Shown piece after piece: positions 1 through 64,000 of a DNA stretch of 64,000 bases (position 1 is the stretch's first letter; each line of letters starts with the position of its first letter). The position numbers were made by a program, and so were the translations under genes. This DNA comes from Labia minor (lineage: Eukaryota > Arthropoda > Insecta > Dermaptera > Spongiphoridae). The stretch is taken from the NCBI GenBank assembly GCA_963082975.1, contig OY720350.1, forward strand, positions 49,306,734-49,370,733, read 5' to 3'. The notes under the pieces are model-generated. The model was not told where the DNA came from and ran no database searches. It saw only the letters and a list, made by a program, of their open reading frames with translations.

Positions 1-81
1 ATCCAAAACGTGGGTTAATAAAGTAGTTACGTTTCGTTCAAGCCAAGCACCACCAAGAATTTGCACAAATACTACATAGGC
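1..81 (-). other. HEATR5B: HEATR5 coding exon 6 (cut by the window edge)
   Basis: After the acceptor cttttag the frame reads [18 protein letters not shown] and TTLLTHVLD, exactly 27 codons to the edge. Human has AYVVFVTTLGGQWLERSF here. The exon continues left of base 1. Confidence 0.92.
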
Positions 82-3000
82 CTAAAAGTGAAAGCAAAAA
101 TTAAAATTTTAGTTTAAATATTTATATCTAAAATTAGTTGAATTAATTTTATTAAGTCACTCTTTTTAATATATATTCCTCTATTTTTTTTTTATTAAAT
201 TTTAATTAAATTTTTAATAACTCTGATAAGTAAATAAAATTAGATGGATAAAAACAAACTAATTTTTTATTTATTTATTTGTATTCTATCTTTTCCATTT
301 TACGACTTCTGGTGGCATAAAATTGCTTTATTCAGTGTATTGAACGTAAAAAAATCTTTACTTTTTCCCTTTTTTTATATTATCTTTTCACCAAATCCGC
401 TCATAACAATTTGATTACCTCCTATCATTAATTTACCATTTCCTTAAAATATTAGGTCTTAAAATTTGATTTTTTTTTCTTTTTCTCAAATTCTTATATA
501 TGTATATAAAGAGTAAATGTAATTTTTCAAGTTATTTTCTAAATTTATTTTCAAGATATATTTTTCCATTTTATCAAGTTTTTAGTTGAACCCCTTTGAA
601 GTTTTAAGTTATGCAACCATTCTAATAAATGTGACTAACGTGAGTGACTCCGACTCGGACTTCTCGATTGACTCCGGAACTTCCTTTGATCATTTCGCCG
701 GTGCCTTTGAGAAAGCCAACCCCACCACGAAGAAAGCCGGACATAAGAACACCAAGTGCCTCGTCCAGCGAGGGTGGCTTGTGCCCTTTCGTCTGGCTGA
801 CTGAAAAAAATAAAATAAAATTATTGTGCATATACTTTTGATTATATTGATATTTATCTCATAGGAACAAATTGATTGTATTATTGAGTATTATAAAAAA
901 TTAAAGTCAAGGATAAAGCCGACTGAATTAATAATAAATTCAGTATGTAAACTTGATTAATATTTAAAATAAATGCATAAGTGGAGCTTAAGGACAAGAT
1001 AGCTCGGCGAGGTGGATGAATATAAATATGGGAGAGGTGTAAGAGAGATGGTTAATGGGATACGGACCGTTATATTAAAATATATAAAAATATGAAAAAG
1101 TGAAATAGAATTTAAGGGAATGAATGAACTTTAACATTACTAACAAACAAAGAAAATGAAATATATAAATGTTAATATTCTTATTTCATTTTTGTTTCTT
1201 AAATTAAATACAATAAGTTGAACTGTGGCCAGGTCCGAACCGACCGACGGTTTGAAGTAAATTAATTTCCAGCTACAGAAACAATTTCAAATAATTTTAA
1301 GATACCTATTAATGTAATAAAAAACAGATATGGATCTAACAAAAATATTTTTAATTTTATTTTATTTATAATATAAAAGTAAGAGCTGGCTGTGACGTCA
1401 TGAAAGGCTGGGTGACGTCATATAATTTTAAATTAAGAAAAAGCTAATGAAGATGATTTTCCCGAGGATAAAACCAATACAAAGTGCATGATTTGTGGGG
1501 ATATATAAAAAAACTCCTCGTGTGAAATTTAGTGTGAAAATAACCCTTCCCTTCCTATCGTCGATCGCTATACTACCACTTTCGGTTTCTCGATTTGCAC
1601 CAAAAGTTGATCAATTCATCATACTGATGCATTAAGCAAATATACCAAATTTCATCAAAATCCGTTGAGCCGTTCAAGCTGTACTCATCTATACGGACGG
1701 ACGGACGGACGGACAGACATCATGCTAAAAATACTTTTTTCTCTTAAGATATGTAAAAATCTCCACATGTGAAATTTGGTGTGAAAACAATATTTCCCTT
1801 ACTATCGTCAGTCGGTGAAAAAAAATACAACGAAGATTTTGTGTTATTGATAAATCAACAACTAGAGTGTAAATATGGTTTTATCAGCTGAAGAATAACT
1901 ACCATTTTAAATCAATATTATCAATATTATCAATTTATTATTATTTATATTATTAATATTCAATGATTTATGACAGGATTTTAGAAAATGTTACCTGGTG
2001 CGGGGTTGTTCTTTACTGGCATTTGTGTGGTGGCCACCAATGTTCCAAGCAAACGTGCAACAGCACATCGTACTTCATAATTGGACCCATCCAAAGCACG
2101 GAAGCAAAGGGTGGCTAAAGATTCCAATTCAGTTGTATAAAGAAAAGGGGCGTGATTCAACATTTCAAGTAAACACTAAAAAATAAAAAAAAAAAATTGT
2201 TTTTAATCTGGTGAGAAAAAATAAAATAAATATTAACTAGAAAAAAAAAAATAAAATAAAAAAACCAAAAAAAAAACCCATGAATTTTCTAAAATAGAAT
2301 AATAGATATTAATCTTACTTTAGCAGCTGCACAACGTACTGCCATAACTCGATCGGTAAGGCAATGCCGGGCAGCTTTATAGATATCTTTGTGAACGTTG
2401 GAGACAGCGGAACCCATTCCCGCACAAACTTTCTCCAGGGTGCACATTACTTCCACTCGAGTCTGTGATTCTGCATTTCTTAAAGATTTGATTAATATTT
2501 GAACGGTTTCTTCATAGGATCTTCCCATCATTCGACCAAGTTTTTCATACATACAACCCACACAGCAAATTGCAGCTCTAAATAAATAAAAATAAAAATA
2601 AAATTAATAATAATTAAAAAAAAAGAAATAAAATAAATTATTTTATTTATAAATGAATGTCGTTTTTATTTTACTTTTATTCGTATTTTTATTGCGTTTT
2701 CGATAAATAATCTCTTTAATTCTTACTCTATAATTCATGAATAATAATTAAAATATGATTGCAATCAGTATAGTTATTTTACAAAGGTGAAAAAATTGAT
2801 GTTGCGAGTAACATCGAAAGAAAATATAACTTAATAGCAATTAATAAAAAAATGTGCTTAAAAATGATTTCTTAAATTGACCAGCTTTTTAATTTATAAT
2901 TGAACACAAATAATTTTTTTTCAATTAATGAGGTTATATATATAGTTTAATTAATAAATTATAATTTATATGGAAGACTTGACGGTAGTCTGGTAGGCAT

Positions 3001-6000
3001 TACGTCAATAAGCTTGTGGACTCGGGTTCGATTCCTTTTATGGAGTCTGGAACGAGGTCCATCCATCCTAGGTTATCAAATTGGGTAACTATTTGAAGTA
3101 AAAAATAAAAAATAGTGGCCTACGACCAAGAAATTTAAGATAAATGTTGAGATAATCAGTTGTACTGATCATTTAACACTTCTACCCACTTAGGTGGCTA
3201 CCTTCTTGATAAGCGGTGTCCTTTCGAGAAGAACATTTTAAAAATTTAGAACATGTAAAAAGAAAATTGGAATCTCTAATATTTTATTTTTAATGAATAA
3301 GTTTATGTATTATAGTTTTTAAGCGAATAATTCCGTTTTCAATCCAACATTTTACTTGCTTTTTTATGCTTAAATATTCATATACAAAGATTATAATACT
3401 TAAATATGTAAATGAAAATAAAATTGATAGATAATTCTAATAAAAATGTTTGAAAAAAAGAACAATTTATATTCAACAAGAACACAATTGAATGTTAGGC
3501 CTCTGAAAATCATAAATTACATGCAAATGTTTCGGCGGATTAAAGTTTTATATCATCGTAATGTTGTATCATACTAGAGGAAGGGGATAAAAAAAAGGAG
3601 ATATTTGTAAGATACATGCAATATACAATACATAAAATTGAAAATATGACTAGCAGTAAAGAAACACATTTAAATATTTTTCTCAAATGCTAACACCTCA
3701 CAAAAACTTTTAAAGGCTATAACCAAAATATTTGTAAATTTTTCATAACAGCATTGTAATAAAAATGTCCACAATTTAAGTTTTGAGGGATAAAAGCGAG
3801 TATAACAAAAAATAAAATGCTCTTTATTTTATACTTTAAAAAGATTTATTTTCTAAGGACAACTTATACAGTTTTAAGAAAAAGTTGAAATTTAAAATGT
3901 CAACCTCCAAAATTTTTGTAGATTATTATATTAATAAAAATAAATATTTGATGTTAATTTTTTATATAAGAAAAAAATTAAACATATTTTTCTCCAATTT
4001 CCTCAAACCAGTATATATCTTAAATTTTTAGTGGTAGTAAAACTAGGGAGGGGAAGTACTTTCCATGGTAAAATTGTTATTATAAAATAATTGAAGAAAA
4101 GTTTTAAAAATGAATCTTTTTTAGATTTAGGAAAGTTAACGTTACAAGTTATAAGTAAAAAAAATTATAATATATATCAGGGGATTTTATAATAAAATAA
4201 AAATATACCGATATTGTTTTATTTGACTTTACCTCAGGCAAAGATCTTTTTAAAATCAATGTCGGTCTGTCTGCCTGTTGGGAATTTAAGTTAAAGTTAA
4301 ATTTTTTTAAAGTTTCCTCTCTGCTAAATGCAGTGATTTTTCGGCAAGGCTTTTAAGAAAATGTTTCAAAGTGAATTTTCTTATCAGCGGCTTTCTGGAT
4401 CATTGAGAGAGAGAGAGCGGAATGGTTTGGTAGTGGCGGAGGGGGTGGGGGTGTTATCTGTTTTATGACACTCACAGTCGGGTTGGCAGATAGCTGGGCG
4501 AATCGTCCTTGTTTTTCAGCAGCTCGTTGCATTTGTTGACGGTGTCAAAAAGGAGGAAAGTGTCACCGACGCTGAAGAGTGTTGCCAAACATCTGGCAAT
4601 CAGTTTCCTTGTGGGTGGTCCCGGCGACTCATGGATATGCCTGGTCAATTGTTCCACGAGTTTTTTCTGGCAGCCTTTGATGTCCGACTAATAAAAAATC
4701 AAATAAACACGAATTATTTAGATATAAATTAAATTAAATCTAAATTAGAAATCGAATCAATAACAAAAATGTGGATTAATTATTCTAATAAATATCATTG
4801 GAGGTGGCTTGGCCGAGAGTGTAGCGTGGCAACCTTCTACACGAGAAGTCTGCGTTCGATTCTAACCAAGAACGGATTTTTCTAATAAATTCAATTTAAC
4901 ATCAGCTGGTTCCAGGAACTGACTAGCCCTGGTTCTATACAACCCTGCACCAGCAGGACTACCTCAAAAACAAGCAACCATAAGCAACAATGGATCGTGG
5001 TGAGAATAACTCCAGGTGGTACCCAATCCACCCGTCACCTGGAGGTGGAGGATCCGGATCTTCATGAGCACACAAAAAAAGAAGAATAAAAGAACATTCA
5101 TATATGGGCACACTTAACATCAATACCCTTGTATATGGGAGCTTTGTGTGATCCTAGATGGTCCAGACGCAAATAATAATAATAATAATAAATATCATTA
5201 AGAAATAAACAAAGAAATGTTTATAAATATTACTGATTTTCTTTTGAATAACAAGATCACACTAATAACCAGGATTATTTTCTGTTTTTGGCATAACTTC
5301 AATACAAAAATCATCATATTCAATTACATTAATAATCAAATGGTTATTCACTAATTAATATATATATATATATATATCTTTGTGGTGCTAGTGGAGCCGA
5401 AAGTTCTTGGCCGCAGTAATCCAATTCCTCCAATCGTCCTGAGCCTACACTAATTCTCTACCAACTCCCTCACATCCCCTTTAAATTGTCTGCCCACAGC
5501 GTATTTGGTCCTCCAACTGTTGTTTCCTAATTGTTAACATCTAGGTATGGTCTATCTAATCTTTTCTAATCTATCTAATTACGTGTTACCATGCGATTTT
5601 ACAACAATAACTATGTTAAAAATGCCTACATATAATAGGTGTGTTTATATTATTTTTATTTTGGAAAAAAAATCCGTTTCCCATATATGTAGGGTGGAAA
5701 TTTAATTGTTATTTTAATCCTAAAAAGGCTATTGCATTAAATATTCTTTTAGGTTATAAGTAAGCTATGAAATGGACTAGAAAAATAGCCAAAAAATAGG
5801 CCATCAAATTGACAGTGATCAGTGGATCATAGTTAAATTATAATAAGATTACAGGAGGATATGATATAAAAGACAATTTTTGGGTTTAATATAGAAAGTC
5901 ATGATTTAATAAGATTATTTGATATTAAATTGTCTACTGAGATTCTATTATTACAAGCAACATTTACTAAAAAAAAAATTAAATATTTAAATATAATAAT

Positions 6001-7261
6001 TAAAGAAATTAATTTTGAAATACAAGGTGCGTTCCAAAGAAAGCAGAATTTTTTGAAAATGGTAACAAAGGGTTATTTTTTAACAAAACTCTCTTATTTT
6101 ATTCAAAATTGAGTGAGACTCTATACAGTGAAATGCACGGCCAAGAGGCAAGTCTAACGAGTGGTTTAGGTCATCTGTAGAGATGTTCTAGAAAATGTAG
6201 GTGCAAGGCATTTGGATGGGCTCTACATGACCATAACGGTTTCCTTCCAAATGTATTTTCCAAATAGGTAAAAATCACACGGTCTTAATTGAGGAAAATA
6301 CGACGAGTGGTTGATGGTTGAAATGGAATTTTTGGTCAAAAAACCAGTCACAAGAGTCGATCGATAATTGGCAGTAACTTCCTTATTCAAACGCTTCAAA
6401 ACTCCAGATCTTGGCTGATCTTTTATGAATTCAGGCACAGTTTTGAAGGCATCTTGTGTTATCACAAATTTCGATTGCTCAATACGTGGGTCATTTATGT
6501 CTTCACAACCATTCTTAAAGTGGACATACCACTCATGGACTAAGTTACGGGATAAACAATCATCACCATAAACTGGTTTCATCAATTGAAGCGTTTCGAT
6601 AAAAGTTTTACCAAGATTGTCATGTAACTTTAACAAAGGTCAAAGAAGGTGGTACCTTTCCAACTAAGGCAGTCATCTAGATTATGTTATTTTGAAAAAG
6701 TCCTGTTTTCTTTGGAACGCCTCTTGTATATGATTTTCCTTTTTTTTAATGAAACAGACAGAAAAACTTAGATATCAAATAAAAAATACGAATTTTTTTT
6801 TATTTTAAAACTTGATAAAATTTCCGAAAAAAATTTCAAGATTATTTAACGTTTTAATATTTTAAAGGAATAAAATATAGAGTTAGTTAATAAATTTAAA
6901 TGAAATATTATATATATATTAAGGAGTTGTAGTTTAGAACAGATTGGTGCGCATAAACTCTCTCTCTCTAAATATATATATATATATATATAATTTGTTC
7001 ATTCTTATTCATCTCTGCTACTATTTGTATTCCTAATAAAAAATTCATTAAACGAGTGTCTGGAGGAGTAAACGTGTCGCATAGGACAGCTAATTCACTA
7101 ACAAAATAAATCATTTAACATAGAAAATTTGATAAAACCATTCCTACCTCTACATTTAAGTTTAATAATAAACTTTCTGCCACTTTTGTTTCAACTTTCT
7201 AGTTTACACACTATACGAGTACTAAAATAAACTTCCCAATTTTTGATCTATATACATGGAA

Positions 7262-7304
<43 letters not shown>

Positions 7305-10300
7305 GTATAAGATTAATTTTTCTTTTGCATATTTAAAAAAAAAAGAATCTGTTTTTGTATTAAACTTTAAGAAGCTTAATTATGGAACTTTATCTAAACA
7401 AATAATCCTTTTAAATCTTGTAAATTTCAATTCAATGTTAATGGCCCAGTAGGGGATCAAAGGAATTTGAACGGCAATTTTATCCCAAAACTCCAAGAGC
7501 TTATTTCGATAGAGAAAGAAAAAGAAAAAAATATAATCACATCTCAACAAAATTTCTTATTAGATTAAAACAAATACAAGAGTAATCTATAAATTCAATT
7601 TAAAATAATTAAAATTAAATCAAATTAATGAAATAAGTATTTTTTCCGGGTTTCAGAAATCTTTGCTTATTTTAAATTTTAATAAATTCTTTAAAATGAA
7701 TAATAGATATAAATGACTTTTGTTTAATTAATTTAATTTGATCAGTGTGTTTGATGTAATTCTTCTTCATACACGCTTTTATACTTAGTTTCACATCGTG
7801 TCCTGTCGTCAAATCTTGCAAGAGGAATTTGACCCACTTCTCAATGTTCGAATGAGCTGAAATTTTGAATACATATGTAACTCCGATGTTAATGCAATAT
7901 TCAGGTTCATCCCAGGTCATAGGTGACCTCCGAGGTATTATTTTATAATAGAGAAAAACGCAAATTCTACTTCAAATAGACATAGTCAAGAAGTATAGTG
8001 GAAAAGGAAAAAAAAACACAGAAAGGGGTTTGTGCATATATAATGAAATGTCCATCGTATTCTTTTCCTTTCCCTGCATGTTTGGCGCCCATGCTTTCAT
8101 TTTTCAGATATGATTAATTGTAAGGAAATCGTGGTGGGTGTGGAGAAATTATTTTCTCCTTTTCAGTGCATTTAAATAAAAGCAGGTTTTTAAAAAGATT
8201 TTTTTTTATTTATTCAATGAATGAATATTATTATATTAGGTTGGGGAAAAAGAAATCCATTATTTTTTCGGTAGATAGCTGTAGTGATCGATATCTCGTA
8301 AATTATCGATCAAACAATTTCAAATTTATGCTCGTTGTCAAGGTAACAGTTCGCACTAAAAGAATTCGTTTGCAGTTTTTTGTTTTGTCCATTCAGTTCT
8401 GAGTTACACGGCGTTAAAGATGGAAGTCAACAAAGAGAAAATTCGGTACATTTTACAGTTTTTCTTTGATAAGGGCGAAAATGCAAGTCAGGCGGCTGAA
8501 AATGTGAATAGTGTTTATGGTCCCGATACTGTAACAGCTAATTACGCGCAATTTTGGTTTCGTCGATTCCGTTCGGGTATTTTTGACGTTAAGGATGCCC
8601 CTCGCACAGGCAGGCCCGTCGTCGAAAATGTCGACAAAGTCACTGAAATCATCGAAGTGAACCGGCATGTTAGTAGTCGTAGCATCGCCCAGGAGTTAAA
8701 GATCGACCACAAAACAGTTTTAAACCATTTGCACAAAGCTGGGTTTAAAAAAAGCTTGATGTTTGGGTGCCACACCAATTAACACCAAAAAACATGATGG
8801 ATCGAATTTCCATCTGCGAAGCCTTGGCCAAACGTAATGAAATCAACCCATTTCTTAAACGGATGGTGACTGGGGATGAGAAATGGGTCACATACGACAA
8901 CATTATGCGAAAGCGATCGTGGTCAAAGCGTGTTTTAGTGATAAGAAATTGGCATCAAGGGAAGAGTGTGAAAATCAATTGCTGGAGTTTTTCGCTAATA
9001 AGGACCAAGACTTTTATGAGAGAGGCATAATGAAGCTACCATTAAAATGGCAACAAATTATAGAACAAAATGGTGCATATTTGACCTAAATCGGACAATG
9101 CAAAACATGTTAAATAAAGTCTTGAAGTTCACGTAAAAATAATGGATTTCTTTTTCCCCAACCTATTATTATATTTAATTAACAATTGATAATTGATAAT
9201 TATGATTATTATATTAAACATACAGATTTACATTTGATTGATTATCTGTATTAAAATTAAATAAAAATTTATAATTAAAATTTGCAATATATTGAGCTAT
9301 AGACTTTGCTAAACTTTACGAATAATATTTATATCATTTAATGTTTACCCGAGCGGGTAGCGGGTAGATACCTTCTCACGATCCCGGTGAGAGACAGATC
9401 TACCTCAGTGAGTGGCGCCCACTGCCCTACGCGAGCACATGCATTTTCTCTCATTCCTCGACCAAGGGAGTGCATGCCCTACCCAAATCATCCATCCAGA
9501 CCCAATCCCCTTTATTTCCTCTTCCTTCTTTCCAATCCACGCGTCAGGCTGTAGCGACAGGCCGGCTGGATCATCTTCGCGTCGCATCAACAATTAATGG
9601 AGAAATGTTATACGGTTAACGGCTAGGGCGTCCCCTGCAAGCGACGCACATTGTCAGCACCCGGGCGATGTGAGAAATGGGTTAGGGTTACCCACCTATG
9701 GACGAGGTGGGCTAAAGAAGATAGTCCAACATCCACATCCACATCAATATCAACATCGACATCATCACCGACACGAACATCGTCACATCGGTCAGCATCA
9801 GCATCATTGCCATCAACCTCACTCAAATCGTCCACAGCTACATCAAAGTCGTCAACACCATCATCACCGTCATCGAAGGTTGAGTACCAAAGACCGCGTG
9901 GGAGGCCTAAAATCAGCTGGTCCTGCCGTATAACGGGAGATCTAATGGCATCTGGTCTCTCTACAGACGACGCCAACAACAGATTTAGTTGGCGCCAATT
10001 AACGAGAAGAGCCGACCCCACACCCCGTGGGAAATAAGGCTAAGAAGAAGAAGAATGTTTACCCGAGTTCGCTAGATGGCGTTGCGCGTGTGAAAAGTGT
10101 CCCGTGTAGGGACATGAAAAAGTCTAAAATCATATTTGAATTATCCAGATCATGAAACGTGAAGATATGCAAAAAATTTTAAATCCTAAGCAACCTTTAT
10201 ATAGATAGAAATTTTTGAAAAATCATCATCAAGATTGTCTAATAAGGAATTACAATAAATAGGTTCTATTCATCCAAATAGAGGTCTGTATGAGATCAAA

Positions 10301-13300
10301 AGACGATTTGGACTTTAAATTTAACTGAAATATTATCTTAAAGTTCTATTCTTATAAAAAAAACACCCCGCGTATTCTCTAAATCCACGTAACTATTATC
10401 TATCTCAACTATAATAACAATTGAGAAATATTTTCTTAAAGTAATTTTTGGAAAACTTTTTTCATAATAATATTATGATTACATTTTTATACAGAATTAT
10501 TTTCTCTTATATGATATTTAGTATTAAAGAGATTATAATTGTTGAAGAAAATAGGGAATTTCAACTTTTCAAATCATAATCATTGAAACTATTAATAACT
10601 TATAAATATCTTATTAGTATGACAAAAATGAAACAAAACTTTTCCCGCCTCGGCATTCAATTTGATAATATTATCAATTTAATGTCTTGCAATATTCTTT
10701 AATACACGAACTATAATACCAAAGAGACGTTTCTTCTATTAAATTATTTCTATATTCCATCAAGACTAAAATATAATAATAATATCCATCCTTTACAGAT
10801 AAAGTTGATTGCATTTATTAGAAATAGATTTAAATGAAAATGAACGTAGGGGGGGGTTTGAATATTTTGAATCAGTTTTGTATTTTTAAGAAATAAGTAT
10901 TGTTTTTTTATTGGACTTGAAATTTATATTTTTAAATAAATATAATTTTCCTTTTTTTTTTAAATTTCAAAAAAATCCAAAAAAAAACAAAAAAAAAACA
11001 GGATTATTATTTCTAAAGTAGAGAGTCTTTCTCATTTATAAATTGAATTTCTTCTTTTTTTCTCCTCCTCCAAAACGTTCTTATATTCCAAACACATTTC
11101 CTTTTGTTTCTGAAATTCTTTTAGCAAAATAGAAAAAAAAAAAAATTCTCTGAATTATGCATTAAGAATGGGGGAGGCGAATTGAGTATCCTCCGACCCT
11201 CTGTTCCCCCCCCCCCACCAAACGAAGGCTGCATTATGAATGGATGTGTGGCTACCGATATTTTACCAGCCTCTGAACACCACCGCCACCATCCGAGCAA
11301 GTCCTGTGGGAATTCAATCCTTGAATAAATGAAGATGTGCAAGAAGCTGCGTGATAAATTGACAGGGGGTGTTAAGTTCTAAGCACTCGGAAGAGTTAAC
11401 GAGAAAATCAGCTATTGACAGCCTATAAATGATCATCATTCTATTGGAAAGGATGAAACAAATTTTTAAAAATATAAGTCTGATTTGATAAAACTAAACA
11501 ATTTTTGAAATATTCCCACACAAAAATAAATAATCCCATCTTTTGATTAACCATTGAAAGAGCTCAAAAATTTTTACCAAAATATTATTGTTAATAAATC
11601 TTTACAAATTTACTTAATACTACCTCAAACAGTACTGTGAGGTTCTTGCGCCTGGGGGCAACTGAGAAATTAGCGCCCCCTTTCTTAATTTAATTTTTTT
11701 TTTAAAGAATATTAATGACGAATAACGAAACAGGTTTAACAGATTTTAATAAGCGTATAAATAATATTTATTGCCTTACACAAAAAAATACAGTTTAACT
11801 TTAAATATTAATTCTTCTTTTGTTCCAAATTGGCTTCCCTAATTTTGCGCCCCCTAAATTTGGCGCCCTGCTCCCCTCAAACTAAACTTTTATTTCTTGT
11901 TTTTTTTCATTAATCTTCTCATATAATCCAATTTTAAGAATTTTTCATTGATCAAACAATAGATTAAAGTGGACGTATGGTTAGTCATCAGATGGAACAT
12001 TAATCCTTATTGAATGAACCATTTCTCTTCTAGATAACTTCCTTTTTCCTTTTAAACGAATTTCAGTAATCAAATAGAAACCAGATAAAAGTTATATTAT
12101 TGAGAAAATGTGATATTTAAACAATTTACAATTTTAGGATTTATTTTTATTTTCAATATAATACTTAATTATAAACAAAATCCATGAATTATTATTATTA
12201 TTTAAACTTTAAAATTTAAAGTACACAATTTATTAAATAACATATACTAATATATTGTTTTAATTGTTCTCACTTTGTTCAGTGAAAATTTATTATATCT
12301 ATTAGAGCAGTGGTTCTTAAACTGTGGTCCGCGGACCCCTGGGGGTCCGCGAAGCCTTTACTGGGGGTCCGCGGTCCTCGGAAAAAAATCATCGTAAAAA
12401 TATATACATATATAAATATTTAAAGTTCATTGTGTAACTATATCCTCCTAGAGAATTACGGCTATAATTTAATACTATTAATAATACTATTTTATTTTAT
12501 TAAATTGATAATTATGTCAATTAATTTTTTGTGAATAAATAAACATATATAAAAAACTATATATAAAATTTGAATTTTCATCCATTCATTCATTTAAAAT
12601 CATTTTTCGATTGTTCCTTTAAAATAACCCCTCTTAGGGGCTCGGAAGGGGAGGCATATAAGGGAATTTTCTTTCACTTTGTTATTGGGGAAAACCAGAG
12701 GAGGGGACAGTCTTACCCGGAAAAACCCAAATTGTCAGCGTCCACTCTGGGGTTTTAAACAGTTTTAAAGCAAATGTTAATTATAAGTTCATTTCTCAAC
12801 GAGTTGTATCTTTAAATTATTTTTATTAATGTTAATTATAAGTTCATTTCTCAACGAGTTGTATCTTTAAATTATTTTTATTAATTTAATTAATTATAAT
12901 TAAATTATAGCTAATAATAGTTTATTATAGCTAATAATTTTTTTTAATTTTTAGTGTAATTTGCATGATCATTATTTTATAAAAACACTAAACACATTTT
13001 GCAATTTCCCAGAAAGGCTGTTTTTGAGAGTAAGTATAAGTTAGTTTTATGAATAAAAAATATTTATTTTAATAATATTTTAGAATCAAATTACGAAATT
13101 AATAATATTTTAGAATCAAATTACGAAATTAATAATATTTTAGAATCAAATTACGAAATATATTTATTATATAAATTAATATTCATTTAAAATGATATTA
13201 AATCATTTATTTAAAATGATTTAAAACATTTATTAAAATGATTTAAAACATTCATTTAAAATGATATTAAAACATTCATTTAAAATCATATTAAAACATA

Positions 13301-16300
13301 GCTAGTAAATAATAATTCGTTATATTTATATTATATTTATATTATATTTATATTATTGTAGTTCAATGTTAATAAATTACTCCATAAAATGGATCGTTGG
13401 CTACAAACTGGTTCAACACAGAAACGGAAAGAATCAGATGATGAGGCATCAACAGCAAACTCTACCAAGAAACGCAAAACTAGAAAATATTCGGATGATT
13501 ATTTATCATTTGGATTTACTTATATTTGCAACAATGATGTGGAAAGACCAGTCTGCGTTCTATGTCAGGAAAGTTTATCCAATGAAAGTATGAAACCTGC
13601 TAATCTCAGACGTCATTTACAAACAAAGCACAGCGAGCATGTTAGTAAGTCTATCGAATTTTTTAAAATGAAAAAAGAAGAACTTAATTCAAGTCAGAAA
13701 TTGATGGTAAAGACGGGATCTGGTGGTATGAGTAAGAAAGCAGTAATGGCATCATATGAAGTAGCTCTACTTATTGCTAAAGCAGGAAAGCCGCATAATA
13801 TAGCAGAGCAATTAATTCTTCCTGCTACAAAAGTAATTACAAATATAATGTTAGGAACTAAAGCAGCAAACGATATAAATTTGATTTCATTATCAAATGA
13901 TACGGTTAAGAATAGGATTGAAGACATGTCATGTAATATAAAAGAAGAATTAATATCGAGAGTGCGCAAAAGTCACTATTACTCATTACAATTGGATGAA
14001 AGTACTGATGTCACTAATAATGCCAATTTGTTAGCTTTCATTAGATATGAGTTTGAAAATCAAATACAAGAAGATGTATTGTTTTGTGATTCACTACCTT
14101 CACGAACGACAGCTAATGACATATTTAACAGTTTGAATAATTTTATAACCGAAAATGAAATAGAGTGGCCAAAATGTGTTGGAATTTGCACTGATGGTGC
14201 TCGTGCAATGTCAGGTACAAGAACTGGATTGATTTCTCTTATTAAAAATGTTGCGCCTCAGGTTGTTTGGAATCATTGCTGCATTCACAGAGAATCATTA
14301 GCAGCCAAAAATATGTCACCAGATTTGAAAAGAACATTAGACGAAGTAGTTAAAATTGTCAATTTCATTAAGGCTCGTCCACTTAATTCCAGAGTTTTTA
14401 AAATTTTGTGTGAGGAAATGGGTAGTCAACATACACATTTATTATTACATACAGATGTACGTTGGTTGTCCCGCGGGAAAGTACTCATTCGCCTTTTTGA
14501 GCTTCGAGATGAAATACGATTGTTTTTAATAGATGCGCATTTTGAACTGACCGAATGTTTCAATGATTTTATCTGGTTAGCTAAGGTGGCTTACTTGACT
14601 GATATTTTTACAAAATTGAACGAACTTAATTTGAGCCTGCAAGGTACTGTTGTAAATATATTTAAAGTTGAAGATAAAATAGAAGCAATGATTAAAAAAA
14701 TCGACTTGTGGTCGAAACGCATCCAGAACGGTGTATATGAGTCTTTTCCAACTCTCAATGATTTCATAGAAAGCTCCAGTGAAAAATTGCTTAATCAAAC
14801 GCGTCAATTATTTGTTGAACATTTAATTACTTTGAAAAGCAACTTCAGGAAGTATTTTTCTACTCCTGATCCTTGCAATAACTGGATCAGAGATCCATTT
14901 AATATGGAAATTACAAATACTAAACATTTATCTGCACCTGAACAAGATATTCTCGTGGAATTATCATGTGATACAACTTATAAACTAAAATTTAACAAAA
15001 CTGAATTGAGCAACTTTTGGTTACTTCTCAGGTCAGATTATCCTGCGCTTGCAAATAAAGCACTTCAACACTTGATTCCATTCTGCACAACATATTTATG
15101 CGAACAAGCTTTTTCGGTACTATTTTATATTAAGTCTAAATATAGAAACAAATTAAATGTAGAGCCGGATCTTAGATTAAAAGTTTCCAATATTAAGCCA
15201 GATATTGAGATTCTTGTTTCAAGAAAACAACTGCATACATCTCATTAAATATGTAAGTTATATTTAATGAGATAGATGCAGTTATTTTTTAAAATATTTC
15301 TTATTTAATATTTTCTGAAAAAAATTATAAAATATTTATATGAATTTAATGTAAGTACCCATTATAATTTGTGAGATTTGTTGCTATGACAATGTTTGTA
15401 TTTTCTTTCTTCAATATTATAATTTCTAATAAAATGTGTTCTACAATATGCAAAAAAATCGTTATTCACCAATCACTGTTAGAAATATTCATCATATATC
15501 CTTGTCCTTATGAGATCGTAAGCCAGAAATTAATTAATAAAATGACGTAAAGTACCTAAAGTTGTGATGGGGGTCCGTCAAAAAAAATTTTTTCAAGTGG
15601 GGGTCCGTGGAGTACATAAGTTTAAGAACCTATGTATTAGAGTGTTTTACTTTAATGATATTAAGAAAGCAGACTGACTAACTAACATGTCTTTTTTTTT
15701 TTATTCAAGAAAACACCTTTTTGTTTCATGAAATTAAATTATTAATACTCCAGTAATTTTAAAGTTGAAACTTTTGAAATAAAAACAATTATATAAACAA
15801 ATTTAATAGGAAAAGATTTTGTTTGCCTAAAGAATGAAATTCCACCAAATGCTAGATCTGTATTGGTTTCAGTCTGGAGAAAAATCATTTTTTTTTTAGA
15901 TTTTTCTTAATTGAAGTTTATCATAAATGACGTCCATATTGAAATTTGCCACTTGCCAATTTTGTTTTTATTAATTGATATTGTATTAATATTTTTTTTA
16001 TATTTAAAATATTTTTAAATTTATTATTTAATTTCGAAATAAAATTAAAAATATTTATTTAAATAAAATATATTTATTAATCTCTCAAAAACAAATACGC
16101 TTGGTAATTGTCTTGCAAACATTGTAAGTATTGTCATTTTGTTTTCTCTAAAATATTTGAGATCAGCAGTGTAGCCGCGGGGTTTAGTCCTGGTCCGCCG
16201 AATCGAGTTCGGGAAATCGAACCTCGGCAATTGCATAAGCCAAAAACAAGAAAAAAAAAATTAAGTTTTTTAATATGTTTTGTCGTTTAATTTTTTGTTA

Positions 16301-16922
16301 ATTCTTATAAATTTGTATTAGTTAATTTTATGTTATTTTTTTTTATCTATTTTCGTGTTTATTTTTTTATTAAATTACTAATTTATATTTATTTATACAT
16401 TGTTCTTTTATTAATTAATTTTTAGATAGTTTTATAATTTTTAATATTTTTTCCGCTAAAATATAATTTATTATTATTTATTATTATTGAGGACCCCATG
16501 TTCCATTCATTTTAATCGGATTAATGCAATGATGTAACATTTAATAATTGTAATAAATAATCAAAGAATTGTATATCAATTGTATATATTGATTAAAAGG
16601 TCAAGCGATAGATCGGTGTTCCAGATACTACAGATATTATCATGAAAATATCAGATGATATGAAATTTTTTTGATCTTAAGATATTATATTTTTTATTAT
16701 CTATAAATACAGTTTTTCGTTAAAAAAATAAATAAGAAAACTTATAAATTTATTTAATATTATATGTTAAGGTTTGATACCTTTTGAGCAGCGATGAGAA
16801 CTTTGTCAAGAAATCGCAGCCATTCAAAAACGAACATGGGCCGTTTGGCCTCGGGTATTTGTGCAAGTGCCTCTTCATTGAGGGTCAAACTGTGGCTCAA
16901 CTCCATCATGGTGGCCACTGGC
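1..16922 (-). CDS. HEATR5B: HEATR5 (HEATR5B-type), N-terminal part, six coding exons
   Basis: Large HEAT-repeat protein of the HEATR5/Laa1 family. Vertebrate HEATR5B works with aftiphilin and gamma-synergin in AP-1/clathrin traffic at the trans-Golgi and endosomes (family knowledge). Coding exons on the minus strand are 16922-16781, 4687-4476, 2577-2319, 2175-1995, 800-640 and 81-1. All junctions are GT/AG and phases agree, giving 341 codons from the first ATG to the window edge. The translation follows the human protein from its N-terminus: [92 protein letters not shown] and [17 protein letters not shown]. Human HEATR5B is about 2,070 residues, so roughly one sixth is here; the rest lies left of base 1. 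Introns of 12.1, 1.9, 0.14, 1.2 and 0.56 kb hold many transposons. The A/B paralogue split is a vertebrate matter, so 'HEATR5' is the safer name. Confidence 0.94.
82..639 (-). other. HEATR5 intron 5, unique A+T-rich
   Basis: 558-bp intron with poly-T and poly-A runs. I see no repeat family, ORF or RNA gene in it. Confidence 0.7.
640..800 (-). other. HEATR5B: HEATR5 coding exon 5
   Basis: Encodes [20 protein letters not shown], then [17 protein letters not shown] and [11 protein letters not shown]. This is one of the best conserved blocks of the family (human ATGFLRGGSGFLKSGGEM). The acceptor is tttttcag. The donor gttagt is weaker than the others but is fixed by the next exon starting AYVVFV. 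Confidence 0.94.
801..1994 (-). other. HEATR5 intron 4, carrying a family A element
   Basis: 1.19-kb intron. Half of it is the family A insertion at 1215-1816; the rest is plain A+T-rich sequence. Confidence 0.75.
1215..1816 (+). mobile_element. Family A element, copy 1
   Basis: About 600 bp. It starts AAGTTGACCTGTGGCC-like with the hairpin GACCTG/CAGGTC, followed by ACCGACCGACGG, and ends CGTCGGTCGGT-like, so a short inverted repeat lies at or near both ends. Inside are two TGACGTCA palindromes, a (GGAC)n tract and an internal direct repeat of ~85 bp. Other copies are at 21751, 29111, 34337 and 45935. The class is not proven; the layout resembles non-autonomous Helentron (HINE/DINE-1-like) elements. 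Confidence 0.75.
1995..2175 (-). other. HEATR5B: HEATR5 coding exon 4
   Basis: Encodes [20 protein letters not shown] through [19 protein letters not shown], matching human [20 protein letters not shown]. It is separated from exon 3 by only 143 bp. It starts in phase 0 and ends after one base (G) of a Val codon; donor gtaaca. Confidence 0.93.
2319..2577 (-). other. HEATR5B: HEATR5 coding exon 3
   Basis: Begins [18 protein letters not shown] and ends [10 protein letters not shown]; donor gtaaga, acceptor tatttag. It corresponds to the human stretch YEKMGRML...[21 protein letters not shown]. Together with exon 4 it makes helical HEAT repeats. Confidence 0.94.
2578..4475 (-). other. HEATR5 intron 2
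   Basis: 1.9-kb intron. Apart from the old SINE at 2972-3245 it holds A+T-rich unique sequence and a short (GA)n tract near 4405 followed by a G-rich run just downstream of the exon 2 donor. Confidence 0.7.
2972..3245 (+). mobile_element. Old tRNA-derived SINE, related to the SINE at 36.57 and 56.53 kb
   Basis: A polymerase III B-box-like GGTTCGATTC lies at 3025-3034 within a tRNA-like head. The body shares with the two younger SINEs a central block (cgaccaagaaatttaag, then gttgagat and actgatcat) and a 3' part with cttgataagcg and tgtccttt. It is much more diverged than those copies. Confidence 0.55.
4476..4687 (-). other. HEATR5B: HEATR5 coding exon 2
   Basis: Encodes [18 protein letters not shown] through [11 protein letters not shown]. 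The acceptor is ttattag and the donor is gtgagt. It enters in phase 0 and leaves after two bases of the Leu codon. The match to human [12 protein letters not shown]...PGPPTRKL is unmistakable. Confidence 0.94.
4800..5185 (+). mobile_element. tRNA-derived SINE with 14-bp target duplication
   Basis: The head GGAGGTGGCTTGGCCGAGAG followed by B-box-like GTTCGATTC resembles a class II (Leu/Ser) tRNA. The ~390-bp element ends in (AAT)n. Perfect direct repeats taataaatatcatt lie at 4786-4799 and 5186-5199. It sits in HEATR5 intron 1. Confidence 0.75.
5385..5560 (-). pseudogene. LINE reverse-transcriptase C-terminal fragment
   Basis: Minus-strand frames give [21 protein letters not shown] and then [15 protein letters not shown]. 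This tail pattern (GRPxxRW...DR..W...) is typical of non-LTR retrotransposon ORF2 ends. Stops and a frame change show it is dead. Related tails occur at 32.1, 33.0 and 62.8 kb. Confidence 0.6.
6023..6726 (-). mobile_element. Mariner-like transposon, internally deleted
   Basis: Flanked by TA. The ~40-bp inverted ends are CAAGGTGCGTTCCAAAGAAA and CAAGAGGCGTTCCAAAGAAA. The minus strand (6636-6223) reads an N-terminal DNA-binding part ([28 protein letters not shown]) joined to a C-terminal piece [13 protein letters not shown] that matches the mariner catalytic PDLAPCDFxLF block. At 704 bp against ~1.3 kb for a full mariner, the centre is missing. Non-autonomous. Confidence 0.8.
6961..7304. repeat. 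(TC)n and (TA)n microsatellites
   Basis: Two similar compound tracts, (TC)n then (TA)n, at 6961-6992 and 7263-7304. The ~270 bp between is unique A+T-rich sequence. Confidence 0.8.
7672..7920 (-). CDS. Unrecognised 82-codon ORF in HEATR5 intron 1
   Basis: Starts [20 protein letters not shown] and ends in an A+T-rich stretch. I do not recognise it. The first ~55 residues have balanced composition ([20 protein letters not shown], then IKACMKKNY) and the DNA is noticeably less A+T-rich than its surroundings, unlike the low-complexity shadow ORFs nearby. It lies on the same strand as HEATR5. It could be a gene fragment, an exon of an unknown gene, or part of an uncharacterised transposon. Confidence 0.25.
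   Translation of the reverse strand: MTWDEPEYCINIGVTYVFKISAHSNIEKWVKFLLQDLTTGHDVKLSIKACMKKNYIKHTDQIKLIKQKSFISIIHFKEFIKI
8239..9163 (+). mobile_element. Mariner transposon (MEVNKEK... type) with internal deletion
   Basis: Flanked by TA (8237-8238 and 9164-9165). The ~30-bp inverted ends GGTTGGGGAAAAAGAAATCC are nearly identical at both sides. Length is 925 bp against ~1.3 kb for a full element, so the middle of the transposase gene is gone. It sits in HEATR5 intron 1 on the opposite strand. The near-perfect ends suggest a fairly recent insertion. Confidence 0.92.
8420..9089 (+). pseudogene. Mariner transposase remnant
   Basis: The N-terminal 112 or so residues ([15 protein letters not shown], then [20 protein letters not shown]) carry the paired helix-turn-helix DNA-binding domain in one frame to ~8756. 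A +1 shift in an A run near 8750 moves the rest, [20 protein letters not shown] through [20 protein letters not shown], into the next frame, so the first catalytic Asp (GDEKW) is present. After RKRSWSK the sequence jumps to [20 protein letters not shown] and ends [13 protein letters not shown]. The second and third catalytic Asp blocks are deleted, so it cannot be active. Confidence 0.9.
9354..10053 (+). mobile_element. Retroposon with LINE-type 3' end and 14-bp target duplication
   Basis: Direct repeats aatgtttacccgag at 9340-9353 and 10054-10067 bracket 700 bp ending in (AAG)n. A frame open from 9651 to 10037 ends [11 protein letters not shown] and [15 protein letters not shown], the usual C-terminal pattern of a LINE reverse transcriptase, preceded by a Ser/Thr-rich stretch encoded by a (CATCGA)-like repeat. 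The G+C-rich first 300 bp are not recognisable RT. It is either a 5'-truncated LINE or a chimeric SINE using a LINE tail. The perfect target repeats argue for a young insertion. Confidence 0.75.
10110..10207 (-). mobile_element. Helitron 5'-end fragment
   Basis: Reading the minus strand, tctatatAAAGG-type start then AAATTTTTTGCATATCTTCA and CGTTTCATGATC match the first ~100 bp of the Helitron at 31119. The rest of the element is missing. Confidence 0.5.
10208..11630. other. HEATR5 intron 1, mostly unique
   Basis: A+T-rich, with a G-run at 10850, poly-A/T at 10955-11005 and a less A+T-rich block at 11160-11330 (poly-C tract, then CACCACCGCCACCATCC) that matches no repeat in the window. No gene is supported. 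Confidence 0.6.
11631..11874. mobile_element. Small hAT-like MITE
   Basis: An 8-bp direct repeat cctcaaac at 11623-11630 and 11875-11882 brackets 244 bp with G+C-rich ends carrying GCGCC motifs (TTGCGCCTGGGGGC at the left, TTTGGCGCCCTGC at the right). The 8-bp duplication suggests hAT; the inverted ends are only partly alike. Confidence 0.45.
12774..12885. repeat. 55-bp tandem duplication in the hAT 5' region
   Basis: Two copies, effectively identical, period 55, starting ATGTTAATTATAAGTTCATT at 12774 and 12829. Confidence 0.9.
13070..13159. repeat. Three 30-bp tandem repeats upstream of the hAT transposase
   Basis: Period 30, unit beginning taataatattttagaatcaa, at 13070, 13100 and 13130. 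It is followed by loosely repeated ATTCATTTAAAATGAT units up to ~13290 and (TATATT)n to 13355. Subterminal repeat arrays of this kind can bind hAT transposase; that is inference. Confidence 0.85.
13389..15248 (+). CDS. hAT transposase, 619 aa, intact
   Basis: Cut-and-paste transposase of the hAT superfamily, in the group that gave rise to vertebrate ZBED5/SCAND3/FAM200-like proteins. A BED-type zinc finger is visible as C56-x2-C59 with H76 and H81. The RNase H-like core shows D203 in [13 protein letters not shown]269 in ICTDGARAM, and CCIHRESLA around 297-305. [20 protein letters not shown] (355-374) is a hallmark of this group. The C-terminal dimerisation region includes LCEQAFSVL (570-578) with the presumed catalytic Glu E572. 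The length is normal and no stop or shift is seen. The ATG at 13389 is chosen because MDRWLQTGS is a typical start for this family. Confidence 0.93.
   Translation: MDRWLQTGSTQKRKESDDEASTANSTKKRKTRKYSDDYLSFGFTYICNNDVERPVCVLCQESLSNESMKPANLRRHLQTKHSEHVSKSIEFFKMKKEELNSSQKLMVKTGSGGMSKKAVMASYEVALLIAKAGKPHNIAEQLILPATKVITNIMLGTKAANDINLISLSNDTVKNRIEDMSCNIKEELISRVRKSHYYSLQLDESTDVTNNANLLAFIRYEFENQIQEDVLFCDSLPSRTTANDIFNSLNNFITENEIEWPKCVGICTDGARAMSGTRTGLISLIKNVAPQVVWNHCCIHRESLAAKNMSPDLKRTLDEVVKIVNFIKARPLNSRVFKILCEEMGSQHTHLLLHTDVRWLSRGKVLIRLFELRDEIRLFLIDAHFELTECFNDFIWLAKVAYLTDIFTKLNELNLSLQGTVVNIFKVEDKIEAMIKKIDLWSKRIQNGVYESFPTLNDFIESSSEKLLNQTRQLFVEHLITLKSNFRKYFSTPDPCNNWIRDPFNMEITNTKHLSAPEQDILVELSCDTTYKLKFNKTELSNFWLLLRSDYPALANKALQHLIPFCTTYLCEQAFSVLFYIKSKYRNKLNVEPDLRLKVSNIKPDIEILVSRKQLHTSH
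15643..16780. other. HEATR5 intron 1, 5' part
   Basis: Very A+T-rich. A short G+C-richer piece at 16150-16245 has, on the minus strand, a B-box-like GAGGTTCGATTTCC, possibly a decayed SINE head. Nothing else is seen. Confidence 0.5.
16781..16922 (-). other. HEATR5B: HEATR5 coding exon 1 (start codon exon)
   Basis: The start lies in GCCACCATGATGG, an excellent initiation context; ATG codons at 16909-16907 and 16906-16904 are adjacent, and the second matches the human Met. The exon encodes 43 residues ending [11 protein letters not shown]. The donor after AAG is gtatca. A pyrimidine-rich tract ending in cag sits just before 16922, so this is an internal exon with 13 non-conserved bases before the ATG. 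At least one more upstream exon must lie to the right. Confidence 0.93.
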
Positions 16923-18100
16923 CTGAAATAAAAGAACAAAAGACAAAGTAAATAAAAAATGCATCTTCACAATGAGTGACAAAAATCACTTAAAGATCAT
17001 ACCCATGACAAAAAGATTATATTTATTTAGAAATAATTAAATGAAATTCATGTTTTTTTTTTAAGCTTAAATGTTATGATACGATACAATTATTTCGAGG
17101 TGACATACATTAATCTCCACATTATTTAAAAATTAATAGTTGTATAATATTAATAAAAATAATTATTATATTATTTTTTTTTTAATTTCATTCTAACGAG
17201 AGGTTTTAAATGATTTATAGAAACAAAATCTATTATTGAACATTCTACTGATTTACAATACTAGAATTATTTTAGCGAATTTTGTTGTTTATAATAATAG
17301 ATTTCCAAATTATTATTCCAATTCATTGGGATTATTTCAAAAGAAATCGTAAATGTACAATTGTTTTTCATTCCAAATTCCAATAGTATATACAACATCA
17401 GTGTTTGGGGGTGATACGAAAGTTACAATTAAATCAGACACTAATTAAATCAATCAATACAATGTAAAATGAGAGGAATATTTACTGATCTAGGTAGGAA
17501 TCGGACAATGAATTTAGAGATTAAATTAAAAACTAAAGTTAATTTCTTTTACTATTCTATTGAATATTGATGTAAATGAGAATTAGCACCTGAATGTCAA
17601 TTGAAAACACACACGACAATGTTTATTAAATTATATTAAAACTAATATTATATAGGTAAAATTTTTAGAATGTCAAATAAATACTGTAGAAGAAATAGAC
17701 AACTTAGTGTTTTGCCAATGAAATTTTATTATTGATTATTTATAAAATTGTAATATTTTAAAAATAATTTAAAAGTTAAAATCAGGTATATACTTTATAT
17801 AATGGAATACATTTAAATTTGTTTTCTACAAAATAAATAATTATAAAATTTAATATAGTCATTTATACTTCTTAAAAATATTATATTATAGATGTTATGT
17901 ATTGTCACTAGTCATAAAATATCTAAATGAAAATATTTATTTTAGCATATATCGTAAAACGTGAAAATATATTGATAAATAATATTTAACTAAATTTATA
18001 TAAACTCAATTTATTCATAAAATAATTGATGTTCACGTTTTGTTTATAATCTATAAATTAATTGTTTAAGAATAATTATTTTTTCTCTTGTAATTTTGAA
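16923..18100. other. A+T-rich stretch upstream of the HEATR5 start exon
   Basis: No ORF, repeat family or promoter motif recognised. If HEATR5 has upstream exons, this is intron. Confidence 0.5.
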
Positions 18101-18337
18101 TTTGTAAGCACGTTCCGAGCGCCATCTGGTTGGTGTCCTAGGTCTTATATTAAGTATCATTCGTCACTCGTCACTGGACACTCGAACAGTGCAGTCGCTT
18201 GATAACGATTGCAGAAGTAGCAATCGAAACGTTGTGTATATTTTTGTATTTTTTGAATAAATTTACAATAGCAAATATCATTATGTGGTTTTATTTACAA
18301 AATTCCGTTATAAATAAAAACAACCACCAAAGCTTTA
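18101..18337 (+). mobile_element. Penelope-like element terminal fragment, copy 1
   Basis: A 230-bp repeat shared with 38208 and 59879. It contains CGATTGC-agaagta-GCAATCG, a perfect 7-bp stem, between GATAA and AAACG, a layout resembling the hammerhead ribozymes of Penelope pseudo-LTRs but degenerate. It then runs through GAATAAATTTACAATA and TATGTGGTTTTATT to CCAAAGCTTTAAT. Assignment is by layout, not by a coding domain. Confidence 0.45.
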
Positions 18338-19193
18338 ATCATTTAATATTTAACTAAGTTATCAAATTATTAAAAAGTGTATGTGAGAGGAGAAATGTAT
18401 GGCATTTCGAAATCACTGGTTATTGACCTTCTTTTATCAAAATTTATATAAAAAAAAAGAAAAAAAATTAAAAATTTTGTCTATAATATAATTTTTCCAA
18501 TTTTATTTTAATTTCTTTCACAGTTTCTTACAATATTTAAAGAAATCGAAATTAATTACGTTTTCTTGTATAACTAATAAATTTTAAAAGTAATTAAAAG
18601 TAAAAGTATTAATTATACTATTAAGTTACTATCTATTTGTGAAGAGCACACAAAAGATTACAATACATAAAGCACAATCAAGTTGACTTCCTAATGCCAC
18701 TCCACCACCAGAAGAATTGACGTCATATACATAGACAACCTTCGACGAATTAAGTTTTATAAAAGTTATGTATCTCTTAGAATTTATCAAAGTTAACAAC
18801 AATGTAGATAAAGGTAAATGAGAGATAAACAAGAATTATACTAAGTAATAATTTAAATAAACTTTCAATTATGCATGTTAATAAGAACATGAAATCAAAA
18901 TAATGGGTTAAATGAAATGAGTTTGGAAGATATAAGATATATATAAAGAGAGAATTTTTATTCTACATTTTAGAAATTGTATATTTGCTCTTAGTCGGAT
19001 TCTTAATAAAAGCGCTTTAATTTAAAAACCCATTACTAAGATTACATTTTCTATTATGAAGAATAAAGGGATTTGAAAAGAGTACAAAAAAATACACACA
19101 TTAACATTTGTTGAAAAAAAATATAATATAATTTTACTTTTCTATGATAAATCATTTTTTGAGTAAAATTAAAAAAAAATAAGTAAATATATT
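18338..19193. other. A+T-rich, no gene seen
   Basis: Contains only short chance ORFs and poly-A/T tracts. Confidence 0.5.
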
Positions 19194-19738
19194 GGTATCT
19201 ATACGATCCCCCCTACACCTCTCAGAATTTGATGAAACTTCGCCAGTTGATTCTTTGATTAATTCTAAGAAACTTTTTCCTTAGGCATTTCTTGGGAGAA
19301 CTTCTAGTTTTCGAGATAAAAAGGATTAAAGATTGGATATCAATTAGATGGTTATGAATGTCGAAATGTGCAGCCTCTAAGAAATTTTCATTGACTAATT
19401 CACTAATTATTCACATATTCACTAATTTTTGTTTTTTTCTGTTCTGTTTGGATATAGGAAAATATTATTTAATAAATTAATTTTTTAATTTTTCTATATA
19501 CAATCAGAACTGAAAAAAACCGAAAATTAGTCGCGCCCTCTGCTGGTCAATCTGATAAGACATGGTAGCTAAATGGGATATCAATGGATTGATATCCAAT
19601 CTTTAATCCTTTTTATCTCGAAAACTAGAAGTTCTCCCAAGAAATGCCTAAGGAAAATGTTTCTTAGAATTAATCAAAGAATCAACTGGCGAAGTTTCAT
19701 CAAATTCTGAGAGGTGTAGGGGGGATCGTATAGATACC
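19194..19738. mobile_element. Palindromic MITE with 151-bp inverted arms
   Basis: The arms at 19194-19344 and 19588-19738 are near-perfect reverse complements of equal length, starting GGTATCTATACGATCCCCCC and ending at TTGGATATCAAT. The 243-bp spacer includes CGCCCTCTGCTGGTC. No clear target duplication lets me name a superfamily. Confidence 0.85.
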
Positions 19739-20070
19739 TTAATTTCGAATAAAATGTTTTTAAATTTAATTTAAAATTTAAAATCACTTAAAAAGAAAAG
19801 AAGAAAAGTTAAAAAAATAAATAAAAAATTATATTCTTAAATGAATTTAAAAATAATTAGAATATCTAGTTTATATTTTTGTTTACAATTAAAATTACAA
19901 TTACAATTAAAATTAAAATTTTTTTACAATTAAAATTAGGGGATTGAAGTTATCATCAAAACCTATTAAAAAGTTTATTTAAAGGCATTTAATTTAAAAG
20001 AAAAAAGTGTGATGTTGGTAAATTATTTACTTAATAATTAGAAAAAAAAACCTAAGGAGTAATTTATTAA

Positions 20071-20169
20071 ATGAGCAAGACTACAAAACATCGTTTGAAG
20101 TCTGCTAAAAGTAAACCAGAGGCCAAAGAAGTTGGTTTTGTCAACAGTCCAAATGGCATTTGTAGCTAA
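20071..20169 (+). CDS. Possible 32-codon basic ORF
   Basis: Reads MSKTTKHRLKSAKSKPEAKE then VGFVNSPNGICS and a stop. Eight lysines in 32 codons and a composition less A+T-biased than the surroundings make it slightly unusual, but length and isolation mean chance is likely. No homologue comes to mind. Confidence 0.12.
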   Translation: MSKTTKHRLKSAKSKPEAKEVGFVNSPNGICS

Positions 20170-20699
20170 TGTGCCACTTTACTTGCACGTTTCAATGCTA
20201 TGTTAATCTTGTCTCTTCAAAGTTTATCTAGTAAGAAAGTACCCAGTCATTTGTTTCTTTTTGACATTGAATTATTTTATGGATAATGCTCGACACCATT
20301 TTACTTATATATATTTCTTAAAACTCATTCTTAATGGATTTATGGCATAAGTTTTCTAAATGAGATTAATCTTGTTTTGGACATCTGATTACGGACAAAT
20401 GAAATTTCAAAGCAAAGATACAATAAGAAGTAAATGCATTATTAATAAATTATTGGTTTAATATTTAAAAATTTACAAATGAAAATTAAATATTTTATAA
20501 TAATTTATATATAATAAAAGTATAAATTTTATCAAACTCTCTCAAAATTATTTTAAAAAAATTTTAATGAAAATAACTTTATTTTAAATAAATTTTAATG
20601 AAAATAACTTTATTTTAAATATTTTTAATGAAAATAACTTTATTTTAAATATATTTTTTATTCTTGTTGAATTTCAATTTATTTTTAAAATTTTGAATA

Positions 20700-21410
20700 T
20701 TAATAATAATAAAAAAAAAAATTCTAATGGATGTGAAATCTGAATTCGAGTAGAAAAAGGGAAATATCGAATGCACACTGAAAAAAGTTGTGGTCTCTGG
20801 GTAGACATTGCTTTTATGAGTTCATTTACAGTGAATATCCAAGGCGTAAGCTGAAGGGAAGAAAAGGGCGTAAGGGTAAACGACTTGGGTCCTCAAGGTC
20901 TTTTAAAGTCAACAGGTTCACTTATTAATTCAATTGCTGCAGTATGAAATTGGACTGCGGAATGACTGCATTGCCGATACTCGGATTAATCTCTGAATGA
21001 AAGAGAAAGAAGCAAAATTAAAATTGTCGTCTGGTAGTGTGGTAAGGGTTTAAAAGAGTAGAGATGAGAGGGAGGAGAGAATTGAGACGAGACATAGAAC
21101 GACTTCTCATAAAAATTTTTATTTTTCAAAGAATGAAACAAATGAATATTACAACAGAGTGGATATTATGGATATTCTCCCAAAAATGAAATATATATGT
21201 ATACATATTTATAAAATATGTAATAAAAAAAAAAACAGTAAAACATTAAAATAATTATAAAAATAAATAATTGAGATTTTACATTGAAATATAGTTAATT
21301 ATTAACTTTATGAAATGAATTTAAATGAAGTGGTTTTTTCTAATTTTAAAGGTAGAAATTTATTTTTCATATCTATATTATTTAAAATAGTTCCTATTTT
21401 GAAAATATAT
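20700..21410. other. Unique stretch with a moderately G+C-rich core
   Basis: 20750-21100 is less A+T-rich, non-repetitive and without a long ORF. It could be conserved non-coding DNA; nothing more can be said from one sequence. Confidence 0.35.
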
Positions 21411-21480
21411 AGTCGAAAATAAATAGACGTAAATATTAATGAGTTCATTAATATAATCATATAATAATAATAGCCTAAAA

Positions 21481-22484
21481 CACGGATGGCTAACCTTTTT
21501 CAATGTTTTTCAATCTTTTTGAAGTAACTAACGTGCCACAAAATTATCATTTTTTTCTCTACCACCTGTACCCCTTTTAGCTTGAATATATAATCGAATA
21601 TTTTTGTATAACTTCTAACTATCCTGTATAAAAGTGTTATAATTTTAAATATTAAACTTTATTCCAAAAAAATAAAATGTTTATTAAAAAATTTGGAATT
21701 TATTTTTGGTAAAAACATATCTTTATTAAAAAAATTTTTTTTTTATTTTTACCGACCGACGATAGTAAGGGAGGTATTGTTTTCACACCAAATTTCACAT
21801 GTGGAGATTTTTACATATCTCCACGAATCATGCATTTTCTAAACAGAAAAAAGTATTTTTAGCATGATGTCTGTCCGTCCGTCCGTATAGATGAGTACAG
21901 CTTAAATGGCTCAACGGATTTTGATGAAATTTGGTATATTTACTTAATGCATCAGTGGGATGAATTGATCAACTTTTGGTGCAAATCCGGAAACCGGAAG
22001 TGGTAGTATTAGCGATCGACGATAAGAAGGGAAGGGTTATTTTCGCACCAAATTTCACATAAGGAGATTTTTTTACATATCACCACGAATGTATTGGTTT
22101 TATCCTCGGGAAAAATCATCTTCATTATGTTTTTCTTAATTTAAAATTATATGACGTCACCCAGCCCTTCATGACGTCACAGCCTCGGGTAACGCCGGCA
22201 ACGCCGGCTACTTCAGCTATATATTATAAATAAAATAAAATTAAAAATATTTATGTTATATCCATATCTATTTTTTATTACATTAATAGATATATTAAAA
22301 TTATTTGAAATTGTTTCTGTAGCTGGAAATTAATTTATTTCAAACCGTCGGTCGGTTCGGACCTGGCCACAGGTCAACTTATTAATTTATGTCTATTGTA
22401 AAAATTTATAATTATTAAAAAAATAATTTTGTCTTTATGCGTGTCATGAAATTTTTCAAACGTGCCATAGGTTCTCCATCCCTG
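21481..22484. mobile_element. hAT MITE interrupted by a family A element
   Basis: 8-bp target duplication gcctaaaa at 21473-21480 and 22485-22492. Ends are CACGGATGGCTAACCTTTTT and, inverted, CAGGGATGGAGAACCTATGG; AACGTGCCA occurs near both ends. The family A element at 21751-22380 splits it, leaving roughly 375 bp of MITE. Confidence 0.8.
21751..22380 (-). mobile_element. Family A element, copy 2, inside a hAT MITE
   Basis: Reverse orientation: ACCGACCGACGATAGTAAGG at the left and CTGGCCACAGGTCAACTT at the right. It has both TGACGTCA sites and the GTCC tract, and an extra repeated AACGCCGGC next to the CRE pair, shared with copy 5. Confidence 0.8.
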
Positions 22485-22689
22485 GCCTAAAACAATTTAA
22501 ATTGACAAATTCGAGAGGAATCGTAAAATAAATACCTAGATCATATTTCAATAAATAAAAATTTTAAATTTAATTTTAGATCCAATCAAATCGATTAACC
22601 CAAATGATACTTTATTTTGAACAAATTTAGAATGATAGAAAATATAAATATTTTCCTAGGTTTCAATTAAAGTGAATTGGATCTGTTTT

Positions 22690-23090
22690 GGTAGACGACG
22701 TGTTTGTTAGGTATATTTGCAAATGGTGGGCGAGGCGGGTGGCCGATCCAGCTCCGGCCAGGCGCACGGGGTCGATACCGGGGCTGATTTACTTATGACA
22801 ACTATTATATATCTCATTGATTCGTCTAGTAACGATACGAGGCGTGTAATTTATCTCGCATGTTTCTAGTACATAACACTTATTCATCCCATTAATTTAC
22901 CACATTCATTTAAGTACATACAAAGCAACGATCGTTTAGGCGTCGCGCATGGGAGCTGAGCTTATCACCTGCCTCAACTACACCCCCGAACCACCTCCTT
23001 ACCACCATCCGTAGTCTCACCTAAACAATTCCGTTGTTGTCCAAATACACCACCGAATGGTTATCTCAGGTTTCTTAAGACAACCTACCC
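22690..23090. other. G+C-enriched unique block, possible SINE head
   Basis: 22725-22790 is G+C-rich (GGCGAGGCGGGTGGCCGATC) and contains GGTCGATACC, close to a polymerase III B box; 22930-23060 is C-rich. I see no ORF. A SINE is possible but unproven. Confidence 0.25.
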
Positions 23091-23194
23091 AATTTTTTTG
23101 TTTCAAGAAACTTTTATAATTAAATTTATAATTTAATTAAAATTATCTTTAGACACACAGATTTTCAAAACCATAAAGTAAAACCGACCCAAGA

Positions 23195-23664
23195 TAACAA
23201 TAACATTTTTATCCATCTAAAGGATATTAATCACGAGAAAGATTTACCATAATTATATATATATAATTATATAGTCGAAAATAAATAGACGTAAATATTA
23301 ATGAGTTCATTAATATAATCATATAATAATAATAGCCTAAAACACGGATGGCTAATCTTTTTCAATGTTTTTTCAATCTTTTTGAAGTAACTGACGTGCC
23401 ACAAAATAGTCATTTTTTTCTCTACCACCTGTACCCCTTTTAGCTTGAATATATAATCGAATATTTTTGTATAACTTCTAACTATCCTGTATAAAAGTGT
23501 TATAATTTTAAATATTAAACTTTATTCCAAAAAAATAAAATGTTTATTAAAAAATTTGGAATTTATTTTTGGTAAAAATATATCTTTACTAAAAAAATTT
23601 TTGGATAACAATAACATTTTTATCCATCTAAAGGATATTAATCACGAGAAAGATTTACCATAAT
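23195..23664 (+). repeat. Local duplication of the hAT MITE left end plus its flank
   Basis: 23266-23600 repeats 21411-21740, including ~70 bp outside the MITE and the left target repeat gcctaaaa, so it is a DNA duplication and not a second transposition. It is bracketed by two ~60-bp direct copies of a unique sequence beginning ataacaataacatttttatc (23195 and 23607). The copy ends close to where family A interrupts the original. Confidence 0.75.
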
Positions 23665-24206
23665 TTAGTAAAAGAACAAGGAAAAAATATGTATGAGATG
23701 CAAATAAAAAGACAAGTTCATTAGTAAAAATAAAGAAAAATGAACGATGAGATTAATAAAAAAAATGTTAAATTAAATGAAAAATTAATAAATTTAAATT
23801 GAATAAACAAATGATATAGAAAGAGTTTAATAAAAGATGAGTATGACGTATTTTTAGGAAGGGAGGGCTATAAATAAATTTAAAAAAATATCATCTGAGC
23901 AAAGAATTATGTTAGTTAAACTTTTCTAGGGAACAACACTTTTAATAAATAATGTAATTAATATAATAAAAAGAATGTAATTAATGTAATGAAAATATTT
24001 TTTTTGAATAGAAATTCAAATAGCAGTATATAAACGTAAAATAATAAATAAAAAAATAATACCCTTTATTTTGAAATTAAAAAAAAACTGAATGAAAAAT
24101 TTAATTGTTTTTTTTTGCATTTAAAGAAGAAAAACAAAATTTAATTATGTTTCATATATTCCTAAGATTTATGAAATAATTATATATTATTCTTGATCTT
24201 GTAAAA
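23665..24206. other. A+T-rich, no gene seen
   Basis: Low-complexity A+T-rich DNA up to the Helitron start. Confidence 0.5.
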
Positions 24207-24772
24207 TCTTATAAATAAAAATGAATCGCAAAATGTGTTGGTAACCGCATCACTCAATAACGCCTTTACCAATTTTGACAATTCTTTTTTTAAAATATTC
24301 GTGTAAGTCCAAGGATGGTTTTTACGACGAGAAAAAATCGAATAATTGCCGGGAAAACCCTAAAAACCCTTTTTTCCCATACATATTTTTCAATATTATG
24401 TAATGGTTCCGCATGGAACATAAATTCAAATAAATTTGAATTACCGCCCTCTGACTATGTTTATATATTAATTAAATTAAGTAATTATAAATGTTAATGT
24501 TAGGTAATTATATAATTTATTTTCAATTATAATTTTAAGCCATTTATTTTAATTTAAATAAACTCATAAGTTTGACCATCCTCCTCTCTTACCACCCCTA
24601 ATGAGTGACATTCCCCCTCTTACATATCTGATTATTTATACTGATTGAAACAAAATGGATGAAAACCTTTTACATACAGACTTTCAACCAAATACTATGT
24701 ACCACTCGGGAGAACAGGGGGCGGAGCCCCCGCTAAGGTGTAAAGAGCGCCGAAGGCGCTCGGAGCAGCTAG
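24207..24772 (+). mobile_element. Non-autonomous Helitron, 566 bp, both ends present
   Basis: Starts TCTTATAAATAAAAATGAAT after an A and ends CTAG before a T, the classic A|T Helitron insertion. The 3' end carries two hairpins, GGGGGCGGAGCCCCC and GAGCGCCGAAGGCGCTC, the second ~10 bp before CTAG. No Rep/helicase coding. A block starting GAAACAAAATGGATGAAAAC is shared with the 3' ends at 29900 and 32525. Confidence 0.9.
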
Positions 24773-26323
24773 TATAAAATAAAACAAAACCCGAAATAAA
24801 ATAAACAAAAGAAAAATTATAGAAATATTTGAATTAAAAACTTTTCTAAGAAAAATAAACTGGCTTAATAGAGTTAGTTGTTAAAGTTGTTCCTTTTCGC
24901 TTGATATTTGATTAAATATTGCAGGATCATCTTAGCTTGTAAATAAAAACATATTTGAATTTTCATCCGACATATCTATTTAAAAAAAAATTGATAGTTT
25001 AGCATTTATAGGTCTTTTTCAAAATAAATTGTTTATTTAAATATAGTATTCACTATTAAACCAATGTTTATTGGAATTTTTCCAGAAAGAATCAAAATGT
25101 TCATGTATATTATCATTTTTAGATTGGGTTTCAAGTTAAATAGAGCAAACATTTCTTTAAAAAAAAACATTTTTTTTTTCTTTCTTGATTAGTTTTTTTT
25201 TCTAGCAGTCCTTTTGATCATCAAATATACATCCAAATAGATTGCAGGGTCGATGAAAAGACAACAAAAAACAAGATAACAGCCAAATTGGAATGAGGTA
25301 CAGCAATTTGATCGAAAAAAGAAATACGCGAGGGGGGAGGAAATAAAATAGGAAAATAAATAAATTAGATATAATCAAAATCTCCCCAGGTAAGTGAATA
25401 GTATTGGGGTTATGGAAGGGAAAATAGATGAAGTGTTTTATTTAAGAAGGAAATAAGGATGTTTCATGTTAGGGGTATATAATAGATATATGGGGCCCAA
25501 AAATACAATAACTCAACGAACCATGGTACTCGAGGGAACAAATATCACTCGTAGCTTCTGGTTAGGAAAATGGCAAATTAATGAAAGAGACGATAGGCCT
25601 AGTCCCGGGCAGCCACTACAACTCCAATCGATTTCAAAAAAATAAGCCAATAACTCTCTAAAACCAAGTTTGATAGAAACAATAAATATATATAGATAGA
25701 TTGTTCGATACAATAATAAGGTAAATTTTAATTTAATGTAAAAAAAATCTAAATTTATTTCAAATTTAATATAATAGCCGTGAAGGTTTTTATTAATATT
25801 AATGAAAACCATTAAAATTTAATAATTTTTATGTGATTTTTTGTTTTAATGGTTAAAAATATTTTAACAGTTTTAGTTTTATATTATACATTTTAAACAT
25901 TCAAATATTTAGACTAAAAATAGGTTAATAAATTTTGCAAAGATGAAGCGCCCACAAAGCAATGTTTATTTCGCTTACCGCCTTGGGCCGCTCCAATGCA
26001 AGTTAAATAAAAGTCTTTTAATAAATATTTAGTCAGAGAAAGAGACCTAGTAAAATATTCATTTTTTTCTAATATTATTATTATAAGTAAAAATATTATT
26101 TTATATATCAAAACATCATTTTCTTAATTTTTAGAAGACAAAATATTTATATATTGTTTGAAATTATTAAAATTAAATAGTCATTAAATATTAATTGTTA
26201 AAATTATATATTATTTGTGAAATTAATTTAAAATTTAGACAATAAATTATTTAATTTGTCTATCGTTTAGAAAGAAATATAGATAAAATAAATAAATGTA
26301 TAAAATATATATATATATATACA
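24773..26323. other. A+T-rich with two unique less A+T-rich patches
   Basis: Patches at 25520-25640 and 25925-26000 stand out in composition but hold no convincing exon. The minus strand of the first reads CSGCPGLGLSSLSLICHF without a recognised homologue. Confidence 0.4.
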
Positions 26324-26792
26324 CGAGGGTGGGATGAAAAGTTTCCGACCTGACCAAGAAAATCGTTGTTTTTAAATTTTTTTTTTGCTAAATTTTTCAA
26401 CAAAATCTTCATCAACACATACATTTCTCATAACGGTGTTCTAATTAATTTAATTAATTATAAATTATTTAATTAATTAAATTTGATTTAATTTAATTTA
26501 AGTCTCATCAACAGTTATGAATCGACGCAAAAATTCGTTTGGATTACGCCTACAGCGCCAAATTGTCGTAGGAAATGGTTTTTCGAAGCAATTTTTTGTC
26601 TAACGTTAGGAAATGCGGCACCCATGTTGCACACAGCTTTCCATATTCAAATGGTTTTGCAAAATATTTCGCACACGTTCAGCTGACATCGTACAGGTCT
26701 CAGCTATCTTGAATTTTGAAAAATAAAACAAAAAAAAAATTTTAAAACATCGACTTTCTTGGTCAGGTCGGAAACTTTTCAGACCACCCTCG
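26324..26792 (-). mobile_element. Mariner-derived MITE, copy 1
   Basis: Inverted ends CGAGGGTGGGATGAAAAGTT and CGAGGGTGGTCTGAAAAGTT continue into TTCCGACCTGACCAAGAAA. The minus strand keeps transposase pieces: KIAETCTMSAERVRNILQNH, then NPNEFLRRFITVDET, the first catalytic Asp block. Most of the gene is deleted and partly replaced by A+T-rich filler. A second copy with the same deletion is at 46893. Confidence 0.85.
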
Positions 26793-26810
26793 TATATATA
26801 TGTTCACACA

Positions 26811-27325
26811 CGAGGGCAGGTCAATAAGTCCGTGACTTTTTTGAATGAAACGCATTAGATAAATTTTTTAAATAAAAATTTATTTTATTTTTCAACGTAG
26901 TATCCTTTGAGCTCTATACACAACGTTTCTCCAATTTTTTTTATTCCTTCCAAAAAATAAGAATATCTTTGATGCCTATTCACCCCGAGAAACCCACTGC
27001 TGTTTGGCCTCTGGTGTGTTGTGGTGAATCCACGTTTCATCCACGATTAAGAAACGGCGCAAAAACTCGGTTTCAATAATTTTTTTTCAGCAAAAAATAA
27101 TGCTTAATGAGCACAAGAAATTCACTTTTTTCCATTTTCTTCTCAAATCAAGAGGTAAGGTAATCTGCTATTAATGTATGTCAAAAAAAAAAAAAATTAA
27201 AAGACCCAGCTGGTTCAAATTTCAACACGGGTCAGTTGTTAGTTGCCTGCTGCCAGGAGCAGTGTTGTCATTTCATTTAAGAGACGGGAAATTCAAAAAG
27301 TCACGGATTTATTGACCTATCCTCG
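26811..27325 (-). mobile_element. Second mariner-derived remnant
   Basis: Ends CGAGGGCAGGTCAATAAGTC and, inverted, CGAGGATAGGTCAATAAATC, followed by CGTGACTTTTTGAA. The minus strand at ~27060-27000 reads LRRFLIVDETWIHHNTPEAK, the mariner first catalytic Asp block. 515 bp, internally deleted. It lies 18 bp from the previous element and belongs to a different subfamily. Confidence 0.82.
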
Positions 27326-27547
27326 TATATTTAAAATAGAAATTGCATTTTGGAAATTTTATGTTAAATTCTTCAATTTCATTTAATAAATACAGACTGT
27401 AGGAATAAAAATATTATTAAAATAACAAAATAAATGATTATTATTATTATTATGTCAAAAACAACAATCCCGAGCAAGAATGTTGTGCTACAGACTTTAT
27501 TACAATACATGTAACCCCCACAGATAAGTTTTGAATTTTTTCAGATA

Positions 27548-27593
<46 letters not shown>

Positions 27594-28675
27594 TCAAACA
27601 TAAACCAATGTTTAAATATCTCTAATTGAATGAAATTTATTTTTTGTCATTTTGTCAAGATAGCAAGATCTATAACTCAGACGACAAGATAGATACTATA
27701 GCTGCGGTTACATACATTTATTTTTTATCACTAAAAGTGATCAATAACTTAGATGACAAGATAAATACTATTAACAATAATATTTATAAGCCCACTATTG
27801 TAAATGTATCAAAAAAGATGAAGAATATGTATTTTTATATGTATTTCTATTCTTCTCTCCCTTTCTCTTTCTATTTACAAATAATTTATAAAAGATATTT
27901 ACAATATATACATTTATCTACTTTAATCTTCTGGGAAAATATATATAATACATAAATATATAAAATTAAAAATTTAATATCTTAAATTCAATTGAAATTC
28001 CCCCACCTCCCCTTTACATCAAATGTAACCATATAATTGTCCTTACAGCTTGGATGGATTCCCGATTATCCAATTAAGGCATTCATTTTCTTTTTCAGAA
28101 AAAAAGTACAAATAACAATTTCAGCATCAAAACAATATAGCGTGAAAATATTCCATCTAATTTGAATTTCTGATAAGCTACCAATTTGATTAAATATGAT
28201 AAAGATAATGGAAAAAATCCTGTTTCCGATATTATGCAAATAAAAATTGGTATTAAATTATCATACTTTTTTCATTTAGAAATATAAACTTGCTTTAAAG
28301 TTTGCTTATGGAAATGAGGAAAAAAAATTACTGGGCATTACTAATATTATTAATTAGTAATTGAAACAGGTATATACAATATATATTGTAATGATTTTTT
28401 TGTATATGGGTGGATATTGAAAAGGAAAATCTAAGAAAAAGAAGGGTAGGTCTCAAATGTGTAATCGAAAAGGGTGGACTTTGATTGGGCGTGAACTGCC
28501 CCGGAGATCTGGACTACAAAAAAAGAGAAAAAAAAAATTAAATTTATCATTAAGAATAAAATTTATAATGAGATTTATTATATTTAATGTGTTTAAATAT
28601 AAATTTTTAAAACCTTTAAAGATGTAAATGTAAAGATTTTAAATTATAATTTTATATACAGAAATTTTTTTTATA
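27326..28675. other. A+T-rich with (TA)n microsatellite
   Basis: A long (TA)n run at ~27550-27585. The ORF at 27626-27955 is A+T-driven with N/I/Y/K composition; I do not consider it a gene. Confidence 0.5.
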
Positions 28676-29900
28676 TCTATATATATAAAGGAGAGTGTTT
28701 GTATGTATGTATGTATGTATGTAATTTGTTTACTTTTTTGCTGTCATAGAAACAAACAAAAAAGAAATTCCCAATCAAAGAATTATTATAATATTTAACT
28801 TTTTATTTTAAATTCTAATATTCAAATATCATTTCAATTAAATAATTTATTCTAAAAGTTCTCATTTTAATTAATATAAGAAAATATTTAAATCATATTT
28901 AACTTAAATTATTTTGTATTTATTCTTTCTATATTTGAATACTTCTTTTATTTTAAGGGAGGGAATTAACTATGATCTAAAAAAATTAATAAATGAAATT
29001 AATAATAAAAAATCAAATAAATCCATTAATTTAAATTAACACTATTAATGAATGTATATATTATTAATTTATCTTTAGTTTTAATCAATACTTTTATACC
29101 GTTAATTTTTACCGACCGACGATAGTAAGGGAGGTATTGTTTTCACACCAAATTTCACATGTGGAGATTTTTACATATCTCCGCGAATCATGCATTTTCT
29201 TAACAGAAAAAAGTATTTTTAGCATGATGTCTGTCCGTCCGTCCGTCCGTATAGATGTGTACAGCCAGAACGGCTGAACGGATTTTGATGAAATTTGGTA
29301 TATTTACTTAATGCATCAATGGGATGAATTGATCAACTTTTGGTGCAAATCCGGAAACCGGAAGTGGTAGTATTAGCGATCGACGATAGGAAGGGAAGGG
29401 TTATTTTCACACCAAATTTCACATGAGGAGATTTTTTACATATCACCACGAATCATGCACTTTGTATTGGTTTTATCCTCGAGAAAAATCATCTTTATTA
29501 GTTTTTTCTTGATTTAAAATTATATGATGTCATCCAACCATTCATGACGTCACAGCCTGGTCTTACATATATATTATAAATAAAATAAAATTAAAAATAT
29601 TTATGTTATATTTATATCTGTTTTTTATTACATTAATAGATATATTAAAATTATTTGAAATTGTTTCTGTAGCTGGAAATTAATTTATTTCAAACCGTCG
29701 GTCGGTTCGGACCTGGCCACAGGTCAACTTATTATAAATTAATTTTTATAAATTGTCTCAAGTCTAACTTTGCATTTTCGAAACAAAATGGATGAAAACC
29801 TTTTACTACTTTCAACCAAATACTATGTACCACTCGGGGGTACAGGGGGCGGAGCCCCCGTCTAGATGTGAAGAGCGACGAAGGAGCTCTGAGCAGCTAG
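28676..29900 (+). mobile_element. Non-autonomous Helitron, 1225 bp, with nested family A
   Basis: Starts A|TCTATATATATAAAGGAGAG, then (GTAT)n, and ends with the GGGGGCGGAGCCCCC hairpin, a slightly decayed second hairpin and GCAGCTAG|T. A family A element occupies 29111-29730. The 5' part (28780-28960) is shared with the Helitron at 31119. Confidence 0.85.
29111..29730 (-). mobile_element. Family A element, copy 3, inside a Helitron
   Basis: Reverse orientation, with the ACCGACCGACGATAGTAAGG end and the AGGTCAACTT end. One TGACGTCA site is intact and the other is changed to TGATGTCA. Confidence 0.8.
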
Positions 29901-31118
29901 TTTTTTATAAAAAAAAGAAAAAAAAGACGTTTTATAAAAATTATAGATAAACCAATATTTGTTGTGAAACAAATTTTTTAAATTCTTAGAGATTAAAAAA
30001 TTTAAAAAAACAATCCTTCTTGAAAAACAATATTTTTTGTTAATAATGTAGCCGGTCCTTTTGTAAGATACAGTCCGTGGACGACCGAGTGTAATGGTGG
30101 TCCTTGTTTCTTTCAATAAAGTCCGTCTGCTCTCGACGGCAGCACACGAACGAATGTCTTTGTTTCCTTTCAACAACTCTTCTGGGGAAACGTATTACAA
30201 TAATCTTTTCCAAAAATAAATTTTAATTTTTTTTTTTTTTTTTTTAAAGGATTAATGATATTTTTAAAATATAATTTCAATATATATATAAGAATGTGGA
30301 AGAAGGGTTGACAAAATAACGACGATGCTCTGTAATTGACAAAGATTTATTTAGTTATTTACAATATTTACATTTGTGTTTACATTCAAATTCATTATTA
30401 CCTGTAATTGGAATCGTCAATTATGTTTGTATTATCGATCTCTTAATTAATCTCTTAATGCAAGTCTTATTGTGTCTTCTCTCTTAATTAATTAGTTTGA
30501 TTCTTCGGGTAGCCTTTGGTGGGGAGCCGATGTCCGAGAGGAAGGGAGAGTGTTGGTGGTAGTCTTATATATAGGAAAGTAAAATATAATTCATTATGCC
30601 TTTCTTATACTTATGCATCTCATTAATATGTAATATTTCGTTTAATTAATTAATGTTTATAGAGAAGGTATTTTAAGATATTTTTTAATAGTAAACACAA
30701 AAGTTACATTTGACATTTTTTTCAAAAAAAAAATTCCTTATTAATGTATTCAATGATTTCATCGATAAATAAACTTTAGAAATATTTAAAAAATGTTCAA
30801 AAATAAAATAGCTTTTCATACGTATAAATAGTCTTTGCAAGAATGATCTGTTAAAACTGTAGATAAGGTGGATTAGACGAGGACGGATTTTGCGAGCACG
30901 AGCTGCCTTTGTCTGTGGGCGATAACAAATTGCAATCCCTGCAGTTACTTAATCCCCCACTGGTACGTAAAATGGCGGAAATTAAGATGGGATCGAGGTT
31001 AAAACACTTCATATAATCTAGGACCACAAAATAAAGTGTGTAAAAAAACCTTACATTAGTTTAAGTAAAACTAAACGTGGTAACGTTAATTAACTTTTCG
31101 TCAAATATCAAAATATAA
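29901..31118. other. A+T-rich with two compositionally distinct patches
   Basis: 30047-30174 could be a short, old solo LTR: it starts TG, ends CA and has AATAAA in the middle; weakly supported. 30840-31010 is less A+T-rich and contains AAAATGGCGGAAATTAAGAT, reminiscent of a YY1/Pho-type site, and no ORF. Confidence 0.35.
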
Positions 31119-32525
31119 TCTATATATATAAAAAAAGGTTTTTGTCTGCACATTGCTCAAAATTTAAAATTTTGCATATCTTCGCGTTTCATGTCCTCTA
31201 GAATCCAAAAGTGACTTTAGAATTTTTCATGTCTGTCTGTCTGTCCGGAAAATAAATATTTTATAGATTCAGAATTGGCTGAAGCGATTTCTATGAAATT
31301 ACATCACAATATTCTTATATACCTCTATAGTAACATATGCTATAAATTTTATTAATATCTAATCAATAACCGCAGAAATTAATTTTTTAAAGTTTATATA
31401 ATTCTCCGTGTTGTTCATTCAAGAGCAGCTCGCGGCTCACTGTCATTAGCGGAATCATTTTAAACAATGAATTATCATAGCGATTCCCAATCAAAGAATT
31501 ATTATAATATTTCACTTTTTATTTTAAATTCTAATATTCAAATAGCAATTCAATTAAATAATTTATTCTAAAAGTTCTCATTTTAATTAATTTAATAAAA
31601 TATTTAGATCATATTTTTATCTCAAATTATTTTTTATTTATTTGAATATTTCTTCTTTTCTATAATATATATTAGAAAAAAAACCGCGACCGCGAATTCA
31701 ATATTTCTGTTCACTAATTATTTGTACACTTTAGTAAAACATACGTATGACTCAATAAATCCGGATAAACTTCAAATTTTGATCTTAAAATTTGCCTTGA
31801 AGGTAGTAAAGAAAGAGTAAGATGCGGAAATCAAATGTAAAATATTAGGTTACCCAGACTTAAATATAATAGGAGATTCAGGAATTGCAATTACAGATAG
31901 CGAAGAAAAATTAATGGAGGTAGGAAAAGAGATGGGGTTTGAAATTAATTGTGATAAAAAAAATATTAAGTAACAAAGAGGTACAGCATTAACAAACAAA
32001 ATCTTATTATACAAAATGTAGAATTTGAATATGTAGAAAAATTGAATGTAATCACGAAGGATAATAATATTTGAGAAGAATTTAAATCAAGATTGCAATC
32101 GGGAAACGCCTGTTATCATGCAGTAAAGAGGCTTATCTCATCAAAATTATTATCAAAAGGAATCAAGACGATGGACGCATAGGAAGGGACGTAAGAGAGA
32201 GGGTAAGGGCTCAGGATAGGGACACTTGGAGAAATGTGGTTGTTGCGGCCAAGAACTTTCTAGTATCTTTGAGCCACATAGATAGATAGATATAACATAT
32301 ACCTACAAAAATAATATATATAATTAATTTACTGTGATTAAATTAAAATATATTTTAAATAAGAACACAAAAAGAAATGAATGTTTTATGTAATATACGG
32401 ATTGAAACAAAATGGATGAAAACCTTTTAGTACTTTCAACCAAATATTATGTACCACTCCGGGGTTCAGGGGGCGGAGCCTCCGTCTAGGTGTGTAAGAG
32501 CGCCGAAGGCGCTCTGAGCATCTAG
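31119..32525 (+). mobile_element. Non-autonomous Helitron, 1407 bp, with LINE sequence inside
   Basis: Starts A|TCTATATATATAAAAAAAGG and ends with hairpin GAGCGCCGAAGGCGCTC then CATCTAG|T. The 5' region has CTGTCTGTCTGTCCGG and a block with GATTTCTATGAAATTA. A dead LINE fragment at 31830-32290 lies inside, either captured or later inserted. Confidence 0.85.
31830..32290 (+). pseudogene. LINE reverse-transcriptase fragment within a Helitron
   Basis: Frames give SGIAITDSEEKLMEVGKEMG, EEFKSRLQSGNACYHAVKRL then ISSKLLSKGIKTMDA, and RDVRERVRAQDRDTWRNVVV followed by AAKNFL. These match, in order, the post-palm, thumb and C-terminal parts of a LINE ORF2, with stops and internal deletions between them. 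Confidence 0.7.
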
Positions 32526-32889
32526 TATTAATAATAATAAATCACACTTTTGAAATAATCACTTTAATAAATACTTATTTTTTTAATATTTAAATAAAAG
32601 TCATTTATTTTAAAAAATCTATAAAAATTATACCTCCTCATCTAATCATTCGAGAATCACTCAATTTTATAGAATCATTTATCATTTATCATCTTGGGTT
32701 CCTCCTCGATGTGAAGTCGCCATTTGGATGACAACCTATTATGGCAAGCTGCTGACTACCATCACCATCCATCAATGTCCAGTCGTATATATATATATAT
32801 TAATAATAATTTTATATTTCGAATTTCGTTTATGATAGTTTTATGGAAAGAAATATTTATAAATTTTATTTTTTATCGATAATTCAATT

Positions 32890-33230
32890 TCCTATTTATA
32901 TGTTGGTAGGGGTATATGATGGATATTATTGAGAAGTATTTTCAAGACATTTCAATGAATAATAAGGAGTGGTTAATGTTTCCTTTAGATCTTTTAAATT
33001 ATTATTTATTTATGAAATTAGATTTTATTTTTATCATATTTCATTGTATATTTATTAGTATTATGTGGAGTATCTTTCTAATTACTCTGTATTTTTTAGC
33101 CTCTCAGCAACCATATTCCTCCAAACGTCCTAATTCTGAGCCACATCCATCCAACCCCTATTTTCTCCCAACGTGACTGTCCACCTCGTCTTGGGAATAC
33201 CACAATCGGTCTCCACACTATTAAGTTTCT
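32890..33230 (-). pseudogene. LINE C-terminal fragment
   Basis: The minus strand from ~33230 reads INKKLNSVETDCGIPKTRWT, then GWMDVAQN, a stop, and DVWRNMVAERL. This is the same GxPxTRW...W.NxVA tail as in other fragments here, from a different lineage. Inactive. Confidence 0.55.
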
Positions 33231-33475
33231 TGTTAATCTTTTTTTTTGCCTTTCTATCCACGATATTTTACATACTATTTAAATTTATTTCTATTTAAAT
33301 ATTATTTTAAAAATTATTTTAATTATAATTTATTCATGAATAATAAACCAGTATACATAACTAAATCAAAAACTTTTACTAATGAAGATCATATGATTTT
33401 GTAAAATTATTTCAAAATGCTGGAGGCGTCATTTGTTTTGATGGTTTCATATACAACCAGTAATATATTATATAT

Positions 33476-33516
<41 letters not shown>

Positions 33517-34336
33517 TGAATTTAAGCTTCCAAAAAAAGAAATTACAAAAAAATAAATAGCTTAACTTCAATAAATAATTATAAATTTATTTTTAAATAT
33601 AACTATCACGTAAAATTGTAAAAATGTAAATTCTATTTTTTAAAGTATCCTTAGGTATATAAATTTTATTAGGTATATTTTAATATTTTAACATTCTTCT
33701 GTAATTAATATTGGAGAAAAAAAATCTTATTTTAATATAATATTTGTATTTCAATTTAAAATGAAAATTGATGCTTCTTTACACTTGAATAATTTAAATA
33801 TTAATTTAATTAATAATTCAAATAACATTTTGTTATATAAACATAATTAGTAAATTACAATATTTAATTAAACAGAGAGATTGAGAGAGGAATAAATAAA
33901 ATTACATTTAATTTCATTTGTATAAATATTTTATATTTTTTTTCTCTTATTATTATTTATCTTTATTGGCAATTAAATATATAATTTTTGTGAAACATAA
34001 AAAAAAATAGTAAGTATAACTTTTATTTTTCCAGTGAGATTGATTTGTTATACTTAAAAAAAAATATTTCCCTAAAATTCAGATTTAATATAAAAAATAA
34101 ATTTCGAATTATTTTCAAATCAATTGTATAACATTGCCATAGAAACTCATTTTAATTCAATGTTTTTTCTTGACTTTCTGATAATATAATTTATTATTCA
34201 AAAAGAATATATTTTTTAATTCTATAAAAGCAGCCGTTAAATAACTAAGCAATCTGTTTAGAATATAAATGGACGGATTATCATTTATACAAGTTATTTT
34301 TTTTAACTTTTGTAAAAACACTTGAATATTAAAAAT
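33231..34336. other. A+T-rich with (AT)n microsatellite
   Basis: An (AT)n tract at ~33478-33512; no gene seen. Confidence 0.5.
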
Positions 34337-34965
34337 AAGTTGACCTGTGGCCAGGTCCGATCCGACCGACGGTTTGAAATAAATTAATTTCCAGCTACAG
34401 AAACAATTTCAAATAATTTTAATATATCCATTAATGTAATAAAAAACAGATATGGATATAACATAAATATTTTTAATTTTATTTTATTTATAATATATAT
34501 GTAAGACCAGGCTGTGACGTCATGAATGGCTGGATGACGTCATATAATTTTAATTAAGAAAAAACTAATAAAGATGATTTTTCTCGAGTATAAAACCAAT
34601 GCAAAGTGAATGATTCGTGATGATATGTAAGAAATCTCCACATGTGAAATTTGGTATGAAAATAACCCTTCCCTTCCTATCGTCGATCGATAATACTACC
34701 ACTTCCGGTTTCCGGATTTACACCAAAAGTTGATCAATTCATCCCACTGATGCATTAAGTAAATATACCAAATTTCATCAAAATCCGTTCAGCCGTTCAG
34801 GCTGTACACATCTATACGGACGGACGGACAGACGGACGGACGGACAGACATCATGCTAAATACTTTTTTCTGTTAAGAAAATGCATGATTCGTGGAGATA
34901 TGTAAAAATCTCCACATGTGAAATTTGGTGTGAAAACAATACCTCCCTTACTATCGTCGGTCGGT
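34337..34965 (+). mobile_element. Family A element, copy 4
   Basis: 629 bp, nearly full. Cap hairpin GACCTGTGGCCAGGTC, ACCGACCGACGG, two TGACGTCA palindromes 21 bp apart, (GGAC)n tract, internal direct repeat, and end CTATCGTCGGTCGGT. Confidence 0.85.
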
Positions 34966-35108
34966 AATTATATTAATTATTAGACTTAAGCATTAAAATT
35001 AAATTGAACATAATAATAATAATAATGAGATAAATTTTCAAATATTAATATAAATTATAATTTTAATATGAAAAAATATGAACCAATAGCGTAGCATTGT
35101 TTAGTTTT

Positions 35109-35710
35109 ACTATCTCGTAAGAGATAGTATTGCGACCACGAAAATTTTCGATGTTGTGATTTTGATGTTTTTATACGTTTTGAAGGTTTCTGAATCATTT
35201 TCACTAAGGTTGATAAAAATGCCTGTGTGTGTTTATGTGTGTATGTAGACAAGATTACTCAAAAACGGTTTGAGATAAAATCATGAAATTTGGTACATGG
35301 GCATTATTCAAAATTCGTAGTTTTCTATCAACTTTTGAGAAATGCAGCTCAACCTGAAAAGTGTCATTACCTACAACGTTTTGATTTTTTTTCTTCTAAA
35401 GTGACCGTAAAAATAAAGATATATGTTTGATAATTTTTCACAAATTTTTCAAAAATTGTATAAAACTGCTATATATAGAATTTCAGCATGATTGAATCGC
35501 TGGAAGTACCGGAATTAATTTTTTAACCCGACTGCAAATCACGCGCCAGCACGTGACGTGGTGCCATCAACAAAGCGCCAAACATGCACTGGTTTAATAA
35601 ATATTATTTATTAATTTTAATTTATAATTTATAATTAATTTAATTTAAATATAATATATGTTATTTAATCTAATTCAAATTTGCGAGGTAGTCGAGTGGA
35701 GACACTCCAG
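35109..35710 (-). mobile_element. Family C element, copy 1
   Basis: ~600 bp in reverse orientation. In its own direction it starts with cap hairpin TGGAGTGTCTCCA, then TACCTCGC (ACTATCTCGC in other copies), and ends with stem-loop ACTATCTCTTACGAGATAGT. The microsatellite here is a short GTGTGT/ATGT tract. It contains a GTACCAAATTTCATGA motif. Other copies: 44452, 47292, 49626. Confidence 0.8.
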
Positions 35711-36572
35711 ATTTTTTTTTATTGATTCTCAATATCAGATTTGAACTCACATCTTAAGAAAACTAGATCAGCATTTTACTACAGCAACCGAAGTGATTTA
35801 CTTTTTGTTTTTTTTTACATAATAAATTAATAAATTTTTTAGATTTTAAACAAAATACAAAAATAATTAACTGAAAAATTTCTTAAAATATCAATTAAAA
35901 GCATTTTTACAAAAACTAGATATTTATTTTTGTATATCGTATTGCATCCTTTTAACTGCAAAGCTAATGTTGAAAATTATTTTATCTAACCTCTATATAT
36001 TTTTGAGTGGCTTTTTTATTATATAATAGAACTTTTCAAGTTAAGCGAAATCAGATAATAATCACGATTTTCTGATAAAAGTTATTAATATTTTTATTTC
36101 TTTATTGATGGAGATGGGGTGATCATAATGTTTCAAGAAGGGGGAGGGTGAACCTTTCATCGTTGAAATGACAGATTGTCTTGATATCGGAAATTCGATG
36201 ACCTTTGCGAATTCGATCTTAATGGGAAAACATCTAAAAAAAATAAGATTTTTGTAGATATTGTTGATCAATGGATCAACATTGTTTACCACACTTCATT
36301 CCCTGGCAAATCAATTAGGATAAAATTAAATGAAAAATGATTCGTTTATCAACTATTTGATCAGTTTTTACTTTCATTTAAATAAATATCTTTCTAAAAT
36401 AGCTAAACTTAAATATATTTATTATTTAGGGTAAAGCTGTCCTTATAGTGTCAACTACTGGTATATTCACTTAATTTCGAATTCGTTATTTTAATGTAAG
36501 AACATATTTTAATGTCGTCTCAAACAAAAAAAAATTGTTTTTATTTTTTACGAATATTTTATATTATATAAA
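35711..36572. other. A+T-rich, no gene seen
   Basis: The short ORF at 36292-36062 (minus) has no recognisable homology. Confidence 0.5.
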
Positions 36573-36858
36573 GGTGCCATAGGGTGGGAGTTAGCGTTGT
36601 TGTCTCACATTCTCGTGGTCCCGGGTTCAAGTCCCGGGCCTGGCAAGGGAATTTCTCTAGCTGGGGTCTTTGGGTCGGAGTCAACCCAGCCTCCGGGATC
36701 AACATTGGAAAGCTACTTGATAAAAAGTAGCGCCTCCGATCAAGAAAATCAAGGTAAAGGTTGATAGGACCCGTTCTACTGATCATAGGACACCTCATTG
36801 ATATAACCGACTTGATTGGCGTTGTCCTTGCATAGGACGTACAAAAGTCAGAGGTTTT
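36573..36858 (+). mobile_element. tRNA-derived SINE, copy 1
   Basis: The tRNA-like head GGTGCCATAGGGTGGGAGTT has B box GGTTCAAGTCC inside a perfect CCCGGG...CCCGGG T-arm. The body has CAACCCAGCCTCCGGGATCA and the tail AGTCAGAGGTTTTTTT. It is very similar to the copy at 56531. The T-rich 3' tail is a candidate polymerase III terminator. Confidence 0.88.
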
Positions 36859-38207
36859 TTTATATATACATATATATTACATGTTACAATATAACAATAA
36901 ACAAAAAAATAAAAAGTCAATGATTTATTTTGAATGGTAATTCATTTTTTCAACCCTATATTACTTACAAACTTCTGTTGAGATACAACAAATCAGTAAA
37001 GAAACCGATAAATACCTTTATTTATTAGATTTTATTAGATTCATTCTTTAATTGCAAAAATATTTCTTTTTAAACTGCGTTAAAATGTATTCTCCATCTA
37101 TCTAACATTATTTAGGGAAAGTATAATCAATCAATTTTGTATTTAAAAAATACAATACAAAACTTTCTTATTATTTTTATCAATCAGTAATTAATTTCTT
37201 TTAAATTAAATTATTTTCTTGGAAAAGTTATTCCTGATGAAAAATCAAAAATAATAAAATGAGTTGATGATGAGGAAGGAATGATAAATAAGAATTTTGT
37301 TAAATACTCCTTAAAATATAATAACTAAAAATTTGAAATATTATAATTTTATGAAATTAAAAGAAGATACCAGTTGTGATATTTAAGCATGTAAACTAGA
37401 ATTAAACTTAAAGAATATATAACGGATTGAGACTCATTTCGGTGAAGTTTCAAGTTTATTGATATTATTTATTTTATACACTTTTCGGTTGTTACACCAT
37501 CTTGTTAGGTGAGTAAAAAAAAGCTTCTTAAGTTGGTGTTAAGCAAATGTATCAATAAACTTATTAAAATTTTATATATCTAATTTCGTTAAAAATTGAT
37601 TTTTTTTATTTTGATCTATTAATACTTCAATTTAGTTTTTCTTTATTCTCTATGTCCTGATTTAAATTTGTTAAAATTTTATTTTTTTAATATCAGTTTT
37701 ATTTTTATTTTTACATAGTCTGAGTCTATTCAATCAATAACTTTCTCAATTCTATTGATTTATTATCAATGATACACATTAATGTCAAAACAAATTGATT
37801 CTGCAAAGGGCCAAGTTTTCCTCTTTCTATTCAATAAATAAATTCTAAATTCTGGAGAGAAGTTCTAAATTATCATCGCATATATCATAATCCTTTTGCA
37901 TTGATCAGACTGATTCGAATACAAATAAGCCACTCGGCTTCCACTTAGTCCTTCAATAGAAAATCACTTAGGCATACAGAATTCACTGAAAAATAATTTT
38001 AAAAGAAATTTTCTTTTAAATATTTTCTATAACACAATAGACTTTTATTTAGTCAAGGCAATTATTTAAAATAATGTATACTTTTACATTTATTTACAAT
38101 AAAATACCTTTAAAATATTCAAAAAGTGTGTGTAATAATTCTTAGATTGTTTTTTTTTATAATTTTAATTTATTGATGTTATTCAATGAAAATGATATAA
38201 TTTTAAA
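36859..38207. other. A+T-rich, no gene seen
   Basis: Unique low-complexity DNA with no repeat family recognised. Confidence 0.5.
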
Positions 38208-38452
38208 TTATTAAAGCTTTGATGGTTGTTTTTGTAAGCACGTTCCGAGCGCCATCTGGTTGGTGACCTAGGTTTTATATTAAGTATCATTCGTCACTCG
38301 TCACTGGACACTCGAACAGTGCAGTCGCTTGATAACGATTGCAGAAGTAGCAATCGAAACGTTGTGTATATTTTTATATTTTTTGAATAAATTTACAATA
38401 ACAAATATCAATATGTGGTTTTATTTACAAAGTTCCGTTATATATGATATAA
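38208..38452 (+). mobile_element. Penelope-like terminal fragment, copy 2
   Basis: Almost identical to 18101-18337 from GTAAGCACGTTCCGAGCGCC on, including the CGATTGC/GCAATCG stem. It is preceded by AAAGCTTTGATGGTTGTT, an inverted version of the CCAAAGCTTT sequence that ends copy 1. Confidence 0.45.
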
Positions 38453-39619
38453 TTTTATATAGGTAAAATCATTTTATTATTTATTTAGTATTTACTTTCA
38501 ATTGGATATAGCAATATAATATAATATGTATATTATTATACTTAATATTATATTAAGAACAAGTATTAATAGTAGTGAAAAATATTCACACCTGAGTTTA
38601 AAAAACAGCCATTCAAAATTATAAGTTTAAGTGGGACTTCCAAACTTAAAAACGAAAAGGTGTTCGAATCCAAAATTTTTATGTATGTACATGAATTTTT
38701 TTGTTAAACTTGAATCCCAAGAAGGGCTCTATTCATCATTTATCTTAAATTTCAAAAAGGTCTTTAGAGATTTTGGTTAAATTCACTGCATCAAAGGCAA
38801 ATAAAAATATCTTTAAAGCAAGATTTTTTATCCACTTGAAGTATTCTGAGTAATTTTTAAAATCGCTAAAGTAGCTTTACTTTTTTATTGCTAACATTAA
38901 TAGTAGTAAACGAAAAATAATAATAATAATAATTATATTAAATATAAAATATGGACCATGTTGGTGGAAAAAGTAGGATGGTAAGTGAAGCTCACACTAT
39001 ATTTCTAGTATAAAAATAGCATAATTTATAGTATATAATATTAACTTTATAAGAATCTTTAAAATTTGTCATAATAAATATTTCTCAGAACATTAAACCA
39101 TTTTAGTTTAGAAAATTACCCGAATTCGATTAAGATGATTTTTTTTTTTATTTAATTTTTTTGATGAAAAAAGGAGTGAGTATTATTAAGGATAATTTTG
39201 GCAGAGTCCCAAGATTTGTTTGTTTACTATCTATTGAAAGTGGATCAAGAGAGATGGTGAATTGCCTCTCTCGACTATTTCTTCTTCATTCGCCCATTTG
39301 CTATTTGTTTTAATAGCTCCGAAGAATGGTTTGTTTGTTAATTTGTTAAAAATAGGTAAATGGAAAAAGAACTTGGACCAAATCTCCAACCCTCTTTGTC
39401 TCTATAATCCCATTCCTCAGCCATTTTAAAGTTTGTTTTTTCATTAATTACTCTAATGGATTATTTCAGGATATTTTCAGGTTAATTGACTACTAACAAT
39501 TTCAAAGATATATATATCTTCTAACATAGTTTGTCTAAATAATTTCACTTAGATAAATTAGTCTATTTTTTTTAGTGTTAATTTAATTCAAATATATATA
39601 TATTGTAATATATAAGCAT
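38453..39619. other. A+T-rich, with a less A+T-rich unique patch
   Basis: 39210-39440 is non-repetitive and compositionally richer; no ORF or known motif. Confidence 0.4.
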
Positions 39620-40321
39620 AAAGGAGCATTTTGGTGGGGGCAATTGAACACATGTCAGAGAATATTCTAGAAATGCACCCCAGAAGTTCCCCATGTACCT
39701 CTTCGTTGCCCAAGAGGGAGTGAGGGGTGGACAATTTTGCCAAGTTGATTGGAGGAGATGATTGGCTTCGATATGTTAGAGTCAGTCTTGGTCAAGAATT
39801 GGAGAAGGAGACAACATATCCCTGACAGGAGTGAACATCCGGCCAACCCCCCTTTTTGAGAGATGCCGCTGCCCACGAGATGTTCTAGATAAATCCTCAG
39901 GACGACACTCAAGACTCAAGTCTCCAATGAATTCTCCATTCCTTCCCTACACAATATATACCAAAAGTGGTCGACCCTTGGTAATTAATAAAATTTGCAA
40001 TTGGTAAATATAAATTAAATTTCATTTAATTTATATTTATATTTTAACGGTGCCATTCAATTTCTTCAATTTCATATTAATTTCATTATTATCTATTGTA
40101 TCATATTAATTCCTCTATTTTTATTAAATACATAATTTTTAGTTTAATTTTATATATGCATTTTTAATCTGAACCTATTCAATTTTATCATTTCCCTTAT
40201 CAACCTTCGCGGATTCAATAACCATTTATTATTCTAAATTTAACCAGGGTGCTACTAAATTAATTAAACTTATTTTCAACCCATTTTTTCTTATAAAATA
40301 CCTTACCTAAGTCATCCAATT
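39620..40321 (+). repeat. Family H repeat, copy 1
   Basis: ~700 bp repeated in inverted orientation at 41355-42005. Shared segments include GCCGCTGCCCACGAGATGTT, AAGTGGTCGACCCTTGGTAA, ATCAACCTTCGC and CCTTACCTAAGTCATCCAAT. I do not recognise the family. Roughly 80-85% similar by eye. Confidence 0.8.
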
Positions 40322-41294
40322 TCCATTTTCTAATTCTGATCCCTAAATTCTAACAATTTTTTTTGTTTATTTATTTTTATTGTAATAATTTTGTTATAAA
40401 GATTATATATATATAGATTAGATTAATGAGTAAATAAAAAAATTATCCAGCGACTTTCACTTCCAAAACTCCCTTTTCTCACAACTTCCCTATTCACAAA
40501 TAAATTGTTCAAATTATAATAAAAACATATAATAATAAGAATATTTAGAAAGAATGTATCTAAGTGTAACAAATACTCTAAAATATATAATTAATTTAGT
40601 GTATAAATTAAAAAATAAATAAGAAAACAAAGAGAAAATGATAGAATTATGTTAACGGCGTCCGTTTTGAATACCGCCTGCGGCAATTATGTGTATACCT
40701 TACCCGCTGGGATAGTTGGTAATTAAAAGATAAAATAAAAGGCAAGATTTGTCAAGAATGATAAATATATTGATTTGTGAATTAATTACAAGTACAATCA
40801 TTAAAGGGCCAAAAAGAGAATAGAGTGTCGATGATCACTTCAAGTCTTTCTAACGTCTGTACAACGTTTTCTCTAATTCCTTCTTTCCTAATTTATTACA
40901 TATATAAATTACAAATTATTTTAATACATTGTTTAATATATTGTTACCTTTCCAGGGTCATCCTTTATAATATTTTCTAGAGAACCTTTATCAGAAGTTG
41001 GGATAGGGTCAGGTTTGTGATATTGAATTTTAAGTCTAAAGGTTGATTGACAGGTTATATGTCAATTTCTATTATATACTTATTGTGTAGGCACATGTGA
41101 GGTGAAATGTGATGTATAATTTTAATATAAATTGAAATCAATGTTACATACACTCTTTCAACAATATACTATAAGAGAAGAGGTTTGTTTATATACATCG
41201 TAAGAGTAATTAGTTGAAATTAAATATGAAATTGTGTCCGGGGGAGTTTCTGTAGCTTTCTTATTCAAATTTATCGTCATTCATTTAGGAAACA
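40322..41294. other. Spacer between the inverted family H copies
   Basis: Mostly A+T-rich. A short G+C-richer patch at 40655-40720 matches nothing else here. Confidence 0.4.
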
Positions 41295-41370
41295 ATGCAA
41301 CAAAAGAAAGGAATGTTTTCGGAAATGTCTAATGAAAATTATATATATTGTCGTATATTGGATGACTTAG
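41295..41370 (+). CDS. Possible small first exon beside family H
   Basis: ATG in aacaATGc, 25 open codons (MQQKKGMFSEMSNENYIYCR then ILDDL) ending at a strong donor, TTAG|gtaagg. The last ~15 bases overlap the start of family H, and the same donor is conserved in copy 1 (ACTTAG|gtaagg on the minus strand). This suggests the repeat once carried an exon, but no downstream exon is identified and chance is possible. Confidence 0.15.
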
Positions 41371-42005
41371 GTAAGGTGGTTAATGCGAAAAATTGGTTGA
41401 AAATCAGATTAAATTAATTTGGTAGCACTCTGGTTAAATTTAGAATAATAATTGGGTATTGAATAAGCGAAGGTTGATAAGGGAAATGATAAAATTGAAT
41501 TCGTTCAGATTAAAAATGCATATATAAAATTAAACTAAAATTATGTATTTAATAAAAAAAATAGAAGAATTAATATTACAAAAATAGATAACAAGAAATT
41601 ATAGAGTTGATATGGTACCGTTATAAATAGAAATATAAATTAAATTATATTAAGCAATTGCAAATTTTTATTAATTACCAAGGGTCGACCACTTAGCTGT
41701 AGATGAAAGAAGGAATGGAGGATTCTTTGGAGACTTGAGTCTTGAGTGTCATCCTGCGGATTTATCTGGAACATCTCGTGGGCAGCGGCATTCATCAAAA
41801 AGGGGTTTGACCGGGATGTCACTCCTGCAAGGGATTTGTTGTCTCCTTTTCCAATTCTTGATCAAGACTGACTCAAACATTATTTTTCACCGATAATGAA
41901 AGCTCTTCATTCCCTCCCCCACCTTGGATACATGGATGGGTCTCTGTACACGTGCAGACCACATGTTCCATGACCAAATGTCCTTTATTCTCCAATTTAG
42001 CAAAA
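41355..42005 (-). repeat. Family H repeat, copy 2 (inverted)
   Basis: Inverted partner of 39620-40321, ~1.0 kb away, so the two could pair as a long stem. The minus-strand reading AAAHEMFQINPQDDTQDSSL is recognisable in both copies, interrupted in copy 1. Confidence 0.8.
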
Positions 42006-43057
42006 TTCTTTATTATATATTACAATATATATATGTATATCTTCACTCCTTATTTATCTTTAATGAATTCTAAAATCATTACTCCTAACGTAAAATGTGT
42101 TTGATGATCATAGAGTCACATTTTATAACAATTTGAAGTACGGATATTTCCAAGAAACAGTATGATCTTGAAATTAATAAGTATGGGCAATTCCATCGGG
42201 TGATGATGATGAGTTATAATTCTCATTAAATAAAATAATTATACCAAGATAAATAATTTAAAAAAAAATAAAGAAAATAATAACCTAATTGTATTTTTGT
42301 TATTATTAACAATCCTTTCAAGATAAAAAAAAAATAAATATATTCCTCCCAATTTATAATTATATCGTATATATACAAAATAATAATTATAAAAAAAAAA
42401 CTTTTTAATAATATAGAAAAATAATTTTTCAAGCATATCTGATTTTTAAAATATTAATTCATTTATAAATTAAATTTGATACTTAGAGTGTAGGTTTATC
42501 TTGTTTCATTGCATCAAATATATTCTCTCTAGACTAGTGAATGAGTTGAAAGAGTGAGATGAAAAGTTTAAAGTGAGGAAGAGAGAGAGAGAGCTCGTTA
42601 GAGTCATTACATATTCAAATGGACTCAAAATAGACACCAGAGAAAGAAACTTATCCAAGAATGGCCGAGAAAAGTGGCATTTATTATGAACAAGAAAAGT
42701 AAAGAGCAAGAGTACAAGCTAACAAATGAACATATGAAAAAAAATCCTTCTATATATATATATATGCTCTTATGTGTTATAAGATAAGGGAAGAAAATGT
42801 GGAACATATATTTTTAATCATACATGTGAAATGTTACAATTTATGCTTCTGTAATATTTGAAATGAATTTTTAGAAATAAAATTAACTGGTGGATAAAGA
42901 ACAAATCTAAAGTTAACAAAAAAAAAAAATTAACAAAATATATTCTTAAATGACTAAAATTTATTTTTCATTTATGGCAACAAAACCAATTGCATTAAAA
43001 ATTTTGTAATTGTTAATTGAAAGTTAGAAGTAAGTAACAAAAAATAATGAAAAAATA
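42006..43057. other. A+T-rich, no gene seen
   Basis: Several short ORFs here are runs of F/Y/I/K from A+T-rich DNA. A short (GA)n tract lies near 42580. Confidence 0.5.
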
Positions 43058-43250
43058 GACATTATACAGAGGTATATAAGAATATTGTGTTGTAATTTCA
43101 TAGAAATCGGTTCAGCCAATTTTGAGTCTATAACATCCTTATTTTCCAGACGGACAGACATGAACAATTCTAAAGTCACTTTTGGATTCTAGAGGTCATA
43201 AAACGCGAAGATATGCAAAAAAATTTTAAATTCTGAGCAATGTGCACACA
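43058..43250 (-). mobile_element. Helitron 5' fragment
   Basis: Reverse of the first ~200 bp of the Helitron at 31119, with TTTGCATATCTTCGCGTTT, GACTTTAGAATTGTTCATG and the GAAATCGG motif. No 3' end. Confidence 0.6.
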
Positions 43251-44451
43251 TTTGTAAGTGGTTGGATCGTTGTCTAGGGGTATATTATCTCGATAGAGCA
43301 ACAACACTTCTTGTTTGAGCTTTTCTATAAAATGGTTTATTTACAAATAAATATACACCTACATAGGCAAATACATACACTCTCATCATCATCATAGTCA
43401 TCACGAATCTAAACAGAAGAGTCCCAACGAATCCCAAAACGAATAGAATCCCTTGCGGGAGTTTGCGTTCCAATTTATATATTAATCCCGCCCCCTACTG
43501 AACATCAGTTGTCGGGAGAAGGAGGTGGGAGACTTTTCTTCCTGGTCATCACCCAAGGCCCGTCTCAAGCATGATCAGGGTTAAGCGAGGCCCGCGGCCA
43601 ATTTCCGCTACCCTATGGTTGCATTTTTACAACCAGGGACAAGGAAGTCGAGTGAGGAGGTTGAAACACCCTTGTCGTCAACATCCCTTGACCTCAATTT
43701 CAACTCCCACATATATATTAGTTTTATCAATATATGGCATAGAATTTAAAATATAGGTCGAACACCTATATTTACCTTTCAGGAACTAAAGAATTCAATA
43801 ATATAAATAATAATTCGATGTGTATGAAATCTGGCTAGAAAAAAATTGAATTTAAGAATTTTCATTAAAGATGAAACTGTATTCTCATATCTAACAAGTA
43901 GATAAGAAAGAATGAAAATCAAATCTTTATATATGATAATCGTATGTATATTATAAATTATAACTTTATTTTAATAATCATATACATAATTATTTAATAA
44001 AATTTTATTTCATAAATAAATGACTAAACACAATTTTCTTTAATTTTTCATGTAGTTTTATTGATTGTATTTTTTTAATTTATTCCATTAGCAAGTGCGT
44101 CCACGTATTTAACCTTCACCTCACAAATCTGTTCGTGACAAATATTGTTATATTATAATCACACTCATTACATTTGCCATAAGAAGATATAACAATTTCA
44201 AAACGCATAATATAAATTGGTTGTAATTAACAGAAAGATTAATTTATTTTCCTTTTAATTGTTTTTAAAGCGTTCCTAATGAATATTTTTTATTAATCTT
44301 ATAATATATCTTGTTAATTTTTTTTCTTTCGCCAGCAGGAAACGAATCTCAAATATATTAGGTAAGAGAAAAAAACAAAATTAATAATATATTTCTACTA
44401 TTTAAAATATAACTCTTTATGTATTGTTTCTTTTTTTTATTAATATAAAAA
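43251..44451. other. Unique stretch with a G+C-rich block at 43420-43700
   Basis: The block has (CAT)n at 43385-43400 and a hairpin TGGTTGCATTTTTACAACCA at ~43617. No coding exon or known repeat is recognised. The remainder is A+T-rich. Confidence 0.35.
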
Positions 44452-45004
44452 AGCTGGAGTGTCTCCACTCGACTATCTCGCAAATTTGAATTAGATTAAA
44501 TAACATATATTATATTTAAATTAAATTAATTATAAATTATAAATAAAATTAATAAATAATATTTATTAAACCAGCGCATGTTTGGCTCTTTGTTGATGGC
44601 ACCACGTCACGTGTTGGCGCGTGAGATTTGCAGTGTTAAAAAATTAATTCTGGTACTTTCAGCGATTCAATCAAGCTGAAATTCTATATATAGCAGTTTT
44701 ATACAATTATTAATCATGTGAAAAATTATCAAACATATATTTTTATTTTTACGGTCACTTTAGAGGAAAAAAATCAAAACGTTGTAGGTAATGACCCTCT
44801 TCCGGCTGAGCTACATTTCTCAAGAGTTGATAGAAAACTGTGAATTTTGAATAATGCCCATGTACCAAATTTCATCATTCTAGTTCAAACCAAGAGAGAG
44901 AGAGAGACATTTTTCTCATCCTTAGTAAAAATGATTCAGAAACCTTCAAAACGTATAAAAACATCAAAATCAACATCGAAAATTTTCGTGATCTGGCGAG
45001 ATTG
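44452..45004 (+). mobile_element. Family C element, copy 2
   Basis: Starts AGCTGGAGTGTCTCCACTCG then ACTATCTCGC. The microsatellite is (GA)n where copies 3 and 4 have (AC)n. The 3' stem-loop is truncated at TCTGGCGAGAT. Confidence 0.75.
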
Positions 45005-45934
45005 TAAAAATTTATATTTTTTAAAAAATTTTTTTTGTTCAATTTAATTTGAAAATTTTTTCTATTTAATTATAAGGAGTGGGGTCTCACAATTAAGGCC
45101 TCAATAACCGCCCTTAATTGTCACGATACCACAGGAGTAAATGTGATAATACTACATTTTCATATCATTATCCATGCTATTTAATCATTTAATAAATACA
45201 TTTTTTAGCGTATTTTTTAAGCTATTGAAAGGATGTCTAGATACGTATTTAAAGAAGGACAACCCTTTATTTGCATTTAAATGTAAAGAGTTTCGCTTTG
45301 TTCTCTCAGACAGCAACTGGTCCATTATTATTATCATTGTCTAAAAGATTATATGTTGAGAGCCCAGCAATTAAGTACACCCGAGATCTTCTACCCCGAA
45401 ACTCCACTTTTCCATGAATAGGAAACCCTCACATTTTATCTATTATTAAATAAAATATAACCTATAATTAATATACCTGTGTATATTTTATATTATAGTA
45501 TGATGATAATAACAATAATTAAATTACATGAGATATTAATTATGATTTAAAAGCTTCTATATACCATGTGGGAATTTGTTATTCACCATTATATTAAGCT
45601 TAATTTCAACCAAAAAGGAGATGATATATCGCGATGCTCAACATATTCGCTTTGTAAATTACCTCGTGTATATATAGACTTGCATATGTATAAATTATGT
45701 GAGCAAATGTTTAAAGATATTTTTTTATTAAACACAATTGTGGAATACTAATAAATCATAATATTAACATAAGAATATTTTAATATTTAGGAAAAAATAC
45801 GAAGGAATATAAGTCCTGCTTCCTCAACAAGTCAGTCAGTCCATTGGAATGTGCATAAAAGATGTATCCAAAGTTAATTCTTGGAAGTTAAGAAAATAGT
45901 AATTTATATATGCTTGAGGAACACTATAGTAAAT
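45005..45934. other. Unique A+T-rich stretch with an inverted homeodomain-type site
   Basis: ACAATTAAGG and CCTTAATTGT face each other 15 bp apart at ~45089-45121. The 61-codon ORF at 45566-45751 is not recognised. Confidence 0.35.
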
Positions 45935-46548
45935 AAGTTGACCTGTGGCCAGGTCCGAACCGACCGACGGTTTGAAATAAATTAATTTCCAGCTACAGAA
46001 ACAATTTCAAATAATTTTAATATATCTATTAATCTAATAAAAAACAGAAATGGATATAACATAAATATTTTTAATTTTATTTTATTTATAATATATAGCT
46101 GAAGTAGCCGGCGTTGCCGGCGTTACCCGAGGCTGTGACGTCATGAAGGGCTGGGTGACGTCATATAATTTTAAATTAAGAAAAACTTAATGAAGATGAT
46201 TTTTCCCGAGGATAAAACCAATACATTCGTGGTGATATGTAAAAAAATCTCCTTATGTGAAATTTGGTGCGAAAATAACCCTTCCCTTCTTATCGTAGAT
46301 CGCTAATACTACCACTTCCGGTTTCCGGATTTGCACCAAAAGTTGATCAATTCATCCCACTGATACATTACATGTTACACATCTGTACACATCTATACGG
46401 ACGGACAGACGGACAGACGGACGGACAGACATCATGCTAAAAATACTTTTTTCTGTTAAGAAAATGCATGATTCGTGGAGATATGTAAAAATCTCCACAT
46501 GTGAAATTTGGTGTGAAAACAATATCTCCCTTACTATCGTCGGTCGGT
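45935..46548 (+). mobile_element. Family A element, copy 5
   Basis: 614 bp with cap hairpin, ACCGACCGACGG, AACGCCGGC-type insert (shared with copy 2), two TGACGTCA palindromes, mixed GGAC/GGCAGAC tract and end CGTCGGTCGGT. aaat flanks both sides, a possible short target duplication. Confidence 0.85.
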
Positions 46549-46892
46549 AAATATAGTGAATAAAAACAGGAAAAAAGTTTTATTCTGCTCTCTCTCTCTC
46601 TTTAGTTGAAAATAAACGATAGTAACACAAACGCAATGGATGAGAAATTGAGAATGCGAAGTAAACTCAAATTTAATTTAAATTAGAAGAGGTAATTTTA
46701 TAATTTAAAACATTTATTTAGTATTCTAGTCGTTTCTTTTTAAAAAAAAAAAGTTTTAAAGTTAATAATTTTATTATTTTATATAATAAAATTTTTTAAA
46801 TGTTATAAAAAGTTTTAGTATTTTAACACAAATTGATTATTTGAAGTTATATAATGTATTAATGTATATACATGAGTTTTAAGTATAATATA

Positions 46893-47290
46893 CGAGGGTG
46901 GTGTGAAAAGTTTCCGACCTGACCAAGAAATTAAATTTTTTTTTTTTGTTTTATTTTTCAAAATTCAAGATAGCTGAGACCTGTACGATGTCAGCTGAAC
47001 GTGTGCGAAATATTTTGCAAAACCATTTGAATATGGAAAGCTGTGTGCAACGTGGGTGCCGCATTTGCTATCGTTAGACCAATAATTGCTTCGAAAAACC
47101 ATTTCTAACGACAATTTGGCGCTGTAGGCGTAATCCAAACGAATTTTTGCGTCGATTCATAACTGTTGATGAGACTTAAATTAAATTAAATCAAATTTAA
47201 TTTATTAATTAAATAATTTATTAATTAAATTAATTAGAACACCGTTATGAGAAATGTATCAGTGTTGATGGAGATTATGTTGAAAAAAAT
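46893..47290 (+). mobile_element. Mariner-derived MITE, copy 2, cut by family C
   Basis: Same sequence and same internal deletion as 26324-26792, opposite orientation, starting TA|CGAGGGTGGTGTGAAAAGTT. It stops abruptly at 47290 where family C copy 3 begins, and its right inverted end is not found beyond that copy. Confidence 0.82.
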
Positions 47291-47291
47291 T

Positions 47292-47753
47292 AGCTGGAGT
47301 GTCTCCACTCGACTATCTCGCAAATTTGAATTGGATTAAATAACATAATATATTATATTTAAATTAAATTTAATTAATTATAAATTATAAATAATAAATA
47401 ATAAATATTAAACCAGCGCATGTTTGGCTTTTTGTTGATGGCACCACGTCACGTGTTGGCGCGTGAGATTTGCAGTGTTAAAAAATTAATTCTGGTAATT
47501 TCAGCGAATCAATCAAGCTGAAATTCTATATATAGCAGTTTTATACAATTATTAATCATGTGAAAAATTATCAAACATATATCTTTATTTTTACTATCCC
47601 TTTAGAAGAAAAAAAATCAAAACGTTGTAGGTAATGACCCTCTTCCGGTTGAGCTACATTTCTCAAAAGTTGATAGAAAACTATGAATTTTGAATAATGT
47701 CCATGTACCAAATTTCATCATTCTAGCTCAAACCGTTTTTGCGTAATCTTGCC

Positions 47754-47824
<71 letters not shown>

Positions 47825-47938
47825 ACATTTTTCTCAACCTTAGTGAAAATGATTCAGGAACCTTCAAAACGTATAAAAACATCAAAATCTCAACATCGAA
47901 AATTTTCGTGATCGCAATACTATCTCTGGCGAGATAGT
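47292..47938 (+). mobile_element. Family C element, copy 3
   Basis: Most complete copy: cap hairpin, ACTATCTCGC, GTACCAAATTTCATCATT, a long (CA)n tract at ~47766-47820, and terminal stem-loop ACTATCTCTGGCGAGATAGT. Confidence 0.85.
47766..47820. repeat. (CA)n microsatellite inside family C
   Basis: About 27 CA units after CATACATACA, in a position homologous to the repeat tracts of the other family C copies. Confidence 0.95.
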
Positions 47939-48952
47939 AAATATAGTAAAAAAACATATTATATATATTATATATATATAAACTTTCCTGAATTAGAAGA
48001 TTAGTTTATATACCCAAAATTTATTTCAATTGTTTCTAAAGAAGAAATAGTCATATAAATCTTCCTTTGCTTTTTTACCATATGGGTGTGAATTTGAAAT
48101 TCATGTTAAATTAGATTTAGGCGGTCTGTTTTTTCCACCTTTGATTTAATAGACACCTCATCCTGTCACCAACATTCGCATTAATTAAACTGGAATGCAA
48201 TTGCTTTAATGAGACATCCATATTTGCAAATGGAGTGTATCTCGTCCGAAATTAACGATTTTCCTCGTTGATGATTCACAAAAGAGTAAGTGGGGTTGAA
48301 GGAAGAGAAGGGGGAAAAGAGCATGAGTTACATTGTAGTTCAATACACGTATCACAACGTCAACACATCCTCTTTTTCACTCGATAACATTTAAATGTCA
48401 TTTTTAGGAGTGAAAAGATACTATCGTTTTGTTTTTGAAAATGGAGCTACATTTATGTTTATTATCCACACTAGAAAATATAAGCCTAACCTATTCTAGA
48501 ATATGGAAGGCGAATCAATGGTAAATGGTACGTGTCAAATAATTTAAGAATTTTGGTAGCTAATCGAACAAATACATACATTTTCGCGTTTACAACTACT
48601 TATTTAAGTTTTTAGTAATAAAACCTACCGGTGGTATAAAAATAGATCGGGCACGGCATGGCCTCATTTCTTTTAAAAAGATGGCAGTTAGTTAAGTAAG
48701 CCCACCCTTTTTCTAGTATATAATTTTATAAATTAAATAAATCCATAATTGTATATATTTATACTATTTAATAAAATAGAAAGATTGTTTAGGAGATTTT
48801 GAAACATTTGAAATTTATAAATTGATTGCGGTATGCTATAATTGATTTATTTTCGAATTTTAATTTTATATTTTCAAATAAATCAAACTTAGAAAAAATT
48901 AAAGTTTTGGAATTCTTTTAATTTAGTCGTGAAATACTAAAAGGTTTTAATA
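47939..48952. other. Unique stretch with possible regulatory patch
   Basis: 48110-48320 is less A+T-rich and non-repetitive, with TTAATTAAAC, CAATTGC and ATTTGCAAAT-type homeodomain/POU-like words and no ORF. A conserved non-coding element is possible, not shown. Confidence 0.35.
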
Positions 48953-48956
48953 TTAA

Positions 48957-49199
48957 CACCCTATGAGAAGGGCGGGTATTTGTACCCGTTGCGGGACTGC
49001 CACTTATAAGCGGGGCGGGTATTTATACCCGTTGCCACTTATATGAGGGATTTATATTAGTTATCGTTTAAAATAAGTAATTTTAAGTGACACAAGGGAA
49101 AATATATATTATATAAGTGGCAACGAGTATAAATACCTACCCCGCTTATAAGTGGCAGTCCCCGCAACGGGTACAAATACCCTCCCCGCTCATAGTGTG
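48957..49199. mobile_element. Palindromic piggyBac-like MITE, 243 bp
   Basis: TTAA flanks both sides (48953-48956, 49200-49203). ~95-bp inverted arms start CACCCTATGAGAAGG and CACACTATGAGCGG. Each arm holds two copies of a GGCGGGTATTTGTACCCGTT-like unit, itself palindromic. TTAA targets and CAC ends fit the piggyBac superfamily. Confidence 0.8.
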
Positions 49200-49344
49200 T
49201 TAAAACAAGTGATTGTGATAGTTTGATGATAAGAATTGAGAATTTAGGTAATAAAGGATGTATGAATATTTCTAACCCAACTGACAAAATTAATTTTTGT
49301 TTGTAATTTTTGCTCAATGTTCAAGGTTATAGGAATTTAAATAA

Positions 49345-49430
49345 TTAAATATCAATCATTCAAGAGGTTAGTTCAGTGATAATATCTTGAACTACCGAAC
49401 GTATAGGTTCAAACCTGAAACCTGAAATTT
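49345..49430 (+). other. tRNA-like sequence (SINE head or decayed tRNA)
   Basis: GGTTAGTTCAGTGATAATAT resembles a D-arm/A box and GGTTCAAACC a B box at tRNA spacing. The acceptor ends do not pair convincingly, so a functional tRNA is unlikely. Confidence 0.3.
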
Positions 49431-49625
49431 TAAATATAATATATTTAATGTGAAGAAATAAAGATAAATGAATTAAATTATTAATATGGATTTAGAATCC
49501 TAAAGAAAATAAATCAAAACTAAAAATATTTATAATTTATTAATTCCTTATGGCTGAGAATATTTTAAATACAAGCCCCTACCTCAATGTCGAATCTAAG
49601 TACTTAGAGCACATGAAATTAAATA

Positions 49626-50032
49626 AGCTGGAGTGTCTCCACTGAATTGGATTAATTAACATATATTATATTTTAATTAAATTATAAATTAAAATTAATA
49701 AATAATATTTAATAAACTAGCGCGTGTTTGGCTCTTTGTTGATGACACCAGGTCACTTGCTGGTGCGTGATTTGAAATGTTAAAAAATAATTCCGGTACT
49801 TTCAATACAATCAAGCTGAAATTATATATATAGCAGTTTTATACAATTTTTAATCATGTGAAAAACTATCAAACATATATCTTATTTTTATGGTCAGTTT
49901 AGAGGAAAAAAAATCAAAACGTGGTAGGTTGAGCTACATATCTCAAAAGTTGATAGAAAACTACGAATTTTGAATAATGCCCATGTACCAAATTTCATAA
50001 TTATAGCTCAAACCGTTTTTGCGTAAGCTTGT

Positions 50033-50074
<42 letters not shown>

Positions 50075-50198
50075 AGAGAGAGAAAAATTTTTCTCAACCT
50101 TAGTGAAAATGACTCAGGGACCTTCAAAGCGTATAAAAACATCAAAATCTCGACATCGAAAATTTTCATGAACGCAGTACTATCTCTGGCGAGATAGT
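49626..50198 (+). mobile_element. Family C element, copy 4
   Basis: Lacks the ACTATCTCGC block after the cap hairpin but keeps the body, a (CA)n(GA)n tract at ~50037-50082 and the perfect 3' stem-loop ACTATCTCTGGCGAGATAGT. Confidence 0.82.
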
Positions 50199-51019
50199 TA
50201 AAATGAATTATGAAAAATCTTTTGAAACAAAGACTATTTTTTATATAAAAATATAGTTTATTAATAAAATATTTATGTTATGTAAAAATCTTTATATATA
50301 TACATGTTCGTATGTGTGTGTGTGTGTGTGTGTTAATTATTTTCACATATCTTGTCATTAAATTTGTAAATGAAAATAATCCTAATTAAATCTGCTGTGA
50401 TAGATGTTTAAATCAAAAATTGTTTATTTAAATTTGGTGGTATCGGATAACAATTCCCATGGTATATCATTAACTATAACATTATTTTCAATATTAATGG
50501 TTGGGAAATGGAAGTACGGCGATGGTTCAATAACAAAGCATCCCCTCCTCTCTTTCTATCTACATATATAGAAAGTAGTTCAATTTCTTTTTAAACGAAA
50601 CAATATTTTATAAATTAAAGCTAATCCATTATCATTTTCACTCATTATATTTGTATTATTAATCGAATTAAATTGATAAAAGAGAAATTGTAATGTATGT
50701 GAGTATTAATTTATTATTGAATTATAATAATTTCGAGAGAATTATATATTGTATATTAATCTTTTTAAATTATGAATTATTAACATAATCAAAAAATGAT
50801 ATAATTGAGAAATCTCGTTTATATCATTTGTCTAAAAAATCATATTTTAATTTTATATAACCAAGAAATCATTTTTGCACTTAAAATATAGTTGGAATTA
50901 ATAATTGAAACAAAAACAAAAATAATATAATTTAGTCATTTTAATTGACGTTTTGAAAATATTTTTGTATTCATAAAACATTAAAAATAATATATTCTGT
51001 TTTTTTAACCTTTCACCAC
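50199..51019. other. A+T-rich with (GT)n
   Basis: A (GT)n tract at ~50313-50332; no gene seen. Confidence 0.5.
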
Positions 51020-51577
51020 TTTCAAATAGAAAAGAAGAAATATTCAAATATATAGAAAGAATAAATAAAAATTAAGTTAAATATGATCTAAATATTTTAT
51101 TAAATTAATTAAAATGAGAACTTTTAGAATAAATTATTTAATTGAAATGAAATTTGAATATTAGAATTTAAAATAAAATATTATATTAATTCTTTATTTG
51201 GGATATCCTATAATAATTCATATAAACGCAGTGTGAAAATGATTCCGCTAGGGACAGTGGGCCACGCCAAGCTCTTGAATGAACAACAGAGGAGAATTAT
51301 ATAAACTTTAAAAAATTAATTTCTGCGGTTATTGATTAGATATTAATAAAATTTATAGTCTATGTTACTATAGAGGTATATAAAAATATTGTGATGTAAT
51401 TTCATAGAAATCGGTTCAGCCAATTCTGAGTCTATAAAATAGTTATTTTCCGGACAGACAAACAGTCATGAAAAATTCTAAAGTCACTTTTGGATCCTAG
51501 AGGTCATGAAACGCTAAGATATGCAAAATTTTTTAAATTCTGAGCAATGTTTATATATATATATATATATATATAGA
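51020..51577 (-). mobile_element. Helitron, 5' half
   Basis: On the minus strand it starts at 51577 with TCTATATATATATA after an A, followed by the block shared with the Helitron at 31119 (GCATATCTTAGCGTTTCATG, GACTTTAGAATTTTTCATGA). It runs ~550 bp and stops without a CTAG end. Confidence 0.75.
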
Positions 51578-52010
51578 TTTAAAGATATTGATTAATCTGA
51601 ATTCGATTAAAAAGATGTAATTCAATTTATTTCAAAAAATCAAAAACAGAATTTTAAATATTAAATATTGGAACTGAGATATATTTGATAAGTATATATA
51701 TTTATATATTCAAGAAGAAATAATTTATAAACAAAAAATATTTAGAAATTTCAAATCTTTTTAACTTTGGCAAATCTGTCAAAGATGATTCAGTAAAAGA
51801 CAGTTCAAAGACATCTCATGTAAATTAACTGTGAGAAAAGATACTGTTTCAATTTTCATCAAATATTACTAAATAGAAGTGGGGAAAAAATCATTTAAGA
51901 ATAAATTTAGTTTCGGCTGTATATATAAAGTATATAAAAATATACACAAAAATAAATGAATAAATTTATTAGAAGAATGCTTTGATGATTTCTAAAGGAC
52001 TCTTATTTAA

Positions 52011-52560
52011 TTATTAAGAGAATTTTTATTAAAAGACCACATTATTTGTATAAAATTATTTATCAAATTAAAATAATTGTAAAATGTTTCAACTGCTTAT
52101 TCTGCAGTCGTTTTCAAGTAACCGTAATAAAGAGGATATAGACTTAATAAGATGTGGAACATAGTGTTGGATGAGTAAAATTTGTCATATTGAATGAAAG
52201 ATAATTAATCTAATGTGTATTTATGTATATATCTTGATTATAGAAATAATTTACTATCTTTTTTATAGAGACATAATGCACTATCATACTTCTTGATTGT
52301 AAACGCTTGCTTTGACAATTGCTGCTGACTTCATGTTGAGATTAAGAATTGGCGGCAAAAATTGGAGCCAATATCACTGCCTATATAGGAGGTGACGTGT
52401 CCCAACATGCATCAGTCCGCTTGAATCGGAGCAAGCGTACAAGCAGTTGAAACGTTGTACAATTATTATAATTTAATAAATAATTTTATACAAATAATGT
52501 GGTCTTTTAATAAAAATTCTCTTAATAATTATCAAAATAACCACAAAAGCTTTAATAAAA
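52011..52560 (+). mobile_element. Penelope-like element remnant with inverted ends
   Basis: A 13-bp direct repeat gactcttatttaa (51998-52010 and 52561-52573) brackets ~550 bp whose outer ~90-bp arms are inverted copies (AAGAGAATTTTTATTAAAAG). The right arm contains GTTGAAACGTTGTA, then TAATGTGGTCTTTTAAT and CACAAAAGCTTTAATA, in the same order as the repeat at 18101. Inverted pseudo-LTRs and target duplications are known for Penelope-like elements. No reverse transcriptase remains. Confidence 0.5.
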
Positions 52561-52573
52561 GACTCTTATTTAA

Positions 52574-55500
52574 ACAAATTCAATTAATCGAAATCAAATA
52601 TTTTTATTAATTAATATAAATAAATACATTATTTTTTTTTTTAGGAACCAGTAAAATTATCCAATAATCGCTCAAAGGGGTATATACTTTTAAAGATATA
52701 TCAATCTCATTTAATTAATTATTTCCCCCTTATATATTATTGGAAAAGAGTATTATGGGTGTATTTATATAAAAATATTTTAAATTAGAAAATCCTATTA
52801 AAAAAATCCATATATAAAATCCACTGGGAAACATATGTTAGGTATATTTATATAATTTTTTTTTTTTTTTTTTTTGTCAAAAGAGATAAATGGAAAAACA
52901 ACTCGTTCGTACTAAAACGATTTCACGTTGTGAAGAACGATAAGAAAAAAAACGGCTCCAATCTAAGCCCTTCAATTATCTTTTCCTTTTAGATAGCGCT
53001 TTGAATCCTTCCAACGAAAATACAATAGAACAGTTTCCAATGAGGCTTTTATTCATAAGCGTAAGATGTTTTTTATATTTAATATATTCCAATTATATTT
53101 CAAATGATATATACTGAAACATTTTTGTGTAATTATCGTCTCTCCTCAATAAAGGATAAAATTAAATTTTTTCTGATGTTTTTAACTCTAATCTTCCATT
53201 AAATGGCCATTAACACAAAGTTTATTTATTTATTCCTGTAAAAAGAGTAAGTTGTATATATTTTGAAATTGAGAAATAGCCAATGAAAAGAAATAATAAA
53301 AGAAAAGCCAATAAATAAATATTTATATATATTCATATATTTATTTAGGATTTATATATAAGTCGTAACATTTTCATTCATCTAATAATATTTTGAAGAA
53401 AGCATCGAATGAATTATGAATTTTTAAGTTTTTTTTTTTTTCTTTTTTGTTTACGATTGAAAAGTTTTTTATTTTTATAAAATGTTAGAGACTGAATTTT
53501 TGCAATATTCATATAAATAATTGATTAAAATAAATATTATTTTTAATTTTGAGCTTTGTGAAAGCTTGTTGTAATATATTGACTTTATCAACTTTTAAAT
53601 TCGCATTACATTATGAAAATAGGTGTAAAAAAAAGTTATTTAATAAATCTGTTCCTAATAAAATAAAGTTTTGTATTTAAATAATATTTAAAATAAGGTA
53701 AGAAAATAAATTTTAATGATGTTAACTTTCTAACGCATATATATATATATATTTATTTTACCTTAAAATGTAAAAATGGTAGATATTTTTTTAAATGTCT
53801 CATGTTATAAAAAAAAAAAACTTACTCTGAATAAATATACAGAATGCTTTCTTGCACATTTTCATTTAAATAACAAATAAAAGAGATTTTGCAATTAAAT
53901 TAAAGATTGGTGTTTTTCTTATCATTTTGTTATTCAAAAAAAAAATATGCAAGAAAGGGGAGAAGATAATTATTAAAATATTTTTTAATGAAATATGTAA
54001 TTAATTATAGTCATAATATAGTATGTATACATTATTTTATTACCTTCATAATGAATTCATGTTATCTTAAAAGTAAATAGAAATAAAATAAGCGTAAGAG
54101 GTTGACTTGTTTGATAATCCAAGTAACGAATAATACATTTGGAAAATTTTGCATAAATAATTTTTAAAATCCTGTTGGATATATGTTTGTCATTAAGTGC
54201 ACCATGTTAAAAAAAATTAAACTTGAATTTTATCTAGAGGAAGGTTTATTCATTTTTTTTTTTAATATTTGACAAAAAAAAAATGGAGAGTTGATTAAAA
54301 TTGTAATAAATTTAATTAAAACGAAGATAAGAATTTTCATTTAACCAAAGTGCATTTAAAGGGAAACCTGAATTGAAAAACGACTTGGGATTTAATCGAG
54401 TACACGGATATACTTACTTTCATTTATTATTTGAAAAATTTATTCTTTAATAATATTTCTTAATTGCTATACCGCTAATGTCTCAAATGATAATATCATA
54501 AACTATGCTTTACACCTATATGAGTAATAATAAACTGATAAGATAATATTATATATTAATTTTGATTTAATAAATTAAATGAGTTCATTTTCAATCCAGG
54601 AAATTTAAGCTTTATATTTTTAATTTCTTTATTTAATTATAATTGCTAGTATACATTCAATAATTTTGAATTTTTAAATTATTCATAAAGTTACTCTTTG
54701 AATATATACCATATAGAAATAAAAGTTTTATTTTTAACACGAAATTTTCAATTTCAGTTTCCAATAGATGTATGAGTTTACTCGTTTTTCAATCATGATT
54801 AATTCAATCTTATAGTTGGTTATGGGTGTTCGAATATTTTCTCCTTCATTTTGTTTATATACTATTATTATTAGTAAAAAAATAAATAAATAAAAATAAT
54901 TATTTAAATTTATAATTTAAATATAAGTAATAATTAAGAATATTAAATAAAAATTATCGATTATAAATTATAAGTATAAAATTTCAATGTTTTAACATTC
55001 ATTTAAATTTATATACAAATATTGAATGTAATAGATTAAAAATTCTGGCTTGCTTTTGTTATTTTTTAATTTTGGATTCTTTTTATAATGGAATAATTTT
55101 AATATTCTTAATTGAATATTTGGAAATGTAAATATTTAAAAAAATTTAAATTCTAATAAGTAATTAAATGATAATTAATTATAATTCATTTGATATTAAA
55201 AATAACTATCTCTTTTAGAAAAATTGAATTATTATCTTTATTTTTGTGGATGTCGTAAATGAAAGGTAGAATGATGCTCTAAATTAAGTTCTTATTTTTT
55301 TTTTTTTTTTTTTTTTTTTTATATATATATGCTATTTATTGTATTTTCTGATCAATTTCTACACAGGTCTATTTTGAATTAAATTGTTGATTTTTTTTTT
55401 AAATTTTTAAGAGTTTTGATGGGTAAATTGATGCATTTAACTCTCCTCCACTATCTTCAAACATTAATTATTTAATTTAATTGGTTATGAATTCCATACA

Positions 55501-55759
55501 CACATAATTTGATACAAAATTTTAATATTTCTTAAAATTTACACATTATGATGAGAAAATAAAACTTCTTATCTATTGTTTTATTATTTTTATCGATTAT
55601 CGAAATATTTATAATAATAAAAGTATATCATATATAATTATAAATACAATATTTTATTAAAGGAACACCCAATATTAAATTTATATGTTGAAATTAAGAA
55701 ATATTAATATTTTGATAAAGTGTATTTACAATTTATTAACATCTGGAAGAATCACATCT
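52574..55759. other. 3.2 kb A+T-rich, no gene or repeat family seen
   Basis: Contains poly-T runs at 52857-52877 and ~55297-55320 and a (TA)n at ~53739. I find no exon, SINE or transposon end. Confidence 0.55.
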
Positions 55760-56110
55760 CGGTAATAATCCTCCTCCTCTCGTTAAATTCAATCTTGAAA
55801 TTTTTAGTACCTTGCATATCGTCGTCCTCTCTGCTGCATGGTGAGAATTTATCAGCTCTTCTCACATAATCCAAAATCAAACACTGATCTCACTCATTGA
55901 TCACTTTTTCTGTTACCGTTAAAGCCCCATCGATGTGCCCGATAGAAAAGACGGCCGGCTACTGAACGTCGACCAGCGTTGGCGCAACCCTCCGAGTCAC
56001 CACCCCTCAGCTCGTTGCTGAAGTTGAGCCCAAAATCCACCACCACCCTCATTCCAGGGGTGCTTGTAACGATGACGATGCCATGTGACTCATCTCAGTG
56101 ACATCTTGCA
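55760..56110 (-). promoter_or_regulatory. G+C-rich island; possible 5' exon or promoter
   Basis: About 350 bp far less A+T-rich than its surroundings and not repeated here. On the minus strand, CTCACCATGCAGCAGAGAGG opens a short frame (MQQRGRRYA) preceded by an in-frame TAA and ending at a donor AAG|gtacta (exon end 55811). The leftover two bases would join HEATR5 exon 16922 in frame. This could be a HEATR5 upstream exon 39 kb away, another gene's first exon, or chance. Confidence 0.3.
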
Positions 56111-56530
56111 AATCGATTCAATCACAAGTTGATATTTAAAAGAATCTCACTTCAGAAACAACGAAATAAATATCAAGTAGAAGAAGATAGAATAGTGAAA
56201 TTAGAAATAAAGAAAAAAAAAGACTAAAATAAAAAGGAAATAAATTTGAAACAATTTCGTAAACATTTCAAGTAGGCCTGTCAGAGAAGTTGGCAAAATG
56301 TCGGGAGGATAATATTAAAATGATATATTAATGTCAGATTGAAACGACTACCATATTAGAGCTATAAAAGAGGATAATAAACAATATGAATAAAGTTAAA
56401 GGTCATTTGACTATAGGTTAATAAATTAATTAGTGTGATAGAGAATGGGTGAATAAATATCGTTTATCTTGAGGATTAAACAAAAAATATTTTTAATAAT
56501 TTTATTTATTAAAATGCTAATTAGAATAAT
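56111..56530. other. A+T-rich, no gene seen
   Basis: Unique, low information. Confidence 0.5.
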
Positions 56531-56825
56531 GAAGGCGCCATTGGGTGTGTGGGTAGCGAACCTGCCTCACATTCACATGGTCCCGGGTTCAAATCCCGGG
56601 CCTGGCAAGGTTATTTCCCGAACTGGGGTCTATGGGACGGAGTCAACCCAGCCTCCGGGATCAACATTGGGGAAAAGCTACTTGATAGCGCCTCCGATCA
56701 AGAAAATCATGGTAAAGGTTGAGAGGACCCGTTTTACTGATCATAGGACACTTCATTGATATAACCGGCTTGATAGGCCTTGTCCTTGAGTACAAAGTCA
56801 GAGGTTTTTTTTTTTTTAATTATTA
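56531..56825 (+). mobile_element. tRNA-derived SINE, copy 2
   Basis: Head GGCGCCATTGGGTGTGTGGG with B box GGTTCAAATCC, same body as the copy at 36573, tail AGTCAGAGG then T12. Flanks taattagaataat (56518) and taattaggaataat (56826) look like a slightly diverged target duplication. Confidence 0.88.
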
Positions 56826-57271
56826 TAATTAGGAATAATACTCATTCACTTGGTACTCTTTACGGCATGTGTTAAAAGATACAGTAATGAAATGAAAAGA
56901 GAATAAAATTGCATTATTATCATCTGTGATTTTATTTCTCATCAATAGAAATAACCTTCGCGCATTATTAGCGAGATGATTTACTACAGTATACATAATG
57001 AAAGTGTTCAAAGTGTATTCACTTTCGCTGTAAACAGTCATCATATTGTTCACGCGGATTTTCAAACTTATTCTCTAAGGTTGCTGCAGACTCCTATTTC
57101 TTTGAAAATAAGGAAGGCAAAGCTCTTAGTGTCACCCAATAACACTACAAGAATTTAGTGATTGAGCTAGGATTAGAGAAGGTTCTGTTCGGTCATTCAA
57201 GAAAATTCAGATGAATAGAAGTTGGAAATTACAGGAGGGGTGTTCAGTATATCGTTCGAAAAACTCTAAAC

Positions 57272-57436
57272 CAGAGGTCCTCTCAACTTTTTGAAGTTGG
57301 TACCACAGAAGAATCCATCAAAACGTTCAGGTAACACTAAAATGCTTTCGTTGCTACAAATAACTGTACTGGAGGTATCAGCGTCAGATTATAAGATACC
57401 ACCAGTGGTGCATGTACTACAGTTTAAGATCATTTA
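57272..57436. mobile_element. Possible hAT MITE fragment
   Basis: CAGAGGTCCTCTCAACTTTT is hAT-like, and ctctaaac occurs on both sides (57264-57271, 57437-57444). The right inverted end is not recognisable, so this may be half an element. Confidence 0.35.
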
Positions 57437-57444
57437 CTCTAAAC

Positions 57445-57831
57445 CAGTCTTTCCCAAACTCTTTTGGTCCAATTCATAGTTAAAACTTGCCCACGGACCC
57501 CCTTTCATAGTAAAAATATCTTTTCCACGAACCCTGAGTGAAAAAAACACGCTCGACTCACCAAAGTGCTGTCATGGAAAAGAAAGAGAAGCTCGGTTAA
57601 TTCGAGCGTGGTTTTCGAACGTTACCTTATAACTTGTATTTTATGCACCTATCTAAATTCATAATTTGCTTAGGACGTAAAAATTACTAACAATTATACA
57701 ATGTTATTTATTTTTTTATTAAACCTCGCGCGGACCCCCTGATGTTGTTCAGGGACCCTAATTTTCCAAGGCCCCCCTGAATAATCTCAGGGACCCCTTG
57801 GGGTCCGCATGGATCACTTTGGGGACCAGTG
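57445..57831. mobile_element. hAT MITE, 387 bp
   Basis: Ends CAGTCTTTCCCAAACTCTTT and, inverted, CACTGGTCCCCAAAGTGATC. Target repeats are ctctaaac and ctctaaaa. GGGGTCCGC and CGGACCCC motifs near the ends resemble those of the intact hAT at 12308, though terminal sequences differ. Confidence 0.7.
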
Positions 57832-57839
57832 CTCTAAAA

Positions 57840-58870
57840 CATGCATCAAATATTGAAATTCTCTGGATACACCATTTCATATTTTACAATTCTAATTTTT
57901 GTTAAGGAATCCTGAATAACACTCCTAGCGAACACATTTCTGAAAATAACCAGAGTATCATAATTTTTGAGGATAAAAAATATGTTTGTTGGATCCATAA
58001 ATTTTATTTATTTAACTTCGAAATTAAGGAGATAATAACAGATCTAGTAGAAGTCATTGAAAGAAAAGTTATAATCAAAACTGAATAATAAGTTTTAACT
58101 TTTCTAATATAAAAATTATATTTTTAAATAATAATAAATGAAAAAAGAAAGCAATTCTTATGATTTAAATTCTTAATATTGAATATATAAGGAATAATAC
58201 ATAGTGAAAAAAAAATTCGCGTGAGGTTGAAACATAAATTCAAGACAATGGGATTGGAGTTGTATTTATATAGATGGACATAAATAAAAATTATGAACCA
58301 TTTGGTTGGTAAGTTCGATTTATGTTCTACACAGTACAATGTATATGAATGAAATAGAGATAGAAAGCAGAAAGAATTGAAAAAAAGATTGTGTTTTTTT
58401 TTCAAAAAGAAATCGATTAAAGAAAATAAAATAATGTTAAATAATGTATTAGAGTGAGGTAGATGGATATAGATCATATATTTATAGATAAAAAAAATAG
58501 ATATTGATGATACTTTACTTAAAAGGTAACGACATATACTTTAAGAAGACCAGAAATCCACAAAGTGGGCCCACCCTCAAGAGAGCGGTAAAAGAATCAA
58601 GAACCCTAAGTAGAGGGCTATAAAAGACAAGGGAGACATTTTTTTATTCAAAATATTTAAATAAATTTATAAAATAAAAATTTTGGTAGAAAAAAATCGA
58701 TCAAATGAATTGAAAATTAAAAAAGAATAAGCCTATAAGTTAACTTAGGCTTACCTTTTCACTCAAATAAAATACTGTTGGTTAATTTTATTTTTTAAAA
58801 TATACATATAATATATATATATTTGTATAATATATAATATAATATATAATATTTGTATAATATATATATA
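57840..58870. other. A+T-rich, no gene seen
   Basis: The minus-strand ORF 58477-58124 is F/I/L/S-rich with no recognised domain. A small G+C-richer patch lies at 58550-58620. Confidence 0.45.
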
Positions 58871-58945
58871 CCAGCTGGTCCGAGCGCCTTCGGCGCTCTT
58901 CACAGCTGGACGGGGGCTCCGCCCCCTGTACCCCCGAGTGGTACA
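58871..58945 (-). mobile_element. Helitron 3' end
   Basis: On the minus strand: GTACCACTCGGGGGTACAGG, hairpin GGGGGCGGAGCCCCC, hairpin GAGCGCCGAAGGCGCTC, ending CTGG, within the CTRR consensus. No matching 5' end is found to its right. Confidence 0.75.
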
Positions 58946-59287
58946 ATTTATTTTTATATACTTTAAAAATTTTACAATTTTTTAATTATTTATTATAATT
59001 GTTAAATGGAATTTCTAAAAATGACCCATTAAAAATTTGTTTCCTAAAATGTTTCAAAATAATTCAAAGAATATTTTGTTTATAAGTTTATTTTTTTAAT
59101 ATTTTATTTATAAAACACGAAAACATTTAAAATTATATGAATAATTGATCTCATAATTGGATTTTTCATTTTCAATTGACGATTTGAATTCATAAAATAT
59201 TAAAAAAAAACTTTTAAAACTTTTTAAATTATATTCAAGTAAGTATATAAGAATATAAGATATATTATGGGTGAATTCAAAATGTAT

Positions 59288-59405
59288 GAAGGGACACATA
59301 GATAGATATAACATTTACAATAATAATATATATAATTAATTTACTGATTAAATTAAAATGTATTTTAAATAAGAACACAAAAACAAATAAATGTTTTATC
59401 TAATT
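59288..59405 (+). repeat. ~115-bp repeat shared with the Helitron/LINE at 32.28 kb
   Basis: Matches 32276-32395 closely (atagatagatataaca, then aagaacacaaaaa and aaatgttttat). It may be LINE 3' UTR. Confidence 0.6.
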
Positions 59406-59539
59406 GAATATTTGATATTGTTTGAATATTTAGTAAATAATATTTTATAATATTTACCGGAGTATAATAAATTGATAACGTCATTTAATTCTCCTACTAT
59501 ATATCGAATCGAATATAAAGATAAATCTTCTTTTAAACG

Positions 59540-59870
59540 TTGTGTGAAACAATTTCAAATAATTTAAATGTAAAACTATTAATGAAATTAAAAAATCAAA
59601 TATATGAATATAATATAAATATTTTTAATTTTATTTTAAGAATAGATATATATATCTCACAGGCGGTGGTTGTGACGTCATCCATATATTATAAATTTAA
59701 ATTAAGAAGAACTAATAAAGTTTCGTGAGATGTGGTCAATAAAACTCAATTTTTCTTTATAAATACTATCACAGGTGTGAATTTCAAAAAAATCGTTAGA
59801 GCGGTTTTTGAGAACAAAGAAACAGAGAAACAAACAGAGAAACAATTTTTACTCTCATAAGAAGATAAGA
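59540..59870 (+). mobile_element. Distant relative of family A
   Basis: CAATTTCAAATAATTT, ATATAAATATTTTTAATTTT and one TGACGTCA in the same order as family A, then AATTTCAAAAAAATCGTTAG and GAAACAGAGAAAC. Both ends are missing. Confidence 0.5.
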
Positions 59871-59878
59871 TATATACT

Positions 59879-60020
59879 TGTCACTGGACGCTCGAACAGT
59901 GCAGTCGCTTGATAACGATTGCAGAAGTAGCAATCGAAACGTGTATATGTTTGTATTTTTTGAATAAATTTACAATAACAAATATCAATATGTGGTTTAA
60001 TTTACAAAATTCCGTTATAA
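59879..60020 (+). mobile_element. Penelope-like terminal fragment, copy 3
   Basis: 5'-truncated copy of the 18101 repeat, from TCACTGGACGCTCGAACAGT, with the same CGATTGC/GCAATCG stem. Confidence 0.45.
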
Positions 60021-60801
60021 ATATATATATATATATATATTTCTGTAAAAATCTATTTTTCAAGAATTCTCTATTAATTATAATTTAATGTGGGTGAAGG
60101 GTCAAAACGACAAATAAAATCAGCTTAGGAGAGAAGAATTTCCTATTCAATCTTGAATATATAGACCTATTTAAAAAATAAATTAAAAGCGGTAATTTTC
60201 GGGGAGGAATTCTAACATAAAGATTGGAAACCGTGGTGTAGATTAAAGTCATAGCAAAGACATCTGATCAGTTTAGTTGTAAATAATTAAATTTAAATGT
60301 TTTTTACAATTTCGTGCCAGCCAAAAATTCTAATTTTTATATTTCTATACATTTTAATATCATTTTTATTATTATTACATCAAAAAAGAGAATTTATAAA
60401 AAAATAAACTTTTAAATAAATTATAATAGAATAAATATACTGGTAATCATTTGGATTTAAAGGAAAATTTAAAATATTTACCCAATTTTAAAAAGACAAA
60501 AATTTAATACAGCTCCTTTATATCATTTGTCTTAAAGAAATGAATTGTTTATAAAAAAAATCCTAGAATATATATGTAAAAGTTAGTTAATAAGAATAAT
60601 CATTTTCATGTAAATTGTTTTACAAATACACTAAGAATTGTAATGTTTTGATTTGGATATAATTGATGTGTATTATTAATTAATATAATTAAGAAAAAAT
60701 TATTTAAATGAATTTCCCAACAAGAGTAGAATAGGTTCTTCATTCAAAAAGTTTTATCTTATACATATGCATATATTTATTTATACATTCATATGTATAT
60801 G
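60021..60801. other. A+T-rich, no gene seen
   Basis: No repeat family or exon recognised. Confidence 0.5.
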
Positions 60802-61120
60802 CGGTAATTGTTCACTTTAGCATATCTATAATAGATTTGGATAAAACTTTACAAGTGGATTCCTTTTTTGATTCCAAACAAACCTTTCTTATGCAAGATT
60901 TGTCGGTCGCTCTTAGTTTAATAGATAAAAATTATAAAAATTTGCATATAAATCCATTGATATTCTATTTAGCTACTATGTTTTATTCATTTGACCAGCA
61001 GAAGACTCCACTAATTTTCGGTTTTAGAGGTTTGGTTTGGATATATGAAAATTAAAAAATAATTAATTAAATAATTTTTATCCAAATCCATCATACATAC
61101 GTTAAACTGAACAATTACCG
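60802..61120. mobile_element. TIR MITE, 319 bp
   Basis: ~46-bp inverted arms CGGTAATTGTTCACTTTA and CGGTAATTGTTCAGTTTA, each ending GATTTGGATAAAA. TA follows the right end and TG sits at the left, compatible with a Tc1/mariner-type insertion. The 72-codon ORF inside is not recognised. Confidence 0.7.
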
Positions 61121-61240
61121 TATATGGAATATATATGCTAATATAAGATTAGACAAAATAATAGAAAGAAGAAGAATATTTGGATTCCTAATTATAATTA
61201 TAACATTGATTTTAATTTTCAGGATGACAAGATGTATAGT

Positions 61241-61351
61241 GAAGGAAAAAAAGTAAACGTCAGAGTGGCGCTGTTATCGGGCAATGCCAATGGTCCTTCT
61301 CAACCGGTTGATTGCTCGACATGAGCACCACCCTGACGTTTTCTTTTTCTC
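61241..61351. repeat. 111-bp foldback hairpin
   Basis: Arms 61241-61285 and 61310-61351 pair over ~38 positions with about seven mismatches (AACGTCAGAGTGGCGCT against AACGTCAGGGTGGTGCT), with a ~24-base loop. It could be a tiny foldback transposon or a transcribed hairpin. Confidence 0.65.
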
Positions 61352-62203
61352 TAAACGTATATTATCCAAACCATAATATATCTATAAGTCATTAAAAAAT
61401 TAATAATTTCCATTCTATTTATTTTAATATTATATAAATATTACTTACAGGAAAGTAGATGATTAGAAGTGAAGTTAGCCTGTAACAAATAAAAGTATAT
61501 TTAAATTTAATTTTTAGCATACTTAATTGTACTTAATATTACTCTTATACTGTGTTAAAATTTTTCATCTATGAACAGAGATAGAGGTTCAAAAACCACT
61601 AACACTAAATTTGCTAACTTACATATTAATTGAATTTAAAATCTTTGAAAATAATTTCGATTATCGTAAATAAACCGACCATCTGATTGTAAACTAAAAA
61701 TTTAATAACCTGATAAAGATTTTAAAATTGCATGAAGCATTAAAGGACTTTGTCCTTATCAATTTCATATAACTATTCTTGGGTTAAAACTTAGCTAATT
61801 ACGAGCTCTCGCTTAAGAGTTCATGATCAAACTTGGCATCCTCCAGAGAGAACAAGAAACAAGAGGTAAGCATTGAGGTAGAAAAAAAAACGTTAATTAG
61901 TGATTGTGATTATCTCTTACTAATTTCTACAATAAATTTGGCTTATTATATAAATAAATACAGTAAGATTTATAGATCTTATTTCTTAATGTACTAAAAT
62001 ATTAAATAAATTTCATTTAAATTTAAAAAAAAAACTTCGTTATATATAAAAAGTGCGATCTTGCTCTTTTCAATAGTCCCAAGTTTGACAATCTATTTTG
62101 TATATGTGTTAATTATTCTGAATTCATTAACAACTCATACTCCCCTAATTAATGTGTAATCATCATTTCTTAAAACGTATGCAAAGTTTGAATTTAATTT
62201 AAA
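61352..62203. other. A+T-rich, no gene seen
   Basis: Unique, with no recognisable element. Confidence 0.5.
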
Positions 62204-62880
62204 TAGGATGAAAGTCCAATTTCAAATGAAACATGTGTTTACATACTGAAACACTGAAAAGTATATATATGAGAGTTTGTTAAATATTTTTTAATTAAAA
62301 ATAATAATAAAATCGAGAATAGTGCCATGGTATTTGAAAATAGGACTGTCTGTAATATTTATGGGTCTGAGGAGAATGAAATTACTGGGCTTCATGGAAT
62401 CGCATGATCTCTATGCATCTCCATACATGTGCGTGGTAAACGTGACAAAATGGGTGAGGAAAGACTAGGATGAAAGTCCAATTTCAAATGAAACATGTGT
62501 TTACATACTGAAACACTGAAAAGTATATATATGAGAGTTTGTTAAATATTTTTTAATTAAAAATAATAATAAAATCGAGAATAGTGCCATGGTATTTGAA
62601 AATAGGACTGTCTGTAATATTTATGGGTCTGAGGAGAATGAAATTACTGAGCTTCATGGAATTGCATGATCTCTATGCATCTCCATACATGTGCGTGGTA
62701 AACGTGACAAAATGGATGAGGAAAGAGTAACGAAAAAATTGTTTGAAAAGCGACTGATTAGAAGGTCATATATGGGTAGATAATTTACAGGAAGATGTGG
62801 AGGAATAAGAAAATAATATATTGAATAGAGATGGTTAGAGGAATGTGATTGCTACCACCAAGGACATTTCTCTTGCACCA
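62204..62880 (+). pseudogene. LINE C-terminal remnant with 262-bp tandem duplication
   Basis: 62204-62465 is repeated at 62466-62727 with only a few differences. Beyond the second copy the frames read KMDEERVTKKLFEKRLIRRS, VDNLQEDVEE and RNVIATTKDISLA, a LINE ORF2 tail related to those at 5.4 and 32.2 kb. Stops and a frame change make it inactive. Confidence 0.6.
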
Positions 62881-63574
62881 CATAGTAGATAGTAATCAGA
62901 TGAAAATATTAAAATTCTCATGAATGTTATTATTAAGGTAATATAAAAAATCTTTATTTTAACATTTTCTAATTTTTTAAAGTTTTACATGTTTCAACAT
63001 TAAAGAAGCAGAGATATTCATTCATATATATGTATATATTAATAAAATGAAGTTTTTCTCATTAACATAATAAACGGATAGATTAAACAAATGATGTTAA
63101 CATCATTAGAGATTATAAGATCAAGTGAAGCAGCTTGCTTTCATCACAATCTTTTAAGACCATCATATTCAAATAGGCTTTTGAATAGCAGTAGTCATCT
63201 TGCTCAATTTTGTCAAAAGGTTTTAGACAGGAACTCAAAAAGGAGATTAAAAAAACTAAGTCTAGAATAAAGATTAAGAAACCTTTGTCAACTTATAAAG
63301 GAAGCTAAATAAATACATCAACCTGAACGAATAATTTATATTGAAAACTTCATGGATAGTGAAAAGAAAATTTCTAAGATTAGAGTTTTTGCTCACATGA
63401 CATTTTTTTAATTTAAAAAAAAGTCGATTCTATTTTAAAATATTACTCGGTATGGAAGCTCAGTTAATATATAGAATATTGAAGTTTTTAAACTTTCATA
63501 TAAAATATTCTTAATATTGATCAAAATTTATAAAGAAATAGTATTATCATTAATTATCAATTACAATTTTAAAT
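62881..63574. other. A+T-rich, no gene seen
   Basis: No feature recognised. Confidence 0.5.
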
Positions 63575-64000
63575 ATTCTGGAAGTGGTGCAACGTTTGGA
63601 AAAAATATGGAAACACATTTAAAAAAACATGTTTCTTTGCTTAAGCACGGCCAGCAATTCCCTGTTTATGAAGCTCCCTTCTAATTGTTTTGGTTCTCAC
63701 ATGGTTCGGTAACACAACATTCATTTCAGCAGTAACTTGCAGCTATGGTCTTCTTATTTTTCGTCACACTTGCCCTTAATGATCGTCTGTCACGATCACT
63801 CAGGACACACTTTCGTCCGCGCTGTGATTTAGCAGATGATGTTTTTCCACTTTTCAAATATGCGGAATAAATCTTCGATACACTAAACACCTCGGCTACC
63901 TTGCTTACGGAAGCACTTACCATACGTGCTCCAACAATTTGCCCACGTTCGAAGTCTTAACAGACTGACATAATGCAATGACAACCACACATAACAGTAT
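63575..64000 (-). mobile_element. Tc1-like transposon remnant, cut by the window edge
   Basis: Minus-strand frames read RGQIVGARMVSASVSKVAEV, KSGKTSSAKSQRGRKCVLSD and, after a frame change, RTKTIRRELHKQGIAGRA. This is the N-terminal paired DNA-binding domain with its GRK/GRR linker typical of Tc1 transposases. The DDE catalytic domain is absent: the sequence passes directly to a presumed left end CTGGAAGTGGTGCAACGTTT. The other end lies beyond base 64000. Confidence 0.75.

What the first reader, a model, noticed from the sequence alone, without database searches (positions are those of the whole stretch)
12308..15634. Intact, probably young hAT transposon inside a HEATR5 intron
All parts of an autonomous hAT are visible: perfect 8-bp target duplication tattagag, matching inverted ends, subterminal GGGGTCCGYG repeats, and an unbroken 619-codon transposase with BED finger, DDE-type residues and CEQAF region. 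Almost every other DNA transposon in the window is deleted or broken, so this one stands out as a source element.
Basis: partly seen in the sequence, partly recalled or inferred. Interest (0 to 1): 0.7.

Follow-up and report, generated by a model that had tools for sequence, protein, structure and literature searches.

The report
Very young, multiplying hAT jumping gene
The window holds one of roughly 1,560 almost identical and mostly complete copies of a cut-and-paste jumping gene that has spread through this genome so recently that it may still be moving.

Summary
Window 12308-15634 is a complete 3,327-bp hAT element with a perfect 8-bp target duplication and a 619-aa transposase frame. It lies antisense in the 12-kb intron after HEATR5 coding exon 1.

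The whole genome (604 Mb, unnamed) decides the question of youth. Exact 32-mers count 1,555 left ends, 1,580 ORF starts and 1,567 catalytic (CEQAFS) regions. Three mismatches add only 19 to the last. In samples listed in genome order, 81 of 97 left ends belong to 3.2-3.45-kb copies with both ends, and 85 of 99 ORF starts show no net indel over 1.7 kb.

All 30 target 8-mers of such a sample have a central TA (nnnTAnnn, as published for TcBuster). Paralogous empty sites exist. The window copy's Ser283 occurs in one other copy, at another site, so its own sub-lineage has moved. A homogeneous 442-bp MITE with related ends expanded too.

Verdict: a recent, possibly ongoing burst of an autonomous Buster-type hAT, a new member of a known kind. 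Transcription, polymorphism and horizontal origin were not testable.

The parts
12300..12307 (.). left target site duplication TATTAGAG
   Evidence: sequence; TA at positions 4-5 as in 30 of 30 genome-order copies
12308..12323 (+). left terminal inverted repeat, CAGTGGTTCTTAAACT
   Evidence: the 32-bp left end has 1,555 exact matches in the genome
12330..12373 (.). left subterminal GGGGTCCGYG repeats: one on the - strand at 12330-12339, two on the + strand at 12342-12351 and 12364-12373
12773..13356 (+). leader with tandem arrays: 55 bp x 2.2, 30 bp x 3.0, 24 bp x 5.1, 11 bp x 3.4; length varies between copies
   Evidence: leader length differs from the window copy in 55 of 93 paired copies, 17 by -30 and 5 by +30 bp
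13389..15248 (+). transposase ORF, 619 aa
   Evidence: 40 of 40 best-matching copies have a 619-aa frame; 1,580 exact ORF-start matches
13554..13631 (+). BED-type zinc finger, C56-C59-H76-H81
   Evidence: (below cut-off)
13995..13997 (+). D203, first catalytic Asp
   Evidence: aligned with L089, a Hermes relative
14193..14195 (+). D269, probable second catalytic Asp (TDGA)
   Evidence: for the position; one residue off in the alignment; assignment recalled
14235..14237 (+). codon 283, Ser here and Ala in 37 of 39 equal-length copies
   Evidence: the Ser 32-mer has 2 exact matches in the genome
15102..15104 (+). E572, catalytic Glu in CEQAFS
   Evidence: 1,567 exact matches to the surrounding 32-mer
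15570..15609 (+). right subterminal repeats, GGGGTCCG at 15570 and GGGGTCCGTG at 15600
15619..15634 (-). right terminal inverted repeat
   Evidence: 2,313 matches at up to 3 mismatches to the 32-bp right end
15635..15642 (.). right target site duplication TATTAGAG
4688..16777 (-). host intron of HEATR5 between coding exons 1 and 2 (ends taken from the protein alignment; splice sites not fixed)
   Evidence: with a recalled HEATR5B peptide

Best explanation
The element is one copy of an autonomous hAT transposon of the Buster type that is in, or has only just finished, a large burst in this genome. The single-exon transposase is expected to bind the GGGGTCCG subterminal repeats through its BED finger, cut the element out with its D-D-E active site and reinsert it at nnnTAnnn sites, making an 8-bp duplication. 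Copy number would rise because excision is tied to replication or is followed by gap repair from a remaining copy (recalled hAT biology). Shown here: complete anatomy, about 1,560 near-identical copies at dispersed sites, TA-centred 8-bp duplications, paralogous empty sites, mostly indel-free frames, nested sub-lineages (the window copy's own among them) that moved after acquiring new mutations, and a homogeneous 442-bp MITE with related ends. Inferred: transcription, present-day activity, mobilisation of the MITE by this transposase, and a recent start from one or few founders.
For: Exact left ends 1,555, ORF starts 1,580, CEQAFS region 1,567, each 0 in the reversed control. Only 19 more CEQAFS matches at up to 3 mismatches of 32. 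In genome-order samples 81 of 97 left ends belong to 3,200-3,450-bp copies with both ends and CEQAFS, and 85 of 99 ORF starts have the exact 1,707-bp spacing to CEQAFS. 40 of 40 best-matching copies have a 619-aa frame and 38 of 40 exact duplications. TA core in 30 of 30 left 8-mers. Spanning paralogous empty sites for 9 of 40 copies. 392A in 9 copies and Ser283 in 2, the latter two identical over 3,327 bp at different sites.
Against: No transcript, protein or polymorphism data. 14 of 99 sampled ORF starts lack the exact spacing (11 altered spacing, 3 without an exact CEQAFS match, one of these only a substitution in the motif). L015 and L029 have imperfect duplications. No empty allele of the window site is in this assembly. 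The pure homogeneity would also arise from a burst that has already stopped. Placement in the Buster family rests on the target site, not on a tree.
Confidence: 0.9

Rival explanations
1. The burst has ended: the copies are young but the family is now silenced or otherwise inactive.
For: Homogeneity dates the copies but does not show movement today; no RNA or population data; 14 of 99 sampled frames already lack the exact spacing.
Against: Very low divergence (19 of 1,586 copies changed in 32 bases), mostly intact frames and a two-copy sub-lineage at the tip of the genealogy.
Confidence: 0.3
2. These copies were moved in trans by the transposase of another hAT family; this ORF is a passenger.
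For: The genome gives 3,604 first-look candidates for the hAT dimerisation domain, and a MITE with related ends from another lineage multiplied too.
Against: A passenger has no need to keep its frame, yet 40 of 40 best copies and 85 of 99 sampled spacings are intact; passenger amplification usually favours short deleted forms (recalled), while 81 of 97 are full length. The youth of the family limits how far frame integrity argues.
Confidence: 0.07
3. The ORF is a domesticated host gene kept in the HEATR5 intron by selection.
Against: About 1,560 copies with both ends and own duplications; all 11 coding variants are replacements.
Confidence: 0.01
4. The multiplicity is an assembly artefact or segmental duplication.
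For: None seen.
Against: Each copy has its own duplication; the window flank is unique; the 40 best copies lie on seven large contigs, and 100 left ends on C1 are spaced like a random scatter, coefficient of variation 1.06.
Confidence: 0.01

Closest known systems
Buster family of hAT transposons; active member TcBuster of Tribolium (PMC3499496, passages)
   Same: 8-bp duplications of the form nnnTAnnn; BED finger, D-D-E residues, autonomous single transposase gene (family features partly recalled)
   Different: About 1,560 near-identical copies here; no tree was built and no TcBuster sequence was compared, so kinship beyond the target site is untested
Hermes (Ac family; PDB 2bw3, 4d1q, 8edg, seen)
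   Same: Catalytic and structural residues traced through the local hAT L089
   Different: No direct match to any solved chain at E up to 10; the Ac-type target consensus differs (recalled)
[quoted passage not shown]
   Same: A recently spread hAT with very low divergence, and a derived non-autonomous element in one fish
   Different: Described there as low in quantity in turtles and as horizontally transferred; here copy number is high and the origin untested
Recent mariner burst of Rhodnius prolixus (PMC4678618, abstract and passages)
   Same: Explosive recent expansion of one DNA transposon family in an insect, more than 8,000 copies
   Different: Tc1/mariner superfamily, not hAT; deleted copies there are scattered and did not form a true MITE family

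Membership tests
hAT superfamily | 8-bp target site duplication | tested here: met
   8/8 at the window; 38 of 40 best-matching copies exact, L029 7/8, L015 5/8
hAT superfamily | short terminal inverted repeats of about 15 bp beginning CA | tested here: met
   16-bp ends
hAT superfamily | BED-type zinc finger in the transposase | tested here: inconclusive
   ligands C56, C59, H76, H81 align with L089; Pfam zf-BED E 0.0074, below the cut-off
hAT superfamily | D-D-E triad with C..H and RW residues | tested here: inconclusive
   D203, C297, H300, R358, W359, E572 align with the Hermes relative L089; D269 is one residue off
hAT superfamily | C-terminal dimerisation region | tested here: inconclusive
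   Pfam PF05699 E 8.5e-4, 19.5 bits against a cut-off of 21.4
Buster family | target consensus nnnTAnnn | tested here: met
   TA at positions 4-5 in 30 of 30 genome-order copies and 18 of 18 MITEs; TA frequency in the window is 0.112
Buster family | transposase falls in the Buster clade of a tree | not tested
   no reference transposases of that family were at hand
Active autonomous transposon | near-identical copies and paralogous empty sites | tested here: met
Active autonomous transposon | expressed, catalytically competent transposase; insertions polymorphic between individuals | not testable with these tools
   no RNA, no other individuals, no bench
Domesticated hAT gene (ZBED-like) | single or few copies without transposon ends | tested here: not met
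   about 1,560 copies, 87 of 97 with both the CEQAFS motif and an exact right end

The most novel reading that the evidence does not exclude
This is among the largest and youngest bursts of an intact autonomous hAT known: more than a thousand potentially coding copies that arose within about 1e5 generations and are still spreading, with a cross-mobilised MITE of a sister lineage multiplying beside them. The quick length changes of the leader arrays and the reassorted variants among copies would record gap repair at each move. It would offer a natural system in which host silencing has not yet caught up with an invading hAT.
Probability: 0.35. Interest if true: 0.65.

Novelty: new member of a known kind. 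Interest (0 to 1): 0.5.

Why it matters
DNA-transposon bursts are mostly seen after the fact, as decayed or internally deleted copies (recalled). Here about 0.86% of a 604-Mb genome (1,567 x 3,327 bp = 5.2 Mb if all were full length) is made of almost unmutated, mostly full-length copies. That makes copy genealogy, target choice, gap repair, MITE hitch-hiking and the onset of silencing directly measurable. It also supplies a natural, apparently intact Buster-type element; TcBuster of that family has been tested as a gene-transfer tool (PMC3499496, passages).

Tried and rejected
Target consensus: from the 40 best-matching copies I first read NNTTAGAG. That was ascertainment, because the query contained the window's own duplication and so favoured copies with similar sites. 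The 30 copies taken in genome order show only the TA core with weak T2 (18 of 30) and A7 (17 of 30), so I dropped the TTAGAG claim. For the same reason I make no hotspot claim for repeats hit more than once (L011, L012, L030, L037 at one point; L027 and L029 at another).

My notebook says 12 coding variants; the table shows 11 in the ORF and 12 outside it, and the report uses 11.

In one search some MITEs were aligned in the wrong orientation, giving false counts of 243-244 differences; redid them oriented.

Searches without a result: relatives in viral contigs by protein and by end sequences (98, 99), phages, prokaryote genomes (10), PDB for the transposase (6), PADLOC. The joined window flanks found no empty allele (86). 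Structure prediction never ran: busy in 33, 45 and 53, switched off at 58, not asked again.
Full report
Observation. It spans 12308-15634 (3,327 bp) between two identical TATTAGAG duplications, with 16-bp terminal repeats, subterminal GGGGTCCG motifs and a 619-aa frame, the only frame of 150 aa or more in the window. Chance is excluded for the frame (about 3e-25). Pfam recognises a hAT dimerisation region and a BED finger only below their cut-offs, and no solved chain matches the protein. I therefore aligned it with L089, another hAT transposase of the same genome that matches Hermes at E 5e-27. The BED ligands, D203, C297/H300, R358-W359 and E572 line up; D269 is one residue off.

Place. A recalled HEATR5B peptide finds six collinear exons on the minus strand. 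The element lies antisense in the intron between coding exon 1 (16778-16906) and exon 2 (4475-4687).

Copy number and age. The genome is 604.5 Mb in 71 contigs, unnamed. A DNA search reported 1,024 first-look candidates and scored 40, all at 100% (rounded) identity over essentially full length. Pattern counts cover the whole genome and do not depend on a ranking: exact left end 1,555, ORF start 1,580, CEQAFS region 1,567, each with 0 for the reversed control. Allowing three mismatches raises the CEQAFS count to 1,586. So 19 of 1,586 copies (1.2%) are changed in 32 bases, about 0.037% per base, and there is no older layer within 3 of 32 mismatches in that stretch; more diverged relatives would be missed. 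With a recalled insect mutation rate near 3e-9 per base and generation this is of the order of 1e5 generations or fewer (inference).

Structure of genome-order samples. Each pattern search listed 100 places, all on contig C1; I kept those below 40 Mb (97 left ends, 99 ORF starts; 3 and 1 dropped). Of 97 left ends, 92 have an exact CEQAFS motif downstream in the right orientation, 89 an exact right end, 87 both, and 81 of these are 3,200-3,450 bp long; 31 of the 97 measure exactly 3,327 bp. One of the five without the motif is a full-length copy with a substitution inside it (L029/L058). Of 99 ORF starts, 96 have CEQAFS downstream and 85 have exactly the window's 1,707-bp spacing. Allowing for the expected share of stop mutations gives about 83% intact frames (an estimate). 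The leader is less stable: its length differs from the window copy in 55 of the 93 left ends that could be paired with an ORF start, 17 of them by -30 bp and 5 by +30 bp, the unit of a tandem array. The first 1,532 bp were read for 30 copies: 0-3 substitutions where alignable; of 28 with an ORF start, 27 are open as far as visible (8-261 codons) and one is frameshifted (L063); L064 is a MITE; L046, L047, L052 and L054 carry larger changes. One of the 30 (L058) is the same insertion as L029.

Best-matching copies. Of the 40 highest-scoring copies (L001-L040, L001 being the window itself), 39 are 3,327 bp, 40 have a 619-aa frame, and 38 have exact duplications; L029 has 7 of 8 and L015 5 of 8. 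Among the 39 equal-length copies the mean difference from the majority is 1.26 bases (0.038%); there are 23 haplotypes, the commonest in 11 copies. Of 23 variable sites 11 are in the ORF and all 11 are replacements; with 20.5% of possible changes synonymous that has a chance of about 8% without selection, so it shows neither constraint nor a firm excess. Site pairs 127/911, 127/2597, 127/2612 and 911/2612 occur in all four combinations, which suggests exchange between copies, though repeated mutation is not excluded. This sample is ranked by likeness to the window copy.

Movement. Three lines show transposition rather than duplication of large segments. First, all 30 left 8-mers of the genome-order sample have TA at positions 4-5, where the window's TA frequency is 0.112. 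Second, for 9 of 40 copies a flank-to-flank query without the element finds related, unoccupied repeats across the junction, several of them elsewhere in this window. Third, a variant of the window copy, 392A, has 9 exact matches genome-wide, and a second, 1928T (Ala283 to Ser), has exactly two, the window and C9:7.02 Mb (copies with a further change in the 32-mer would be missed). Those two are identical over 3,327 bp but have different duplications, so this sub-lineage moved after the Ser change arose. Whether the Ser protein or a relative's protein did the work is unknown.

A partner. At up to three mismatches the left end has 3,019 matches and the right end 2,313. At least part of the surplus is a 442-bp MITE: its first 65 bp match 64/65 and its last 212 bp 95% (201/212), and its middle is unrelated and resembles the remnant of another hAT frame (the resemblance is my reading). 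Its search gave 1,148 first-look candidates, 40 scored. All 18 copies read have exact TA-centred duplications and 0-8 differences from their majority. Two of them (L064, L071) carry the autonomous element's first 65 bp without change. Mobilisation by this transposase is likely but inferred.

What it is not. The copy number and ends exclude a lone relic and argue strongly against a domesticated gene; different duplications and a unique window flank argue against an assembly artefact. It is also not shown to be 'the' source: it is one copy of about 1,560 and departs from the commonest sequence at two sites.

Literature. TcBuster's nnnTAnnn is stated in PMC3499496 (passages). ZBED5's Buster kinship is in PMC3606216 (passages). 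A recent hAT spread, low in quantity in turtles, is PMC11008031 (abstract and passages). A larger mariner burst in an insect is PMC4678618 (abstract and passages). Seven answered searches of the library listed no paper that I recognised as reporting a hAT burst of more than a thousand intact autonomous copies.

Verdict. A new member of a known kind, unusual in scale, youth and intactness, and a good natural system for questions about transposon invasion. Interest 0.5.

Noticed in passing
window 57445-57831: A 387-bp non-autonomous hAT-like element of another family, with GGGGTCCG-type motifs, CAGTCTTTCCCAAACTC at one end and 7 of 8 matching flanks CTCTAAAC / CTCTAAAA (read).
   Followed up: partly
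   Followed up: partly
L031, right flank: The element's right duplication abuts CATAGGTTCCCAAACT..., which looks like the end of another hAT, so it may have inserted into that element's target duplication.
   Followed up: no
L015: Duplication only 5 of 8; its left flank lies in a shared repeat and its right flank does not match that repeat, as if two copies had recombined.
   Followed up: no
L078, L079, L080, L083: Four of 18 MITE copies share the same duplication TAATAGGA, perhaps one repeated target or a nested, co-amplified insertion.
   Followed up: no
L089 (G000 C2:72055050-72057000): A second, Hermes-related hAT transposase with an open frame of over 600 aa; the genome gave 3,604 first-look candidates for the hAT dimerisation domain, 150 scored.
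   Followed up: partly
L064 and L071: MITE copies whose first 65 bp equal the autonomous element while the rest follows a MITE subfamily, a possible hybrid by gap repair.
   Followed up: partly
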